A stretch of 64,000 nucleotides of DNA, taken from the NCBI RefSeq assembly GCF_000203815.1, contig NW_004457729.1, forward strand, positions 3,472,674 to 3,536,673, written 5' to 3'. The position numbers were made by a program, and so were the translations under genes. Source of the stretch: Cavenderia fasciculata (lineage: Eukaryota; Evosea; Eumycetozoa; Acytosteliales; Cavenderiaceae). Position 1 is the stretch's first letter. The number at the start of each line of letters is the position of its first letter. Of the stretch, positions 1 to 64,000 are shown in pieces. Below the pieces are notes generated by a model. The model searched no databases. It saw nothing but the letters and a program-made list of their open reading frames with translations, and was not told where the DNA came from.

Positions 1-82
1 AGCCATTTTCCGTAAAGTAACCTCTGATACAAGGGAATACCAATCTTTAAATCATAATAATGCTGGATTAGTTTATCGTTAA
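1..82 (+). CDS. 3' end of an unidentified plus-strand gene (partial)
   Basis: The frame beginning at base 2 is open for 26 codons and ends in TAA at 80-82. The last residues read NNAGLVYR. Its codon use (AAT, CAT, GGA, TTA) is like the coding DNA elsewhere in the window, and the DNA becomes extremely A+T rich just after the stop. I take it as the C-terminus of a gene entering from the left. It is too short to identify, and a chance frame of this length cannot be excluded. Confidence 0.45.
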   Translation, partial: AIFRKVTSDTREYQSLNHNNAGLVYR

Positions 83-591
83 TGTGTGTGTATCAATAAT
101 TAAAATCAAAAATGATAATAATTATCTATATATAGTAAAATACTATAGTTTAATTAAACCATAATTTGTAATATAATAATAAATAATCAATAATATCGTA
201 AACCAATCCACCTACCTACTTTTTTTTAGTAGGTCACCTACTATTTTTTAGTACCTACTATTTTTAAGTAGGTCACCTACTTTTTTTTTTAGTAGGTTAA
301 AATTTGGACCTGTATTGTTTCCCAATCATAATTTGAATAAGAGAAAAAAATACTTTAATTTAATATATACCAAAAAAAAAAATGGTGGACAATAGCCTTG
401 TATTTTTGTCAAAAAAAAGATAAAAAAAAAAAACAAATAGAAAATCAAAGTATAATATTAGTTGAAGATTTTAATACACATTTTTAAGATAGATAAATTA
501 GGGTTTTGTATATACTAGTTTGATGGTTTGGTTTTTTATTTTTTAATTTTTAAATTGATCTTTTTTCTTTTATCTATTTTTTTTTTGTTTA
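83..591. other. Convergent intergenic region
   Basis: A+T-rich spacer between the tail of the left-edge gene and the stop of the Myb gene. It holds an array of short inverted arms (214-297, listed separately) and several A or T homopolymers. No gene is seen. Confidence 0.7.
214..297. repeat. Alternating ACCTACT / AGTAGGT arm array
   Basis: Exact ACCTACT occurs at 214, 236, 253 and 275. Its reverse complement AGTAGGT occurs at 228, 267 and 291. Two copies form the 15-bp near-palindrome AGTAGGTCACCTACT (228-242 and 267-281), 39 bp apart. T-runs of 6 to 10 bases fill the gaps. Neighbouring arms can pair in several alternative ways. Confidence 0.85.
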
Positions 592-2055
592 TTATTCAAC
601 AATTGAACAAAGAGCAATTGAATCCCATCTAGATTTACATTCTAGAGCAGTACGAGGGATTTTAGTTTGACGAGCACGAGCCATTGATTTTGAGATATCC
701 ATCCATGAGATTTCTCTTCCTTCTTGTTTGCATTCTATCACTTTCTTTTGGAGCAATTCATCTTCTTTGGGAGACCATGGTACTTCACGAGACATGCATG
801 ATTTAAAGTACTGATATCTACATTGAATATCGGTTCTTGTTCTAATTTCTAGGGCAACATTTTTCCAACTTTGTCCATGTTTCTCGACCAATACAAAGAG
901 CTTTGCCTCTTCTTCTTCATCCCAAGATCCCTTGCGGATGGCTGGACAGAGGACACGTTTCCAGTGTTGAGCGCATTGGGCACCAGTCTTGCCACCTCCT
1001 ATTTGGAGGGCAATCTTTTTCCACTGCTTGTCGCCGCTTTCGTGTACCAGCTGGATGAGACGTTGTGACTCTTCTTTGGTCCACTTGTTGGGAGGGTTAC
1101 GGAGACCGCGACTAACACTCTTGCGAGAACGATCACGCTTCTTAAAGAATCCACCTTCTGGGTCAAACAACATGGAGATGTTTTTAGTGTCAATGTTGAG
1201 TTCTTGCTCGTTGACGCCATTCTCTGTTAGGTAGGGGTACATCTTGTTGGTGGTGTCGACAACGATAAAGATCTCGATGAGGTACTGCAAAAGAGGACGG
1301 TCGTCAAGGGCAATACCTCGGAGCTCGTTAAAGAGGACCGAGAGTGTCATTTCTTCGTTGAAGAAATCGGCCAAAAGATTGGCGAGGTGGTCTCGCGCGG
1401 TTTGGTCGAGGTGCTTTACAAAAAGGGGGGCCAAATACTCACGTAGTTGGTCTTCAATATCTTCATCGAGCATGTGGTCGGATGGGGGAGAAGGTGGCTG
1501 GTAGTTTTGTGATGGCACTCCTATAAACGAGAGGCTGTTGGGAGAGACGTGTAAAGGTTGTGGGGAGAGTGGTGCCTGTTGGAAACCATTGTTGGCTGCC
1601 GTGGCAGAGGGTGGCTTTTGCGAGTATTGGATGGGTGAATATATGGTTTGTAGGTATGGCGACGACGATGTCGACGACCCGCCATTCATGGTTGGCGACT
1701 CCAATTGTCTCTTTCTGTTGCTTTGAATTTGTTGATGATAAGCCAACTGTTGTTGGATGGGAAAATGTTGTTGCATAGAATGTTGAGTTGGTGGCGAAGT
1801 TGGTTGTGCTGGATAAATTGCCAATTTATTATTATTATGTTGTTGTTGAAGGTGGAGTTGTTGTTGTTGTTGATGATGGTGATGTTGTTGTTGTTGTTGG
1901 AAAAAGAGTGCATTGGCATTGTGGTCCATTGGGCTGGGTGGATTGACATCGAGGTCCAATGCAGATGTTGGCACGGCCTGGTAGATATAGTTGTTTGGGT
2001 TTTGGTAGGAATAATATCCGATTGGATAATCCATTGTATTAACCATTGCCATCAT
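592..2055 (-). CDS. Three-repeat Myb-domain DNA-binding protein
   Basis: Single-exon gene of 487 aa, probably a nuclear transcription factor. The C-terminal third carries three Myb/SANT repeats at about residues 325-370, 378-417 and 427-478. The spaced tryptophans are visible as NKWTKEES...KQWKKIA, GSWDEEEE...SWKNVA and VPWSPKED...SWMDIS. The second and third repeats have the R3-like signatures DIQCRYQYF and ALECKSRW. Residues 1-180 are low complexity with Gln, His and Asn runs, typical of dictyostelid regulators. A basic stretch (KKRDRSRKS) just before the repeats could be a nuclear localisation signal. The start is ambiguous because Met codons lie at positions 1, 2, 4 and 8; the first is used here. 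The Myb family is clear, but I cannot assign an orthologue. Confidence 0.9.
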   Translation of the reverse strand: MMAMVNTMDYPIGYYSYQNPNNYIYQAVPTSALDLDVNPPSPMDHNANALFFQQQQQHHHHQQQQQLHLQQQHNNNKLAIYPAQPTSPPTQHSMQQHFPIQQQLAYHQQIQSNRKRQLESPTMNGGSSTSSSPYLQTIYSPIQYSQKPPSATAANNGFQQAPLSPQPLHVSPNSLSFIGVPSQNYQPPSPPSDHMLDEDIEDQLREYLAPLFVKHLDQTARDHLANLLADFFNEEMTLSVLFNELRGIALDDRPLLQYLIEIFIVVDTTNKMYPYLTENGVNEQELNIDTKNISMLFDPEGGFFKKRDRSRKSVSRGLRNPPNKWTKEESQRLIQLVHESGDKQWKKIALQIGGGKTGAQCAQHWKRVLCPAIRKGSWDEEEEAKLFVLVEKHGQSWKNVALEIRTRTDIQCRYQYFKSCMSREVPWSPKEDELLQKKVIECKQEGREISWMDISKSMARARQTKIPRTALECKSRWDSIALCSIVE

Positions 2056-4694
2056 GATGATATTATTGTATTTTGTATAAGGAGGGTTAGGGTGGAAAAA
2101 GTAATTATAATTTTACGTAATATCCGAATGTTGTGAAATTAAAATTAAAATTAAAAGAAAATGTTTGATTTGATTGAGATTTGTTTGTTATTACTACAAT
2201 ACAATTCAATACTAATCAATCTACTGGGAAAAAAATAAAAAATAAATAGATGGGTGATGCCTAAAAAAGGGAAATAAATAAATAGAAAGAAATGACCGAC
2301 TTGGATACTAGCTAGTATAACAAAATTGATGTTAACTAGTTTACAAATAAATAATTAAAAATGGAATGGGATGGGATAGGAATATTATGTCTTGGAAACA
2401 AGGTAAGGTGTTTTTGGTGGAAAATAAAATATTATTGTTGGAAAACCAAAATGAGGATTCAGGATTTGAATATGTTGGATTTGGTTTGTTGGTTGTTGTT
2501 GTTGTTGGTGTTAGTAAAAGAGAGTGTGAATGTATTTGTGGATGGTTGGAAGGGAATCCAGCAATTCTCCTGTTTTGAATTAATTCCTTCTACTTATTTC
2601 TTTTTTAATTAATTTGTTTTTTAGTTGTTGCTAAATTTATAGTAGATGAAATGGATTGTTGTTGATCGAATCTTTTAAACTAGTTAGTTTGTTAGTTTGT
2701 TAGCTAACTTTTTAACAGTGATGATGATGATGATGTTGATGATGTTGTTGATGATGCTGGTGATGATGATATTTGGAAAGAAAATAAAAAAATCTGGTTG
2801 TATTTAAGTAAAAGAGGAAAGAAGAAGAGGTAATGTTGAGCAACAGCAGAAGCAACAGAACCGACCACCACCACCACCAGCAGAACACAACCACCATCAC
2901 CACCACCAGTAGATGATTAATATATATCTCTGTTGGTTATTATCATCAATGTTCACACCAATTAGATTCCAACAAAAATCAAAACACACACACCTTCCTG
3001 CCTGCCTGCCAGCCAGCCTGGATGTACATCAACAATAATTACGGTAAGGGTCACCATATCATGAATTCTGTTTTGTTGTTGTTTGTGGTGATGATAATAA
3101 TGGTGTATGGTGGGGAAGGGAGGGCAATCAAACAAACAAGCTGGGATGAATGGGTTTCTTGCTTGAATTGTTGTTATTGCTACTGCTAACGTTGCTGTTG
3201 CTATTGTTTGGATATTCTCTCTCTCTTTCCTCTCTCGGGTGGGATACTCCGTTAATGGTGTTCAACGCATGCATCTAATGTTAAAAAATCTTACCACACA
3301 CACATACTCTTTCTCTCTCTCTCTCTCTCCTTTGGTTGATGAGTGAGTTATTACATTAATGTATGTGTGTTTTAAACAAATTAAATGATATATGCATGGC
3401 AGGGGTATCGGATCACCCCTAGTACCCCATCTTCGCGTTAATTTGATGTTGATCATTGATTTACTTACCACCACACAAATCGATTTTGACCCACCCACAC
3501 ACTAGTGGAATCATTATGTGGTGATTGATTGGGGGTAGTGAGTACGTTCGTGTGAAACGTTGGGTTGTTGTTGAATGAATTATTATTATTATTATTATTA
3601 TGTTGTTGCTGAGCTGTGGGAGGATGGGTTGTCCTACTATATCAACTATAGGAAAATAAACCAAACCAAACCAAACCAAATGTGACTGGATACATTGAAT
3701 CTATAATTCCCTTAATTGGTTAACCTTTTAATTACTTTGAAATCTAATCGTCGACCAACAACAACAACAACAACAGAGACAAGATGGGGTACTAATAAAG
3801 AGGTGAAGTTAATTATACCCTCCACCATTCTACCCAATGATAGATTGGATAGGAGGAGGAAGAGAAGGAGAAGGAGAAGATGAAAACGAGCGAAAATGAT
3901 GTTGTTGTTGATGATGATGATCTTTTCGAATGTTGACAATTCATTCATTAAATGTATACCACACGACCATTATTGCTAGTTCTGTTGTTACTATTGACAC
4001 CACTAGTGGTAGGAGATCAATCAATCAATTTATACTTATTGTGATAACCATCCACCTTTTTTTTTTTTCCCATCTACTCACTCCAGTCCAGTCTTTTGGA
4101 TCCCCAATTCGCTTAATAGTATATAATTGGTTTTTCTTGAATTCCAATTTAATCAAAACGGGATCCCACACACCATTTCCATTTATATCATTCTTTACAT
4201 ATAAAGATAAAACAGTCTAATGAATGTGGATATGCGCTGCTGATGTCTTGGCAAGATTTAGTTTAATGGTGGTGCGTTGGTTGGTTGGTTGGTTGATGAC
4301 GAAATGAGCAATATTTTATCTCTCTCTGAGAGAGAGTGTTGGAATTGTAGCTATTGTTGTTGACGCCAACGTCGACGACGTTGGTGACATGAATTGATAG
4401 TAGTGAATGATCACTATTCGTACTTTTGGATTATGATAAAAATAAATCATACTTTCAAAACATTTTGGTGGATGATGGTTGAATTTGGGAAAAGTAGTGG
4501 TGATACCTGAAAAAGGAAGCTTGTGGACACCACATAATCGAGTTCAAATCAATCAATTTCCCGTATTGATTTATTATTACTATTATTATTACTGTTCAGT
4601 TGTATTTTGATTGAATAGAGGTGCTAATGAAATTATGTACATACTGACTTTTCTCTCTCTCTTTCCACTTTTTTTTTGTCAAAATTTACCATAA
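2056..4694. other. Long intergenic region upstream of the Myb gene
   Basis: About 2.6 kb without a convincing gene. It contains TTG, GAT and CT simple repeats, a TGCC/CCAG run near 2998-3020 and a (CT)n tract near 3310-3330. A perfect inverted repeat, CCAACGTC-GAC-GACGTTGG, lies at 4366-4384. Short ORFs here are built of simple repeats and lack protein-like composition. The part next to 2055 should hold the Myb promoter. Confidence 0.6.
4366..4384. repeat. 8-bp inverted repeat in intergenic DNA
   Basis: CCAACGTC and GACGTTGG flank GAC. It is unusually G+C rich for its surroundings and could be a dimeric factor site (it contains ACGTC) or a hairpin. Function is not shown by the sequence. Confidence 0.5.
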
Positions 4695-6952
4695 TTAGAG
4701 TTTGGATAATCCATCGGTCAATCGTTCGACCAATTCTTTTTGACTTTTGTTTTCATTGGAATCGATATCGATTGTTCCTTTGTATTCTGTATAGACAACG
4801 ATGATAATAACAACAGTGATTAGTATATGTATACTTTTATATCAATATTCATTCATTAACCATCCATTATAAACATTCTTTCATTCATACCATTTAATAC
4901 ATTGATTATATCTAGTGACAATCGTTTTCCATCTTTTTTGGCAATATTTTCTATTTTTTCTTTAAACTAGAGGGAGGGTAATTAGTACTCGTACTAGATA
5001 AATTTATCTAGTCTGTCTATTTTTTCCATACCATTTTATCTTGTTGACCATAAAGATGAGAAATAATCAAACAAATATTTTGCAACTTGAATAATCCTGC
5101 ATCCATTCTTTGTAATAGGATTTCATCTTCGTCGATATCCTCATCATCGTCTTCGTCTCTGTTTAAAATTTCCTTTTTGATTTTATCCTCTGCATTCTTG
5201 ACCTTGTTATTATACTTTTCAAACAATTCAAAAAGTCTATCTATTTTTTCACCATTGTTTTCTGTAAATTTAGAAAGTAATCTTTCTAATCTATTTTTAT
5301 CCAATTGACTAAATAATGATTGAAGTATAATAATTATATGTTCTAAATAAATAGAAATAAATTGAAATAAATATTAAGTTAAAGTTATTCTTTCTTTTTT
5401 TTTTTTTTTTATCTTTCCTCCCTCCTTACCTTCATCTTGATCTTGATTATAAATTTTCTTGTATTCCTTTTTAGATTGATGTTTTTGTTTTAATTTCTTC
5501 ATTAATGATGAAAACAATGTTTTCAATCCCAATGCATCAACAAATTTCTGATTACTTTCTTTGTGATTATTTAATTCGTAATCCAATACTTTTAGTGCTG
5601 ATCCTCTAAGTGTTGTTTTATTTCTAGAGACAAATAAATAAATAAATAAATTATAAAATATTAGTATCATCATCATCTCTTGCTCGATCTGGATTGGATG
5701 ACGCCAGCCAGTTTACATTACATACTTTATGATTAATAACATTAATTCAATACCCTCTGATTTTAAAAATATATTCTTGTTTGATTGATCGAATAAACAT
5801 GAATACAAACTTGTAAATAAATTTTCAATCATCTCTGTCTCTTCCAATGATTCTGGTGATTTCTTTTTAAATTGCTAATCAAATCAAATCAAAGTTAGTA
5901 TAATTGACTGATTGATATTAACTACTGCTACTACTTTGTACATACTGAAATAATGATTAATAAATTATCTATACCATCTTTTTTACCAAATACATATCTT
6001 CCCTTTTCATTGTCTTGTAATATGATTGATAATAGTTCACTGCAATTGAGCCTAAGAGAGAGAGGTGCATCCTTTGATTTAATGACCGAGAAAAAGTATT
6101 GGAATATATTTGAATGTTCAATCAACGATTGAGACACATCTGTTGGAATGGCATCTATTGACATTTCAATGATAGCGAGTGCACTCTCAATCGCTTGTTT
6201 ATGATCTGGATTGGCAGTCTGTAAACGAGAAGACAGTGCCTGTACGAAACCAATCAAAACACCATTCTCCAATAGACCGTGAATCAATACCTTTTCCTCT
6301 GCCTCTTGTTCTTGTTGTACCAATTCATTGAATAGATCGATCGCATCAATAGTTATATCTACATTTTCATGATCCAATAATGATCCCAATGAAACAACTG
6401 TACCCAATTTAACCAATAATGGGTATAATTCAGGTGCTGTTGCAATGATTTGAAGTTTCTTTATCTCTTCATCCAATTCAATTTCACTTTGCATAAATCT
6501 AAATATTATAATCAAAAAGGTGTTATTATATATGTATAATAGTACTATTCGTATGGTTACAATATATTGCTCTATCTATACTTACTTTTCAGGTTGATTG
6601 TTAAATTTAGATCTTTGATCTTGATTGGTAGAAAACTTCTTTTCAAATGATAATACCATCTTTTTTAATGTAGTAGGATTCAATTCTTCAAACTAATATA
6701 AGAAGAGAGATAAATGTAGTGATAAGTATAATAGGATATAGTATAACCCTTTAATGTATTATGTAACATACATCAGCTTCATCAGCCTCTTCAAGTAATT
6801 TACTATATTTCTTTAATAGTTGACTATCATCTTGTTGCTGTTGATTATCATATTCTTTACGTTTCTACATATAAATACTTTTATATTAGTCATCTTCTAC
6901 TTTATCAATCAATGTATATACATATACATATACATACAAATTGACTTTCCAT
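4695..6952 (-). CDS. CTNNBL1: Beta-catenin-like protein 1 (spliceosome-associated ARM protein)
   Basis: Nine exons in consistent phase give 529 aa: 6938-6952, 6772-6864, 6586-6692, 5946-6498, 5726-5874, 5430-5623, 5032-5342, 4891-4966 and 4695-4786. CTNNBL1 is an armadillo-repeat protein of the Prp19/CDC5L part of the spliceosome and acts in the nucleus. Matches run the whole length: LKKMVLSFEKK, SELLSIILQDN, RGSALKVLDYE, FVDALGLKTLF, LLSKFTENNGEKIDRL and RMDAGLFKLQNIC all parallel the human protein in order. The first exon carries only five codons (MESQF), which is the least certain part. All introns are GT-AG and about 70-150 bp. Confidence 0.92.
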
Positions 6953-7361
6953 AACGTCTATATCTATCTTTAGAAATCAATGAATTTGGAGTGAATGAAA
7001 ATACTAAAATCGATAAACTTACAAGAGGAATTCTTAAATTAAAAGAAGTATGAATAAATTTATTTTAAATAAATTAAATGAATATTTATTTGATTAACAA
7101 CAAGTTTGAGTTAGAGTTCAATTTGGGATTAGTATTTGATTGTTGATGTTGATTATTATTATGGAGGTGATTGATTGGTTGGGTTGGTTGATTGAGGAAA
7201 TTAAATTATTTACATTATGAAAGTATGCATGGTATTATTAATATTATTATTATTATTATAAATATAATTTAAATGTACAATTATTTGGCTGGTTTGATTT
7301 GATTTGGTTGATTTGATTTGGTTTGGTTGTGAATTAATGGATGGATCGATGGATGGATGAA
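6953..7361. other. Intergenic spacer
   Basis: A+T-rich spacer upstream of CTNNBL1 and downstream of the Ser/Asn-rich gene. It has GGTTTGATTTG and GGATGGAT simple repeats. No gene is seen. Confidence 0.6.
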
Positions 7362-8426
7362 TTAAAGTAAATTTAATAAATCTGATGAAAAGGTTGGTAA
7401 ACAACTAAATTGGCTGGTGTCAATTAGTGATGGTGATGGTACCAAGGATAATGATGATGACGAAGGGAACAAGACTCTTGGAACAGAACGACCTAATCTT
7501 GATTTAGAGTATCGACACTTCTTTTTGGGTGCGCCTGGACATTCACTCAATGGAACCGATTTTTGAGGTGTGGTTGGTCTACTTGACAAAGACGATTGTT
7601 GGACACAACTGTTGTTGTTGTTGTCAATCATTGGCAATGGACGAGAAGAAGAAGAAGAGTCAATGATATCCAACATCATCATGTCACTGGATAGACAACA
7701 TGTTGGTTGTGATAGAGGTTCAGTTGAAGATACCATCGTATTGTTATTAAATAGATTATTATTATTACTAGTGTTGTTGCTGTTATTATTATTATTATTG
7801 TTAAACCGACGTCTCTGAGTACTATTCAATAATTGAGTACTTTGTGAACGATGATTAATAGATGAAGATGATGAGTGATTGAATGATGTGTATTTACAGG
7901 GACTTCTAACTTTTGAATTGATAGATTGGTTATGTTGATTTGGTTGATTATTATTATTATTATTATTATTACTATGTGTTGATGCAATGTATTTTACTAT
8001 ACTATGAGCTTCCTTTATATTATCTGTATTATTATTATTATTATTATTATTTACAATATTAGTATTATTATTATTATTATTATTACTATTAATATTTAAG
8101 TTGTTTGTGGTAGTCGACGTTGTCGTTGTTGTTGAGGTTGAGGTTTTACTACGAGATGTGGGGTTCGGTCGTAGTGTGGGTGAAGTTGGTGATGCGGGTG
8201 TGGTGGTGCAAGGGAAAGAGGAAGTAGACTGCTGATGTGGTACTATTTGCTCTTTACTATTATTACTATTAGATACAAAGGCAGAGTGGTCACGGTGGCT
8301 ATGGCTGTGGCTACTATGGCTATGGCCGTGGCTGAGGAGGAGAGGCTCGGAGGAGGACGCAGAGGAGAGAGACACTAAAGAGACTTGATAGCTAGGAGAG
8401 CTGCTTGAATGATGAATGTTGGTCAT
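7362..8426 (-). CDS. Ser/Asn-rich protein with a SIAMESE-like CPGAPKKK motif
   Basis: Intact 354-aa ORF. Most of it is Ser, Asn, Thr and His low complexity, with Asn runs around residues 110-240. The only conserved-looking segment lies near residues 280-315. It reads TTPQKSVPLSECPGAPKKKC, followed by RYSKSRLGRSVPRVLF. A TP dipeptide, a short VP/IP segment, then C-P-x-A-P-K-K and basic residues is the order found in plant SIAMESE/SMR cyclin-dependent kinase inhibitors. A role in restraining CDKs is therefore a reasonable inference, but it rests on one short motif. HSHSSHSHSHRDH near the N-terminus may bind metal or be simple repeat. The gene sits alone and nothing nearby is informative. Confidence 0.75.
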   Translation of the reverse strand: MTNIHHSSSSPSYQVSLVSLSSASSSEPLLLSHGHSHSSHSHSHRDHSAFVSNSNNSKEQIVPHQQSTSSFPCTTTPASPTSPTLRPNPTSRSKTSTSTTTTTSTTTNNLNINSNNNNNNNTNIVNNNNNNNNTDNIKEAHSIVKYIASTHSNNNNNNNNQPNQHNQSINSKVRSPCKYTSFNHSSSSSINHRSQSTQLLNSTQRRRFNNNNNNNSNNTSNNNNLFNNNTMVSSTEPLSQPTCCLSSDMMMLDIIDSSSSSRPLPMIDNNNNSCVQQSSLSSRPTTPQKSVPLSECPGAPKKKCRYSKSRLGRSVPRVLFPSSSSLSLVPSPSLIDTSQFSCLPTFSSDLLNLL

Positions 8427-10349
8427 GACTGGTTTTTATAGGTTCCTCTTCCTAGTTGATTTAAATCAACTTTAAATCAAAACAAATAGTGTTGATAGGT
8501 GACTGAACGATTTTAATGGACCCTCTCAAACTTGAAGTTCAACAGGTCAGTCGGTTCCAAAGGGCGCCTCCCAAATTTTTTTGAATTTTAAAAATATCTC
8601 TCTGAGAGAACGACCTTTTTGAAGTTGCACTTGCTGTTATTGTTATTGTTATTGTTATTGTTGTTACTTTTAATTATTTGTTTAAAGTTGTATCTATCTA
8701 TCTATCTATCTGTTTGATTAAACTATCTTAATTGTATATCTATCTTATCTATCTTATCTATCTATCCTATCTTATTTGTATATTTATATCTATTATCAAA
8801 ATGATTGATTGAGTAGTTGTGATTTAGAAATGGGTTGGAGGAGGCTTGTTGTGATCCTTTTTGATTGAGAGAGGGCTGGCCCTTTGAAAGGAAGGTTTTT
8901 TTTTTAATTACTTTAAAATTTACCCTCCAAATTTTGGGGTAAAAAAAGATGTTGTTGGTAACGGGGAGATTCAAGACCACAACCTTGTTGTCAATACCCA
9001 ACAACGCCTTCTTCTCACCTTTTGCGGAAACAATTGTAATTGTTGGATGTCTAAATTAGTTTAGAGTCGTTAGTTTGGTAAGAGAAGGTTAGAGTCTGTA
9101 TCTAGTTGGGTAAATCATAATCTCCCTTTCGATAAGCTTGTAAATATACCTTTCGTTACTTGTGGAACGGGGGGTTGCACTCTTTAAAAACCCAGCAGTT
9201 AGCTTTGTGTGTGGGTTTTGTTGGAAAGATGATGACGGGGTCGACAAGTCGTTATAGTGGTGGTAACCAAAAGTGTAGTGTGTTCAAGACTGGATGGTTA
9301 TATTCAAGATTATATTAAAGATTTGATTGTTGGAGAGATGGATGGATAGATTTGGATTTGATTGGTTGATGATGTTGATGAAATAAGCAACAATGCAAAG
9401 TTCATAAATTACTACAGATTTTTGTTGTTGTTGTTGTTGTTATTTTTGTGGCAGCTGGAAAGATTTAATTATCATTCGTAAAAAGAAGAGGAGAATTGGA
9501 TTTACAACATTGTATTGTTAACAAATGATTGTGATCACCGTACAACAAGGGAACCTAACCCTCACCCTCCTTCAACCATCCGTAACCCAAGGGTACATAG
9601 AACAGTAGTAGTAGTGATATCGCTTTGAAGGATCTATGTATGAAGATATAAAAAAAAGTTTTATTATATACAAGAGGTGGGTGGTAGTGTTGTCGCCACA
9701 ACCAACAACAACTGTTGATTACCCCGACCCTACCACAACAATATTGTTGTTGTTGTACTATTGTTGTTGATTGTTGTTGTTGTTTTGTTTGTTGCACTGT
9801 TGTTGTTGTTGATATTGTTGTTGTCGCCTTGTTGTTGTTGATTACAGTTGCAATCATTTCAAACCTGAACGTTTACCCTCCAAAAAAAGTGGAAAAGTAT
9901 CCGTTGAACGACAAAAAACAAATTGGGGGGACATTGTTTTTTTTGTTGGGGTATAAAGTTGGTAATGCCATCCTACCACACTTCAACCATGATGTTCAGG
10001 TATGGTGAGGGGTACTTGCTGATTGTTATTGGGAATTAAGTAGTGGCAGTAGTAGTAGTAGTATTAGAAGTGGATGGCAACATACAATGAAATGGGCAGG
10101 GTTAAAAAATGTAGTTTAGTATTGGTATTACAAACGTACAATATGTATACGATTGGTGTTGTTGGTTGGTTTGTTGTTGGGTTTTGGTTGTTGATTGGGT
10201 GTAAAATGAGGATATTATATGGGAAGGATATTAATAAATATATTAAAAACGGAAAGTAGGAGGAGGATATATATATAAGAAAACAAGAAGTGATGATTGC
10301 GTAGCCCATGTGTGTGCGTTTGTGTACACAGGATCAATAATTAATATGA
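8427..10349. other. Intergenic region with simple repeats
   Basis: About 1.9 kb with no supported gene. It contains (TTATTG)n near 8635-8665, TATC repeats near 8693-8765, and TTG-rich DNA near 9420-9440 and 9740-9845. Short ORFs here are translations of repeats. A G+C-richer segment (about 8520-8620) lies just upstream of the CPGAPKKK gene and is probably its promoter region. Confidence 0.6.
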
Positions 10350-11472
10350 TTATTCGCAAAGAAAAGAGGTTACTAGATTGGCAGTGACATCGGGAACTTC
10401 CACTGTGAAAGCATGCCCGCAGTCAATAACCTTGATACGAGCTTGAGGGAGGTTATTTTTGAGAGTTGGTTCGGCGATGCCAACTGGAATGACCAAATCT
10501 TTTTTACCCTATAAATACAACAACCAAATAATCAATTGATCAACGATGGAAAGTTATTATTAGTACATATACACAAATTAAGGTGGTTGGTAGTAAGTAA
10601 TACACCACATACCAAGATAACAAGAACAGGAATATTTGATGGAATATGAGGTAGTAGATGAAGTAATCCACTTGAAAACGGTATGTTGTATAGTGTGGAA
10701 TGGAATGCATCGAGAAAGGAAGGCTTTTGTGTGATTTGCCATTTAACCTTGGCAACCAAATCATCGATTACCTTTGGATCGATTTTCGAACTGTCTGCTA
10801 TATCACTTGCAAATCTCTCACTATAATAAGTCAGTTCAATCCAATCAATATTATTATTGTTAGTATTTAATATTTGGTGTGAGTATATCTCTCTCTCTTT
10901 TTCTGTCTCTTTGTCTCTTACGTTTCCAATCGATTCAACATTGTATTGGCACCAACCATTTTAAATAGGAATTTACCAATGTATGGCATTGTAATGATTT
11001 TAGCAATAAGAGGTACTGGAACTGGGATGATGGCAGGACCCAACAAACACAACTTGATGATACGTTGTGGATGAGTAGCTGCAAATTGAGTTGCTACAGC
11101 TCCACCCATCGAATAACCCATCAAATAGACAGACTCTATCTTTAAACGATCCAACAATTCACATGCTTGTAATAATAGATTATCAATCGAATAGGGTATA
11201 TCAGGTGATTCACTTCTACCTCTTCCATAAAAGTCTAATAATAATAATAAATAAACAAATATAATACAAATTAGTCTCTATCTATCTATCTATCTATATA
11301 TCTCTTCATACCAAACAATAAAACAGTAAATTCTTGATCTATTAAAGGTTGTACTAAACGATTAAAAGATACAGACCACCATACCAAACCGTGTAGACAT
11401 AATACTACTTTAGTACCACTCTTCTTTCTAGTACTATCATTTAAGTTTCTAATTAATCTTGGTGTATATTTA

Positions 11473-11515
<43 letters not shown>

Positions 11516-11711
11516 CAGCATCTACTGAGCTAGTTGTAGTAGTAGATAGTTGTGGTTCAAATAATTGATAGAATGTTACACCATTACTTAGTTTAGTGTA
11601 GAATCCATCATGATACAACTCTATACTATGATCCTTATCAAAAGGTGGGTCTAATCCCGTACCATCATCATTATCACTATTATCATTATTATTACTATTA
11701 TTACTCATCAT
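10350..11711 (-). CDS. Alpha/beta hydrolase
   Basis: Four exons in phase give 359 aa: 11312-11711, 10922-11234, 10613-10820 and 10350-10508. The protein has an alpha/beta hydrolase fold. An oxyanion-hole HG occurs in VVLCLHGLV, followed by DFYGRGRS, the nucleophile elbow GYSMGG, and the catalytic-His segment DCGHAF near the C-terminus. The acidic residue of the triad probably lies around VLVILGKKDLVIP. The N-terminus is Asn/Asp rich and holds a run of 14 Gln. Substrate is unknown; lipases, epoxide hydrolases and C-C hydrolases share this layout. There is no signal peptide, so it is probably cytosolic. Confidence 0.88.
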
Positions 11712-11874
11712 TTAATATTACTACTATTATTACAAATATTATCTGTCAAAAAAGAGTACTCTTATACTTTTAATATTCAATACCAAAAGAGGAGTTACAA
11801 TCCAATTCATTAAATGCATTCAAAATTAATTTATTCAAACAATGACCACACTTAACACAAATGGCCTGTTTTGG

Positions 11875-11907
<33 letters not shown>

Positions 11908-12118
11908 CTCTATCTATCTATCTATCTGTCTATCTATCTATCATCTATCTACCACTCTTCTAAGGAACAACCCACCCCCAGCTGATGTATATATAATTGT
12001 TAATTGTTTTTTTTTAATTTATTTACATGTAAAAGAAGAGGATATGATATTGGTTAATGAAAAATAAGATTGATTATATATATTAAAAAAAAGGATGTAT
12101 CTATCATATGAACGATGA
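11712..12118. other. Intergenic spacer with TATC microsatellite
   Basis: Spacer between the start of the hydrolase gene and the stop of the HDAC gene. The main feature is an interrupted (TATC)n tract at about 11873-11950. Short ORFs through it are repeat translations. Confidence 0.6.
11873..11950. repeat. (TATC)n microsatellite
   Basis: About 18 tandem TATC units, interrupted once by CTC and once by TGTC. Similar but shorter tracts occur near 8695 and inside an intron at 28986-29014. Confidence 0.9.
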
Positions 12119-15100
12119 TTATTGATCATTGGAAATTGGTGAAGAGGTATTTAAAACATTACTATCATTTCCATTGTTGTTGTTGGCGTTTTCTTGAGTT
12201 GTATTTGTTTGTTGTTGATCGGTTGTATTATTATTATTATTTGTGGTAGTTGAGGTTGTAGAGGTGGTGGTGACATCGGTCATTTCGCGATCGGTAGCAT
12301 TACTATTGACACTGGTATTATTGATATTATTACCATCTGATGGTGATGCGGGTGAAGAGGATGGCAGTTGAGAGGAGGTGGTGTTGAGGTGTTGCTCGAA
12401 ACGCTCTTGTTCAGCGGCCTTTTCCTTTTGGAAGTCTTTGGAGATGGAGTCGTAGTAGTTGAGTGACTCTATGTCTCCGACCTTGTTGGGGTCGCGGATG
12501 GTGCTGACAGCCGAGCCGTTGTAGAGCTTTTTGATGAGCGAGAAGTCGCCCGAGGCAGCCTGGTTAAAGAGGATCTCGCTGTTGGAGTCTTCGACGAGTG
12601 CCTTGAGATGCATATTGAGACATCGCTGTAAACTGTTGGTACGCTCGATACCGTAGCCACCCTCGAGCACTGAGATGATACGGCCACGCGAGTACTTGGC
12701 AGCGACCTCTTTGATCATCTTGGTGATGGTGTAGTAGTCCTCTTCGACGAGCTTGAGCCCGTTGGTGGGGTCGTCCTTGTGGCCGTCAAAGCCGGCGCTG
12801 AGGAAGATGAGTTGCGGCTTGTACGCCTCGAGACGCGGGATGATCTTCTTGGTCCACGCCTGCAAAAAGGTGTTGGAGCCGCTGTTACGCTTCAAGCCGA
12901 CGTTGAGGATGTTGTCCTCGGACGAGCCGTCCTCGCGCATCTCAGAGTAGTCTTTGCCGGTGCCCGGGTAGAAATAACGCTTCTCGTCGCACACATGGAT
13001 CGAGATAAAGAGGAAGTTGTCGTCACCCGACAAGATCTCCTGCGTGCCATTACCGTGATGCACGTCAAAGTCGACGACGGCGATACGCTGGTAGCCGTAG
13101 GTGAGCGACGCGTACTTGGCGCCGATCGCGACATTGTTGATGAGACAGTACCCTTGGGAGGGGGCGTCGGCGGTACGTCCGTATCTGCCGGCGTGATGGC
13201 CGGGTGGACGCACGGCACAGAATGTTCTGTGGTAGCCATACTTGGTGACCGAGTCGACGGCCGAGCACACCGCGCCGGCTGCTCTGAGTGCCGCCTTCAT
13301 CGAACGATGCGACAAGAACGTATCGTAAATCTCGTCGTCCTCTCCCTCCTTTTGCGTGACTGCTACGGCCGCTCCCGTATTATCGCTCTCCAAATGTGTC
13401 TCGTAATCCGAGTTTTCTGGTGGCAACGACGTCTCGAGCTTGCGGATGTAGTGGGCGTCGTGGACGGCCATCACATAACGTTGCTCAATCTCGGGTGGTG
13501 TGTTGAATATCTCGACGATGCCAGGGTAACGATTCACAAACTCTTGGATGGTCGACACGGCCACACGGATACGATCGGGTTTCTCCAAATGGAAATCGGG
13601 CACATTATGCTCCATACACGCGTTGTGGTAGATACAAAGCGTCTTGAATGGGTTGACAAAGCTGACAACATCATCCGATCCCTCTGTCTCCCCACCAGCA
13701 CTAACATCTCCATTGGCAGAAGTATTAGTAGCCAACACATTGTTGTTGTTTGGTTGAAGCTCCTTGAGTGATTGGATTTGAATACCGCTCTTCAAAGCAC
13801 TAGCCAATGGGATATCATTCTTGAATGTAATCTTTTCATTGTGTGATGCCAATTTCTCACTGATTGCCTTTTCACATTCACCAATCTCTGTACAATAAAA
13901 GTATTCGTGTCCCCAAAATACTCCTTCAATCAATCTAAAAAAGTAAACAAAAAAGTATAAAAAAAAAAAAAAACTCCAAGTTAGAAACCTATTTTTTCAA
14001 AAAAATATATATATATCTTTGTCTTTGTTGTTAACTTACCCAATTAAAGAATGAAGAGCATTCATTTCATTATCCAATGTAGCTTCTTTAACCTTTGCAT
14101 TTAATTCACTTTCAGCCAATTCATTTTTAGATAGGAGGGCTTCGATTTTAAGGTCACTGCAACGTTTGGATAGGGCTTCACGGTGGCCGTCTACGGTGGC
14201 CAATTGGTTACGAACGGCCGAGAGCTTCTCGACAAGCTCGTCTTCTTGGTTCTTGAGACGTTGGACGTCGACGATGGTCTTGGAGAGTTGTTCTTCGAGC
14301 GAGACGAGCTCGTGTGAGATACGGACCTCCTTTTTGGTGTCTTCGTCAAACGTGAGACGAAGACGGGCCTGCATCTCCTCGACTGCCTTCATGGCATTGT
14401 CAATGGCAATGACGAGGATGCTACGGGTGGCCGTACACTCCTTTTCGATGCGGTTGGACAACTCGTGGTGTTCAAAGACACGCGAGATGGCACGCTCGAG
14501 TGGGAGATTACGGTTGCCATTGTTGGTGTCGCGGATGGCGCCGTCGGTGAGCTCCTTGATCTCGCCTTGCATCGAGAGGATGGTTTGAGAAGACTCGAGG
14601 TTACGCTTGAATAGCATACCGAGCTCTTCAATGGCACTCCACACCATTTGGTAGTCGTTGGACCAACGGATCGTACGAAGACGGCTGATCATGGTGACGA
14701 GCCCGTTAAAGTGCTCGGCCAAGTTGTCGTCATTCTGGTTCTTGAGAATCGAATTAAAGAATTTGATAGAGTTGAAGGCCGCCTCGATAAACGAGTCGAT
14801 GGGACCCAGAGACTCACGTTCCGGCGACATGATCGAGTGGTACACAAACTCTCCATTCTCACCTTGCTCTGGTGACGCTGGTACCGAGGTAGTGTCAGCT
14901 TGTCCCTGGTCGGCGTTGTACAGTCTCTTGCGACCACGTTTGGCTGGTGCTGGAGCAGCGTTGTTGTTGGGTGTACCGCTGCCACCGGGTGCAGCTGTAG
15001 CAGCCAAGTCATACTCACCCTCCATACCGGCCATGTTCTGCTTACCCTTTCTCTGACGCTTGCCAGTCAGTGATGGAGTACCTTCGTTTCCTCCAGACGT

Positions 15101-16549
15101 GTTGCCCTCTGGTGCCGCCTTGGGCACACGTTGTTTACGGGGACCTGGTGTGTAAGAGTTTGGTTGAGACACCTCCCTCACCCATCTCGTACGCTCACGT
15201 TCCTTGCCTCTGATCTTGACAAAGTTGCATACCCAACACATCCATCCTGGACGTCCTGGCTGGTTCCCATGCTTGCTCACAATAATCTCTGTACATGGTG
15301 GACAATACCCAAATGCACATTCATCATTGGCACAATGAGACAATGGTTTATTCGATTCTCCACAAATACCACAAACCGTATCTTTTTGTCCTTGTTCTTC
15401 CAAACAAAACTAAATATAACAAAAAGTTAATATAAATAAATACTCTCTCTTATTCATCTCATTACTATTAATCTAAAGTATAGTAGTATACATACACCTT
15501 TACCAAGAGCATCATAAATTCTAGATTCAGACTTGATAGCATGAGTTTTACATGTTGGAATTAAACAAGGTCTAAGGATTTTCAATGATCTATCTGCTTT
15601 TGTACATCCTGCAAACCAACATGGACGAATCTAGAAAAATATAACCAAACAAATAGATTAATTAATTAATATTTGTGTATTTATATATATCTATATATCT
15701 ATTTTAATTTACTATATATCTTTTACTTACATCTAAAGTATTGGGAGGAGTTTTCTTTGATTTCTTTTTCTTTTCATTGTTTGGATCATTTGGATCATCT
15801 TCTTCGTCTTGTGGGACGTATTTCTTGGGACGACCACGACCGTTTGGTGCTGGTCTGTCTCCAGAGGCACCTGGAGTTTGAGGGGTTTGTGGAGTTTGTC
15901 CGAGTTGGTTGGGTGTGCCGAGTGCTTGTTGGTTCTGTTCTTCCTCTTCGTCGGCATATTTACGTACACGTTTGATTTGACGTGCTACCTTGTCACCCTG
16001 TGGCGATGTTTGTTGTTGGTGGTTCTGGTTGTGGCCTCCTCCTCTTCGAGACTTGGCATCTTCTGGATATATTTCGTCGTCTTCGTCGGATGGATATTCG
16101 TCCAACAATAGATCATCGTCTGTTTCGTCTGCGTTTTCGTCTAGTGGAGGTGGTGCTGCACGTCTAGGTGGCACAACTGTTGGTGTTGATGGTGTACTCG
16201 GTTGTTTTGCGTTATTATTATTATTATTATTCGTAGAGTTGTTGGTAGTACTTGTAGTACTTGTAGTACTGGTAGTAGTTTGGATGTCGTCGTCCATATT
16301 GATATCGTTGTCTATGAGGTTTATGGTGTTGTTGTTGGCCGGCGACGAGGTGTTGGCTGGTGGACGACTACTCAAGTTGGTGATATTGGGTGATGATGTA
16401 TTAGTACTTTGCATTGCAGGTGAACTACTATCCATATTATTATTGTTGTTGTTATTGTTGTTTTTGGTGGTGGTATCCGGTACCGATTCAAATCCTTTTC
16501 CTTTTGTTACAAATTTTAATATAGTTGTTCGTTTTGGTGATGATTCCAT
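12119..16549 (-). CDS. Class II histone deacetylase with AT-hook and PHD/ADD-like zinc module
   Basis: Four exons join in phase into 1379 aa: 15731-16549, 15496-15630, 14040-15409 and 12119-13934. Exon 1 is acidic and Asn rich and ends with an AT-hook (GRGRPKKY). Exons 2-3 encode a Cys-rich module: RPCWFAGC, RPCLIPTCKTH, then VCGICG...CANDECAFGYCPPC...GWMCWVC, which resembles a PHD or ADD finger. A coiled-coil-like helical region follows. The deacetylase domain spans about residues 870-1205 and has PPGHHAGR, the zinc-binding DFDVHHGNG, SAGFDGHKDDP and LEGGYG, so it should be active. It removes acetyl groups from histones in the nucleus. The join HSLIG/LIEGVFWG across the last intron is clean, and exon 4 has no ATG of its own at its start. 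It probably corresponds to the long dictyostelid type-2 HDACs (hdaC/hdaD group). The C-terminal tail is Ser/Thr/Asn rich. Confidence 0.88.
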
Positions 16550-19397
16550 GCAATAACTAAGTCTAAGTGTAGTATGTTATGAAAATGTATGGTTGTATAT
16601 ATATATATATATAAACTGGTTTGGTTTGGTTTGATTGTTGGTTGGTTTTTTTTGATTGGAATTAATAATCGAGTGTGTAGAAGATAAATCTATTTGATAT
16701 TGGTTGATTGATTGTATAATCCTATTACTATTACTATTTATATGATAGGTAGGTTATTTCTTTCTATTAATTAATTAATTATACAAATCTCTAAATAAGG
16801 GAAAAAAAAATTTACTATTGTGACAAAAAAAAAAAAAAAAATAATGGTTGGTTAGTAAACAGGAATGGGTATGATATTATAACAAGAATGTAAATAAATG
16901 TTGATTGTAATATATTATAATATAATATATAAATATATTGTTTTAAAAAGACATAAACAATCCAAATTGTTGTTGTTTTTTTTTGTATGTTTGTGAATGG
17001 AATGGAATGGATGTTAACTGGAATGAGTATGCGATGTGTGGATGTGGATGTGGATGTGGATGGTTACCAAGTTTAAATAAATAATAAAAAAGAGTACTAA
17101 TAACAAAAATAAACAAATTTTAAAAAGAGTTGTTGTTTTGCTGGTACTACTACTATTATTTGTATAATGATAAAAACTTTTCCTGTCAACAGATCTAGAT
17201 TCCAGTTTTAACATGTTCCATGTTATTCCAACTTTTTTTTTTTTGCAAACAAAAAAATAAATAAATTAAAATTAAAAAAAAATTAAAAAAAAAACCGTAT
17301 TTTTTTGGCGACGACTCGAATATTCAACCAACAGTTGGTGGGAAGGAAAGGATTCCTTGGAATCCGATCTTTGAAATGGAAGGATGTCCTTCAACAACCA
17401 GTACCGGTATAATAAATAATAAAGAGCCTATCTCAATTATTTGTTGTTCAAATGAATCTAATATATACATCGATAGGATGCATGCATACACACAAACAAC
17501 CATTATTATAATGGTCATAAGTACTTATACTTAGTTTCATAGGGAGGAACAATGGTGTCGTTGCAAAAAAGTCGATGAAAAATTAATTAGACAAAAAAAA
17601 AAAAAAAAAAAATCTGTGTGTGGCTGTTGGTTATGAAAGGAGGAATGAAATGAAATGAGAGATACGATGGTGACACCTGGAAGCGTACATGCGGTGTGTG
17701 GAAGATAGGACAACATGTGGGTATCGAATCAATGTCAATCATTACTGCCGCATCCACACCCAATTAAAATGAAGAAGATGAAACCAAATATAATAAATAA
17801 CGATACTATGTGAGGATGAGGAGATCGCCTATCAAAAAAAAAAACTATATATAATGAGAGGGAAGGAAAAAGGTGGAATTGTGTAATATCGATTATTAGG
17901 GTAGGTGATGGATGATGGACGGTCTACGGTGACGCAATATGCCAAGCAGCACCACATCTGCTAACTACAATATAAAAAGTGACTGATAATAAAGAGTTGG
18001 TGTAGATCTATCTCGCAACAACAGAGATCTGCTATGATATGCGTGTATTGTTGTGTAATGGGTTGGTGGAAACTGTCTGAATGGTTGCTGCTGTGTTTGT
18101 TGGTGATGCTGTTGATACTGTACTCTCTGGTGGTATGAAGTGATCTATGCTATCACTGTTGGACTGTAATAACGGGTGGTGCCAACAACCTATTGAATTA
18201 ATGGAAAAAATTGGAGATGACAGGATCGTCTTTTTTCTCTGTCATGTCTCACCTCTCCTGTTTTGTAAAATTTTAAAAAATTGAAAAAATTATTCTATTT
18301 GGTCTGATGCATCCTCTCGCGAGAGAGAGAAAGAGAGAGGGTGAGACCGACGACGAGAAGAAGGAAAGGAACAAGGAAATGTTTGAGTGGAGTGCCGGGT
18401 ACAGCCCTCCCTATCTATCACACAAATAAAGCCAGCCATATATAATATCCTACCATAGTCGGCAGGTGACATGCACTATTACTCAACCAACAACAGGTTG
18501 GAGATGTCATTCATGTCTCGTTGTTGGGAAAGTAGAGTGCACAAGTAAATATTTGAGTTTTGAGTAAATCAAAGATCTCTCATTTACATGTTTGGATGAA
18601 TGAGTGAATGGAGGATGGGATGGGTGCTTGTTTGGTTGGACAACAACACAGTTTGTCAACATTGACAACCTATTGGATGATGATGATCTCAGCAATAGAG
18701 TTTGAATGGATGTGATGACAGTGAACGAATGCGATTCGATGATCATAGATTGTTGGTTGTGATTTGATTTGATTAGTCAACTTGCCACCCCCCACTTGCA
18801 CAAACTATATACAGCAGTACACAAACGATGGAGTAATAAAAGATACATACCGGTATATAGAATTGGATGGTGATAATGTCAAATCCAAAGATGGTGGTGA
18901 GATAATGATTGTTATCCTATTCCTTTCCAAGCACAAACATATAAAAAAAAAGAAAGCACAGCCAGTGGTTACGTTTGTGAGAGAGAGTGAAAGATCAGCT
19001 TCTGGTTTTTTTTTATTAATTTTTCATGGTCTCAAACGACAAACAACATTGTATATATACATTCAAAGATTGAATCGGTTCAACGAGTTCCAGACCTATC
19101 TTCACAAACCACTCTCTCTTCCGTCCACCGCCTGTTGTCTGATCAAAGTAATTGACTAAAGTGATTGACCACCAAAGAAAGAAAGAGTAGAGCAGAGTGG
19201 ATGACAGTCGATACTCAACGTCATGTTCCCAGGGAATCGACAACAACAGTTTATTTTTTTACCAATGCATCATCCGTCATCCATTGTTTTGGCAAACGAT
19301 AGGAGGGAAAGGGAATGGGTTGGTGAATGGAAAGGATTAAAGTGCGTGTATTTATTTATTTGTTTATTTGTTTGTTTGTTTGTTTGTTTGTTTTAGT
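16550..19397. other. Long intergenic region
   Basis: About 2.85 kb without a supported gene. It holds poly(A) and poly(T) runs, GGATGTGGATGTGGATGT near 17038-17062, CTCTCGCGAGAGAG near 18313, and TTTG repeats near 19353-19390. No splice-joinable coding frame was found, but a non-coding RNA cannot be excluded. Confidence 0.5.
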
Positions 19398-21131
19398 TTA
19401 TTCTTCTTCATGTGGTTCTAATAGTTTTAGATTATTTTCCAAGTCAATGGCAGTTAAAGAATCCAATGAATTTAAAGCTATGTAATCACTACTTTGTTCT
19501 TGTACAACTGTAGTGGTTTGTTGTTGGTCCATAATATCGATATGGTCGTTACTGTTGTTGTTGTTGTTTTGATTATCTTCTTCTAATTGTTGTTTCTTTT
19601 GTCTTTCAGTCTCTAATTTGTTTCTCTTGTAACTGGCTAGAGTCACCATAACACAACCAAAGATGACAATGGGACCACCGAGGAATGTAAAGAGACCGGG
19701 GACATCACTGACACCGACAGACCAACCCATCAGCGTTCCAATGGGTGGCTCCAGAAGAAGTGTGACTGAAATAACAACAGGCTCGATATATTTAATAATG
19801 GCATTCATACCAGTATGACCAATGATACCTGGGAAGATTGCTACATAAAGAGTCAGCCAAATAAAAGATGGTCTAAACCACCCAAACACACCTCCATAAT
19901 CGGATGCATCTTCAAAGATGAGTGATGATATGGTCAGGAAAACAGACCCTATAAAAGTGACTGGGAATACATAGAGATAGAGTGACAGCCATGATCTAAG
20001 ATTACTTCCTGCAAATAAATAAAAAACTATACAAAATGCTCCCAATAATGCTAATAAATCACCGTATAATGTTGGTGACTAGAAATATATAAATAAATAA
20101 ATAAATTAATTAATTATTATTAATATTAATATTTAATTATTGTTTTTTTAAATATGGATGGATGTATGACATACCTTTGTTAAAGATTCAGATAGAGAAG
20201 ATGAAGATGAAGATGAGGAAGATGAAGAAGATGATGATTCATTATCATTATCTAAAAATAAAGAATCAAATAGAGTAACAATTAAACCAACAAAACCAAT
20301 GATACAACCAATGACCTCGAATTTTGAAATTGGTTTACGAGTGACCAACATGATGATAACAATCATAATAGGTGAAGATGTTACAAATAGTAACGAATGT
20401 GAAAGTGATGTTGTGGATAATGAACTAACCCAAAACCCAAAATGGAGTCCGAGAATGATACCAGTGGCACCAAGAAGACCAATAGTCTTTTTTGAAAAGA
20501 ATCTGTCTCTTGTCTCCTTTTGATCGAGTCGTTGTTGTTCGAGTGACGGTTGGTTTGGTGTGCCCGACCAATTCAAGAGGAAAAGTGCAATTGCGTGGTA
20601 CTTGTCCAGTAGGTGGTACTGCTTGACCAATAGATGGTAGAGTTTACGAGCCAACATTGTGAATGGGTTGATATTGGTCACTGGATAGATTGCATTGAGG
20701 TCATAGAGAAAGCCAAAAAACAGAATGATGCTAGTCGATTGTAATCTCCAACTAGCCTTGAGTAGTGGTGGTGCATCAATCTTTGACAGTGCCGATCCAG
20801 ATGACGACATTGCCAACAATGCAAATAATAAAACAACATAACACCACCATGGTGTCTTATTATTATTATTCGTATCAATATTTGTTGTTGTTGTATTATT
20901 ATTATTATTCTTTTTTTGATTTAAACCAATTTCTTCTTCCTCTTTTTCTTTTTCTTTTTCTTCTTCCTCTTGATCAAGTAGTGATGATGAATGGTGTAAC
21001 AACATTGCATCAGTATCATTATCTTGATCATCACCAGCAGTGACATTGATTGAATTTAATATGATTCCATCTTGTTCTTCTTGTTCTTCTTCCTCGTCTG
21101 TATCTTTATCATCATCGTTATAGTCGTACAT
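19398..21131 (-). CDS. EamA/DUF6-type multi-pass transporter
   Basis: Two exons (20175-21131 and 19398-20078) give 545 aa. After an acidic, low-complexity cytosolic N-terminus of about 95 residues come about ten hydrophobic segments, starting at WWCYVVLLFALLAMSSSG. They form the two halves of an EamA (drug/metabolite transporter) fold. KASWRLQSTSIILFFGF, SLLFVTSSPIMIVIIMLVTR and SVTLLLEPPIGTLMGW with the GGPIVIFGCVM helix are typical. A loop before the intron has Asp/Asn/Glu followed by about 14 Ser. The C-terminal tail is polar, Gln/Asn rich and acidic. Substrate is unknown; nucleotide-sugar and metabolite transport both occur in this superfamily. Confidence 0.85.
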
Positions 21132-21817
21132 ATAGATAATTTATATATCTCTCTCTCTCTCTTTAAACACAGTCCACCAAATACTTTAAACAAAGTTAGG
21201 GGTAGCTTTTGTATTCTGCAAAAAGCTCTATTTGGATCGAGAATATTCTATGCATTCGGTTGTCGAGAGTCGAGAGAACTTTGAGGACAACACCCGAAAA
21301 ACATTAAAGTCTAAAACCAATGTAATCCGATGCAATCGATCTCTCTCTCTCTCTCTTTAGTCAATGCAAAGTCTGTTTGAGGTAACAACAACAAAAACGA
21401 TAGAAATAAAGGATGCAAAGATTGGTTGATGGTTGTTTGACCAACAACAAAGTAAATGTTAACATTGATGTTTATGAATCAATAAAACAAAAGCAATTTT
21501 CTTTATAAGTTTAGAAGACACCAACAACAAAGTAATAATAATAATAATAATGTTGTTGTTAAAGTTGGTTGGTTACTTTGTAATAATAATAATATTTGCA
21601 TCCATCTCTTTTTTTAATGTTGACTTTTTCACCAACTAATAATCGAGATTAATCTTTGAACACACTCACGCTGCGAATATTAATGTTCATTTTATTATAT
21701 TGTTTGATTATTATTTTTTTAAAGTGTAGATTATAGTTGGTTAGATAGTTTAGTTTGTTGTACATTATTAGTAAATAGATATATATAAAAGAGAGAGAGA
21801 TTAGATCTGAATATACC
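21132..21817. other. Divergent promoter region
   Basis: About 690 bp between the transporter (-) and calmodulin-like (+) start codons. It has CT tracts near 21149-21162 and 21339-21358, an ATAATA repeat near 21535-21552, and an A+T-rich stretch before 21818. No gene is seen. Confidence 0.6.
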
Positions 21818-22496
21818 ATGGTGAGTTTGATTGATGATTGCTTTGATGACGATTGATGTTCAAACTCTAATATCTGTTCATTTATCATATGTATATATAA
21901 ATAGGCCAAAGAAGACGCAGCACAACAACAATTGTATAAAGATGCATTCAACCTATTTGACAAGGATGGTGATGGAAAGATTAGTACCTCTGAATTGGGG
22001 ACTGTCATGAGATCGGTAGGATCCAATCCAACACAAGCAGAGCTCAAAGATATGATTAAAGAGGTTGACGACGGCAGTGGTTTTGTCGGCTATCAACAGT
22101 TTGTACAATTGATGGGTAGAAAGACACAATTCTCAGACTCTGAAGCTGATATTAAATTGGCATTCAAAGTGTTTGACAAGAAAGGAAATGGTTATGCCAA
22201 TGTACAAGATTTAAAGCATACTTTGACGAGTATCGGTGAAAAGTTAACAAAGGAAGAGGTTTGTATAATATAGATATAAATATAGATAGATAGATAGTAC
22301 TTGTTACAACCTTTTTGGTTGTTGTTGGAATCAATATTTAATTTAAATTAATATTAACCTATCTCTTCTATGTCTCTCTCTCTCTCTCTGTATCTAGTTT
22401 GATAATATGGTAAAGGATGCAAAGATTGTTGATGGTCAAATACATGTTGATGAATTTATTAGAATCGTTAAGTCATCTAAAACCTTTATGCAATAA
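21818..22496 (+). CDS. Calmodulin-like EF-hand protein
   Basis: Three exons: the ATG alone (21818-21820), 21905-22258 and 22398-22496, giving 151 aa. An intron straight after the start codon is also known from animal calmodulin genes. Four EF-hand regions align with calmodulin, but only the first loop ([12 protein letters not shown]) is canonical. The second ([12 protein letters not shown]) is one residue short and lacks the final Glu. The third ([12 protein letters not shown]) has Lys and Asp at ligand positions. The fourth ([12 protein letters not shown]) lacks the first Asp. It is therefore a divergent calmodulin relative, perhaps a myosin light chain or CalB-like protein, probably with one strong calcium site. 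The second intron opens with the unusual donor GTTTGT. Confidence 0.88.
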
Positions 22497-23244
22497 ATAA
22501 ATAAACATAGAGCAAAAAGAATTATCTAATATTAATAATTATTCATAATAATCATAATAATAATAATTTCCCTTTCAAAAAGTAGTTGGGAGACAACATA
22601 TGTCCTATAGGAATCTATTCCTATATCATGTCCAATCATAATCCCTGCTACCAAATAACTTTATAAAGACGACGACGAGAGACGATCGGGAGTAAGATCT
22701 TACACAGACAGAGACAGAGGATAAAACTGAGATGGATGATTGGTGCTGTGTTTGTCGCTTTCTGGAACGGAAAAAAACGCAAAGATTCGAAAATTCATTT
22801 TTGTTTGAGTGGAGACGTTCTAACCCGGCTCTTCTGTTCTTTTCTATTCACGAACTACGTTCTCGTAAATATTTGTTCAGCTGAGGAGACGGAAGCGGAG
22901 CAGACAGGCTCCTGAGTTTGCTTCCAGTGTAATGTGTCTAGTGACCCCAGAATAATGATGGTTTGTTTATCAATTGAATTGTTACAATTCAATTACACAA
23001 AACAGATAAGCTAGCTGCAGCATAATACAACAACATACATAATTATTATAACAAAACACAAAGAAAGAACAATATATATATTTATTTAATTTATCTATAT
23101 ATATAAATGGAAGTTATATTGTACAAGTATTATTACAGTTAATTAATAATATCTAAATCTGAATCAATATCAATATATCACCTGAATCATCTCATCAATA
23201 ATAATTAATAATAATAATAGTTTAACATAATTATTATTATTATT
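22497..23244. other. Intergenic region with a G+C-richer island
   Basis: The first ~90 bp are A+T rich. Then 22590-22960 is markedly richer in G+C than other spacers and has no long ORF. The region ends with the inverted repeat AATTGAATTGT-T-ACAATTCAATT at about 22974-22996 and an A+T-rich promoter-like stretch. The island may be a non-coding RNA or part of an untranslated region. Confidence 0.5.
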
Positions 23245-25503
<2,259 letters not shown>

Positions 25504-25768
25504 ATAATAATTAATTTTTTCTCCTCATTTTGAAATAAAGGCTCAAATGTGTATATTTTAATATATATAAATAAAATTAAATTTATTGTTAGATTACAGT
25601 AGTTGTTGTGTTTTTAAAAAACCATATTAAACATATTTTGGCTCCGGAAAAATGTTTTAATTTGATTTTGTTTTGTTATATTTCTGCAGTGGTGATGTTG
25701 GTGGTGCTAGTTGGTTGTTGTTATTTGTTGTTATTTGTTTTCTGTTTTTTCAATATAAGGATGATGAT

Positions 25769-28700
25769 TTAAAATTTAACCTGGTTCAAGAATGAAGAAA
25801 GGTTTGCTTTGTCGAAAGTGTCGGTAACAGTACGATCTGTAGACTGTCCATAAAAGGTAGAGATTGATTGGTCGGCACTGTTGAATGCTTGGACAGCTTT
25901 GCCAGTGTCGTTAAACATTTTAATAAATTCGATGAGGATCTTTGATATCATTGATCCTTCTATGTTCTCTACCTGTTGCGAAAGTGTGGATGAAAATTGT
26001 TGAAGTGAAATGAATTGCGAGTTGTAGAAATGGTAACAAATTTTGCCTATTGGTTCGTATGCTGCAGGTCTATCCTCAAAAATATCTGGTAAAGTTGAAA
26101 TAAACTTTTCGAATCTAAAAACGTATAAATAAATAAATAAAAATAAAGAAAGAGAGATTAATATATTGTTTCTAATTTTCTATTCTTTTTCTAATTACCC
26201 TAAAATAAATTGATTGGAAGTAAAAATCTTTGCATCTTGAACCAAGTATACTACAAGATCGATCAATGACTTTGGATTTGATTGTTCGGTGGCTGAAGAG
26301 ATAAACAATGAAATAACGTTGGGGTAAAAATCGGGCGAGGTGACATAGTCCTTGATACATTCGACCATTTCTTGTTTGTCGCCATTTTCCAAATACTCTT
26401 CGACGACGTCGTTCAAGGCGTTTTGAATGTCATCCCATGCCTTTGACGAGGCACTGTCCTTGGAGGCGGCTGCGGGGGTGGTGGCGGTGGCAGCACGTGG
26501 GTTGGCAGGCGACTTTTTGGCACCCCATGGGTTTGGATTGTTCATCGAGGGGACGGGTGCAACCGATGCAACTGGCTTGGACGTAAACTTGTTGGGTGGG
26601 TTGATACTAGTGACAGGTGACGTGCTGAGACCGGGCTTGGAGATGGGACGGTTAAACGACATGGGTGTGGCAAACATATTGTTCTTTTGGTTGGAACGGA
26701 CACCGGTGGTCTGCTTGCGTTCCTCCTCGAGGTTACGCTCTTCCTTGGCAGGCTTTGGAAGATCCTCTGGCTTTTGTTTCCATCCCTTGTCCTTGAGATC
26801 AAGTACGTTTTGGATGAGGAACTTGATACGTTGTGAAAGGTTGGGGGACTGGATAAGGGTCTCCATACGTTGGTAGTAGCCCTTCATAAAGTTCTCGACT
26901 TCTGGGTCCTTACGCGACACAATCTTGGCACCAATTGGGGCAAGCAACTTGCAGAAGCATTCCAAGTTGATCTCTTGTGGCTTGACAAGCTCACCCATCA
27001 AAGCAATCAAGATGGCGTGGATAATCTTTTCAGACAACATCTCTTGCTTGAAGAGTTCGGCAATAAACTTGATCAAACCAAAGAACTTTTTACGTTGAAT
27101 AAATTGCTTCTCCTCCCAGTCGACCATCTCTTGTGGTGTGAGGTTGGGTGGACATTCGTCGCCGCTCTCAAACAACTTTTGGATCTTTTCGTACTCTTCT
27201 TGACAGGTACTGAGCAGCAACGTTCTAAAGGTTGGCTTGAAATCCTTGTCAATGACAAAGTTGGTGGGCATCTCGGCGATCTCGCCGTCCTTGAGTTGTT
27301 TCTCGAGTTGCTCGATACGGACCTTTCGGTCGGCTTCCTTTTCAATACGTTCATACTCAAAGATCTTTTTACAGAGATTAGAGTACATGGTGACATACTT
27401 GGCCTCTGAGATGGCCTTTTCAAAGATCTGGTGGATGACGCCGGTAAAGACCTTTTCTTGCTTGGTGAAGCCGAGGTCGAGCAAATCCTTGGACAACTTG
27501 TCAAACAACTCTGGAGCAAGACGATTGAGGATAAACTTGGTCTTACGGAGCTGCAATTCGGTCTCGTTGAGTGCCGACAGCTTGGTGGGCACCCATCTGT
27601 TCTCGCTGACGGGCAACTGCACCGATGGCACTTGGTGGTGGATATGTGGGGGTGTCTGCGAGGTGTGTTGTTGTTGCATCTGTTGTTGGTTGTGGATTTG
27701 GTGTTGGATGGACTGGGTGTACTGCGCATAGGCACCCTGGTTGAACTTGCCCATTCCACCTTGGTTGTTGGGATAGTTGCCACCGCTCTGGTTGAGACCC
27801 TTGTTGAATGGCTGGTTCTTGGCCATCATCTTGCCTTGTGGTTGTGGTGGGAAGAAACTGATATTGTTGCCAGACTTGTTCATACCACCCTGCTTGCCGC
27901 CTTGTGGACCATACTTGTTTTGCATTGGATCTGAAGCACCTGCAAAGAGATCCTTGAGCTCTGGACGTGCTTCCATATGCTGTGGACGGAGCTTCCACAT
28001 CTCGTCATTAGAGTATCTAATGACACCGCTGCTACGCGATGCAAATGGGTTGGTGCCAGACGACGACAAAATGATATTGTTGTTGGAAGATGACGATGAA
28101 CTGTTGGCAACTGGCTCGTCACCACCCTTCTTTTCCCATTCTTCCTCTTCCTCTTCTTCTGCTGGTGCAGCAGCCGGTTCGACAATCTCTCCCTCTTCGG
28201 CAGCTGCCGATGTGGTATTTGTAGTTTCCTCTTTTTTAACATCATCTGCTACGTTGGCAGCAACAGGTGTTTCAGATTGGACTGGTGTTGCAATCTCTTC
28301 TGCTACCACTGGAGTTGATTCAACTACTGGCTTGACCTCTTCCAACTTTGGTTGTTCAACTGCTGCTGCTGGAGTTGGAGTAGTTGGAACTTGCTCAACA
28401 TGTTCGTTACTAGGTGTTGATGAAGATGATGAAATATCAGTTGATGATGCAACCGAGCTAGCGGCAGAATCAGCCTTTTCCTTTTCAGCAGCCTTTTCCT
28501 TTTCCTGTTTCTTGTTACGATAGCCCTTTGATCCTGAACTAAACGATGGTGATTGAGCAACTGGAGGAGTTGTTTGTTGTTGTTGTGGCTGTTGTGGTGA
28601 TTGTTGTTGTTGTTGTGGCTGTGGTTGTTGTGGTTGCTTTGGTGGCGAGGTGTTAATGTCGACAGTAGCCTTGGTGGTTGGGTCGATAATCGTCAATACC

Positions 28701-29809
28701 TTTCTGGGTTGTTGAGTGATCTTGGCAACTGGGATGGGTGGAGTAGACATGTGTGGTGGAGGCATCATCTGACTGGGGTAAAACTGGTCGTTTGGCATGG
28801 GCATGCCATAACCAGGTCCGGGATAGTAATTTCCGGGTGGTGGTTGGTACATTCCATAAACTGGTTCACCATATACTGGATATGGTGGTCTTTGTTTATA
28901 TCCGCCTGGTCCTACTGGTGCATATTGTGGCTAAATTATAAAAAGAAAAGTAAGTCTAAGTATGGATTTTAAATACAATCAAAATATATCTATCTATCTA
29001 TCTATCTATCTATCTGCACATACGGTAAAAATGGGTGGACCACCCATTGATTTTTGTGGGACAAATGGAGCACCCTTGCCCATTTGGGGGTGGTGTGGCC
29101 CACTCTCTTCGAGTGATGGAGGAGCAGACAGTGTTCGTTGTGGAATGGTAGAGTTGATAACAGACTGTGGTTGTGGTTGGGATGGTTGTTTGTGAGATGG
29201 TTGTGGAGCTGGTTGTTGTGGTGGTTGTTGTTGTAATTGTTGTGGAGCTTGTTGTTGTTCCTGTTGTTGAGGTTGTTGTTGTTGTTGTTGTTGTGGTTGT
29301 TGTGGAGAGTTGGAGTATGAATGTGGTGCACCTTTTTGTCCTCTTCCTCCTCCTTGTTGTGGTTGGCCTTGTTGTTGTTGTTGAAGGGGTGGCTGTTGGA
29401 TGCCAGGTGGAAGTGGTTGTTGGAGTTGGGGTGGTTGCTGACCATGTTGTTGGAACTGTGGTGGAGGTCCTCCAGGCGATTGTTGTTGACGAGGATGTTG
29501 TTGACCATATTGCTGTTGTTGGTATCCACCGCCACCACCACCATTATTGTTATTATAATATCGTTAAACATAATATGAAAAGTATAAGTAAATCAAGTGA
29601 TCAGATATCATATATATATATATATAATTTATAATATAGTTTTGTTTAGTTTACCTTGGTTTATAATTTGGATTGTGACCATTCATTTGCTGTGGGGCAT
29701 AGTTTTGGGGACCACCTCTTCCTCCACCTTGAGTTGAGGAGGGAGAAGAAGTGTTATTTAAAGGTGCTTCATGATCTTTGTTGTTGTTGTTCTTGGATGT
29801 GTTTGACAT
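25769..29809 (-). CDS. eIF4G: Translation initiation factor eIF4G
   Basis: Exons: 29655-29809, one from about 29570 to 29024, 26199-28930 and 25769-26114, roughly 1230 aa. eIF4G is the cytoplasmic scaffold linking cap-bound eIF4E to eIF4A and the ribosome. The N-terminal half is Gln, Pro and Gly rich. A likely eIF4E-binding motif, RYSNDEMW, matches Y-x4-hydrophobic2 with Met in place of Leu. The MIF4G domain follows (ILNRLAPELFDKL, FEKAISEAKYVTMYSNLC, KFFGLIKFIAELFKQEML). A C-terminal MA3 domain crosses the last intron (AWDDIQNALNDVVEEYL, IVSLFIS-type helices, MISKILIEFIKMF). The first-intron acceptor is unclear: no in-phase AG precedes the Gln-rich exon. The start at 29809 (MSNTSKN) is preferred over an upstream in-frame ATG at 29845. 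Confidence 0.9.
28984..29014. repeat. (TATC)n within an eIF4G intron
   Basis: About seven TATC units lie immediately 3' of the donor site in the intron 28931-29023. Confidence 0.9.
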
Positions 29810-30796
29810 ATATATTGTGCTTTGCTCTCTTGTGTACGTTATCAACTGTCTCTTGAGAGAAGATAACTATCAAAGATAAATGTAGTGTTTGCTGTTGCGG
29901 GTGTGTTTCTCTTGCTTGATTGCTTGTTGCTGTGTTGTTGTTGTAGTAGTTGTAGAGATTTCTTTATAATCGTGATGACTCGTTGATGAGAACTTATCAA
30001 TCTTTCAATAAAGAAATAACCAATTCGATTTAAGTGAACAAATATAAATATAAAAGAAATACTTTCTTTTTAATGAACCCTTTCTAGAAATAGGAATAGA
30101 AAGAAGAAATGTATTGAAATAACTAAATTAGTACACAGTATTATAATGAATACATATAAATAGAGAAAAGTATGATCATGTTTTCACAAAGTTTTTTTGT
30201 TGTTCACCTCTCTCACAAACTACACATCCTCCTCCTCCTCCTTCTTATTTTACCTACAGATATGATTAAAAGAGTTTTTGATCAAAATATATATTTAAAT
30301 ATATTCTATATTATATATAAAGGGATAATAAAAGAAAGAAAGAAAGAATGATTAGCAAGGTTGTAACTAATGAATGATCATTCTTTATTGTGATCATCAT
30401 CATCATCATCAATCGGCAGTCTATGATGATGATGACTGTGCAAACAAACAAACTCTTGTCGACAACATCTCTGTACTTGTGAGTATACTATATATATAAC
30501 CTACCTTTTAAAATCGACAACTATCTATAATATTATTATCTGTATGAAACTGAGATAATGAATAAATAACTGAAGGAAAAAATTTCAGAGAGCTTTCTTT
30601 TGATGTGCTCAGTTTGGGTGAGAATGAAGAAAAAAAATTGTAGTCTATTTTTGATTTTTCCCTTTATTACCTTCAACTTCAATACTTTTTTTAATATATA
30701 TATATTTTACACTCTATCATACATTCACTCTATTAGTAATATATTGTTCCTAGATTAACCCTATATAGGATTAATCACATTTAGAAGTTATACAGT
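29810..30796. other. Divergent promoter region between eIF4G and USO1
   Basis: Nearly 1 kb between two divergent start codons. It is A+T rich, with CTCCTCCTCCTCC near 30229-30242, ATC repeats near 30390-30412 and TA runs. No gene is seen. The eIF4G leader may include the first ~40 bp. Confidence 0.6.
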
Positions 30797-33700
30797 ATGA
30801 GTTGGTTTGGAGGATTTCTAGGTGGTAATGCACGTGAAACGATTATGCGTGGAGTTGGGGCAGTCGCCAATGTCGATCGTACTTCAAACATCAATGCAGA
30901 GGGTCTACTTGACAAGGTTGCATTGGAGACATTGCCAGCAGACGAGAGAAAGCAAGCTCTCAATCAATTGACTGCTGTTGGTAAAAATGGGTTCCAAGTA
31001 TGTTAGAGCACATATACATATACTCTCATATATATATATATATATATATACCTTTCACATGATAGTTTAACTAACTAATATTATTATTATTACAGGCAGT
31101 TGGATCTAAAATGTCAGTATTGACAGCATTCTTAAAGAAATATAAAGATGATATTGAAGTTGTCAGAGATGTAGTTGAAACTCTTACTTGTGTAATGACC
31201 TGTCATCCAGTATGTGTTACATCAATATCAACATTTAAATAGAAGAGAGAAGACTATGTATTAACATACACATATATTGAATTGTAGAAAGATGATAATA
31301 TTATTCAAATTCATAATACAGAGTTATTCTTGAATGATAAAGAGACATTTGTATTGTTGTGTGATTTGTTGACTCTACACGATTACTATGTTCGATACTA
31401 TATTGCTAGATTCTTAAAGGTTGTCCTTGACAATCGTTTTGAATCAGTTCAAGAGTTGATTCTATCGTGTCCAATGTCTGTTCCAAATATCGTTTTATTA
31501 TTGAGTGATACTAGAGAAGTTGTTCGTAATGGTAAAGTATATAAATATATTTAAATTTATATATAACATATCCCAACTTGTAATGATTCTAATATAATCA
31601 ATTTTTACTCTATAGAGATTATATTGGTATTATACAACTTGACAAAATCAAATCAAGAGATTCAAAAGATTGTTGCATTTGAAGGAGCATTTGATGTATT
31701 ATTGGATATTATAAACAAAGAAGGACAATCTGAAGGTGGAATCATTGTAAATGATTGTATTCAAACATTGATCAATTTATTAAAATCAAATGTTTCAAAT
31801 CAAGTAATTATTATCCAAATTGGTTGATCAATACACCCTTGACCTTTAATACTTACTACTACCACTATATATTTAGAATTATTTTAGAGAGACTGGATGT
31901 ATACCAAGAGTAGCACCATTATTACAAGTACAAAATACAGACATGTGGATATTATCAGATAACAAGTTTAACATTATCATGTCATCGTTGGAATTAATCT
32001 TGACATTGGTCGAACGCAACAATATTAGCACACCATTGAACCAGAACCAGATATCGCAGAGTGGTATAATGAATCTGATTGTTCGTTTGGGTTTGGGAAA
32101 GATGTCGTCACAGATCATTAGAAGCAAGGCATTGTACACATTGGGCGAGGTGATCAACTTGAACAGCGAGAATATTGCAGACTTTTCACAGATTTCGATA
32201 AAGTCGGAGCAGAATGGACACTCGCAGTCGGCACTACTCCGATTGACAATGGTGATTCTCTACTCTAAGGATTTGATGGAGAAGATCTCGGCGGCACACG
32301 TGTTCAAGTGCTATTTGTCGGGTAATGAGGAGGCACAGATGGGTCTGGCATCGACCATCACACCGATTGCACCTGCGACACCGGGAACGGATGCTGAGGA
32401 GGAGTTGTCGATTGGACAGCATTTGGTGCGTGCGTTGTTTTCTTGGGAGGGCACATCGCCCGTTCAAGCGGGCAGCATGGCATCGCGTATCGACGTGACG
32501 TCGTTTTGGTTTGCCAGTATTGTGTTGTGTCATACTCTGCGTGACTCGCCGCATGCCAAGGACGTGATGTTGAAGGCGTGCGTGGATACTGCTGGCACGC
32601 ACCTCTTTGCCAAGGTGGTGCAGGCGCTGTTGGCGACCAAGCGTGCCGACCCGCCCGTCGACCCGATGGTGCGTGTCGGCTTGCTCAAGCTGCTCGCCGT
32701 GTGGTTGGACCACGCACCCAAGGCAGCACGCGAGCTGCTCTCTAGCAACCAGTACCTCACATTCATGGTCGAGTCGATCCAGCAGCCGTCGAGCCCGCAG
32801 ACCGTGCATGTACAGGCGCTGTTTGCACTCGTGTTTGGTTTGTACGTCACCAACCTGCCCGACGAGAATGCGGCCGACAAGAACAACCTCAGCAGCATCA
32901 TCCACACGCGTATCGGACTCAGCTCCTTCAAAGACCGTCTCGACCAACTTCGCAAGACTGACGCGTTTACACACGCCGAGCAGGGTGAAAAGGAAGAGTT
33001 TACAACATCTGCCGACAAACTGACCATTGCACTCTACGACTTTGACTTTACCCTCTTTTACAAGGACACATACGACAAGATCCGAAACATTGGTACGGCC
33101 ACCTCGACCAAGCAAAAGCCAGGCACCCGTCCCACCTCGGCGTCGTCTTCTCATCCCCCTCCCTCCTCTTCATCCAAACCACAGACACCCTCCATCTCTC
33201 CACCAGGCCAGCAAACACCACCCGTCACAGTCGGGTCACCATCCGTCCCCCATATCGACCGTTCAGCATCATCTCAGTCATTGGCTGCAGACAATGCCAA
33301 GATACAATCACTTGAAAATGAAAACAATCTGTTGAAAAAGAATGTAGAGGAAAAGGATCAATCTTTGAAACAATTGTCCGACCAATTCCAACAATTACAA
33401 GTCCAACAACAAAAATTAGTCGCCGCTTCCTCCACCTCTGATCAACAACAATTGATCGATGGATTAAATTCAATCGTTCAAGAAAAAGAAAGGGAAAATG
33501 ATATCTTGCAACAATCAATCTCTAAATTTGAAGATTTAATTGTTGACAAGGATGATATAATTGAAGAATTAAATTTAAAAATTGTAAGAAAGAAATAGTA
33601 AGAAAAGAAAAGAAACTTTTATTTATTAATTATTTATTTAATATTTAGGAAACAATACAAAATCAAAAAGATTCAGAATCTAGTTTAGGAATGATGGGTG

Positions 33701-34080
33701 ATAATTCTTCTTCAGCTGATATATTTGAAGTGATGAGAATCAAACAAGACAATCAAGATTATTTGACAAAGTTGGAATCAATGGAACAATCCATGAAAGA
33801 ATTACAACAAGCAATGCAAACACTCAGACAAGAAAATCAAATGTTACAACATCAAAGAGACGAAGCTATTAAAAAGATGACTTCCAGTCCACCACAACCT
33901 CCCAAACAAGAACCAACAACATCTCCACCACATAATTTGACTATTGCCAAACTAGAAGGAGAGTTGACAGAACTTAAAACAAAATACTCCTCACTACTCA
34001 AAGATCAAGAAGAAGTTGTTGTTTGGGCTACAAGTTTAGAAACTGAAAATAGTACATTAAAAGCTCAACTTGGAAAATAA
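30797..34080 (+). CDS. USO1: General vesicular transport factor p115/Uso1
   Basis: Six exons in phase (30797-30997, 31096-31209, 31288-31531, 31616-31803, 31877-33583, 33649-34080) give 961 aa, almost the length of human p115. It is a Golgi tethering factor that captures ER-derived COPII vesicles and promotes SNARE assembly. Residues 1 to about 640 form an armadillo-like globular head. Family segments include LPADERKQAL, EVVRDVVETL, TELFLNDKETFVLLCDLL, VRYYIARFLKVVLDNR and NEIILVLYNLTKSN. A Ser/Pro-rich linker follows, then a coiled coil from about residue 700 to the end (SLENENNLLKKNVEEKDQSL, IVQEKERENDILQQSI) and an acidic patch. The middle of exon 5 (32300-33100) is strikingly G+C rich compared with its ends. 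Confidence 0.95.
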
Positions 34081-34695
34081 TAACTTAAATTAAATAAAAC
34101 ATACATAGAATCTATTAACCATAATATAAATATAAATAAGATAAAAGAGAGAGGTGGGTAGATGTTTTATTTATTTACAAAAACTAAAATAAATAGATAT
34201 GTAAAGAAGATCTTCTTTTGTGATTTGATATTGGTTTCCAACAAATTTGTATTTTGTTGTTGTTGTTGTTGCTTTTCTTTTTTGACTATAGAAACTATTT
34301 AAAAATGAATGAATAGTTTGTTTTTTTGTATGTTTTGATCATCAACCATATAAGTTGAGGTTGGTTGGTTAGATGTTAGAGGAAGAATCATAATATTGTT
34401 GTTCATATTTTACAAACCCTCTTATCTAGTGGATTAAATAAAATGATGAATGATAATTTGGTTATGATGTTGATTGATTGATGGCGGAATTGTAGGAGGT
34501 TGGGAGGATTTGTATATTATATTATATATCAATCATGAATTAAATAATTGATTAAAATACAATTGTATGTAGATTGTTATTACAAGTTTGGAAAATAAAT
34601 TAAAAATCATATTTTGGTGTATGTAGAGAGAATGGGAAAAGATATCTTTTCTATCGATGACATTGACTGTCTTGCATTTTTTGATTACACCAAAA
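34081..34695. other. Convergent intergenic spacer
   Basis: A+T-rich spacer between the USO1 stop and the stop of the next minus-strand gene. TTG repeats occur near 34255-34272. No gene is seen. The plus-strand ORF that begins here is antisense to the last exon of the neighbouring gene. Confidence 0.6.
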
Positions 34696-35593
34696 CTATT
34701 TTGAATCTGTATAGATTGATGGATCAATTCTATACATGTTACCAAACTGTATGGATGGAGTTTGCTTTTCATCAACCTCTACTACACAAACTGACATTGC
34801 TATATATTTTGATTAATCATAATTTGATGTGATTAGTTTTTCATGATATATGATGTCTATATAGATAATTCTAGACTTACTATTTTCATCAACAACTCTA
34901 TATGTAACCAAAACAGTAGATAATGGTTGAAAGAAATTTAAAACGGCACAGTTTGTGGCTGGCAAGTATTTTCCATGACACAATGTACCAATATAAGTCC
35001 ATTCTAAATAGGTTTCAATATTCTTTGGTGCTGATACCATCTATTCAGCACGAACAACAATCATAATTAATATCAACCATTCAACAATATTAATTTATAG
35101 TGTTTTAATATACCTTCATTAAATAACCAAATCTCATTTCATTCTTGCTTAGACTCTTTCCAAAACTCCACTTTAAGAATCTTGATGATGGATCTGAATT
35201 GAAATTGGTTGATTCTTCAATCTAAATGATCATCAAAGGAATGAATAAGTGAATTAGTTTGAGTCTGATGATTATCATTATCATCATTGCATTAACGATC
35301 GTGTGCATACCATTACAACAGTATTACTAGTTCTAATGTGAGGAAACAATCCACCAAACTCTTTCCATTCTAAATTTCTCTTCCATGTACCCAATAGGTA
35401 TGTGTAAAAGTCATTGTCTGGTATTTGATACTATAGTTTACATAATGAATGTCATATGAACAATTGATAAAGTAAAGAGTGAGTCAAGGGTTAGAGATAG
35501 ATTATAACTTGAATATTTGCTGCATGATTGATCAATATATTTGCATGCAACACATTGCAATGATTGCTCCTCTAGAGGAGAGTAGTATTGGAG

Positions 35594-35685
<92 letters not shown>

Positions 35686-35813
35686 TGTTGATTGATTCAT
35701 ACTCTTAATGGTTTTGGTACTTCATCTTTATCTTTTCCTTGATCGTTGCTACCTCGAATCGGTGAGTTTGCATTAAGCACTGGTGTTATACTAATCTTCC
35801 TCCAATTGTCCAT
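34696..35813 (-). CDS. Five-exon unknown protein, possibly lipocalin-like
   Basis: Small exons join cleanly in phase into 200 aa: 35703-35813 (37 codons), 35311-35430 (40), 35114-35221 (36), 34881-35040 and 34696-34799. All introns are GT-AG. The sequence opens MDNWRKISITPVLN. The second exon contains YTYLLGTWKRNLEWKEFGG; G-x-W near a barrel-forming N-terminus recalls lipocalins and DUF3598-like proteins. Later segments alternate hydrophobic and polar residues like beta strands (STVLVTYRVVDENT, MSVCVVEVDEK). The protein ends YRIDPSIYTDSK. There is no signal peptide. I do not recognise the family with confidence and assign no function. The first intron holds a long TTGA microsatellite. Confidence 0.72.
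35594..35684. repeat. (TTGA)n microsatellite in an intron
   Basis: About 22 perfect TTGA (equivalently GATT) units in the first intron of the five-exon unknown gene, about 20 bp inside the donor. Confidence 0.95.
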
Positions 35814-36243
35814 TCTCCTCTATCTATACTATAATTCTGTTCTATTCACAACAATAAATACGAATACTTTTATTATTTATTAATAATACTCGCACAAAAG
35901 CACTTTGTAGAAGAAAGAAATGGAATGATTTTATGATCATTCTTTTTTGGGTCAAAAACAACAAAATCTATCATGAAGAAATTATAATGTAATAACAATA
36001 TATATATATATATCTACATAACATATGTAATGTAACCCTTTTTTGACATATTGAACATCCAATAAGATCCTTTTTGTCGTTTGACATGTCAATTGACTAC
36101 ACATACTTACTCTATTTTTTTGCTTTGTTGGAGTCTCATAACAAAAGAATCATCCTTTACTCTAGGTGCAATGGGACACATATGTCACAAAATGTTTACA
36201 ATCAATAAGATCCTTGAGATAACAACAACAGAATTTGTAGACA
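35814..36243. other. Divergent intergenic region
   Basis: A+T-rich DNA between the start of the five-exon unknown gene and the proposed start of the next plus-strand gene. It has a TA repeat near 36001-36013. No gene is seen. Confidence 0.5.
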
Positions 36244-36855
36244 ATGACAACTATTACCACTGAAGAACAGCACTTCCAAAGGGTCTTACAGTATAGAAGC
36301 TATAGTAAAAGATACTATAAATATATAGATCATATATAATACACACAACATTATCTTTCTAATATCTTTTACTATACTTCTCCTGGCCTAAGCGCTTTAC
36401 AATTTTTATGTATGTATTCTTCTCGCGACTAACTGTATTATTTTATCTATCTATCTATCTGTAGTATTTATAGTTGTAGTAGAAAGGAAAGGAATTCTAC
36501 CTGGTTAGATATTTATGATGACGAATGTGATAAGCTCGATGTTTTTTCGCTTACGAACCGTCAAAGAAAGATTTTCAAGAACAATGTGATCAATTCAATT
36601 GCAAGGGTGTGTGTTGGTGCCCCCACTGTCACGATAATTGGTGGCACCCATCGCGAAATATTTTTATCCCTCCCAAACTCCATTGATGAACGTATCCATC
36701 GACAAGGGAATGACGCTCCCATTCAACCACCACCTTGTAACAACTCGGAGACAGATGATGAGGAAAGAAAAGCTTTTCTAGCTGCCTTGCTTCCTTGGGC
36801 GAGTAATCAAACACTTCAATCACATTACAACACAGTCAACCTTTTACACCTATAA
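36244..36855 (+). CDS. Small hypothetical protein (two-exon model)
   Basis: The second exon (36465-36855) has a long open frame with protein-like composition and ends in TAA. It reads TWLDIYDDECDKL, then VFSLTNRQRKIFKNNVINSI, and later ETDDEERKAFLAALLPWASN. A short first exon (36244-36290, MTTITTEEQHFQRVL) can be joined through a GTATAG donor and a CTGTAG acceptor in the correct phase, giving 145 aa. The exon 1 choice is weak. No family is recognised and there is no signal peptide. It lies 58 bp before the start of the large ComC-type gene on the same strand, so it could instead be a decayed fragment or a mis-modelled neighbour. Confidence 0.4.
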
Positions 36856-36883
36856 AGAGATAGATAATAGTAGACAGATAAAT

Positions 36884-36890
<7 letters not shown>

Positions 36891-36913
<23 letters not shown>
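36891..36913 (+). repeat. (GA)n tract abutting a start codon
   Basis: About eleven GA units end directly at the ATG of the ComC-type gene at 36914, so they lie in its leader. Confidence 0.85.
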
Positions 36914-36914
<1 letters not shown>

Positions 36915-39900
36915 TGGCTCTACTATTACATCGTCATCGTCATACCCACCAATCATCTTTTAGATTTGTATTTTTATTCACAATCATCATAGCTATAAGT
37001 ACTATTTTACAATGTAATTTAGTATCGGCTACAATATCAACCACAGAGAGTATGTATTAATTGTGAGAGATATAATACAATGACTTTTTTAAAATTGACA
37101 TTTTCGATTAACCATCCTTTAATTCATTTCAATTTTACTATTACAGTTGAATCTTTGAATTGGTTGAAAGCACTATACCAAACATCATGGAATGTACCAA
37201 CCATATGTTCCAATGGAATAGGAATTAAATGTACTCCTGATGGAAATATTTTGTCAATGTAAATACATAGAGAGAGCGATTCGTAATTTTCGAATAAGAG
37301 AATCTTTTTGTTTAACCTTTACTTTACAAATACTACTACAACTACATAGATTATTAGATGCAGCCGCTTACAGTTCGACAACTTCTGGAATATCAACTAC
37401 TACTCAATCGACTGGATCATCGGGAACACCAGCCTCTACAGTAGGATCAACTGGAGCATCGACATCACAGGCAACCTTATCAACTGGTGCCACTGATGGA
37501 TCTACCGATGGATCAACTGGAGCCTCTACATCACAGGCAACCATGTCAACTGGAACGACTGACGGATCTACCGATGCATCTACAATAGGATCAACAGGAG
37601 CATCAACATCACAAGCAACCATGTCAACTGGATCAACTGACGGATCTACTGATGGATCAACAGGAGTCTCGACATCACAAGGAACCACGACATCTGGAAC
37701 AATAGGATCTACTGCAGCATCCTCCACTGCAGGATCAACAGGAGCATCAACATCACAAGCAACCCAGTCAAGTGGTACAGCAGCTGGATCTACTGGAACA
37801 TCAAGTGGATCGTCAACATCGCAGGCTACTGCAGATTCAACCACTACAGGACCTCAAACAACTACCAAAGTAACAAGTGAATCGATTGATGTATTAGACC
37901 CAATCCCACTCCCAAGTGTTTACGAAGCTTTTAATGTATACAGTCAACCAAGTACTCCAGTCAACCTCCCAGTACTCACCTTTGGTACACTCGATTTCCC
38001 ATTCCTCACAAATTTGACCATCCTCGGAACAATCACTCCAGCAGTCACTGATGTTAATATTCTACAGTACATTTCATCACTCAATGCACTCGTATATGTT
38101 CGTATCAATAATCAACCATATGTTGCCGATTTCTCTAGTTTCCCTTCAAGTGGTCAAACTCTACTCAAATACCTGTATGTATAATATAATAGATAAAAAT
38201 ATATATATATATATATATATCTATCATGTCACTAACCTTGATTTGATTTTTAAAAGTGATTTAACTAATTGTAGTATGGTAGATGCTGGTATTCCTTTAT
38301 CTATTTGGTCAAGTACAATGCTAGAGACAATTAAATTATCAGGAAATAGATTAGGATTGTCATCAACTGCAACATCCAATTCCATTCGTTTCGCTGAAAT
38401 TGACTTTTCATCTGGTGGAGGTACCTTTAATATTGGAGGATTAATGTCAACTTTAACAGTTGGTGATTTTGGTTTCTACGTACATATTAATAACATTATA
38501 CTTGATAGAATTCAAAGCTTGTAAGTAAATCAATATTAATTATTATTTAATATTAGATATTAAGTAAATTAATAATATTAATCATTCTCTTTTTCAAACT
38601 ATACAGAACTTTTAGATCATTACTTGTTGGTACTAGAATTGAACTTGGATTCCAAATTAATGTTCCTACCAGTTTATTCTATTTTTCAGCATATAATTGT
38701 AAACTTGTAACACCACTTCCATCAACTGTAACAGCTTTACAATCAGTGTAAGTAGTAGTTGTTAGGTTAAAATAATAATACATTTCCATTAACACTCTTA
38801 TTATTTTCTTTTCAGTGAATTATACGACGTAACCTATGATAATCCAGCCACACTCTATTTAACAACTATTCCATTTTCTCTTATTCATTACTCTGAAAAG
38901 AATGGAGTTGCCCAAGCATTACCATCAACTGTTAATAATGTTGCTACATTGTAAGTACAATTGATAGTATCATGTTTTGTTTGTTTGGCTATTCTATTCA
39001 TTTAACTAATATATATATTCCCTCACATAGTAATGTAAATTCAAATCCAAATTTCAGTCCATCATTTACATATCCGTTATGTACAGTTAGAACAATTGAT
39101 GCAAGATCAACTGGTTTGACAGCTGCAGCTATTGACAATTGTTTTGTATGCTATTCTAATCAATTTGACATGAGACCATGGTTTGACTTTGACATTACCT
39201 TTAATCCAAGTCTTTGTGCATCCTATTTGACACTTAGTGCCACACAGTTTATGGTTGGTCGCGACGGTGGAGTGATCACACTAGAAGGAACGGGTATGGG
39301 TTGGGGTGTCGGATCAGGCGTGTACCCCGATTTGACATGTGTTGTGCCAAACAAAAAGTTCCTCCTTGCCGTACCAGCCTACGCAGGTGTCCAAACACTC
39401 ACACTTAACTTGGGATTCTCAGCGACCATGAAAAAGGCAATTACCATTACCTATGGTGTCCCCAAGATCAGCTCAGTCGAGTTTATCCAGGGAGCTGGGT
39501 TATTGACCGTTGTTTTAAACGGAACCTTTTTCGAAAACCCAGCATTTACTGTGGGTGGAGTATCGTGCTCTATCACAGTCTATGGAGTCAATACTGGTGT
39601 GCCAACATCGTACCAATGCACACTGCCACAGGATTTCAAGGAGGGGTATACATTGATTGTTGCTAGTGGCAATGTCTATGGAAATGACAGTCGTATATTC
39701 TACTATTTGCGTTCATATCCTTTAGTTACATCGACCAGCGAAGTACCGTCCAACGGAGGTATACTCACGTTGTACGGACGATTCATTGTGGGTGCTGGCA
39801 AGGTCGTCAAAGATCTACCCATCTCACACGACCTCCCAACCACGACCCCAATTACCATCAACCCTGCGTCATCGACCCTTGCTCAGCTCGGCGTCCAAAG

Positions 39901-41098
39901 TGTCTCGTCTAATCTAGGTATCCCAACCGTTACAGTCGGCGGAAACCCATGTACCAACGTAATGTATGATGCTACGCAACTCAACTGCACACTCGACAAG
40001 GATACCCGTGGACCCAAGGAGATTGTGGTCACCATCGACACTTACACGTTCCGTTCCAAGGGACTGTTCTTTTTGGGCATGTTTGACGCTCCCACATGTC
40101 CAAGCGCCTGTCCCGCACACTCGACTTGCGACACTACCAAGGGCACATGTGTATGCGACACTGGGTACGCCGGCCCGACCTGTGCAGTCGAGGTCAAGCC
40201 CGACGCACCCAACGCAACCATCGAAGCGTCTCCGGTCAAGCCAGACACGTCGATCAGCACGCCAAGCGGGTCGCTGCTCGACATTCAAATCGTCGGTATT
40301 GCCGAGATTGACCTCGATGGCGCTGTCGTCGTTGAAATCCCTCTCTCTGGCGAATGGGACAACCGCACCACCACAACATCCTCGGCCAACACGACCCACT
40401 CGTACTTGGCAACCAACATCTATGGCAACGCAACCGTCCAAGCGCAGTTGATCGCATTCCACGCATCCTCGTCGGTCGAGTTTGCCGGCAAGACCGACAC
40501 CTATGAGTCGGGCTCGCTCAAGGTGCAGCTCGGCATCTACGACTGGCCATTTGTTGCATCAACCAACACTCTCCGCGTCATTATCCATTCGGCAACCGGT
40601 CTGACCGACGCAGCTGCAGAGTCGCGTTGCACAGACGCAGTCCAATCGTCTGATGTAGGTGTCGACGAGTTTGACTCTGTCAACTACCTCGTCATGACAA
40701 TTGACACGATTGCCTATTACGGTCGTTTCATTGATCGATCACTCTCTGACGGTAGACCCGCCTACTCACCCGTATCTGTCCTCAACAAGACCGACGGTGC
40801 TGCATTCCTCTCTATCAGTCTTCCACATTGCGTAGTTGCCTGTGTTCTCGATCCCGACTTTTCCATCCTCTTGACCAACAAGGACGAGGACGATGGATGT
40901 TCAGACAGCAACTCTCGAGCATGGGTCATCCCTGTTGCCGTCGTCGTTCCATGTGTAGTCGTAGCTGCTGGAGTAGCCACCTTTTTTGCTGTCAAGCGTC
41001 GTTTCTATGTTAGTCGATCAGGTCTCTCTGTCAAGATCATTTCAAGAGGTAAATCACAACGTTCCATTTCAATGAAGGTTCCCTATAGTAGTCCATAA
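36914..41098 (+). CDS. LRR/TIG/EGF/ComC-type membrane adhesion protein
   Basis: Seven exons in phase (36914-37049, 37147-37258, 37350-38174, 38257-38520, 38607-38747, 38816-38950, 39031-41098) give 1226 aa. A signal sequence (about residues 17-40, FRFVFLFTIIIAISTIL) is followed by an LRR-cap-like segment (WLKALYQTSWNVPTICSNG). Next comes a Ser/Thr/Gly mucin-like repeat region (about residues 95-250). Leucine-rich repeats are spread over exons 3-7, with introns in the same phase at repeat ends. IPT/TIG-like beta sandwiches follow (GGVITLEGTGMGWG, GGILTLYGRFI). Then come one EGF module (CPSACPAHSTCDTTKGTCVC) and a ComC-type sandwich domain. Near the C-terminus is one membrane helix (WVIPVAVVVPCVVVAAGVA) and a basic tail. 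This is a surface protein of the dictyostelid ComC/Tgr-like class, probably in cell-cell signalling or adhesion. Confidence 0.87.
37390..37850 (+). repeat. Mucin-like Ser/Thr/Gly coding repeat
   Basis: Imperfect tandem units built on STGASTSQAT and TDGSTDGS, about 60-100 bp per larger unit and roughly five copies, inside exon 3 of the ComC-type gene. They would form a heavily O-glycosylated stalk. Confidence 0.85.
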
Positions 41099-41775
41099 AA
41101 TAATAATAATAATAATAATAGTAGTAGTATATGTATAGTATAACAACAAACAAACAAACACAACCATATACATATTTAAAATCAATCTGTAATAATAACT
41201 AAATAAAAGAATAATTAAAGTAATACCTTTTTTAACTAGATGGTGTGGTGAGATCATTACGCGATCAACAAAGAGAGAGAGAGAAAGAGAGAGATCTCGT
41301 GAGTTGATAATGGAAATGAAATGAGTTTAAATGTGTATATACATGTATATATACTTTAAATGTCATCTTTTTGAACTTTTAGTTCGAGGTTGCAGATCGC
41401 GGAAAAGTGGATCTTTCTCCAAAATTAAGTAGAGGTGTGGCCTTTCCTTTTTTATTTCATTTTTCATTGTCTCTTCTCATCATCACTTATTTATATATTT
41501 ATATTATTATTTATTTATTTATTTATTTTATACAGAAAGTTGTAGTTGTACAAGTAGTAGTAATATTGATCATCATCATCAAATAAATTACATGTAAATA
41601 TAGATTAATGAAAGTATAACTACAATGGAAAAGAAAACAAATAAACAGTACTCTCTGGTATGTTTGAAACAGTAGTGAATAACACATACAACATACAACA
41701 ACTTGTGAATCACAGTAATAGTTATATATATACTCACTACTGTTCTTTCTTCCATCCCTCACAATCTCTGTATAG
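41099..41775. other. Intergenic region upstream of the LSD1-like gene
   Basis: A+T rich with ATA and TTTA repeats and a GA tract near 41272-41292. An acceptor-like TATAG directly precedes the ATG at 41776, so an intron in the leader is possible. No other gene is seen. Confidence 0.5.
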
Positions 41776-44700
41776 ATGAATGAGCAGATTGGATCAATGA
41801 AACCAATACATTCAAAGAGACAAAGTATACAGATACACAACACACCACATTACGGGGAAGAAGAAGAACCATTGGAAAATGTTGATGATCAAGAACAAAC
41901 TAAGAAAGAGTTTGGTATGTCAATCAATACAATCAATTGAATAGTATATATTCAATATTGATACTTACTTTGTTGTTTGTCTTTTCTTCTTCTCTTTTCT
42001 CTTTTACTTTTCTTAGATGCTGCGATTCATTCTGATTTACCACCATACAAGATGGCACAAATAGAGATTAGAGAGATGCAAAACTTTAAGAGTTGTCAGG
42101 GAAGATATTGTGAGATTCGTAATATGATTCTAGCAAGTTGGCACGATAACATCAACCAATACTTGACCAAGGACGAGGCAACCAAGATGATTGGCGCACA
42201 AAACAAAAAAGAGGCTCATTCTGTCTTTGACTTTTTGGAGCGATGGGGATACATCAATGTGGGTGTGTTTCAGAGACCATCGGGGGATCCCGAATTCTTC
42301 TCAGAGAACGCGTCAATTGGCAAGCGGGATATACGTCGCTCGAAAAAGGTGCTGGTGGTGGGCGGTGGTGTGGCGGGTGTCGCTGCAGCACGCCAGCTCA
42401 AGTTCTTTGGATACGACGTGCGCATTCTCGAGGCACGCCAGCGTATTGGCGGTAGAGTGTGTACTGACAACCAGACGTTTGGCGCATCGATCGATCTCGG
42501 CGGCAGTGTCATCACAGGTCTCGAGGGCAACCCCCTCACAGTACTGTGCAAGCAGTTGCAGCTCAATTTGCATGTGCTCAAGGGCGAGTGTCCCCTCTAC
42601 GACGTTGACGGCAACGAAATCAGCGAGCGTGCCGACGAGCGTATCACCAAACTCTTTAACACCATGCTCGACAATGTCGCCAAGCAGGCCAAAGACGACT
42701 CGATATCACTTCAAGAAGCGTGCGACAATGAACTCAAAAAGGGTCGGTCTCTCACCAAAGAAGAGGCACGTATTCTCAACTGGCACTTTGCAAACCTCGA
42801 GTATGGATGTGCCGGTGAGCTCAAAGACATTTGCATGGTTGGATGGGACCAAGACGATTCCTATGACTATCGTGGCGAACATTGTATGATAAAAGAAGGG
42901 TATGGCGCAATTGCTGAAGGTCTTGCCAAGGACATTACAATCACCACAAACTGTAATGTCGTCTCTATCGAATATGACGTTGATAAAAACAATCAAGTCA
43001 AAGTCATCTCTTCCGATGGTAGTATTTATTTTGGTGATTGTTGTATTGTAACTATTCCATTAGGTGTTTTAAAACAAAAGTAAATATTAAAAACAAACAA
43101 GAAAACAAATAATAATAGATAGAGTACTAATATATAAAAACTCTCTCTATTTTAGTAATATTCAATTTACACCAGAACTTCCATCATGGAAAACAAAGAT
43201 TATAGAAAGATTGGGATTTGGTACATTAAACAAGATTGTACTTCGCTTTAGTAGAGTATTTTGGGGAAACACTGATTATTTTGGATTTTTAAACAATGAC
43301 AAGGAATCTAGAGGGGAAGCATTTATGTTTTGGAATCTTCATCGTGTCACTGGTGAACCAATCCTAGTTGCCTTGGCATCTGGTGCTTCATCAAAAGATG
43401 TTGAAGGTATGCAATACAAATGACAAATTTATAAAACGATTAGATGATTGTTCTTTTTAATATTCATTTTGATTGATCTTTTATATATAGAAACACCGGA
43501 ACAAATAACAGTTAATAATGTAATGAAGAAATTAAGATCTAGATATGGAAAAGAAACATTGGATCCATTGGCATATAAAATTACTAAATGGAGTCAAGAA
43601 GAGTATAGTCGTGGAACCTACTCGTTTATAGCAAAGACATCGAGTGGAAATGACTATGACTTGATGGGTGACAATATTGGCAATCTATACTTTGCAGGTG
43701 AAGCTACCTGTCGAGAACACCCTTCTACCGTCGTTGGAGCACTTCTGAGCGGACTCAGAGAAGCCGGCAAGATTGACAAGGATTTCTGCTACCAAGTTGA
43801 CAAGACCGAGGTCGTAGAAGTCAAGCCAGACGACCAAAAAGAACGAAAGAAATGCTTTTCCAAAAACTATCATGGACACAACCCCAAAAAGGTTCGTGGC
43901 AAGGTGCAACCAATGATCAACAAGCGATCACATCACGGCGACGCTGAAAACTCCTGGTTATTTAACAGTGGATTCATAATCCCCAAAAAACCAGGAGCTG
44001 TCGGACGAAAACCAAAAGCAAGCAAAACAATTACAACCACTACTACCACGACTACTATATTTGAGGGTGATGATGATTCTGATTATAAACCATCAAATCC
44101 AAGTAGTGGTAATGGATCATCTATGAATCAAGCAAATAATAATAATAATAATAATAACAATAACAATAATAACAACAACTCTTCTATCAACCCTATTGGA
44201 CCACAACCACAGCATCAACAACATCAACAACATCAACAACCATATGGAAATAATAATATGCAACCACAACCACACCAGAACATGCCAATGGGTGGTCCTC
44301 CTGGCGCAATGCCAATGCATCACAATCAACAACAACCTATGAATCGATTACCCCAACATGGACCTCCATCGGATTATGATCGGAGATCATATCAAAACAA
44401 TCAACCACACTATCATCCATATGAAAGAGATAGGGTACCTCTTCCTCATCCTTCCCATCCTCCTCAACAACCTCATTATGCACAACATCCACAACATCAA
44501 CAACCTCCTCCTCCTCCATATCCAACATCTCCCTATGGTAATCCACCACCCCATCCATATCAACAACCACCACCACCACCACCACAACAACAACCGCAAC
44601 AACAATACCGACCACCTTATCCATACCAATATCCTCAACAACCATCACCCCCATACCATCAACAACCAATCCCTCAAGCACCCCCTCCTCCTCCTCTCCA

Positions 44701-45433
44701 ACCACCCTATATGCATATGTCACCTGTTAAACAAGAACCACCTCCACCAGGACCATACACACCACAACCAAACCAATACACTCCTCCTCCTATTCCTGGT
44801 CCTGCTCCTCTTGCTCCTCAACCAATACCATATAATACTGCATCGCCACCCTATCAACAACAACCTCCACCAAATTATATGCATCTACCACCAGTTGTTA
44901 AATTAGAGTCTGGTACCCAACCACCACCTGGATACCCAATTGCACCTCATCCACAACAACCATATAACCATCCACCACCACCACCACAACAACAACCTCA
45001 ACAACCACCACTTTCCTCTTCATATGGACAAATTCCAACTGTAAAACAAGAACCAATATCTTCATCATACTCTACCAATCTCAACAGTAGTGGAAACTAT
45101 AGTCTCAATTCTTCATCTGGAAGTGTTGGAGGAAAACCTGTAAATAATAATAATAACGAAACCGGAGTCTCGCAAGAAGAGCTTGCCAGATTAATCACCA
45201 AAGAAGAAAAGGAAATACTCAGTATACTTGTAAGAGAAGTCCTTAAAAAGTATCCATCTATTAATCGAGAGGAATTTAAAAACATTGCCAGAAAACTCAC
45301 TCATTGCTACTATGACAAACTCAAAAGTAAAAGTAAAGAAACCATCAAACAAAGTCCAGAATTGAAAAGATATATCCAAGATGATGTTGATAAATATGTT
45401 ACTGGCTTTTTAAATCGTAATAAAAAAACATAA
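41776..45433 (+). CDS. LSD1/KDM1-like histone demethylase with C-terminal SRI-like domain
   Basis: Four exons in phase (41776-41914, 42017-43079, 43156-43406, 43491-45433) give 1131 aa. A SWIRM-like domain covers about residues 50-130 (REMQNFKSCQGRYCEIRNMI...FDFLERWGYIN). It is followed by an FAD amine oxidase domain with the Rossmann motif VLVVGGGVAGVAAARQL near residue 158 and EARQRIGGRV. The closest match is LSD1: WHFANLEYGCAG, WDQDDSYDY, and PELPSWKTKIIERLGFGTLN, which includes the flavin-contacting Lys. NLYFAGEATCREHPSTVVGA completes the FAD site. The LSD1 tower helices appear to be missing, as in LSD2. A 450-residue Pro/Gln-rich linker leads to EEFKNIARKLTHCYYDKLK, which matches the SRI domain of SETD2/Set2. 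It probably demethylates H3K4me1/2 in the nucleus. Confidence 0.9.
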
Positions 45434-45595
45434 AACAAAACAAGGAAACATAGAATAGATTAATCCTATCAATCCTATCCCAAACAAACATTATATATAT
45501 ATATTTACAAAAAAAAAAATGATACAAAATAAGTTTATTATTTATAAATGATTTATCCCCCCATCTCTATCCACAATTGATTTAATTAATTTAAA

Positions 45596-46431
45596 TTAAT
45601 TTAATCTAATATAGGTATCTTTTCTTTTCTTTACAATGAATAAAAAGATAACAGCAAAAATGACATCGGTGGCACACATGATTGGAATTAAATAGGTGTA
45701 ACTATAATTGGTGACATGATAAACATTTTCGGGAGTGTATCCTGCAAGCATCCATGCAGCACATACTCCCATTGGTGCGATGATGGCCCAAATCACCTTG
45801 AGTGTGTCTTTGAGAATAACCTTTTTCGAAGGACTGTTTCTGTTGAATGTGATACGATGACGTTTACGGATATGTTCCTTGTGTAGGAACAAATCAAGTG
45901 TCAATAGAATGGGAGGAATGTAATGAATCCATACATTGAGCAACCATGCAAATGCCACCGAGTGGTTCTCCATCTCGGCACGCTGTGATATGAAATCGGG
46001 ATTGAGAATGACCAATAGAATGGTGGCCGTAATCATCACTATATAAGATCCAACAAAACTGACAGCATGTAAAAGTTGAATAAATATATTATTCTTGTTT
46101 GTAGTTACATCCAATTCAAACCATAACGTATGTATTAACCAAAACCAAAATGTTAAATTTGTTATTAAAAATGGAAACCTAAGAAAGAAGAAGAAGAAGA
46201 AATAAGTAAACATATATTAATATATGTATGTTTGACAAAGATATAGATATAGATATGTCTATCTTTTACTTACATAACGGTAGCAGTTACAAAATAAGCT
46301 AAATGTATATAAAATAATATTCTTCTTCCCCAATGTCTATATTTCTCTCTCTGTAACTCTGATCGTATCGGTAAATCAGAATAGTATAGACTTCCTCCTT
46401 CTAAATACGCTGAATCTGCCAGTGATGCCAT
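45596..46431 (-). CDS. Multi-pass membrane protein, possibly FAR-17a/AIG1-like
   Basis: Two exons (46274-46431 and 45596-46178) give 246 aa. About six hydrophobic segments alternate with short charged loops: ILFYIHLAYFVTATVMF, NLTFWFWLIHTLWF, LLHAVSFVGSYIVMITATIL, WLLNVWIHYIPPILLTLDLF, VIWAIIAPMGVCAAWML and CATDVIFAVIFLFIV. The size, the six spans and a conserved-looking His in LNVWIHYIPPILL recall AIG1/ADTRP lipid hydrolases, but I do not see enough to be sure. There is no cleavable signal peptide. The C-terminus KKRKDTYIRLN is basic and probably cytosolic. Confidence 0.78.
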
Positions 46432-48222
46432 TTCTTCCTATCTTTTATTTAGATATCCTATCTATCCTATCTATATTATATGCTAATATTATAACTATCT
46501 TTATGTGTGATCAATTGATTCCTATTCCTCTTCTTGACTAGACTATGACTTGGTAATCCAAGATTGTGTGTATATATATATATATATGTATGTAGTAGTT
46601 GTTGTTATTTGAATATTTGTAGATTAATAATCTAAAGCTACTATTGTTTGTGCTATAGTGGTAATTGATTGATTGATTTAAATGAAGTTGTGGTAACTCT
46701 GCGTATTGCTAAATGTGGTTGTTGTTGTTTAGATTGGCCACTATAATTTTGTCTTTGATTTTGTTTTTTGAATACTCAGGACCGGAGGAGGAGGATTATA
46801 AAAGATTGAAACAAATCAAAGAGGACAATGATGATGAAGATGATTCCGTTCCGTTTAAAATTTAATTTAATTTAAAAATTTGACAAAGATGATGATGTAA
46901 CCAACAACTCGAAAAGGTGCTCGAAGTGTTTAGTCTAAAAGGAGATTTAGAAATATCTAGATCCAAGCTTGGAAGCTACAAAAACAGACCTTTTATGAGA
47001 ACAAGCAAAGGCTGAGATAATTGCTGAGGTGGGTGATGATTAAAATTTTATTCTTTTTATTCTTCCTCCTTTCCTTCTCAACATTCATGAATTATCTTTA
47101 TTTATTTATTTATATACATAATCAATCATCAATAGAGAGAGAATCATCCTTACCATCATGCATACATTTTTTGATGAACGATGATCATCATTATGGCAGC
47201 CATTATCATGTTGTGCGACCAAGTATTTGACACCGACTTGCATAAAGAAGACTATTGTTTATGCGTAAAAACAAAGAATCAATCATAGTGTGTCTTTTCA
47301 TCACACACATTCTTTGGTTACTTGGGGAAAGGAATCACACCATCAAAAGAAGAAGAGGACTTGCTGATGTTGTAGAATCGATGTTAGGGATTCTTTGGTT
47401 CGCGCAGATATCTGTTAAAACAACAGCAAGCACAGGGATTGATTTTTATAGACGGTAAAGCACACGCACACGATAATATAATCACGAGAGTCTTTGGAAT
47501 TTTGCGGTGGCAAAAGGTGAGCCCTCCCTCCTGCCTACCTGGGGGTGAATCGCTCGACTCGCTTAATGCATGACCCCCCCGCTCTTCATCTTGATGCTCA
47601 CACATAAAATATTTTTAGTATCTGAAGTTTCCATTGCCAAAATTGTTTTGCCTCTCTACACTTTTAACACACACACAACTCTACAAAACAAACACATGCC
47701 AAGAGTGATCACTTTTTTTTCATACAAATAATTGTTAGTTTAGTTAGTTTGTTCCAAATAATAATAATAGTATATTTATATTTATCTACGCAAATACCCT
47801 TAACACGTTTATATATTTTTAATAAGGCCGTGACCCACCAATTTCAGTTGGAAAAAATCGATATTTGCAGACTTTGCAAGACGACTCAATTTCTTCTTGA
47901 CCTATTAAACACAACCCCCCAGACATCTTTCAACAAGATATCTATCATCTTACAGTCAGTGAGTGATCCAACCAACAATTCCAACTATTAAGAAGTAATC
48001 AAGATCGTCATTGCCGTCACTCATCACTCATCATCATCATCATCATCATCATCATCGTTGCACCCGAATCCATTTTAGTAGTATTCACCAAGAGAGAAGA
48101 ATAATTCAAAAAGTAGAAACAAAGTAGAAATACTCGAGTACACGCGTTACAACCTAGACTATTATTATTACCATCATCAATAATATAACATATACATACA
48201 TATAACCACACAACATTAAACA
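46432..48222. other. Long divergent intergenic region
   Basis: About 1.8 kb between divergent genes. It contains TA runs near 46568-46588, (TCA)n near 48023-48056 and a G+C-richer segment at about 47440-47600 with no ORF or recognisable RNA. The last ~250 bp are probably the promoter and leader of the PH-C2 gene. Confidence 0.5.
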
Positions 48223-49977
48223 ATGGGTAAAAAGATAAAAAAGGTTAAAAAGCAAAGAGATGTAAGTAAAAATGTCATTAATACTATAGTACTCAAACTA
48301 TATGGATGGAGTAGTTATCTAATAATATTTATTTATTTATTTATGCCATTTCTATTTTAGTTGATGACAGAAGAAGATAGAATCAAACCAGATATTGAAG
48401 GATGGTTGACAAAAGAAGGAGGACGTATCAAAACATGGAAGAGACGATTTTTTATATTAAAGAATAATAGAATGACCTATCTAAGAGACAAGGGCGATTT
48501 ATATTGTAAAGGAAAATTTGATTTGGAGCCATCGTCGAGTGTGATGGTTGTATCGCCAAGAGAGTTTTGTGTCATCACTTCAAAGAGATCATACCCCATT
48601 CTGGCAGACTCACCAAACGACGCACAAAATTGGTGTGAAGCTATAAACAGAGTATTGGAAAGAATTAGAGGAAACAAAATAATATATGTACCAACTGGTA
48701 CAAGTCCATCCAATACACCAATCATATCAACTAGTCCTGGACAATTACAACAACCACCTCAACCTCAACCTCAACCACAATTTTCATATACTCCATTTGT
48801 TAATGGACAACCTTTAAATCAAAATAATCAATATAATACAATATCAAATAATAATAATAATAATACTAACTTTAATCAAAATAATCAAAATCAATATAAT
48901 AATAATCAACAGAATAATAATAATCAGAATAATGGAACAACACAACAAACACCAAAGAAACAACAAGTACAAGTAGGATGGAATTTTAATTTACCTTCGG
49001 GAGTATCATTTTTGAATGATCAAAATGCACAAATACAAATTAGAATTATAAATGCTCGTAATTTGTTGGGATCAAGAGCTGGAGATCATTTGGATGAACG
49101 TGATCCGTATGTAAAGATTCGTACCACTGGAAATACAAAATCTAATCAATTCTTGGCCGAAACATCAGTGGTCGAGAGTAGTTTAAATCCAAGATGGGAC
49201 GAGACGTTTATTGTCCCCATCGACAATGTGCTGACCGATATGGTCATCATTGAAGTACACGATCACCTATCCAAGGACTTTTTGGGTTTCGTCGGTATCG
49301 ATGTATTTTACTTGCCTTTCAACACTGAAGTGTTGTCGTCAGAGCAACTGTCATTTGTCACACACGGTGACATCCAACTAGGAATCACTGCCATGAACTT
49401 TGGCGTACAGTTTTACGCTCAGCCATCGTATGTCATGCAATACATTAGTTGGCGTCAGTCTCTGCCAGGCACCTCTAAAAACGGGGCATCCAAACTCAAA
49501 GAAATTGGTGTGTTGGACAAAAAGAACAGACTACCATTGTCGTCCAAGTCGGACGGTCCATACTCTAAAAAGAGTGTTATCAAAGACTACGAGATTCGAG
49601 GTGGATGGCTAAAGTTGGGCAAAGATTATTTGTGTAGTATATACTCTAACCAAATTGCCCAAATGAATGACCTAACCCGATCAACCAGTAGTACCACCAG
49701 CACCACCAGTAATATGAGCGAGACCAACAACAACAACAATAGATTCAGTCAAAACAGCGATGGAGACATTAGAAAGATAATCAGTTTTGCTCAACAAATA
49801 CAATTGTCTAGTTCAAATGATTCTGTTGCCACAACAGCATCGGCATCGTCTGCATCAACAGCAACAGCAACCACCACAGCAACATCAGTGGTTGTGACTG
49901 AATGTACTACTGGCGATGGGGCATCAACAACCAAACCATCTTCATTATCACTACTTAATAAAGAAAGAGATGAATAG
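48223..49977 (+). CDS. PH and C2 domain protein
   Basis: Two exons (48223-48261 and 48361-49977) give 551 aa. The first encodes a lysine-rich leader (MGKKIKKVKKQRD). A PH domain covers about residues 25-115: IEGWLTKEGGRIKTWKRRFF with the KxWKRR lipid-binding signature, ending in NWCEAINRVL. After an Asn/Gln/Pro-rich linker, a C2 domain spans about 230-350. It has IRIINARNLLGSRAGDHLDE, RDPYVKIR, WDETFIVPI and EVHDHLSKDFLGF, so several of the calcium-binding Asp positions are kept. The tail is Ser/Thr rich. Such a pair would bind phosphoinositide membranes, with C2 perhaps adding calcium dependence. No catalytic domain is seen. An ORF beginning at 48361 lacks a true ATG, which supports the upstream exon. 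Confidence 0.9.
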
Positions 49978-50504
49978 CAGTAGCAGTAGCAGCGGCATCA
50001 TCATTTAGATTGACGGTTAACAACCTTTTGAAAGTGTTAACACCTCTATCATTTTTTTCTAACACGCACAAATCAAACGGACCGATTAATCAACCATCCA
50101 TACATCATGGTCTATGGTCTATCTACATTCATGCTTTGATTGATGTATGATGATCGTTGGTTTTTCAATATATATATATTTACATTGGGGGGATTGTTGA
50201 CTTGATTGGGATCTGTGTTGACAAAAATATTGATGTAATTTCACCACAATTTTAAAGGAACCACCGTTCAGTTAAATTGTTGTCTCTGCCCACCCCATTC
50301 CTTAAAAAAAATTGTTTATTGGATATTTGGGGGGGTCTGTGTCAATTGTTTGTTGTTATTAATAAGGTAACCTTTAATTTAATTAGGTTGGTTGTGTCAA
50401 GTAGTAAATAAAATACATCAATCATTTAATACAAATTTAATACATACAATTACTATTACTATTTATTACTTTTTTACAAAAAAAAAAACAATCTAGAAAA
50501 GAAG
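49978..50504. other. Intergenic spacer
   Basis: A+T-rich spacer with T and G runs (for example GGGGGGTCTGTG near 50331). It presumably includes the PH-C2 terminator and the promoter of the next small gene. No gene is seen. Confidence 0.6.
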
Positions 50505-50906
50505 ATGGAGATTATTGATCAACAACAATTCGAACAAGTAGTTTTCCCAGCAACCAAAGTAAGTTTTATTTATCTATTTATCTATCTATCCATCTATAGA
50601 CTTCCAATTATTAATCTTTAATTATTTCTCTAGAGTATTATTTATATTTCAGAAAAGGATAATTATTTATGTAGTGCAATTGATCCATTATTTCAAAATG
50701 TTGTACAAAATAACCCAGATATAACCTTTATCAAAGTATTCAAAGAGGACTTTAAGACTTATTTTGGTAATATTCAACCACCATCCATTTTACTCTATGA
50801 AGGTGGAAAGGAGAGTGGAAGAGTTGACGGACAACCAATTGGAAAGACTTCAAGAGGGTTGGCTGCATTTGTTGACGGTGAGCCTTTGGAACAAGAACAA
50901 GCTTAA
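50505..50906 (+). CDS. Small thioredoxin-fold-like protein without CxxC
   Basis: Two exons (50505-50558 and 50634-50906) encode 108 aa. The pattern is thioredoxin-like: an N-terminal helix (QQQFEQVVFPAT), a strand (SIIYISEK), a helix with CSAIDPLFQNVVQNN, a strand (ITFIKVF), then QPPSILLYEGGKESGRVDG. The last piece resembles the cis-Pro, strand and glycine turn of thioredoxins (P-x-hydrophobic-x-x-x-x-G-K). The redox CxxC is absent; only single Cys LCSAID lies nearby. It is therefore probably a non-redox thioredoxin-fold adaptor. No signal peptide. It converges with the colossin-like gene 116 bp downstream. Confidence 0.75.
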
Positions 50907-51022
50907 ATGACATATTTAAAAGAACCATTCTTGTTTTTAATTGTATATATATATATTTAAATAAATTATATTTATTGTTTTTAAAAATTAGATCTGATAT
51001 TGTTAATTTATATTTTTTTATT

Positions 51023-53548
51023 TTATTTCCAAGTGATACCAAACAAGAATTTGTTGAAATAATAACCACCAAAAGCTGGAGAGGTTAGAGATGTTTGGTA
51101 GCCAAATGCAGTTACGTCGGCATCACATTCAGACTTTGGTGAGAGTTTGTAGGGTCCGGTGAGACGACGGGCGAGTTCGTTGATAGTGATGTAGACAGCG
51201 TGAGGTGAGGATGACTTTCCAGAGAATGTAAAGTAACCGTTTTGATCGGTGATACAAGTCGATGGATGTGGTGAGCCCATGATTACCTTGACGTTGGAGA
51301 TACCCATCTCGCCAGCATCTTGGATACCATTGCCGTTGGTGTCGTTCCAGACACGACCAGTGTAAAAGAGTCCGCATTGGTTGATGGCCGATGCAGGGTA
51401 GATGGGGGCAATGTCTCCGAGTCCGTTGGCCTTGTCAAATGTCTTGTCAAAGCCGCCAACGCCAGCACCCGAGTTGTACACTTGGAATCCCTTGACGACT
51501 TGGCCAGTGGATGCGTTGAACCATCTGAGCGAGCCAGTGTAGTAGTCGACATAGTCGTAGCCCGACGAGACGATAAGGTCGTTGCTGCCGGCATGTGCAG
51601 TGAACAGACTGGACGCATATTGGTGAGTGCCGATGAGCTCAGTGTTGAAAAAGTGGCCACCGCCCGGTCCGAAACGCGACTGTGTGTAGCCGGCAACCTT
51701 GCCACACTTGCCGTTGTATTCGAGTACCCAGTTACCGGTAATGTCGAGACAGAGGATAAGCATGTCGAGTGCAGGGTTGATACCCTTGGCATTGTCACCG
51801 ATACGGTTACGGAACGACAGGATCATACGTCCCTTGGTGTTAAAGTAGATACCCGATAGTTGTGGTTGTTGGGTTAGACCAGCTCTCCATGGACTCCACT
51901 CGGCTGGATCGCACTTGCCGCCGTCATAGTTGGTGCAGCCACGAGCAAATGTCAACGGGAACGACACGACAATCTGCCACTTGGACTCGCTCGAACGGAG
52001 AACATAAGTACCCATGGATTGCGCACCGCCAAACTCGCCAGAGCACACGCCACCCACGTAGAGAGCGCCGTGGTCAAATGTAACGGCAAAAATACGCCAG
52101 TCGCGAGCATCGGCACATCCAGGGTTGGGAACAGGGATACTACGCACATTGGCAGCATTGGGTGTTTCAAAGAGTGGGATTACATTGATCTCACGTCTAT
52201 ACAAATTGGCAACATAGAGGAAACGATAGTCGGTGGTCATACCACCAAACGACATCTTTCCAGCCATGTTCATAGCAGCTTCCTGGTAACGGTCTGTAAA
52301 GTTGTGCGATTTCTGGGGACCGCAGTAGTTATTGTCGCCAAAGATGATTGACAGGTCTGCATAGATCGAGTTGGCACCCGAGCCATCCAACTCGAGATAG
52401 TCAATCATATAGATACCACATGGGCCAGCTGGCCCGAAATCGGCATTGTATTTCCAGAGGGCAGAGGCATAGAGGTTACGTGAGGTTGGTTCATAGACGA
52501 TACCAGATACCGCACCGACTTGGAAGTGTTTGCTGAGCTTGGTAACGAATTTCGATCCGCTAGCGTCGTATCCGTTGCCAACAGCGTTGGCACTGATCGA
52601 GACCATGGCGGGCAGATCTGCATTGGGTCCGCTACGCGATCCAACCACAAAGCATGAGACGGCAAAAGAGACTGGATCAAAGTTTCTGAGCGTCTTGCCA
52701 GTGTTGGCCTTTTGGATGATACCAATGTTGTAGATGGCCGACTCAAAGGCAAAGAAGGTGGTGGCTGTGCCGGTCGAGATGTGGGTGTCGGGGATCTGGA
52801 AGACGATCTTGTACGTCTCGCCACGGAGCAACGACAGCGCGTACTTTCCATCCATGTTGGTCGATGCTGCGCCAATATAGGCACCAGTCTTGTCATAGAC
52901 AGTGATATTGATGGCGAATCCAGTGTTGGCAGACGATGCAACATCGTTCCAGGCGAATCGATCGATAAAGATTCGACCAGACACTTGGTAGATGGGTGGT
53001 GGAGTTGGTGGAATGATATTGATCATGAGGGTCACGACCGATGCGTTGGCTATGGCACCGGGACTGGCAACCATAGGCAATTGAAAGGCGGTGATACCGG
53101 TGGCCAGGATATTGGCTTCGACACCAATTCTCTCGGCACTCGACAATGGTCTCAGACAATTGGCCAGTGACGTCGAGATGGACCCAACTGGCAGATTACA
53201 AGTGTACGAGATATCGTTACGTGTGGGAAAGTAGTAGTTGGCGGGGTTAAAGAATTTGAGAGTGTACAGTGTCTGTAATCTCATTCCATCGAATCGGAAG
53301 ATACCCTGGCTGCTCGTGACAATGTCTGGCTTGAACTGAGTGGTATCGTTGCCCTGGGAAATGACCGAAGTGATGATGACACCCGCCACACCAGGCTCAC
53401 CAACACCATTGTAAAACAAGTTGTTATTGTTGTCTAAAAAGCACAATCCGTCCACCGCATAAATATCCGCTGCTCTTGTCGTTGTCGTCAAACATGCCAA
53501 CAACAACCAAACCACTGCAAAGATGGTGATTTTCAATTTAGAAATCAT
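51023..53548 (-). CDS. Colossin-like secreted protein with Cna-B/SdrD repeats
   Basis: Single exon, 841 aa, with an N-terminal signal peptide (KLKITIFAVVWLLLACL, cleavage probably after TRA). Cna-B/SdrD-type beta-sandwich modules are seen at the N-terminus (GLCFLDNNNNLFYNGVGEPG), near residue 190 (GRIFIDRFAWNDVASSANTG) and at the C-terminus (GRVWNDTNGNGIQDAGEMGI). The central 400 residues (FQVGAVSGIVYEP, GPCGIYMIDYL, MSFGGMTTDYRFLYVANLYR) look like a propeller found with such modules in dictyostelid and bacterial proteins. It lacks a membrane helix or GPI signal, so it is probably released or bound to extracellular matrix. Function is unknown. The coding DNA is G+C rich through the middle. 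Confidence 0.9.
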   Translation of the reverse strand: MISKLKITIFAVVWLLLACLTTTTRAADIYAVDGLCFLDNNNNLFYNGVGEPGVAGVIITSVISQGNDTTQFKPDIVTSSQGIFRFDGMRLQTLYTLKFFNPANYYFPTRNDISYTCNLPVGSISTSLANCLRPLSSAERIGVEANILATGITAFQLPMVASPGAIANASVVTLMINIIPPTPPPIYQVSGRIFIDRFAWNDVASSANTGFAINITVYDKTGAYIGAASTNMDGKYALSLLRGETYKIVFQIPDTHISTGTATTFFAFESAIYNIGIIQKANTGKTLRNFDPVSFAVSCFVVGSRSGPNADLPAMVSISANAVGNGYDASGSKFVTKLSKHFQVGAVSGIVYEPTSRNLYASALWKYNADFGPAGPCGIYMIDYLELDGSGANSIYADLSIIFGDNNYCGPQKSHNFTDRYQEAAMNMAGKMSFGGMTTDYRFLYVANLYRREINVIPLFETPNAANVRSIPVPNPGCADARDWRIFAVTFDHGALYVGGVCSGEFGGAQSMGTYVLRSSESKWQIVVSFPLTFARGCTNYDGGKCDPAEWSPWRAGLTQQPQLSGIYFNTKGRMILSFRNRIGDNAKGINPALDMLILCLDITGNWVLEYNGKCGKVAGYTQSRFGPGGGHFFNTELIGTHQYASSLFTAHAGSNDLIVSSGYDYVDYYTGSLRWFNASTGQVVKGFQVYNSGAGVGGFDKTFDKANGLGDIAPIYPASAINQCGLFYTGRVWNDTNGNGIQDAGEMGISNVKVIMGSPHPSTCITDQNGYFTFSGKSSSPHAVYITINELARRLTGPYKLSPKSECDADVTAFGYQTSLTSPAFGGYYFNKFLFGITWK

Positions 53549-54440
53549 TTCTTCTTATTCTTTTTCTAATTAATTAATTTCTCTCCAACAAATAATTAAA
53601 TTGAATAATAATAATAATAATAACTCTTACTTTTTGATTCTCTCTCTCTCTCTATTTCTCTCTACATACTGCTCTTGTTTCTATCTGATTGCTTACCACC
53701 TTTTCTTTCCTTCATTGATTAAATTATTAATTTACTATATATTTATATTGTTTGTTGAAGAGTCATGCATTGATGATCAGTAGTAGGTAGGTATGATCAT
53801 ATGCATTTCGATAACCATTGTCATCAATATCATACATGTTTCATTTCACACCTAGCTAGCAACAATGTAAAGTAATAATACCACTTTTGCTATGTTGCTT
53901 TGTTGCTTTGTTGCTCATTGCTAATTGCTGTTATGTTATTGTTATATATCTTGAGTCAGTCATATGAATAAATCAAATCACCTGATAATAGTGAGTGTGG
54001 TTGATTGTTGTTGTTGTTACGAACATCAACCAAATGTTATTGGGTGTGTGGTGTGCCAATCAATCATCATTGTTGTTCACCAATGTAACACCCAACCACT
54101 ATGATAAGATGAATCTTGAGAGACTGATGATGTTTATGTAAAAAATACGGTCTATCATAAGCTAAAAGGAAAGGCTCCTTTCCGCCTGCAATTTATGTTT
54201 GGCAGAAAACTCTAAAATCATTAAAAAAACAAAATAAATATAATTAAATATTACTATATTATTAATATAATAGATGTACTTTGTCAATTATGTACACTCT
54301 ACATCTTCTTTGTGTTCAATTATGTACATTAATATAAAAATAGGTGTCCCAAAATCAAAAAGAGATATGTAGGATATTTTTAATTTAATTTGATTTATTT
54401 TGGTTTACCTGTTTATATGCACATTTATAACATTTTCTTT
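53549..54440. other. Intergenic region
   Basis: About 890 bp, A+T rich. It includes ATAATA and CT tracts beside the colossin-like start, TTGCTTTG repeats near 53891-53916, and TGTACTTTG/TGTACA repeats near 54271-54330. A further downstream exon of the small Cys-rich gene could lie near 54240-54380, but none was convincing. Confidence 0.5.
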
Positions 54441-54848
54441 TCATAGTTCCATTGGCAAATGACATGGATGGAAATTCGTCAGAGTTCCCAGAAGTGTAGC
54501 CACAAAAGTCACAATGATGCGGTTGCCTTTGGAAGATTTTTTTAGGATTTCAAAGTTTGCATGTTTGTCTGTTGCATAGGCTGCATAATCGATTGGTGAG
54601 AATGAATCTTTACATTTCTTACACTCTGTCCATTTTCCCTTATGTTTTTCTATATTTAAATAAAGTTAAAAAGAAAGTAAATAAGCGAGCGTTAATGTAA
54701 TGTTTATAATAATATTATTATTTTTTGTTTTTTTTTTTTTTTCCTTACCATCAAAATGATGGGCACAAATAGTTCTATTATCATGGTTTCTTGCACAAAA
54801 TATTACATATTTCTCATAGTCGTCACAAATCCAATTGTATCTAATCAT
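54441..54848 (-). CDS. Small Cys-rich, zinc-finger-like gene, possibly frameshifted
   Basis: Two exons (54749-54848 and 54441-54649) read MIRYNWICDDYEKYVIF, CARNHDNRTICAHHFD, then KGKWTECKKCKDSF, and end at a TGA after 102 aa. Paired Cys/His suggest metal binding. Downstream of a run of seven A (coding sense, 54537-54543) the chosen frame loses Cys pairs. The neighbouring frame instead continues with PHHCDFCGYTSGNSD and KRKCYKCAYKQ up to a GTAAAC donor at 54410, which looks more like a continuing zinc finger. So either the homopolymer has a sequencing or true frameshift error, or the gene is decaying. Family not recognised. Confidence 0.5.
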
Positions 54849-55399
54849 TCAAAGTTGCCCCTACAAAAAAAAATTAAATTTAAAAAAATAACGACTAAAA
54901 AAAAATGTATAATACTTTATTATTACTAGTAGACATCTTACTTTCAAAATCAGCATCAGGAAAATATAAATTATTTTTATTTATTTATATTTTTATTTAT
55001 TTATTTATAAGATTTTTAGTCAATAAAAAAAAAGCTGATGATTGTTCATTTAATAACCAAATTTTATTATCCCAGGTATCAGATCTTGTTTAAATGAATG
55101 AATGTCACCAACTATACCCATTACAAGGAACAACTCAAAAGTTTCAATTCAAAAATAAAGAGAGAGGAAGGATATATAGTGATAAATTACATCTAACACG
55201 ATTACTATTTTTGGAAATCAGTGTTGATTAAAATTGACAAAAACAAGTTAAAGTGGTTGAGAGTGAGAGTGAGCACTTTGTGCGTGGTTGTGATTGAACA
55301 AACATATCTTTCTGTTTGTTTGTATATATTGTATATTATTTATAAAGATATAGTATTAGTAGTAGTAGGTAGTATTGGAGATAAAAGGAAACCAACCAA
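54849..55399. other. Divergent intergenic region
   Basis: About 550 bp of A+T-rich DNA with TTTA repeats near 54976-55010. It separates the Cys-rich gene from the acyl-CoA synthetase. No gene is seen. Confidence 0.6.
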
Positions 55400-57780
55400 A
55401 TGTATCATAGTTTAATTAAAAATAGTGTTGGAAGGTTATCTTCTTCACTAAAAGCAACAACAACAGTCTTATCATCATCATCATCATCATCATCATCAAG
55501 TACAAAGAGATGTTATATTTCTTCTTCTTCTTCTTCTTCTTCTTCATCCTCAACAAAACATAAATATACGAGTGGACCAGACAATTATAGTTATGATCAT
55601 GACTTTAAGAATGCAATGGATAATAATGAACAGTTTTGGAATGAGAATGCATCAAATTATGTACATTGGTAGGTAGATGTAGTATATCCAATCGATGTAA
55701 ACGAATAGAATCGAATAGATAATCGATCATTCGGGATTGACAATCAAGACTAACATCAACTCCGATACGATATACAATAGGGATAAAAAGTATGACAAAA
55801 CATTGGGAGGAACACCAGAGTATCCCAAATGGTTTGAAGGTGGTTTACTCAACGCTGCTTACAATGCATTGGATGTACATGTTAAAAACCCTAAAATAAA
55901 GAACAAAGTTGCTCTAGTTCATGAAACTCCTTCAGTTGTAAGTAAAGAACAAACCAAGTTGACCATTTATAATTATTAATATTTACCTCTCCTTCCATTT
56001 TATTTATGTTTAGGGAATAGTTCATAAATTAACATACGAACAATTATATGATGAAGTATGTTTATTTTCAACTGCATTAATCAATCTTGGCATTCAAAAA
56101 GGAGATCATGTTATTATTTACATGCCGATGATTAATGCATCGGTAGTTGCAATGTTGGCTTGTGCACGTATTGGAGCTACTCATAGTGTTGTTTTTGGTG
56201 GATTTGCATCACCTCAGTTGGCCAACCGTATCGATCATCTCCAACCAAAACTAATCATCTCTGCCAACTTTGGTGTAGAAGGCAAGAAATTCAATCATTA
56301 TACACTGCTCTTGCAAAAGGCATTAGAGTTGGCACAACACAAACCAGCACACACCATTGTATACACTAGAAAGGATATAGTGCCCGATGTACCATCACCC
56401 AAGATTCAAGGTGCACTCGATTGGCATGAAATCACAAAAGCAGTCCAACATTTATCACGTGACTATGCAAAGGTTGACAGCCAACATCCTCTCTTTATTC
56501 TCTATACCTCTGGTACAACTGGATCACCAAAGGGGTTGGTTAGAGAGACTGGAGGTTACGTGGCGGCAGTCAACTATGCCATGCGACACACATACGACAT
56601 GAAAGCTGGTGAAGACACCTTTTTTGCAGCCAGTGACATTGGTTGGATTGTTGGCCATACTGGTACGGTCTATGGATCGCTTTGTTGTGGTCTAACAAGC
56701 ATTGTTTTTGAAGGTAAACCAATCATCCCAGATGCGGGTGTTGTTTGGAATCTTATTGAAAAACATCGTGTCAATGCCATGTTTACTGCTCCAACTGCTG
56801 TTCGTGCCATTCATGCAGCCGATCCAGATGGAAAATTAATCAAAAAGCATGATCTATCCTCACTGCGTTCCATTTGGCTTGGTGGTGAAAAATTAGATTC
56901 TGCTACTTATTCTTTCTTGACTGATTCAACTAAAACACCTGTTTATGATAATTATTGGAATACAGGTAAAGAGAAAAAAAAAAAAGAGATCTATTTAAAC
57001 AATGTTAATTAATATTTTTTATTTTATTTTTTAGAATCTGGATGGCCAATGATAACAAATCCATGTGGAAAAAAGAAGATTGTACCAGGTGTAACTGGTA
57101 TACCAGTTCCAGGATACAACTTTCATATATTGGATGAAAATGGACAAAGAATTATAAAACCAGATACAACAGGTGAACTTGCCATCAAGTTACCAATTCC
57201 ACCAGGATTTTCACCAACTCTTTTCAAGAATCATGATGGTTATGTAAATACTTATTTAAGAAGATACAAGGGATACATGAGAAGTGGTGATTCTGCTTTT
57301 ATTACAAAGGATGGATACTATAACATTGTCTCTCGTGTCGATGATGTCATCAATGTCTCTGGTCACAGACTTTCTACAGGTTCAATCGAAGAGGTACTCT
57401 CTTCACATCCAGCAGTTGTTGAATCTGCTGTTATTGGTGTCCATGATGATATCAAAGGAGAGGTACCATTTGGTTTGATTGTTGTCAAACCAAACTATAG
57501 CCAAGCTCATCACCACGAACAAATTGAAAAGGATATGATCAAGGCTGTCCGTGAAAAGATTGGCCCAGTGGCAACATTTAAACAAGTATTGGTTGTAAAG
57601 AGACTGCCAAAGACTAGATCAGGAAAAATCCTAAGAGCCATCCTTAGAAAAATTTATCATGGTGAACCATTCCCAATGCCACCAACAATTGAAGATCCAG
57701 AAGTATTAAATGAAATTGAATTAAACTTTAAACAATATCATCAATCTCATCCAAATAATAATAATAATAATAATAATTAA
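55400..57780 (+). CDS. ACSS3-like short-chain acyl-CoA synthetase
   Basis: Four exons in phase (55400-55668, 55781-55937, 56014-56965, 57035-57780) give 707 aa. The enzyme activates a short-chain acid with ATP and CoA. The ANL motifs are clear: YTSGTTGSPKGLVRETGG (P-loop), SDIGWIVGHTGTVYG, FTAPTAVRAI, GGEKLD, and the catalytic Lys in KTRSGKILR near the C-terminus. The order and the R-x-TGG after the P-loop fit ACSS3, the mitochondrial propionyl-type synthetase, better than ACSS1/2. The N-terminus is basic and Ser rich (LIKNSVGRLSSSLK) with two poly-Ser tracts, consistent with mitochondrial import. The join ...NYVHW/DKKYDKTLGG restores the conserved W-x-K-x-Y-D-K-x-L segment. Confidence 0.92.
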
Positions 57781-57889
57781 AAAAAAAAAATTAAATTAAA
57801 AAAACAGTGATGTACAGTATGCAAAAATGAACAAATAAATATTAATTTAAAATATATTATATTAAATTAATCTTTTTATTTTAATTTAT

Positions 57890-58216
57890 TTAACATCTAA
57901 TAGCATCACAACATCTTGGGTATAATTGAAATTTGTCACCCAAGATGACTCTACATGGACTGAGAATTAGGTCATTGCTTAGAAGATAGGGACATGTTGT
58001 ATAGTACCATTGTCTTTCAGTTCGATTGTAATAGTATTCTACACAGTCAAGCCAATCTCTTTTCTTTGGGATTTTAGTATCCTCTTTGAAAGGAACCTGT
58101 GGTTGGTTCTTGTGTGGTTCTGAAATTTGTGGAAACAAGATAAATACTGTCAGCCAAACCAAGAGTATTAATTTTAAAAAAGAAACTAAATTGTATCTGT
58201 CCATGGAATTGGCCAA
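57890..58216 (-). CDS. Small secreted or membrane-anchored Cys-containing protein
   Basis: Intact 108-aa ORF without introns. An N-terminal hydrophobic segment (LVSFLKLILLVWLTVFILF, about residues 10-28) is a signal peptide or anchor. The remainder is hydrophilic with six Cys (DWLDCVEYYYN, YYTTCPYLL, LSPCRVILG, YPRCCDAIRC), which suggests disulfides. Asn-Arg-Thr is a possible glycosylation site. It ends at the last Cys. Family unknown. It is convergent with the acyl-CoA synthetase gene, 109 bp away. Composition and the clear signal segment argue that it is real. Confidence 0.68.
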   Translation of the reverse strand: MANSMDRYNLVSFLKLILLVWLTVFILFPQISEPHKNQPQVPFKEDTKIPKKRDWLDCVEYYYNRTERQWYYTTCPYLLSNDLILSPCRVILGDKFQLYPRCCDAIRC

Positions 58217-58896
58217 CCGCTCAACGTTGGATTGGAATTATATAAAGTAAATGATTTACAAAAAAAAAAAAACAAATGAGTTCCGATCAGATGATCTTTT
58301 ATCACATTCCCCACATCTTTCGACTATTGAAATCCAAACGAAACCACAAAAAAAAAATGTATGACTTTCACACCAAAACCACAAATCTGATCATCCTGGA
58401 ATAAACCTGAAAGGAAAAAAGATAAATAAGATAATATTCTTTGTATGTTGGCTCAAAGGATTAAGAAAAAAAATAGTGCATCCAAAACAAATGGATTTTA
58501 TTGGCTCTGGAATTTATTATTATTATTATTATTATTATAATTCAGTGTATTGGAATGAACGTCGGTGCAATCATTTGAAACGAGTCAATTATGTTAATAT
58601 ACAGTGAACGACAAATGAGGAGTGGAGAGATAATATATTTATCAATCTATTTTTAGTTGGTTGGTTGGTTGGTTTATATATATGTTACAAAAAAAAAAAA
58701 AGTTAATTATTATTATCAATTAATTAATTATTATTAGTAGTTGAGTTGGTTATTATTCTTGGTTATTATTATTATTATTTTGATTATCAAAATATTATTC
58801 TAGAAATATTTCTTTTGTTTTTGATTATTATGATTCGGAGGTGGTGATAATTTTGATTATTTGATTATTTTGATTTTTGGAAAAAGATTTATAAAT
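58217..58896. other. Intergenic spacer
   Basis: A+T-rich spacer with an ATT tract near 58516-58540, GGTTGGTTGGTTGG near 58657-58671 and A runs. No gene is seen. It holds the promoter of the small secreted gene and the 3' end of the RBR gene. Confidence 0.6.
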
Positions 58897-61404
58897 TTAA
58901 TAGCCTCTTCTTCTTCTTCTGATGTATTTTCCAAGTCTGTAAACACCATAGACCGCTCCACCAACCAAGATGACTGGTAAACCAACAGTGCATGCCACGC
59001 CAATGGCAACATTTTTGGCTCTTCTACGGTGGCGACGACGGTGACGGTCGTTGTTGGTAGAGGCCGTGGTGGTGACCAGCGGTGTGTAGTATTGCTTGTC
59101 GTAACATTCGGGGAAGTTGGGATCGAGGAAATGGCCGGGCTGATAGTCGGATCGGCACAACCAGCAGAATTGGTGTTGGCAGTGTATGCAGGTGAGATGG
59201 TTACAACCGTCGTTCTTTTCAATATAGCAGTTGCACTTGGGGCAGGTTTGCACGAGGAAACCACCGCCGTCAACCCAAGTCTTAAAGAGCTCCTTTGAGT
59301 TGTCTTCAGACTCTTGTTTACGATTCTTAAACTTCATGGCTTCGTCACCACACTTGTAACCTTGATGTGCTTCCTCGCCACAGTTGAAACAAAACTCAGA
59401 ATTACACTTGGGACATGATAACCAGGGGTTTGAAGCCGATCCACCACGCACAGAAGTGTCGCAGTCGGGAGTTGGACACCATTTGATTGGCTCAGCCTTG
59501 AGCGAAGCAACCATTGAGAACTTTCTAAACTTGGTAAATGTCTTTTCATCGGTAAAACGCTTAATCTCTTCTTCGGTAATATCAGTCTTGCAGCCTGGGA
59601 ATGGACAGATGAGATCGAGGACACGAGCTTCGATAATGTGGCTCGACAAGTATTGACGGATACATTCGCAGCAATATTGATGTCCACAACCAAATCCATA
59701 CACTTCATTTGACATTTCATACTCGCAGTAGCAAATCTTGCATTCAACAGGCTCGTCCAATGGCACTGGTATAGATATCTCTACAGTCTTTGTGGCTGGC
59801 TCGTCGTCTGAATCAGACTCGTCAGAATCTTCATCCTCTTCTTCCTCGGATTCCTCGTCTTCTTCAGAGTAGGAAGAATCATCATAACTTTTGTTTTGTG
59901 TTCTGACAGTCTTGCCAACAATCCATTTTCTAGTTCCAATGCCATCGTGACTACGAGAAAGTTGTGATGATCGCTTATTTCTTTCTTGTACTCTTCTCGC
60001 CAATTCCTCTTTGAGTGATGGTCTTGAAAGTTCCAATGAATTTCTAATATTATTATTATAATTATTATTTGTTGTTGTTGTTGTTGTACTAGTTGTAGAG
60101 GTGGTCGATGTTTCGGGTGTAGAAAAGACCAATTTTTTCAATCCTCTCAATTCAAAAGATTCTTCGAGTGACATTGGATGGATCTCTTCATCATCGTCTG
60201 AAGCATAGTGTTGTGGACGTCTTTGTTCATGAATATATTCTTGATCTGATCCAGACTCTTCTTCAGATTCTCCATCTGATTCTTCTTCCGATTCCTCCGA
60301 TTCTTCCTCTTCACTATCTGATCTTTCGATTTGTGATCTTTTAATATAACGAGGACGTCTCGAAGTATTCGAGGTTGTGGTTGTTGTAGAAGTAGTAGTA
60401 GTAGTATGAGGAGAAGTACTTGCAGTGACTGTACTCATTGGATTAACTCCAAAAATTGATCTCTAAAAAAAGACAATCATTAGTAAGTGACATTTAACAT
60501 TCATTTCAATTCATTTCATTTCATTATTGTTTACATACTCTTCTGTCACCTTTAAAGAAATGAAATTTAATTGGTTTCTTTCCGTTTGCATATTGTTGTG
60601 ATGGTGGAAGTGGGACGAAACCACTGCCGCCATCACTGTCACTGTCGGAATCGAGAGCACGTGCAGCTGAACGTGGAGTGAGTGGAGGTGGGGGAGGGAG
60701 GGCATGAAGGGCGAGTGTGTTTGGGTGGTTGGTTGCTCCAGCACCGCCCTCTGCAGGCACAGTAAAATCTAGTTGCTCATCTTGACCAGAAACAATCTTT
60801 ACAGTGATCAATACATCATCGATACGATCGAGTAAACCCAACAATCCATTTAATCTAGACTCGTGTCCCAAATAATTACCAATTAAAATTACAATTCTTG
60901 CTCTTAATTTTTCTAATTTCTTTATATAAACAATTAATCTAAAGGAAAAGAAATGAAATGAAAGGAAAGGAAAAGAAAAAAAGATATTAATAAATCGGTG
61001 CAAAGTTGATCGCCGACTTTGTATATTTTTTTTTTTTTTTTTAATAGGGCCATATCCCTCCTTGCTTTGCTTGTTATGCGTTATATGTGTACGTGTGTGA
61101 CACTTGTATATATATGTACATACTTGTTATTCTGTGATTTTGATAGTTTTGATTTACAGGTTACATCAGGTGATGAAGATGCGTTATTAAACATAATCTG
61201 AACCAAATGATTCAGTTCATTGATATTTTGTTCGACAGCTGGTGTTACTCTTGATACTGTCAAGTCTTCAGTGTCCTAAAGAGAGAGCAATCGATCATTG
61301 ATGTTAATAGTCTGGTGGGTGACTCATCACGAATACAATCCTTCAATATAATATATCCTTACCCTATTATTTGGAATACTATTAAAGATATCGACAGCTG
61401 CCAT
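58897..61404 (-). CDS. RBR-type E3 ubiquitin ligase, tail-anchored, with helical N-terminal extension
   Basis: Four exons in phase (61363-61404, 61124-61275, 60539-60938, 58897-60462) give 719 aa. RING1 (VECKICYCEYEM...GCGHQYCCECIRQYL), IBR (WCPTPDCDTSV...CPKCNSEFCFNCGEEAHQGYKC) and RING2 (CPKCNCYIEKNDGCNHLTC) form a complete RBR. The GC in NDGCNH is the catalytic Cys that receives ubiquitin. A C-terminal hydrophobic helix (VAIGVACTVGLPVILVGGAV) and RRRRRGY suggest a tail-anchored protein. The first 125 residues form helices (VEQNINELNHLVQIMF, LEKLRARIVILIGNYLG, LNGLLGLLDRIDDVLI) reminiscent of a GAT-type bundle; acidic Ser-rich linkers follow. The 3' exon has its own ATG 24 bases in, but the frame is open back to its acceptor and matches the upstream exons in phase, so a single gene is preferred. 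Confidence 0.83.
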
Positions 61405-62696
61405 CTTTTCTCTCTCTCTCTTTTTTTGATTTGTTCAAAGATGCTTTGCTCCCTTTTACTATTTTAATACAACTCTCTTTTCTCTCTCTCTCTCTCTCTT
61501 TGAACCCCTCCTCCTATTTTACCACTACCAATGATGATTCTATTCTACTCTATTCTATTAGTTGCTGTTGTTGATATGATGATGATGCTGGTGTACTCGG
61601 TTTGGTTTATATATAAATACAATTACAATGCTAATCTATCTATTTTTATTATTATTATTATTTATTTGTAAGTAGTAGCGAGGAGTGTTGACTGTGATTG
61701 ATTGATTGCGATTTGATTGTTTTACAAAAAAAAAAAAACTAAAAACCAACAGTAAGCTTGCTTGTGAAGAAGTGAGATCAATATAATAAAACAGTATGTA
61801 TCTTTGATATAAATAGATATATAAATAGATAGATAGATAGACTTATATATGTATATATGTATATTATATTTATAATAATATTATTATTGTTGGTGGTGAC
61901 GGTTTAAGAGATTGGAGTGGAGTTGGTGATTGATTATAATTTATCTATCTTGCTTTGAGCTGAAACTGCGAAAGAAGATTTAACTAAACTAAACTAAACT
62001 AAACTAACCTAACCTTTTGTTAATCGCAATAATAATACACCTTTTTTTTTGTTTTGCTGTTCCTCCTGGTACATTGTCGATCACTCTATTCATCCACCTT
62101 TCACAACACACCATGAACTTTTTTCGATGAATATTTTTGTTTGCAAAACCTGCTGCCAATGCAGCTTGAGAGAGGGTGCACATTAAATTTATGTTTTGAT
62201 CTATTATTCGGGTATTTATTAATAGCAGAAAGCCTTTCAGCTTTGGAGATACGATAGTTTTTCTCAAGATTGGTCTACACTAAACTATACACTTCTCACC
62301 TTTAACTTTTAATCACTTATCCTTCATTGCCCGCCGAACATAGTCGTCGACTTGAGACAGAGTTTAACAGTTGAACGGATATATCTATCCGTCTTCGTTT
62401 TGCGTAACAGCTATAACTCGGCGACAATGACGGTTTGTTAATTAGGGGTGAGCCAGACTCTCCAACAACCCACAACCCTGTGCAGAGCTGACATTTAAAT
62501 TATGTACATGAGTTTACTGTACTGTATCTATATTGTTACTCGTACTAGTATTATAATATATTACGCAGAGACAGAATTGTTTAACTTTTTGTGTTATAAC
62601 TAAAAATAATACTTTTGTTTAATTGATTCCTTCTTCTTGACTTTTGTACATCTCAATGATTTACTTTATTTATTTATTTATTCATTTATTTATTTA
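61405..62696. other. Intergenic region with a G+C-richer island
   Basis: About 1.3 kb. The left half is CT, GAT and TATA repeat rich. From about 62270 to 62500 the base composition becomes more balanced. That part holds the hairpin ACGGATA-TATC-TATCCGT (62375-62392) and ACCCACAA at 62468-62475. No protein gene is supported; a non-coding RNA is possible. Confidence 0.45.
62468..62475 (+). promoter_or_regulatory. DUSE-like element ACCCACAA
   Basis: The octamer fits (A/T)CCCA(C/T)AA, the upstream element described for many Dictyostelium small non-coding RNA genes, usually about 60 bp before transcription starts. One octamer can occur by chance, so this is only a pointer. Confidence 0.25.
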
Positions 62697-64000
62697 TTAA
62701 TTATAGGTGATCAAATAATATGGATAAGAAACTTTGCAATCATAGACAATATAGATTTCTCCACCTGAATTACCCTTGACAGAATCATAACGGTCATAGG
62801 TTGTGTTTGGTTTAAGGGGTGGTAGATGAAGCTTGGTTGGTGGAATCGTAATGGATTCTCCAAGTAGTACCTTGGCTAAAAAGAATTGTTTTCCACCATC
62901 TTTGCTTGCAAAGGCATAAGAGTTGGAATAGGATGCATCTCTAGCAAAATAGGATCCTGGGCCATACGATCCACCTTCTGATCCAAATCTAAAATCAAAA
63001 CAATCTCTTGAAAAACAAATAAGCTTTGGATCATTTTGACGACTACCATGAAATAATAATGTTTCATTCTATATATAAAAAATAAAAAAAATAAATAAGT
63101 AAGTAATCTCTTTCTCTCTAATTTCTTTTTCTTTTTTTTTTTCTTTTTTTTTCTTTACATCATCTTTTTCATTTAATTTAAATCTATTCTTCATATGAAC
63201 AAAATTAATGTAAGCTTCTTCATTTTGAACGATTTGAATTTTGGATACTCTTGCAGATGGGATGGTTGATTTGATTTTATCAACTACTTGATTCCATTCG
63301 GTTGATTGAGCTGCAATGTCAATGAATCCTTGCTTGACTTTTGGATCCCATCCACTTGGATAAGATACTTGGGTGTCTGATGGGGTTGAATTCTCCAAGA
63401 TGGCAATTTGAACCTCGTACACTTTTTGTTGCAATCCTTTGAGTTGGTACGAATTGGCTTCCACCTTTTTCATCTCTACACCAATAAAATCAGCAAGTTG
63501 AATGATCTTTTCTTCATTGTTGCAGAGGTTCTTGTTGATGTTGACCGTTGTAACATTGGAAGATACCATACGAACCAAATTTCTTTTTAAAGTTTCAATT
63601 GACTCTTTGGTTCCAGTCACTCTAATCTTGTTATTGGCGGTAGGGTTTTTAATGGTAATACCAGTGATGTCGATGGCTGGTGGTGTTCTAATCACCGATC
63701 TCTTGTTGCCATTTCTAATACCCAAGTTGATTTGGTGCCAATTGTTGGCATCAAACATGACTCTATAGAGTCGACCCTCAATATCTAAATTGACAAATGG
63801 ACTGCCATCTCTGTATGCCTTTTCCAACAATACCTTACTAGCTTTATCATATTCAATGTATTGGTTGTCATTCTCTCTCCATTTCCAGTCAGCGTCAACC
63901 TTTATCTTTTGGATATCCAAAATTGCTTTTTTAAAGAAATGCAAGAGATCATAGTTGGTGTCAACAAACACAATACTCTTGAGCGAGGTTGATTGTGATA
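62697..64000 (-). CDS. WWE-domain PARP / mono-ADP-ribosyltransferase (5' end outside window)
   Basis: Two exons are seen (63159-64000 and 62697-63068), with a GTAAAG donor and a TATATAG acceptor in phase; the frame is open to the right edge. A WWE domain begins near WKWRENDNQYIEYDKASKV and ends near WHQINLGIRNG. A KH-like stretch (IDITGITIKNPTANNKIRVT) follows. The C-terminal catalytic PARP domain has LLFHGSRQND (His), GSYGPGSYFARDASYSNSY (Tyr), KVLLGES and EIYIVYDCKVSYPYYLI. The position of PARP1's catalytic Glu is Ile, giving an H-Y-I triad. This is known for mono-ADP-ribosylating PARPs, so chain synthesis is not expected. WWE domains bind ADP-ribose chains. The left neighbour is a non-coding interval. 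Confidence 0.9.

Follow-up and report, generated by a model that had tools for sequence, protein, structure and literature searches.

A KDM1/LSD1-family gene with an SRI-like C-terminal tail in the dictyostelid Cavenderia fasciculata

In Arabidopsis, the KDM1 enzyme LDL3 removes H3K4me2 and binds CTD-phosphorylated RNA polymerase II, and a mutant lacking the SRI domain is reported not to interact with the phosphorylated polymerase as the full-length protein does (PMC10690457). The same paper describes LDL2 and FLD as carrying no SRI and as showing no comparable polymerase II binding, notes an SRI for the LDL3 orthologues from rice, poplar, Selaginella, and Physcomitrella, and gives Rebehmed 2014 as the source for the SRI in plant LSD1 homologues (PMC10690457). 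In a KDM1 phylogeny the plant and the animal enzymes form two groups each, and Dictyostelium is not mentioned (PMC2579438). Outside the KDM1 family, the SRI domains of SETD2/Set2, RECQL5, and SCAF1 are described as helical and as binding the pSer2/pSer5 CTD. Of their carriers, SETD2/Set2 is a methyltransferase, RECQL5 is a helicase, and SCAF1 is an SR-related factor; none is a demethylase. LDL3 is presumably AtKDM1D, of plant KDM1 group II.

Here we describe a gene of Cavenderia fasciculata that joins an LSD1-type core to an SRI-like C-terminus. The preliminary description of the locus had regarded this architecture as unknown in animals, plants, and fungi. For plants this did not hold, since LDL3 is a KDM1 enzyme with an SRI and, together with its land-plant orthologues, makes the KDM1-SRI architecture a known one (PMC10690457). 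Among the papers listed on LSD1/LDL3 and the SRI and on Dictyostelium demethylases or Set2, none described a dictyostelid LSD1 with an SRI in its title or the opening of its abstract. The novelty lies in its occurrence beyond the plants, in a dictyostelid.

The window analysed, a stretch of 64,000 nucleotides, carries the gene on the plus strand at 41776-45433. The splice model was built by hand from the DNA letters alone. It places four exons at 41776-41914, 42017-43079, 43156-43406, and 43491-45433, separated by three GT..AG introns with a GC content of 18-25%. The start codon ATG lies at 41776 and the stop codon at 45431-45433, and translation runs without inner stops through a protein of 1131 residues composed of a SWIRM domain, an amine oxidase domain, a linker, and the SRI-like tail; the gene limits proposed earlier are thereby confirmed. 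A single open frame (43448-45433) covers the last FAD motif, the linker, and the tail, and a separate transcript for the tail was rejected on this ground. As all three elements lie together in exon 4 (43491-45433), the RT-PCR across 43406/43491 that had been suggested would be uninformative on the fusion. Upstream, at 38939-41098 on the plus strand, a long single frame encodes what by eye resembles a membrane protein, with EGF-like repeats, beta repeats, and a single transmembrane helix at the C-terminus. The frame of the downstream neighbour (45596-46216, minus strand) is convergent with the demethylase gene and by eye resembles that of a membrane protein with several passes.

The SWIRM domain (residues 56-127, 42043-42258; Pfam PF04433, 63 bits, E 3.1e-17) precedes the amine oxidase domain (residues 165-579, 42370-43774; Pfam PF01593, 258.6 bits), which is split by the introns at 43080-43155 and 43407-43490. 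This is the domain order of KDM1/LSD1, and an FAD-binding motif, GGGVAG, is found at residue 162. The LSD1-like core that had been recognized at the outset was thus recovered, and judged by its domains the gene is a KDM1/LSD1-family gene for a SWIRM and amine oxidase protein. K427 stands opposite the GNLNK lysine of human LSD1 in the alignment, the corresponding stretch of the window protein being GTLNK, and the acidic WDQDD stretch is kept. We take the aligned LSD1 lysine to be K661 with its role in the active site, GTLNK to be the active-site stretch, and both GTLNK and WDQDD to have functional roles.

The nearest solved structures were human LSD1/KDM1A (337 bits) and then human LSD2/KDM1B (270 bits), both of which share the SWIRM and amine oxidase domains with the window protein. 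In the alignment to the human LSD1 chain, 20 residues of the query (201 to 222) stand opposite 127 residues of LSD1 (270 to 398), so that no Tower-sized insertion is present in the amine oxidase domain; we presume that the LSD1 insertion from 270 to 398 is the Tower. With LSD2, the SWIRM and amine oxidase domains align in one stretch, with no Tower gap. The Tower is the element of LSD1 on which CoREST docks, and LSD1-style CoREST docking is therefore not expected here. The CW-type zinc finger of LSD2 had no match in a Pfam scan of the whole protein (18 rows at E <= 5). For human LSD2, binding to the elongating machinery is described in work that PMC10690457 cites. Human LSD1, and mammalian LSD1 proteins generally, are reported to have no SRI (PMC10690457), whereas the window protein ends in an SRI-like tail.

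Core and tail are connected by a low-complexity linker rich in Pro, Gln, and Asn (residues 621-1034, 43898-45139). As bounded here it is 414 residues long, compared to the approximately 450 estimated previously, and consists of 25% Pro and 14% Gln. Three psi-K-x-E motifs, the form of the SUMO consensus, lie in the linker between 44726 and 45052 (VKQE at residue 897, VKLE at 954, and VKQE at 1002), spaced by 57 and 48 residues.

The linker is followed by a tail of about 90 residues, in which the SRI-like domain occupies residues 1055-1129 approximately (45200-45424; Pfam stretch 1064-1125). With respect to its LSD1-type core and a C-terminal SRI, here sub-threshold in Pfam, the window protein resembles LDL3, which is longer than 1131 residues, the SRI-deletion construct of the plant protein having ended at residue 1,538 (PMC10690457). 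The profile search proposed in the preliminary description did return the SRI family (PF08236), with 23.3 bits on the tail alone and 16.3 bits on the whole protein, but the curated cut-off is 23.5 bits, and for this reason we call the tail SRI-like. Against the SETD2 SRI, 18 of 49 aligned positions were identical (pairwise E 3e-5), in agreement with the alignment register given before. Among ten class-preserving shuffles of the tail run as a Pfam control, one touched SRI at 12.6 bits and another matched an unrelated family at E 9.9e-5; for a K/E-rich helical sequence such as this one, a Pfam E-value in that range does not by itself decide the matter.

As a tail of such composition may hit families at random, the SRI hypothesis was put to a shuffle test of its own, with 20,000 class-preserving and 20,000 full shuffles. 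Two shuffles of each kind scored as high as the tail itself against a model made from SETD2 alone, and one of each kind did so against a two-sequence model (SETD2 and the genome's other SRI). With a profile made from the tail and the other SRI, SETD2 being left out, the E-value was 1.1e-6 for the SETD2 SRI structure 2a7o, 3.3e-4 for the full-length SETD2 chain, and 0.66 for the next match, an unrelated one; the other SRI alone reached 2a7o at 0.0034. In a scripted version of this test the real tail scored 28.8 bits, and none of 400 shuffled tails attained this value (best shuffle 28.1). When the tail was added to a profile of SETD2 and L001, RECQL5 improved from 0.14 to 0.0027, whereas yeast Set2 worsened from 0.24 to 2. 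Used by itself the tail performed less well: phmmer placed 2a7o fourth, at E 0.3, behind other PDB chains, and profile-profile comparison with SETD2 and L001 gave a probability of 37%. A whole-genome SRI search missed the tail even at E <= 10, and a viral_contigs scan with the tail gave 30 pattern matches, none of which was confirmed. Taken as sequence comparisons, these results indicate a resemblance to SRI that goes beyond chance and is real but weak.

The CTD-binding surface of SETD2 comprises V2483, F2505, K2506, R2510, and H2514; the substitutions F2505A, K2506A, and H2514A abolished Pol II binding, whereas V2483A and R2510H retained it in the same assay (PMC8294582, PMC9167812). Four of these five residues are identical in the tail, namely F1080, K1081, R1085, and H1089 of the stretch EEFKNIARKLTH (45275-45304), aligned with F2505, K2506, R2510, and H2514; an arginine stands opposite V2483. 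Most of the SETD2 contact residues are thus kept in the tail, and the spaced F/K/R/H pattern appeared in 82 of 200,000 class shuffles. The tail is basic, with 21 K+R versus 12 D+E. Its predicted models have three main helices and short extra helices. Their structural match to SRI tied with unrelated helical bundles, and a Foldseek search of the PDB with both models gave no match at E <= 0.001, 2a7o being absent among the 50 listed for either. The models lend the SRI fold support that is at most suggestive. The earlier reading of an LSD1-type enzyme with an SRI-like C-terminus stands.

To place the gene in its genomic context, we searched the genome (31.0 Mb, 21 contigs). The SRI search gave one match, on contig C14, and the same single match with a loose limit. 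It lies in L011 (minus strand, 375-2776), by eye a K/E/D/R-rich protein. An SRI domain is clear in its frame 375-1163, where the stretch by itself scores 41.8 bits; of the SETD2 contact residues, this domain lacks the R and the H. A Set2 gene as the owner of this domain was rejected, as none of 34 SET matches fell within the surrounding 10 kb and the frames there resemble a K/E-rich protein by eye. A recent duplication of the C14 domain as the source of the tail was likewise rejected, since a genome search with the tail returned only itself and a weak match at E 1.52 and did not recover the C14 domain.

The only AWS domain found in the genome adjoins a SET domain on C21 (L022, minus strand, region of G000:C21:1086162). 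With the frames joined by hand, this SET domain scored 189.3 bits for SETD2 and 188.3 bits for an H3K36/H4K20 methyltransferase entry, presumably NSD1, so that the Set2 and NSD classes are indistinguishable for this gene. Unlike SETD2 and yeast Set2, it had no SRI match in a Pfam scan of the 354-aa open frame, which runs from the start of the SET domain to 245 residues past its end; the absence also rests on the genome-wide search, which missed the tail in the window too, and a small 3' exon or an SRI of low score may have escaped notice. The preliminary description had pictured a demethylase coupled to polymerase without a separate Set2. That phrase calls for a qualification: one AWS-SET gene, about equally close to SETD2 and to the presumed NSD1 entry, was found, and no SRI was found after its SET domain.

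SWIRM domains numbered five and amine oxidase stretches 16, and the two occurred together in the window's gene only; none of the other four SWIRM matches of the genome search was near an amine oxidase match. Arabidopsis, in comparison, has four LSD1 homologues, LDL3 among them (PMC10690457). One of the remaining SWIRM proteins (L023, minus strand, a 1693-aa frame in the region of G000:C14:2296355) has long acidic repeats and, by eye, ZZ and SANT stretches, and is perhaps SWI3/SMARCC-like. The Pol II heptad-repeat family had 14 matches, 11 of them in tandem on C17, and a Cdc73 match (Paf1C) was found on C7; the ligand and part of the plant LDL3 pathway thus seem to be present.

We consider it probable that the window protein is an FAD-dependent histone demethylase of the KDM1 family and that it acts in the manner of plant LDL3. 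The open gene structure, the domain order, the contact residues, the heptad-repeat matches, and the Cdc73 match are direct observations; activity, substrate, CTD binding, and expression we infer. The SWIRM and amine oxidase core would take off mono- and dimethyl groups, with H3K4 as the likeliest site; the Pro/Gln linker, being flexible, would give it reach to nucleosomes, and the SRI-like helical tail would hold the Ser2/Ser5-phosphorylated CTD of elongating RNA polymerase II. With the tail on the elongating polymerase, methyl marks would be erased within transcribed gene bodies.

The SRI of SETD2 also binds the alpha-tubulin C-terminus, and the tail might be a true SRI-type fold whose main ligand is that or another acidic or phosphorylated peptide. 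Its basic composition would suit such a partner, and it keeps the equivalents of K2506 and H2514, which SETD2 requires for Pol II and tubulin alike, and of R2510, required for tubulin; on the other hand, it also keeps that of F2505, which is required for Pol II and dispensable for tubulin (PMC8294582). Considering further that in LDL3, an enzyme of this type, the SRI mediates binding to phosphorylated polymerase II (PMC10690457) and that Pol II heptad-repeat matches are present in the genome, we regard a different main ligand as unlikely. We hold it to be quite improbable that the tail is an unrelated K/E-rich helical bundle, SRI-like by chance or convergence, in an otherwise ordinary LSD1 homologue. 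Its sub-threshold Pfam score, the similar E-value that a shuffle of its composition gave for an unrelated family, the tie of its structural match with unrelated bundles, and the ranking of other PDB chains above SETD2 speak for such a bundle. The shuffle tests aimed at SRI specifically (at most 2/20,000 and 0/400), the four identical SETD2 contact residues, and the transitive profile that reaches SETD2 argue against it, as does the C-terminal placement that the tail shares with the SRI of LDL3, where the deletion construct ends at 1,538 (PMC10690457).

It would be most surprising if the tail were part of another gene, or linked to the demethylase in the DNA letters alone, through assembly, a missed intron, or a separate transcript. 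The gene model derives from DNA alone, exon 4 holds in-frame ATGs and two donor-like hexamers (at 45041 and 45140), and a 60-base stretch of poly-Asn repeats at 44116 falls to 15% GC. Nevertheless, the open frame 43448-45433 runs through the last FAD motif, the linker, and the tail, and the GC content over the full linker is 43%, against 18-27% in introns and flanks.

If the tail binds polymerase as LDL3 does, co-transcriptional removal of H3 methyl groups, known in a land plant, would reach a second, distant lineage (PMC10690457), and the plant mechanism would be taken to the Amoebozoa. This second lineage, the dictyostelids, offers simple genetics, and as one SWIRM and amine oxidase gene was found in the genome, deletion of the tail could test the idea without paralogues. 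The H3K4 methylation memory work of Muramoto 2010 was reportedly done in Dictyostelium. That study is cited in connection with LDL3 for H3K4 methylation as transcriptional memory (PMC10690457). The finding also raises the question of an ancient fusion versus two origins. Our tentative suggestion is that a polymerase-tethered demethylase is not confined to plants, the KDM1-SRI fusion either predating the split of plants and Amoebozoa, with loss in animals and fungi, or having arisen twice. Here the SRI would be carried by the demethylase, with none found on the AWS-SET gene, so that the tail of the polymerase would attract an eraser, in place of the writer attracted in animals and yeast.
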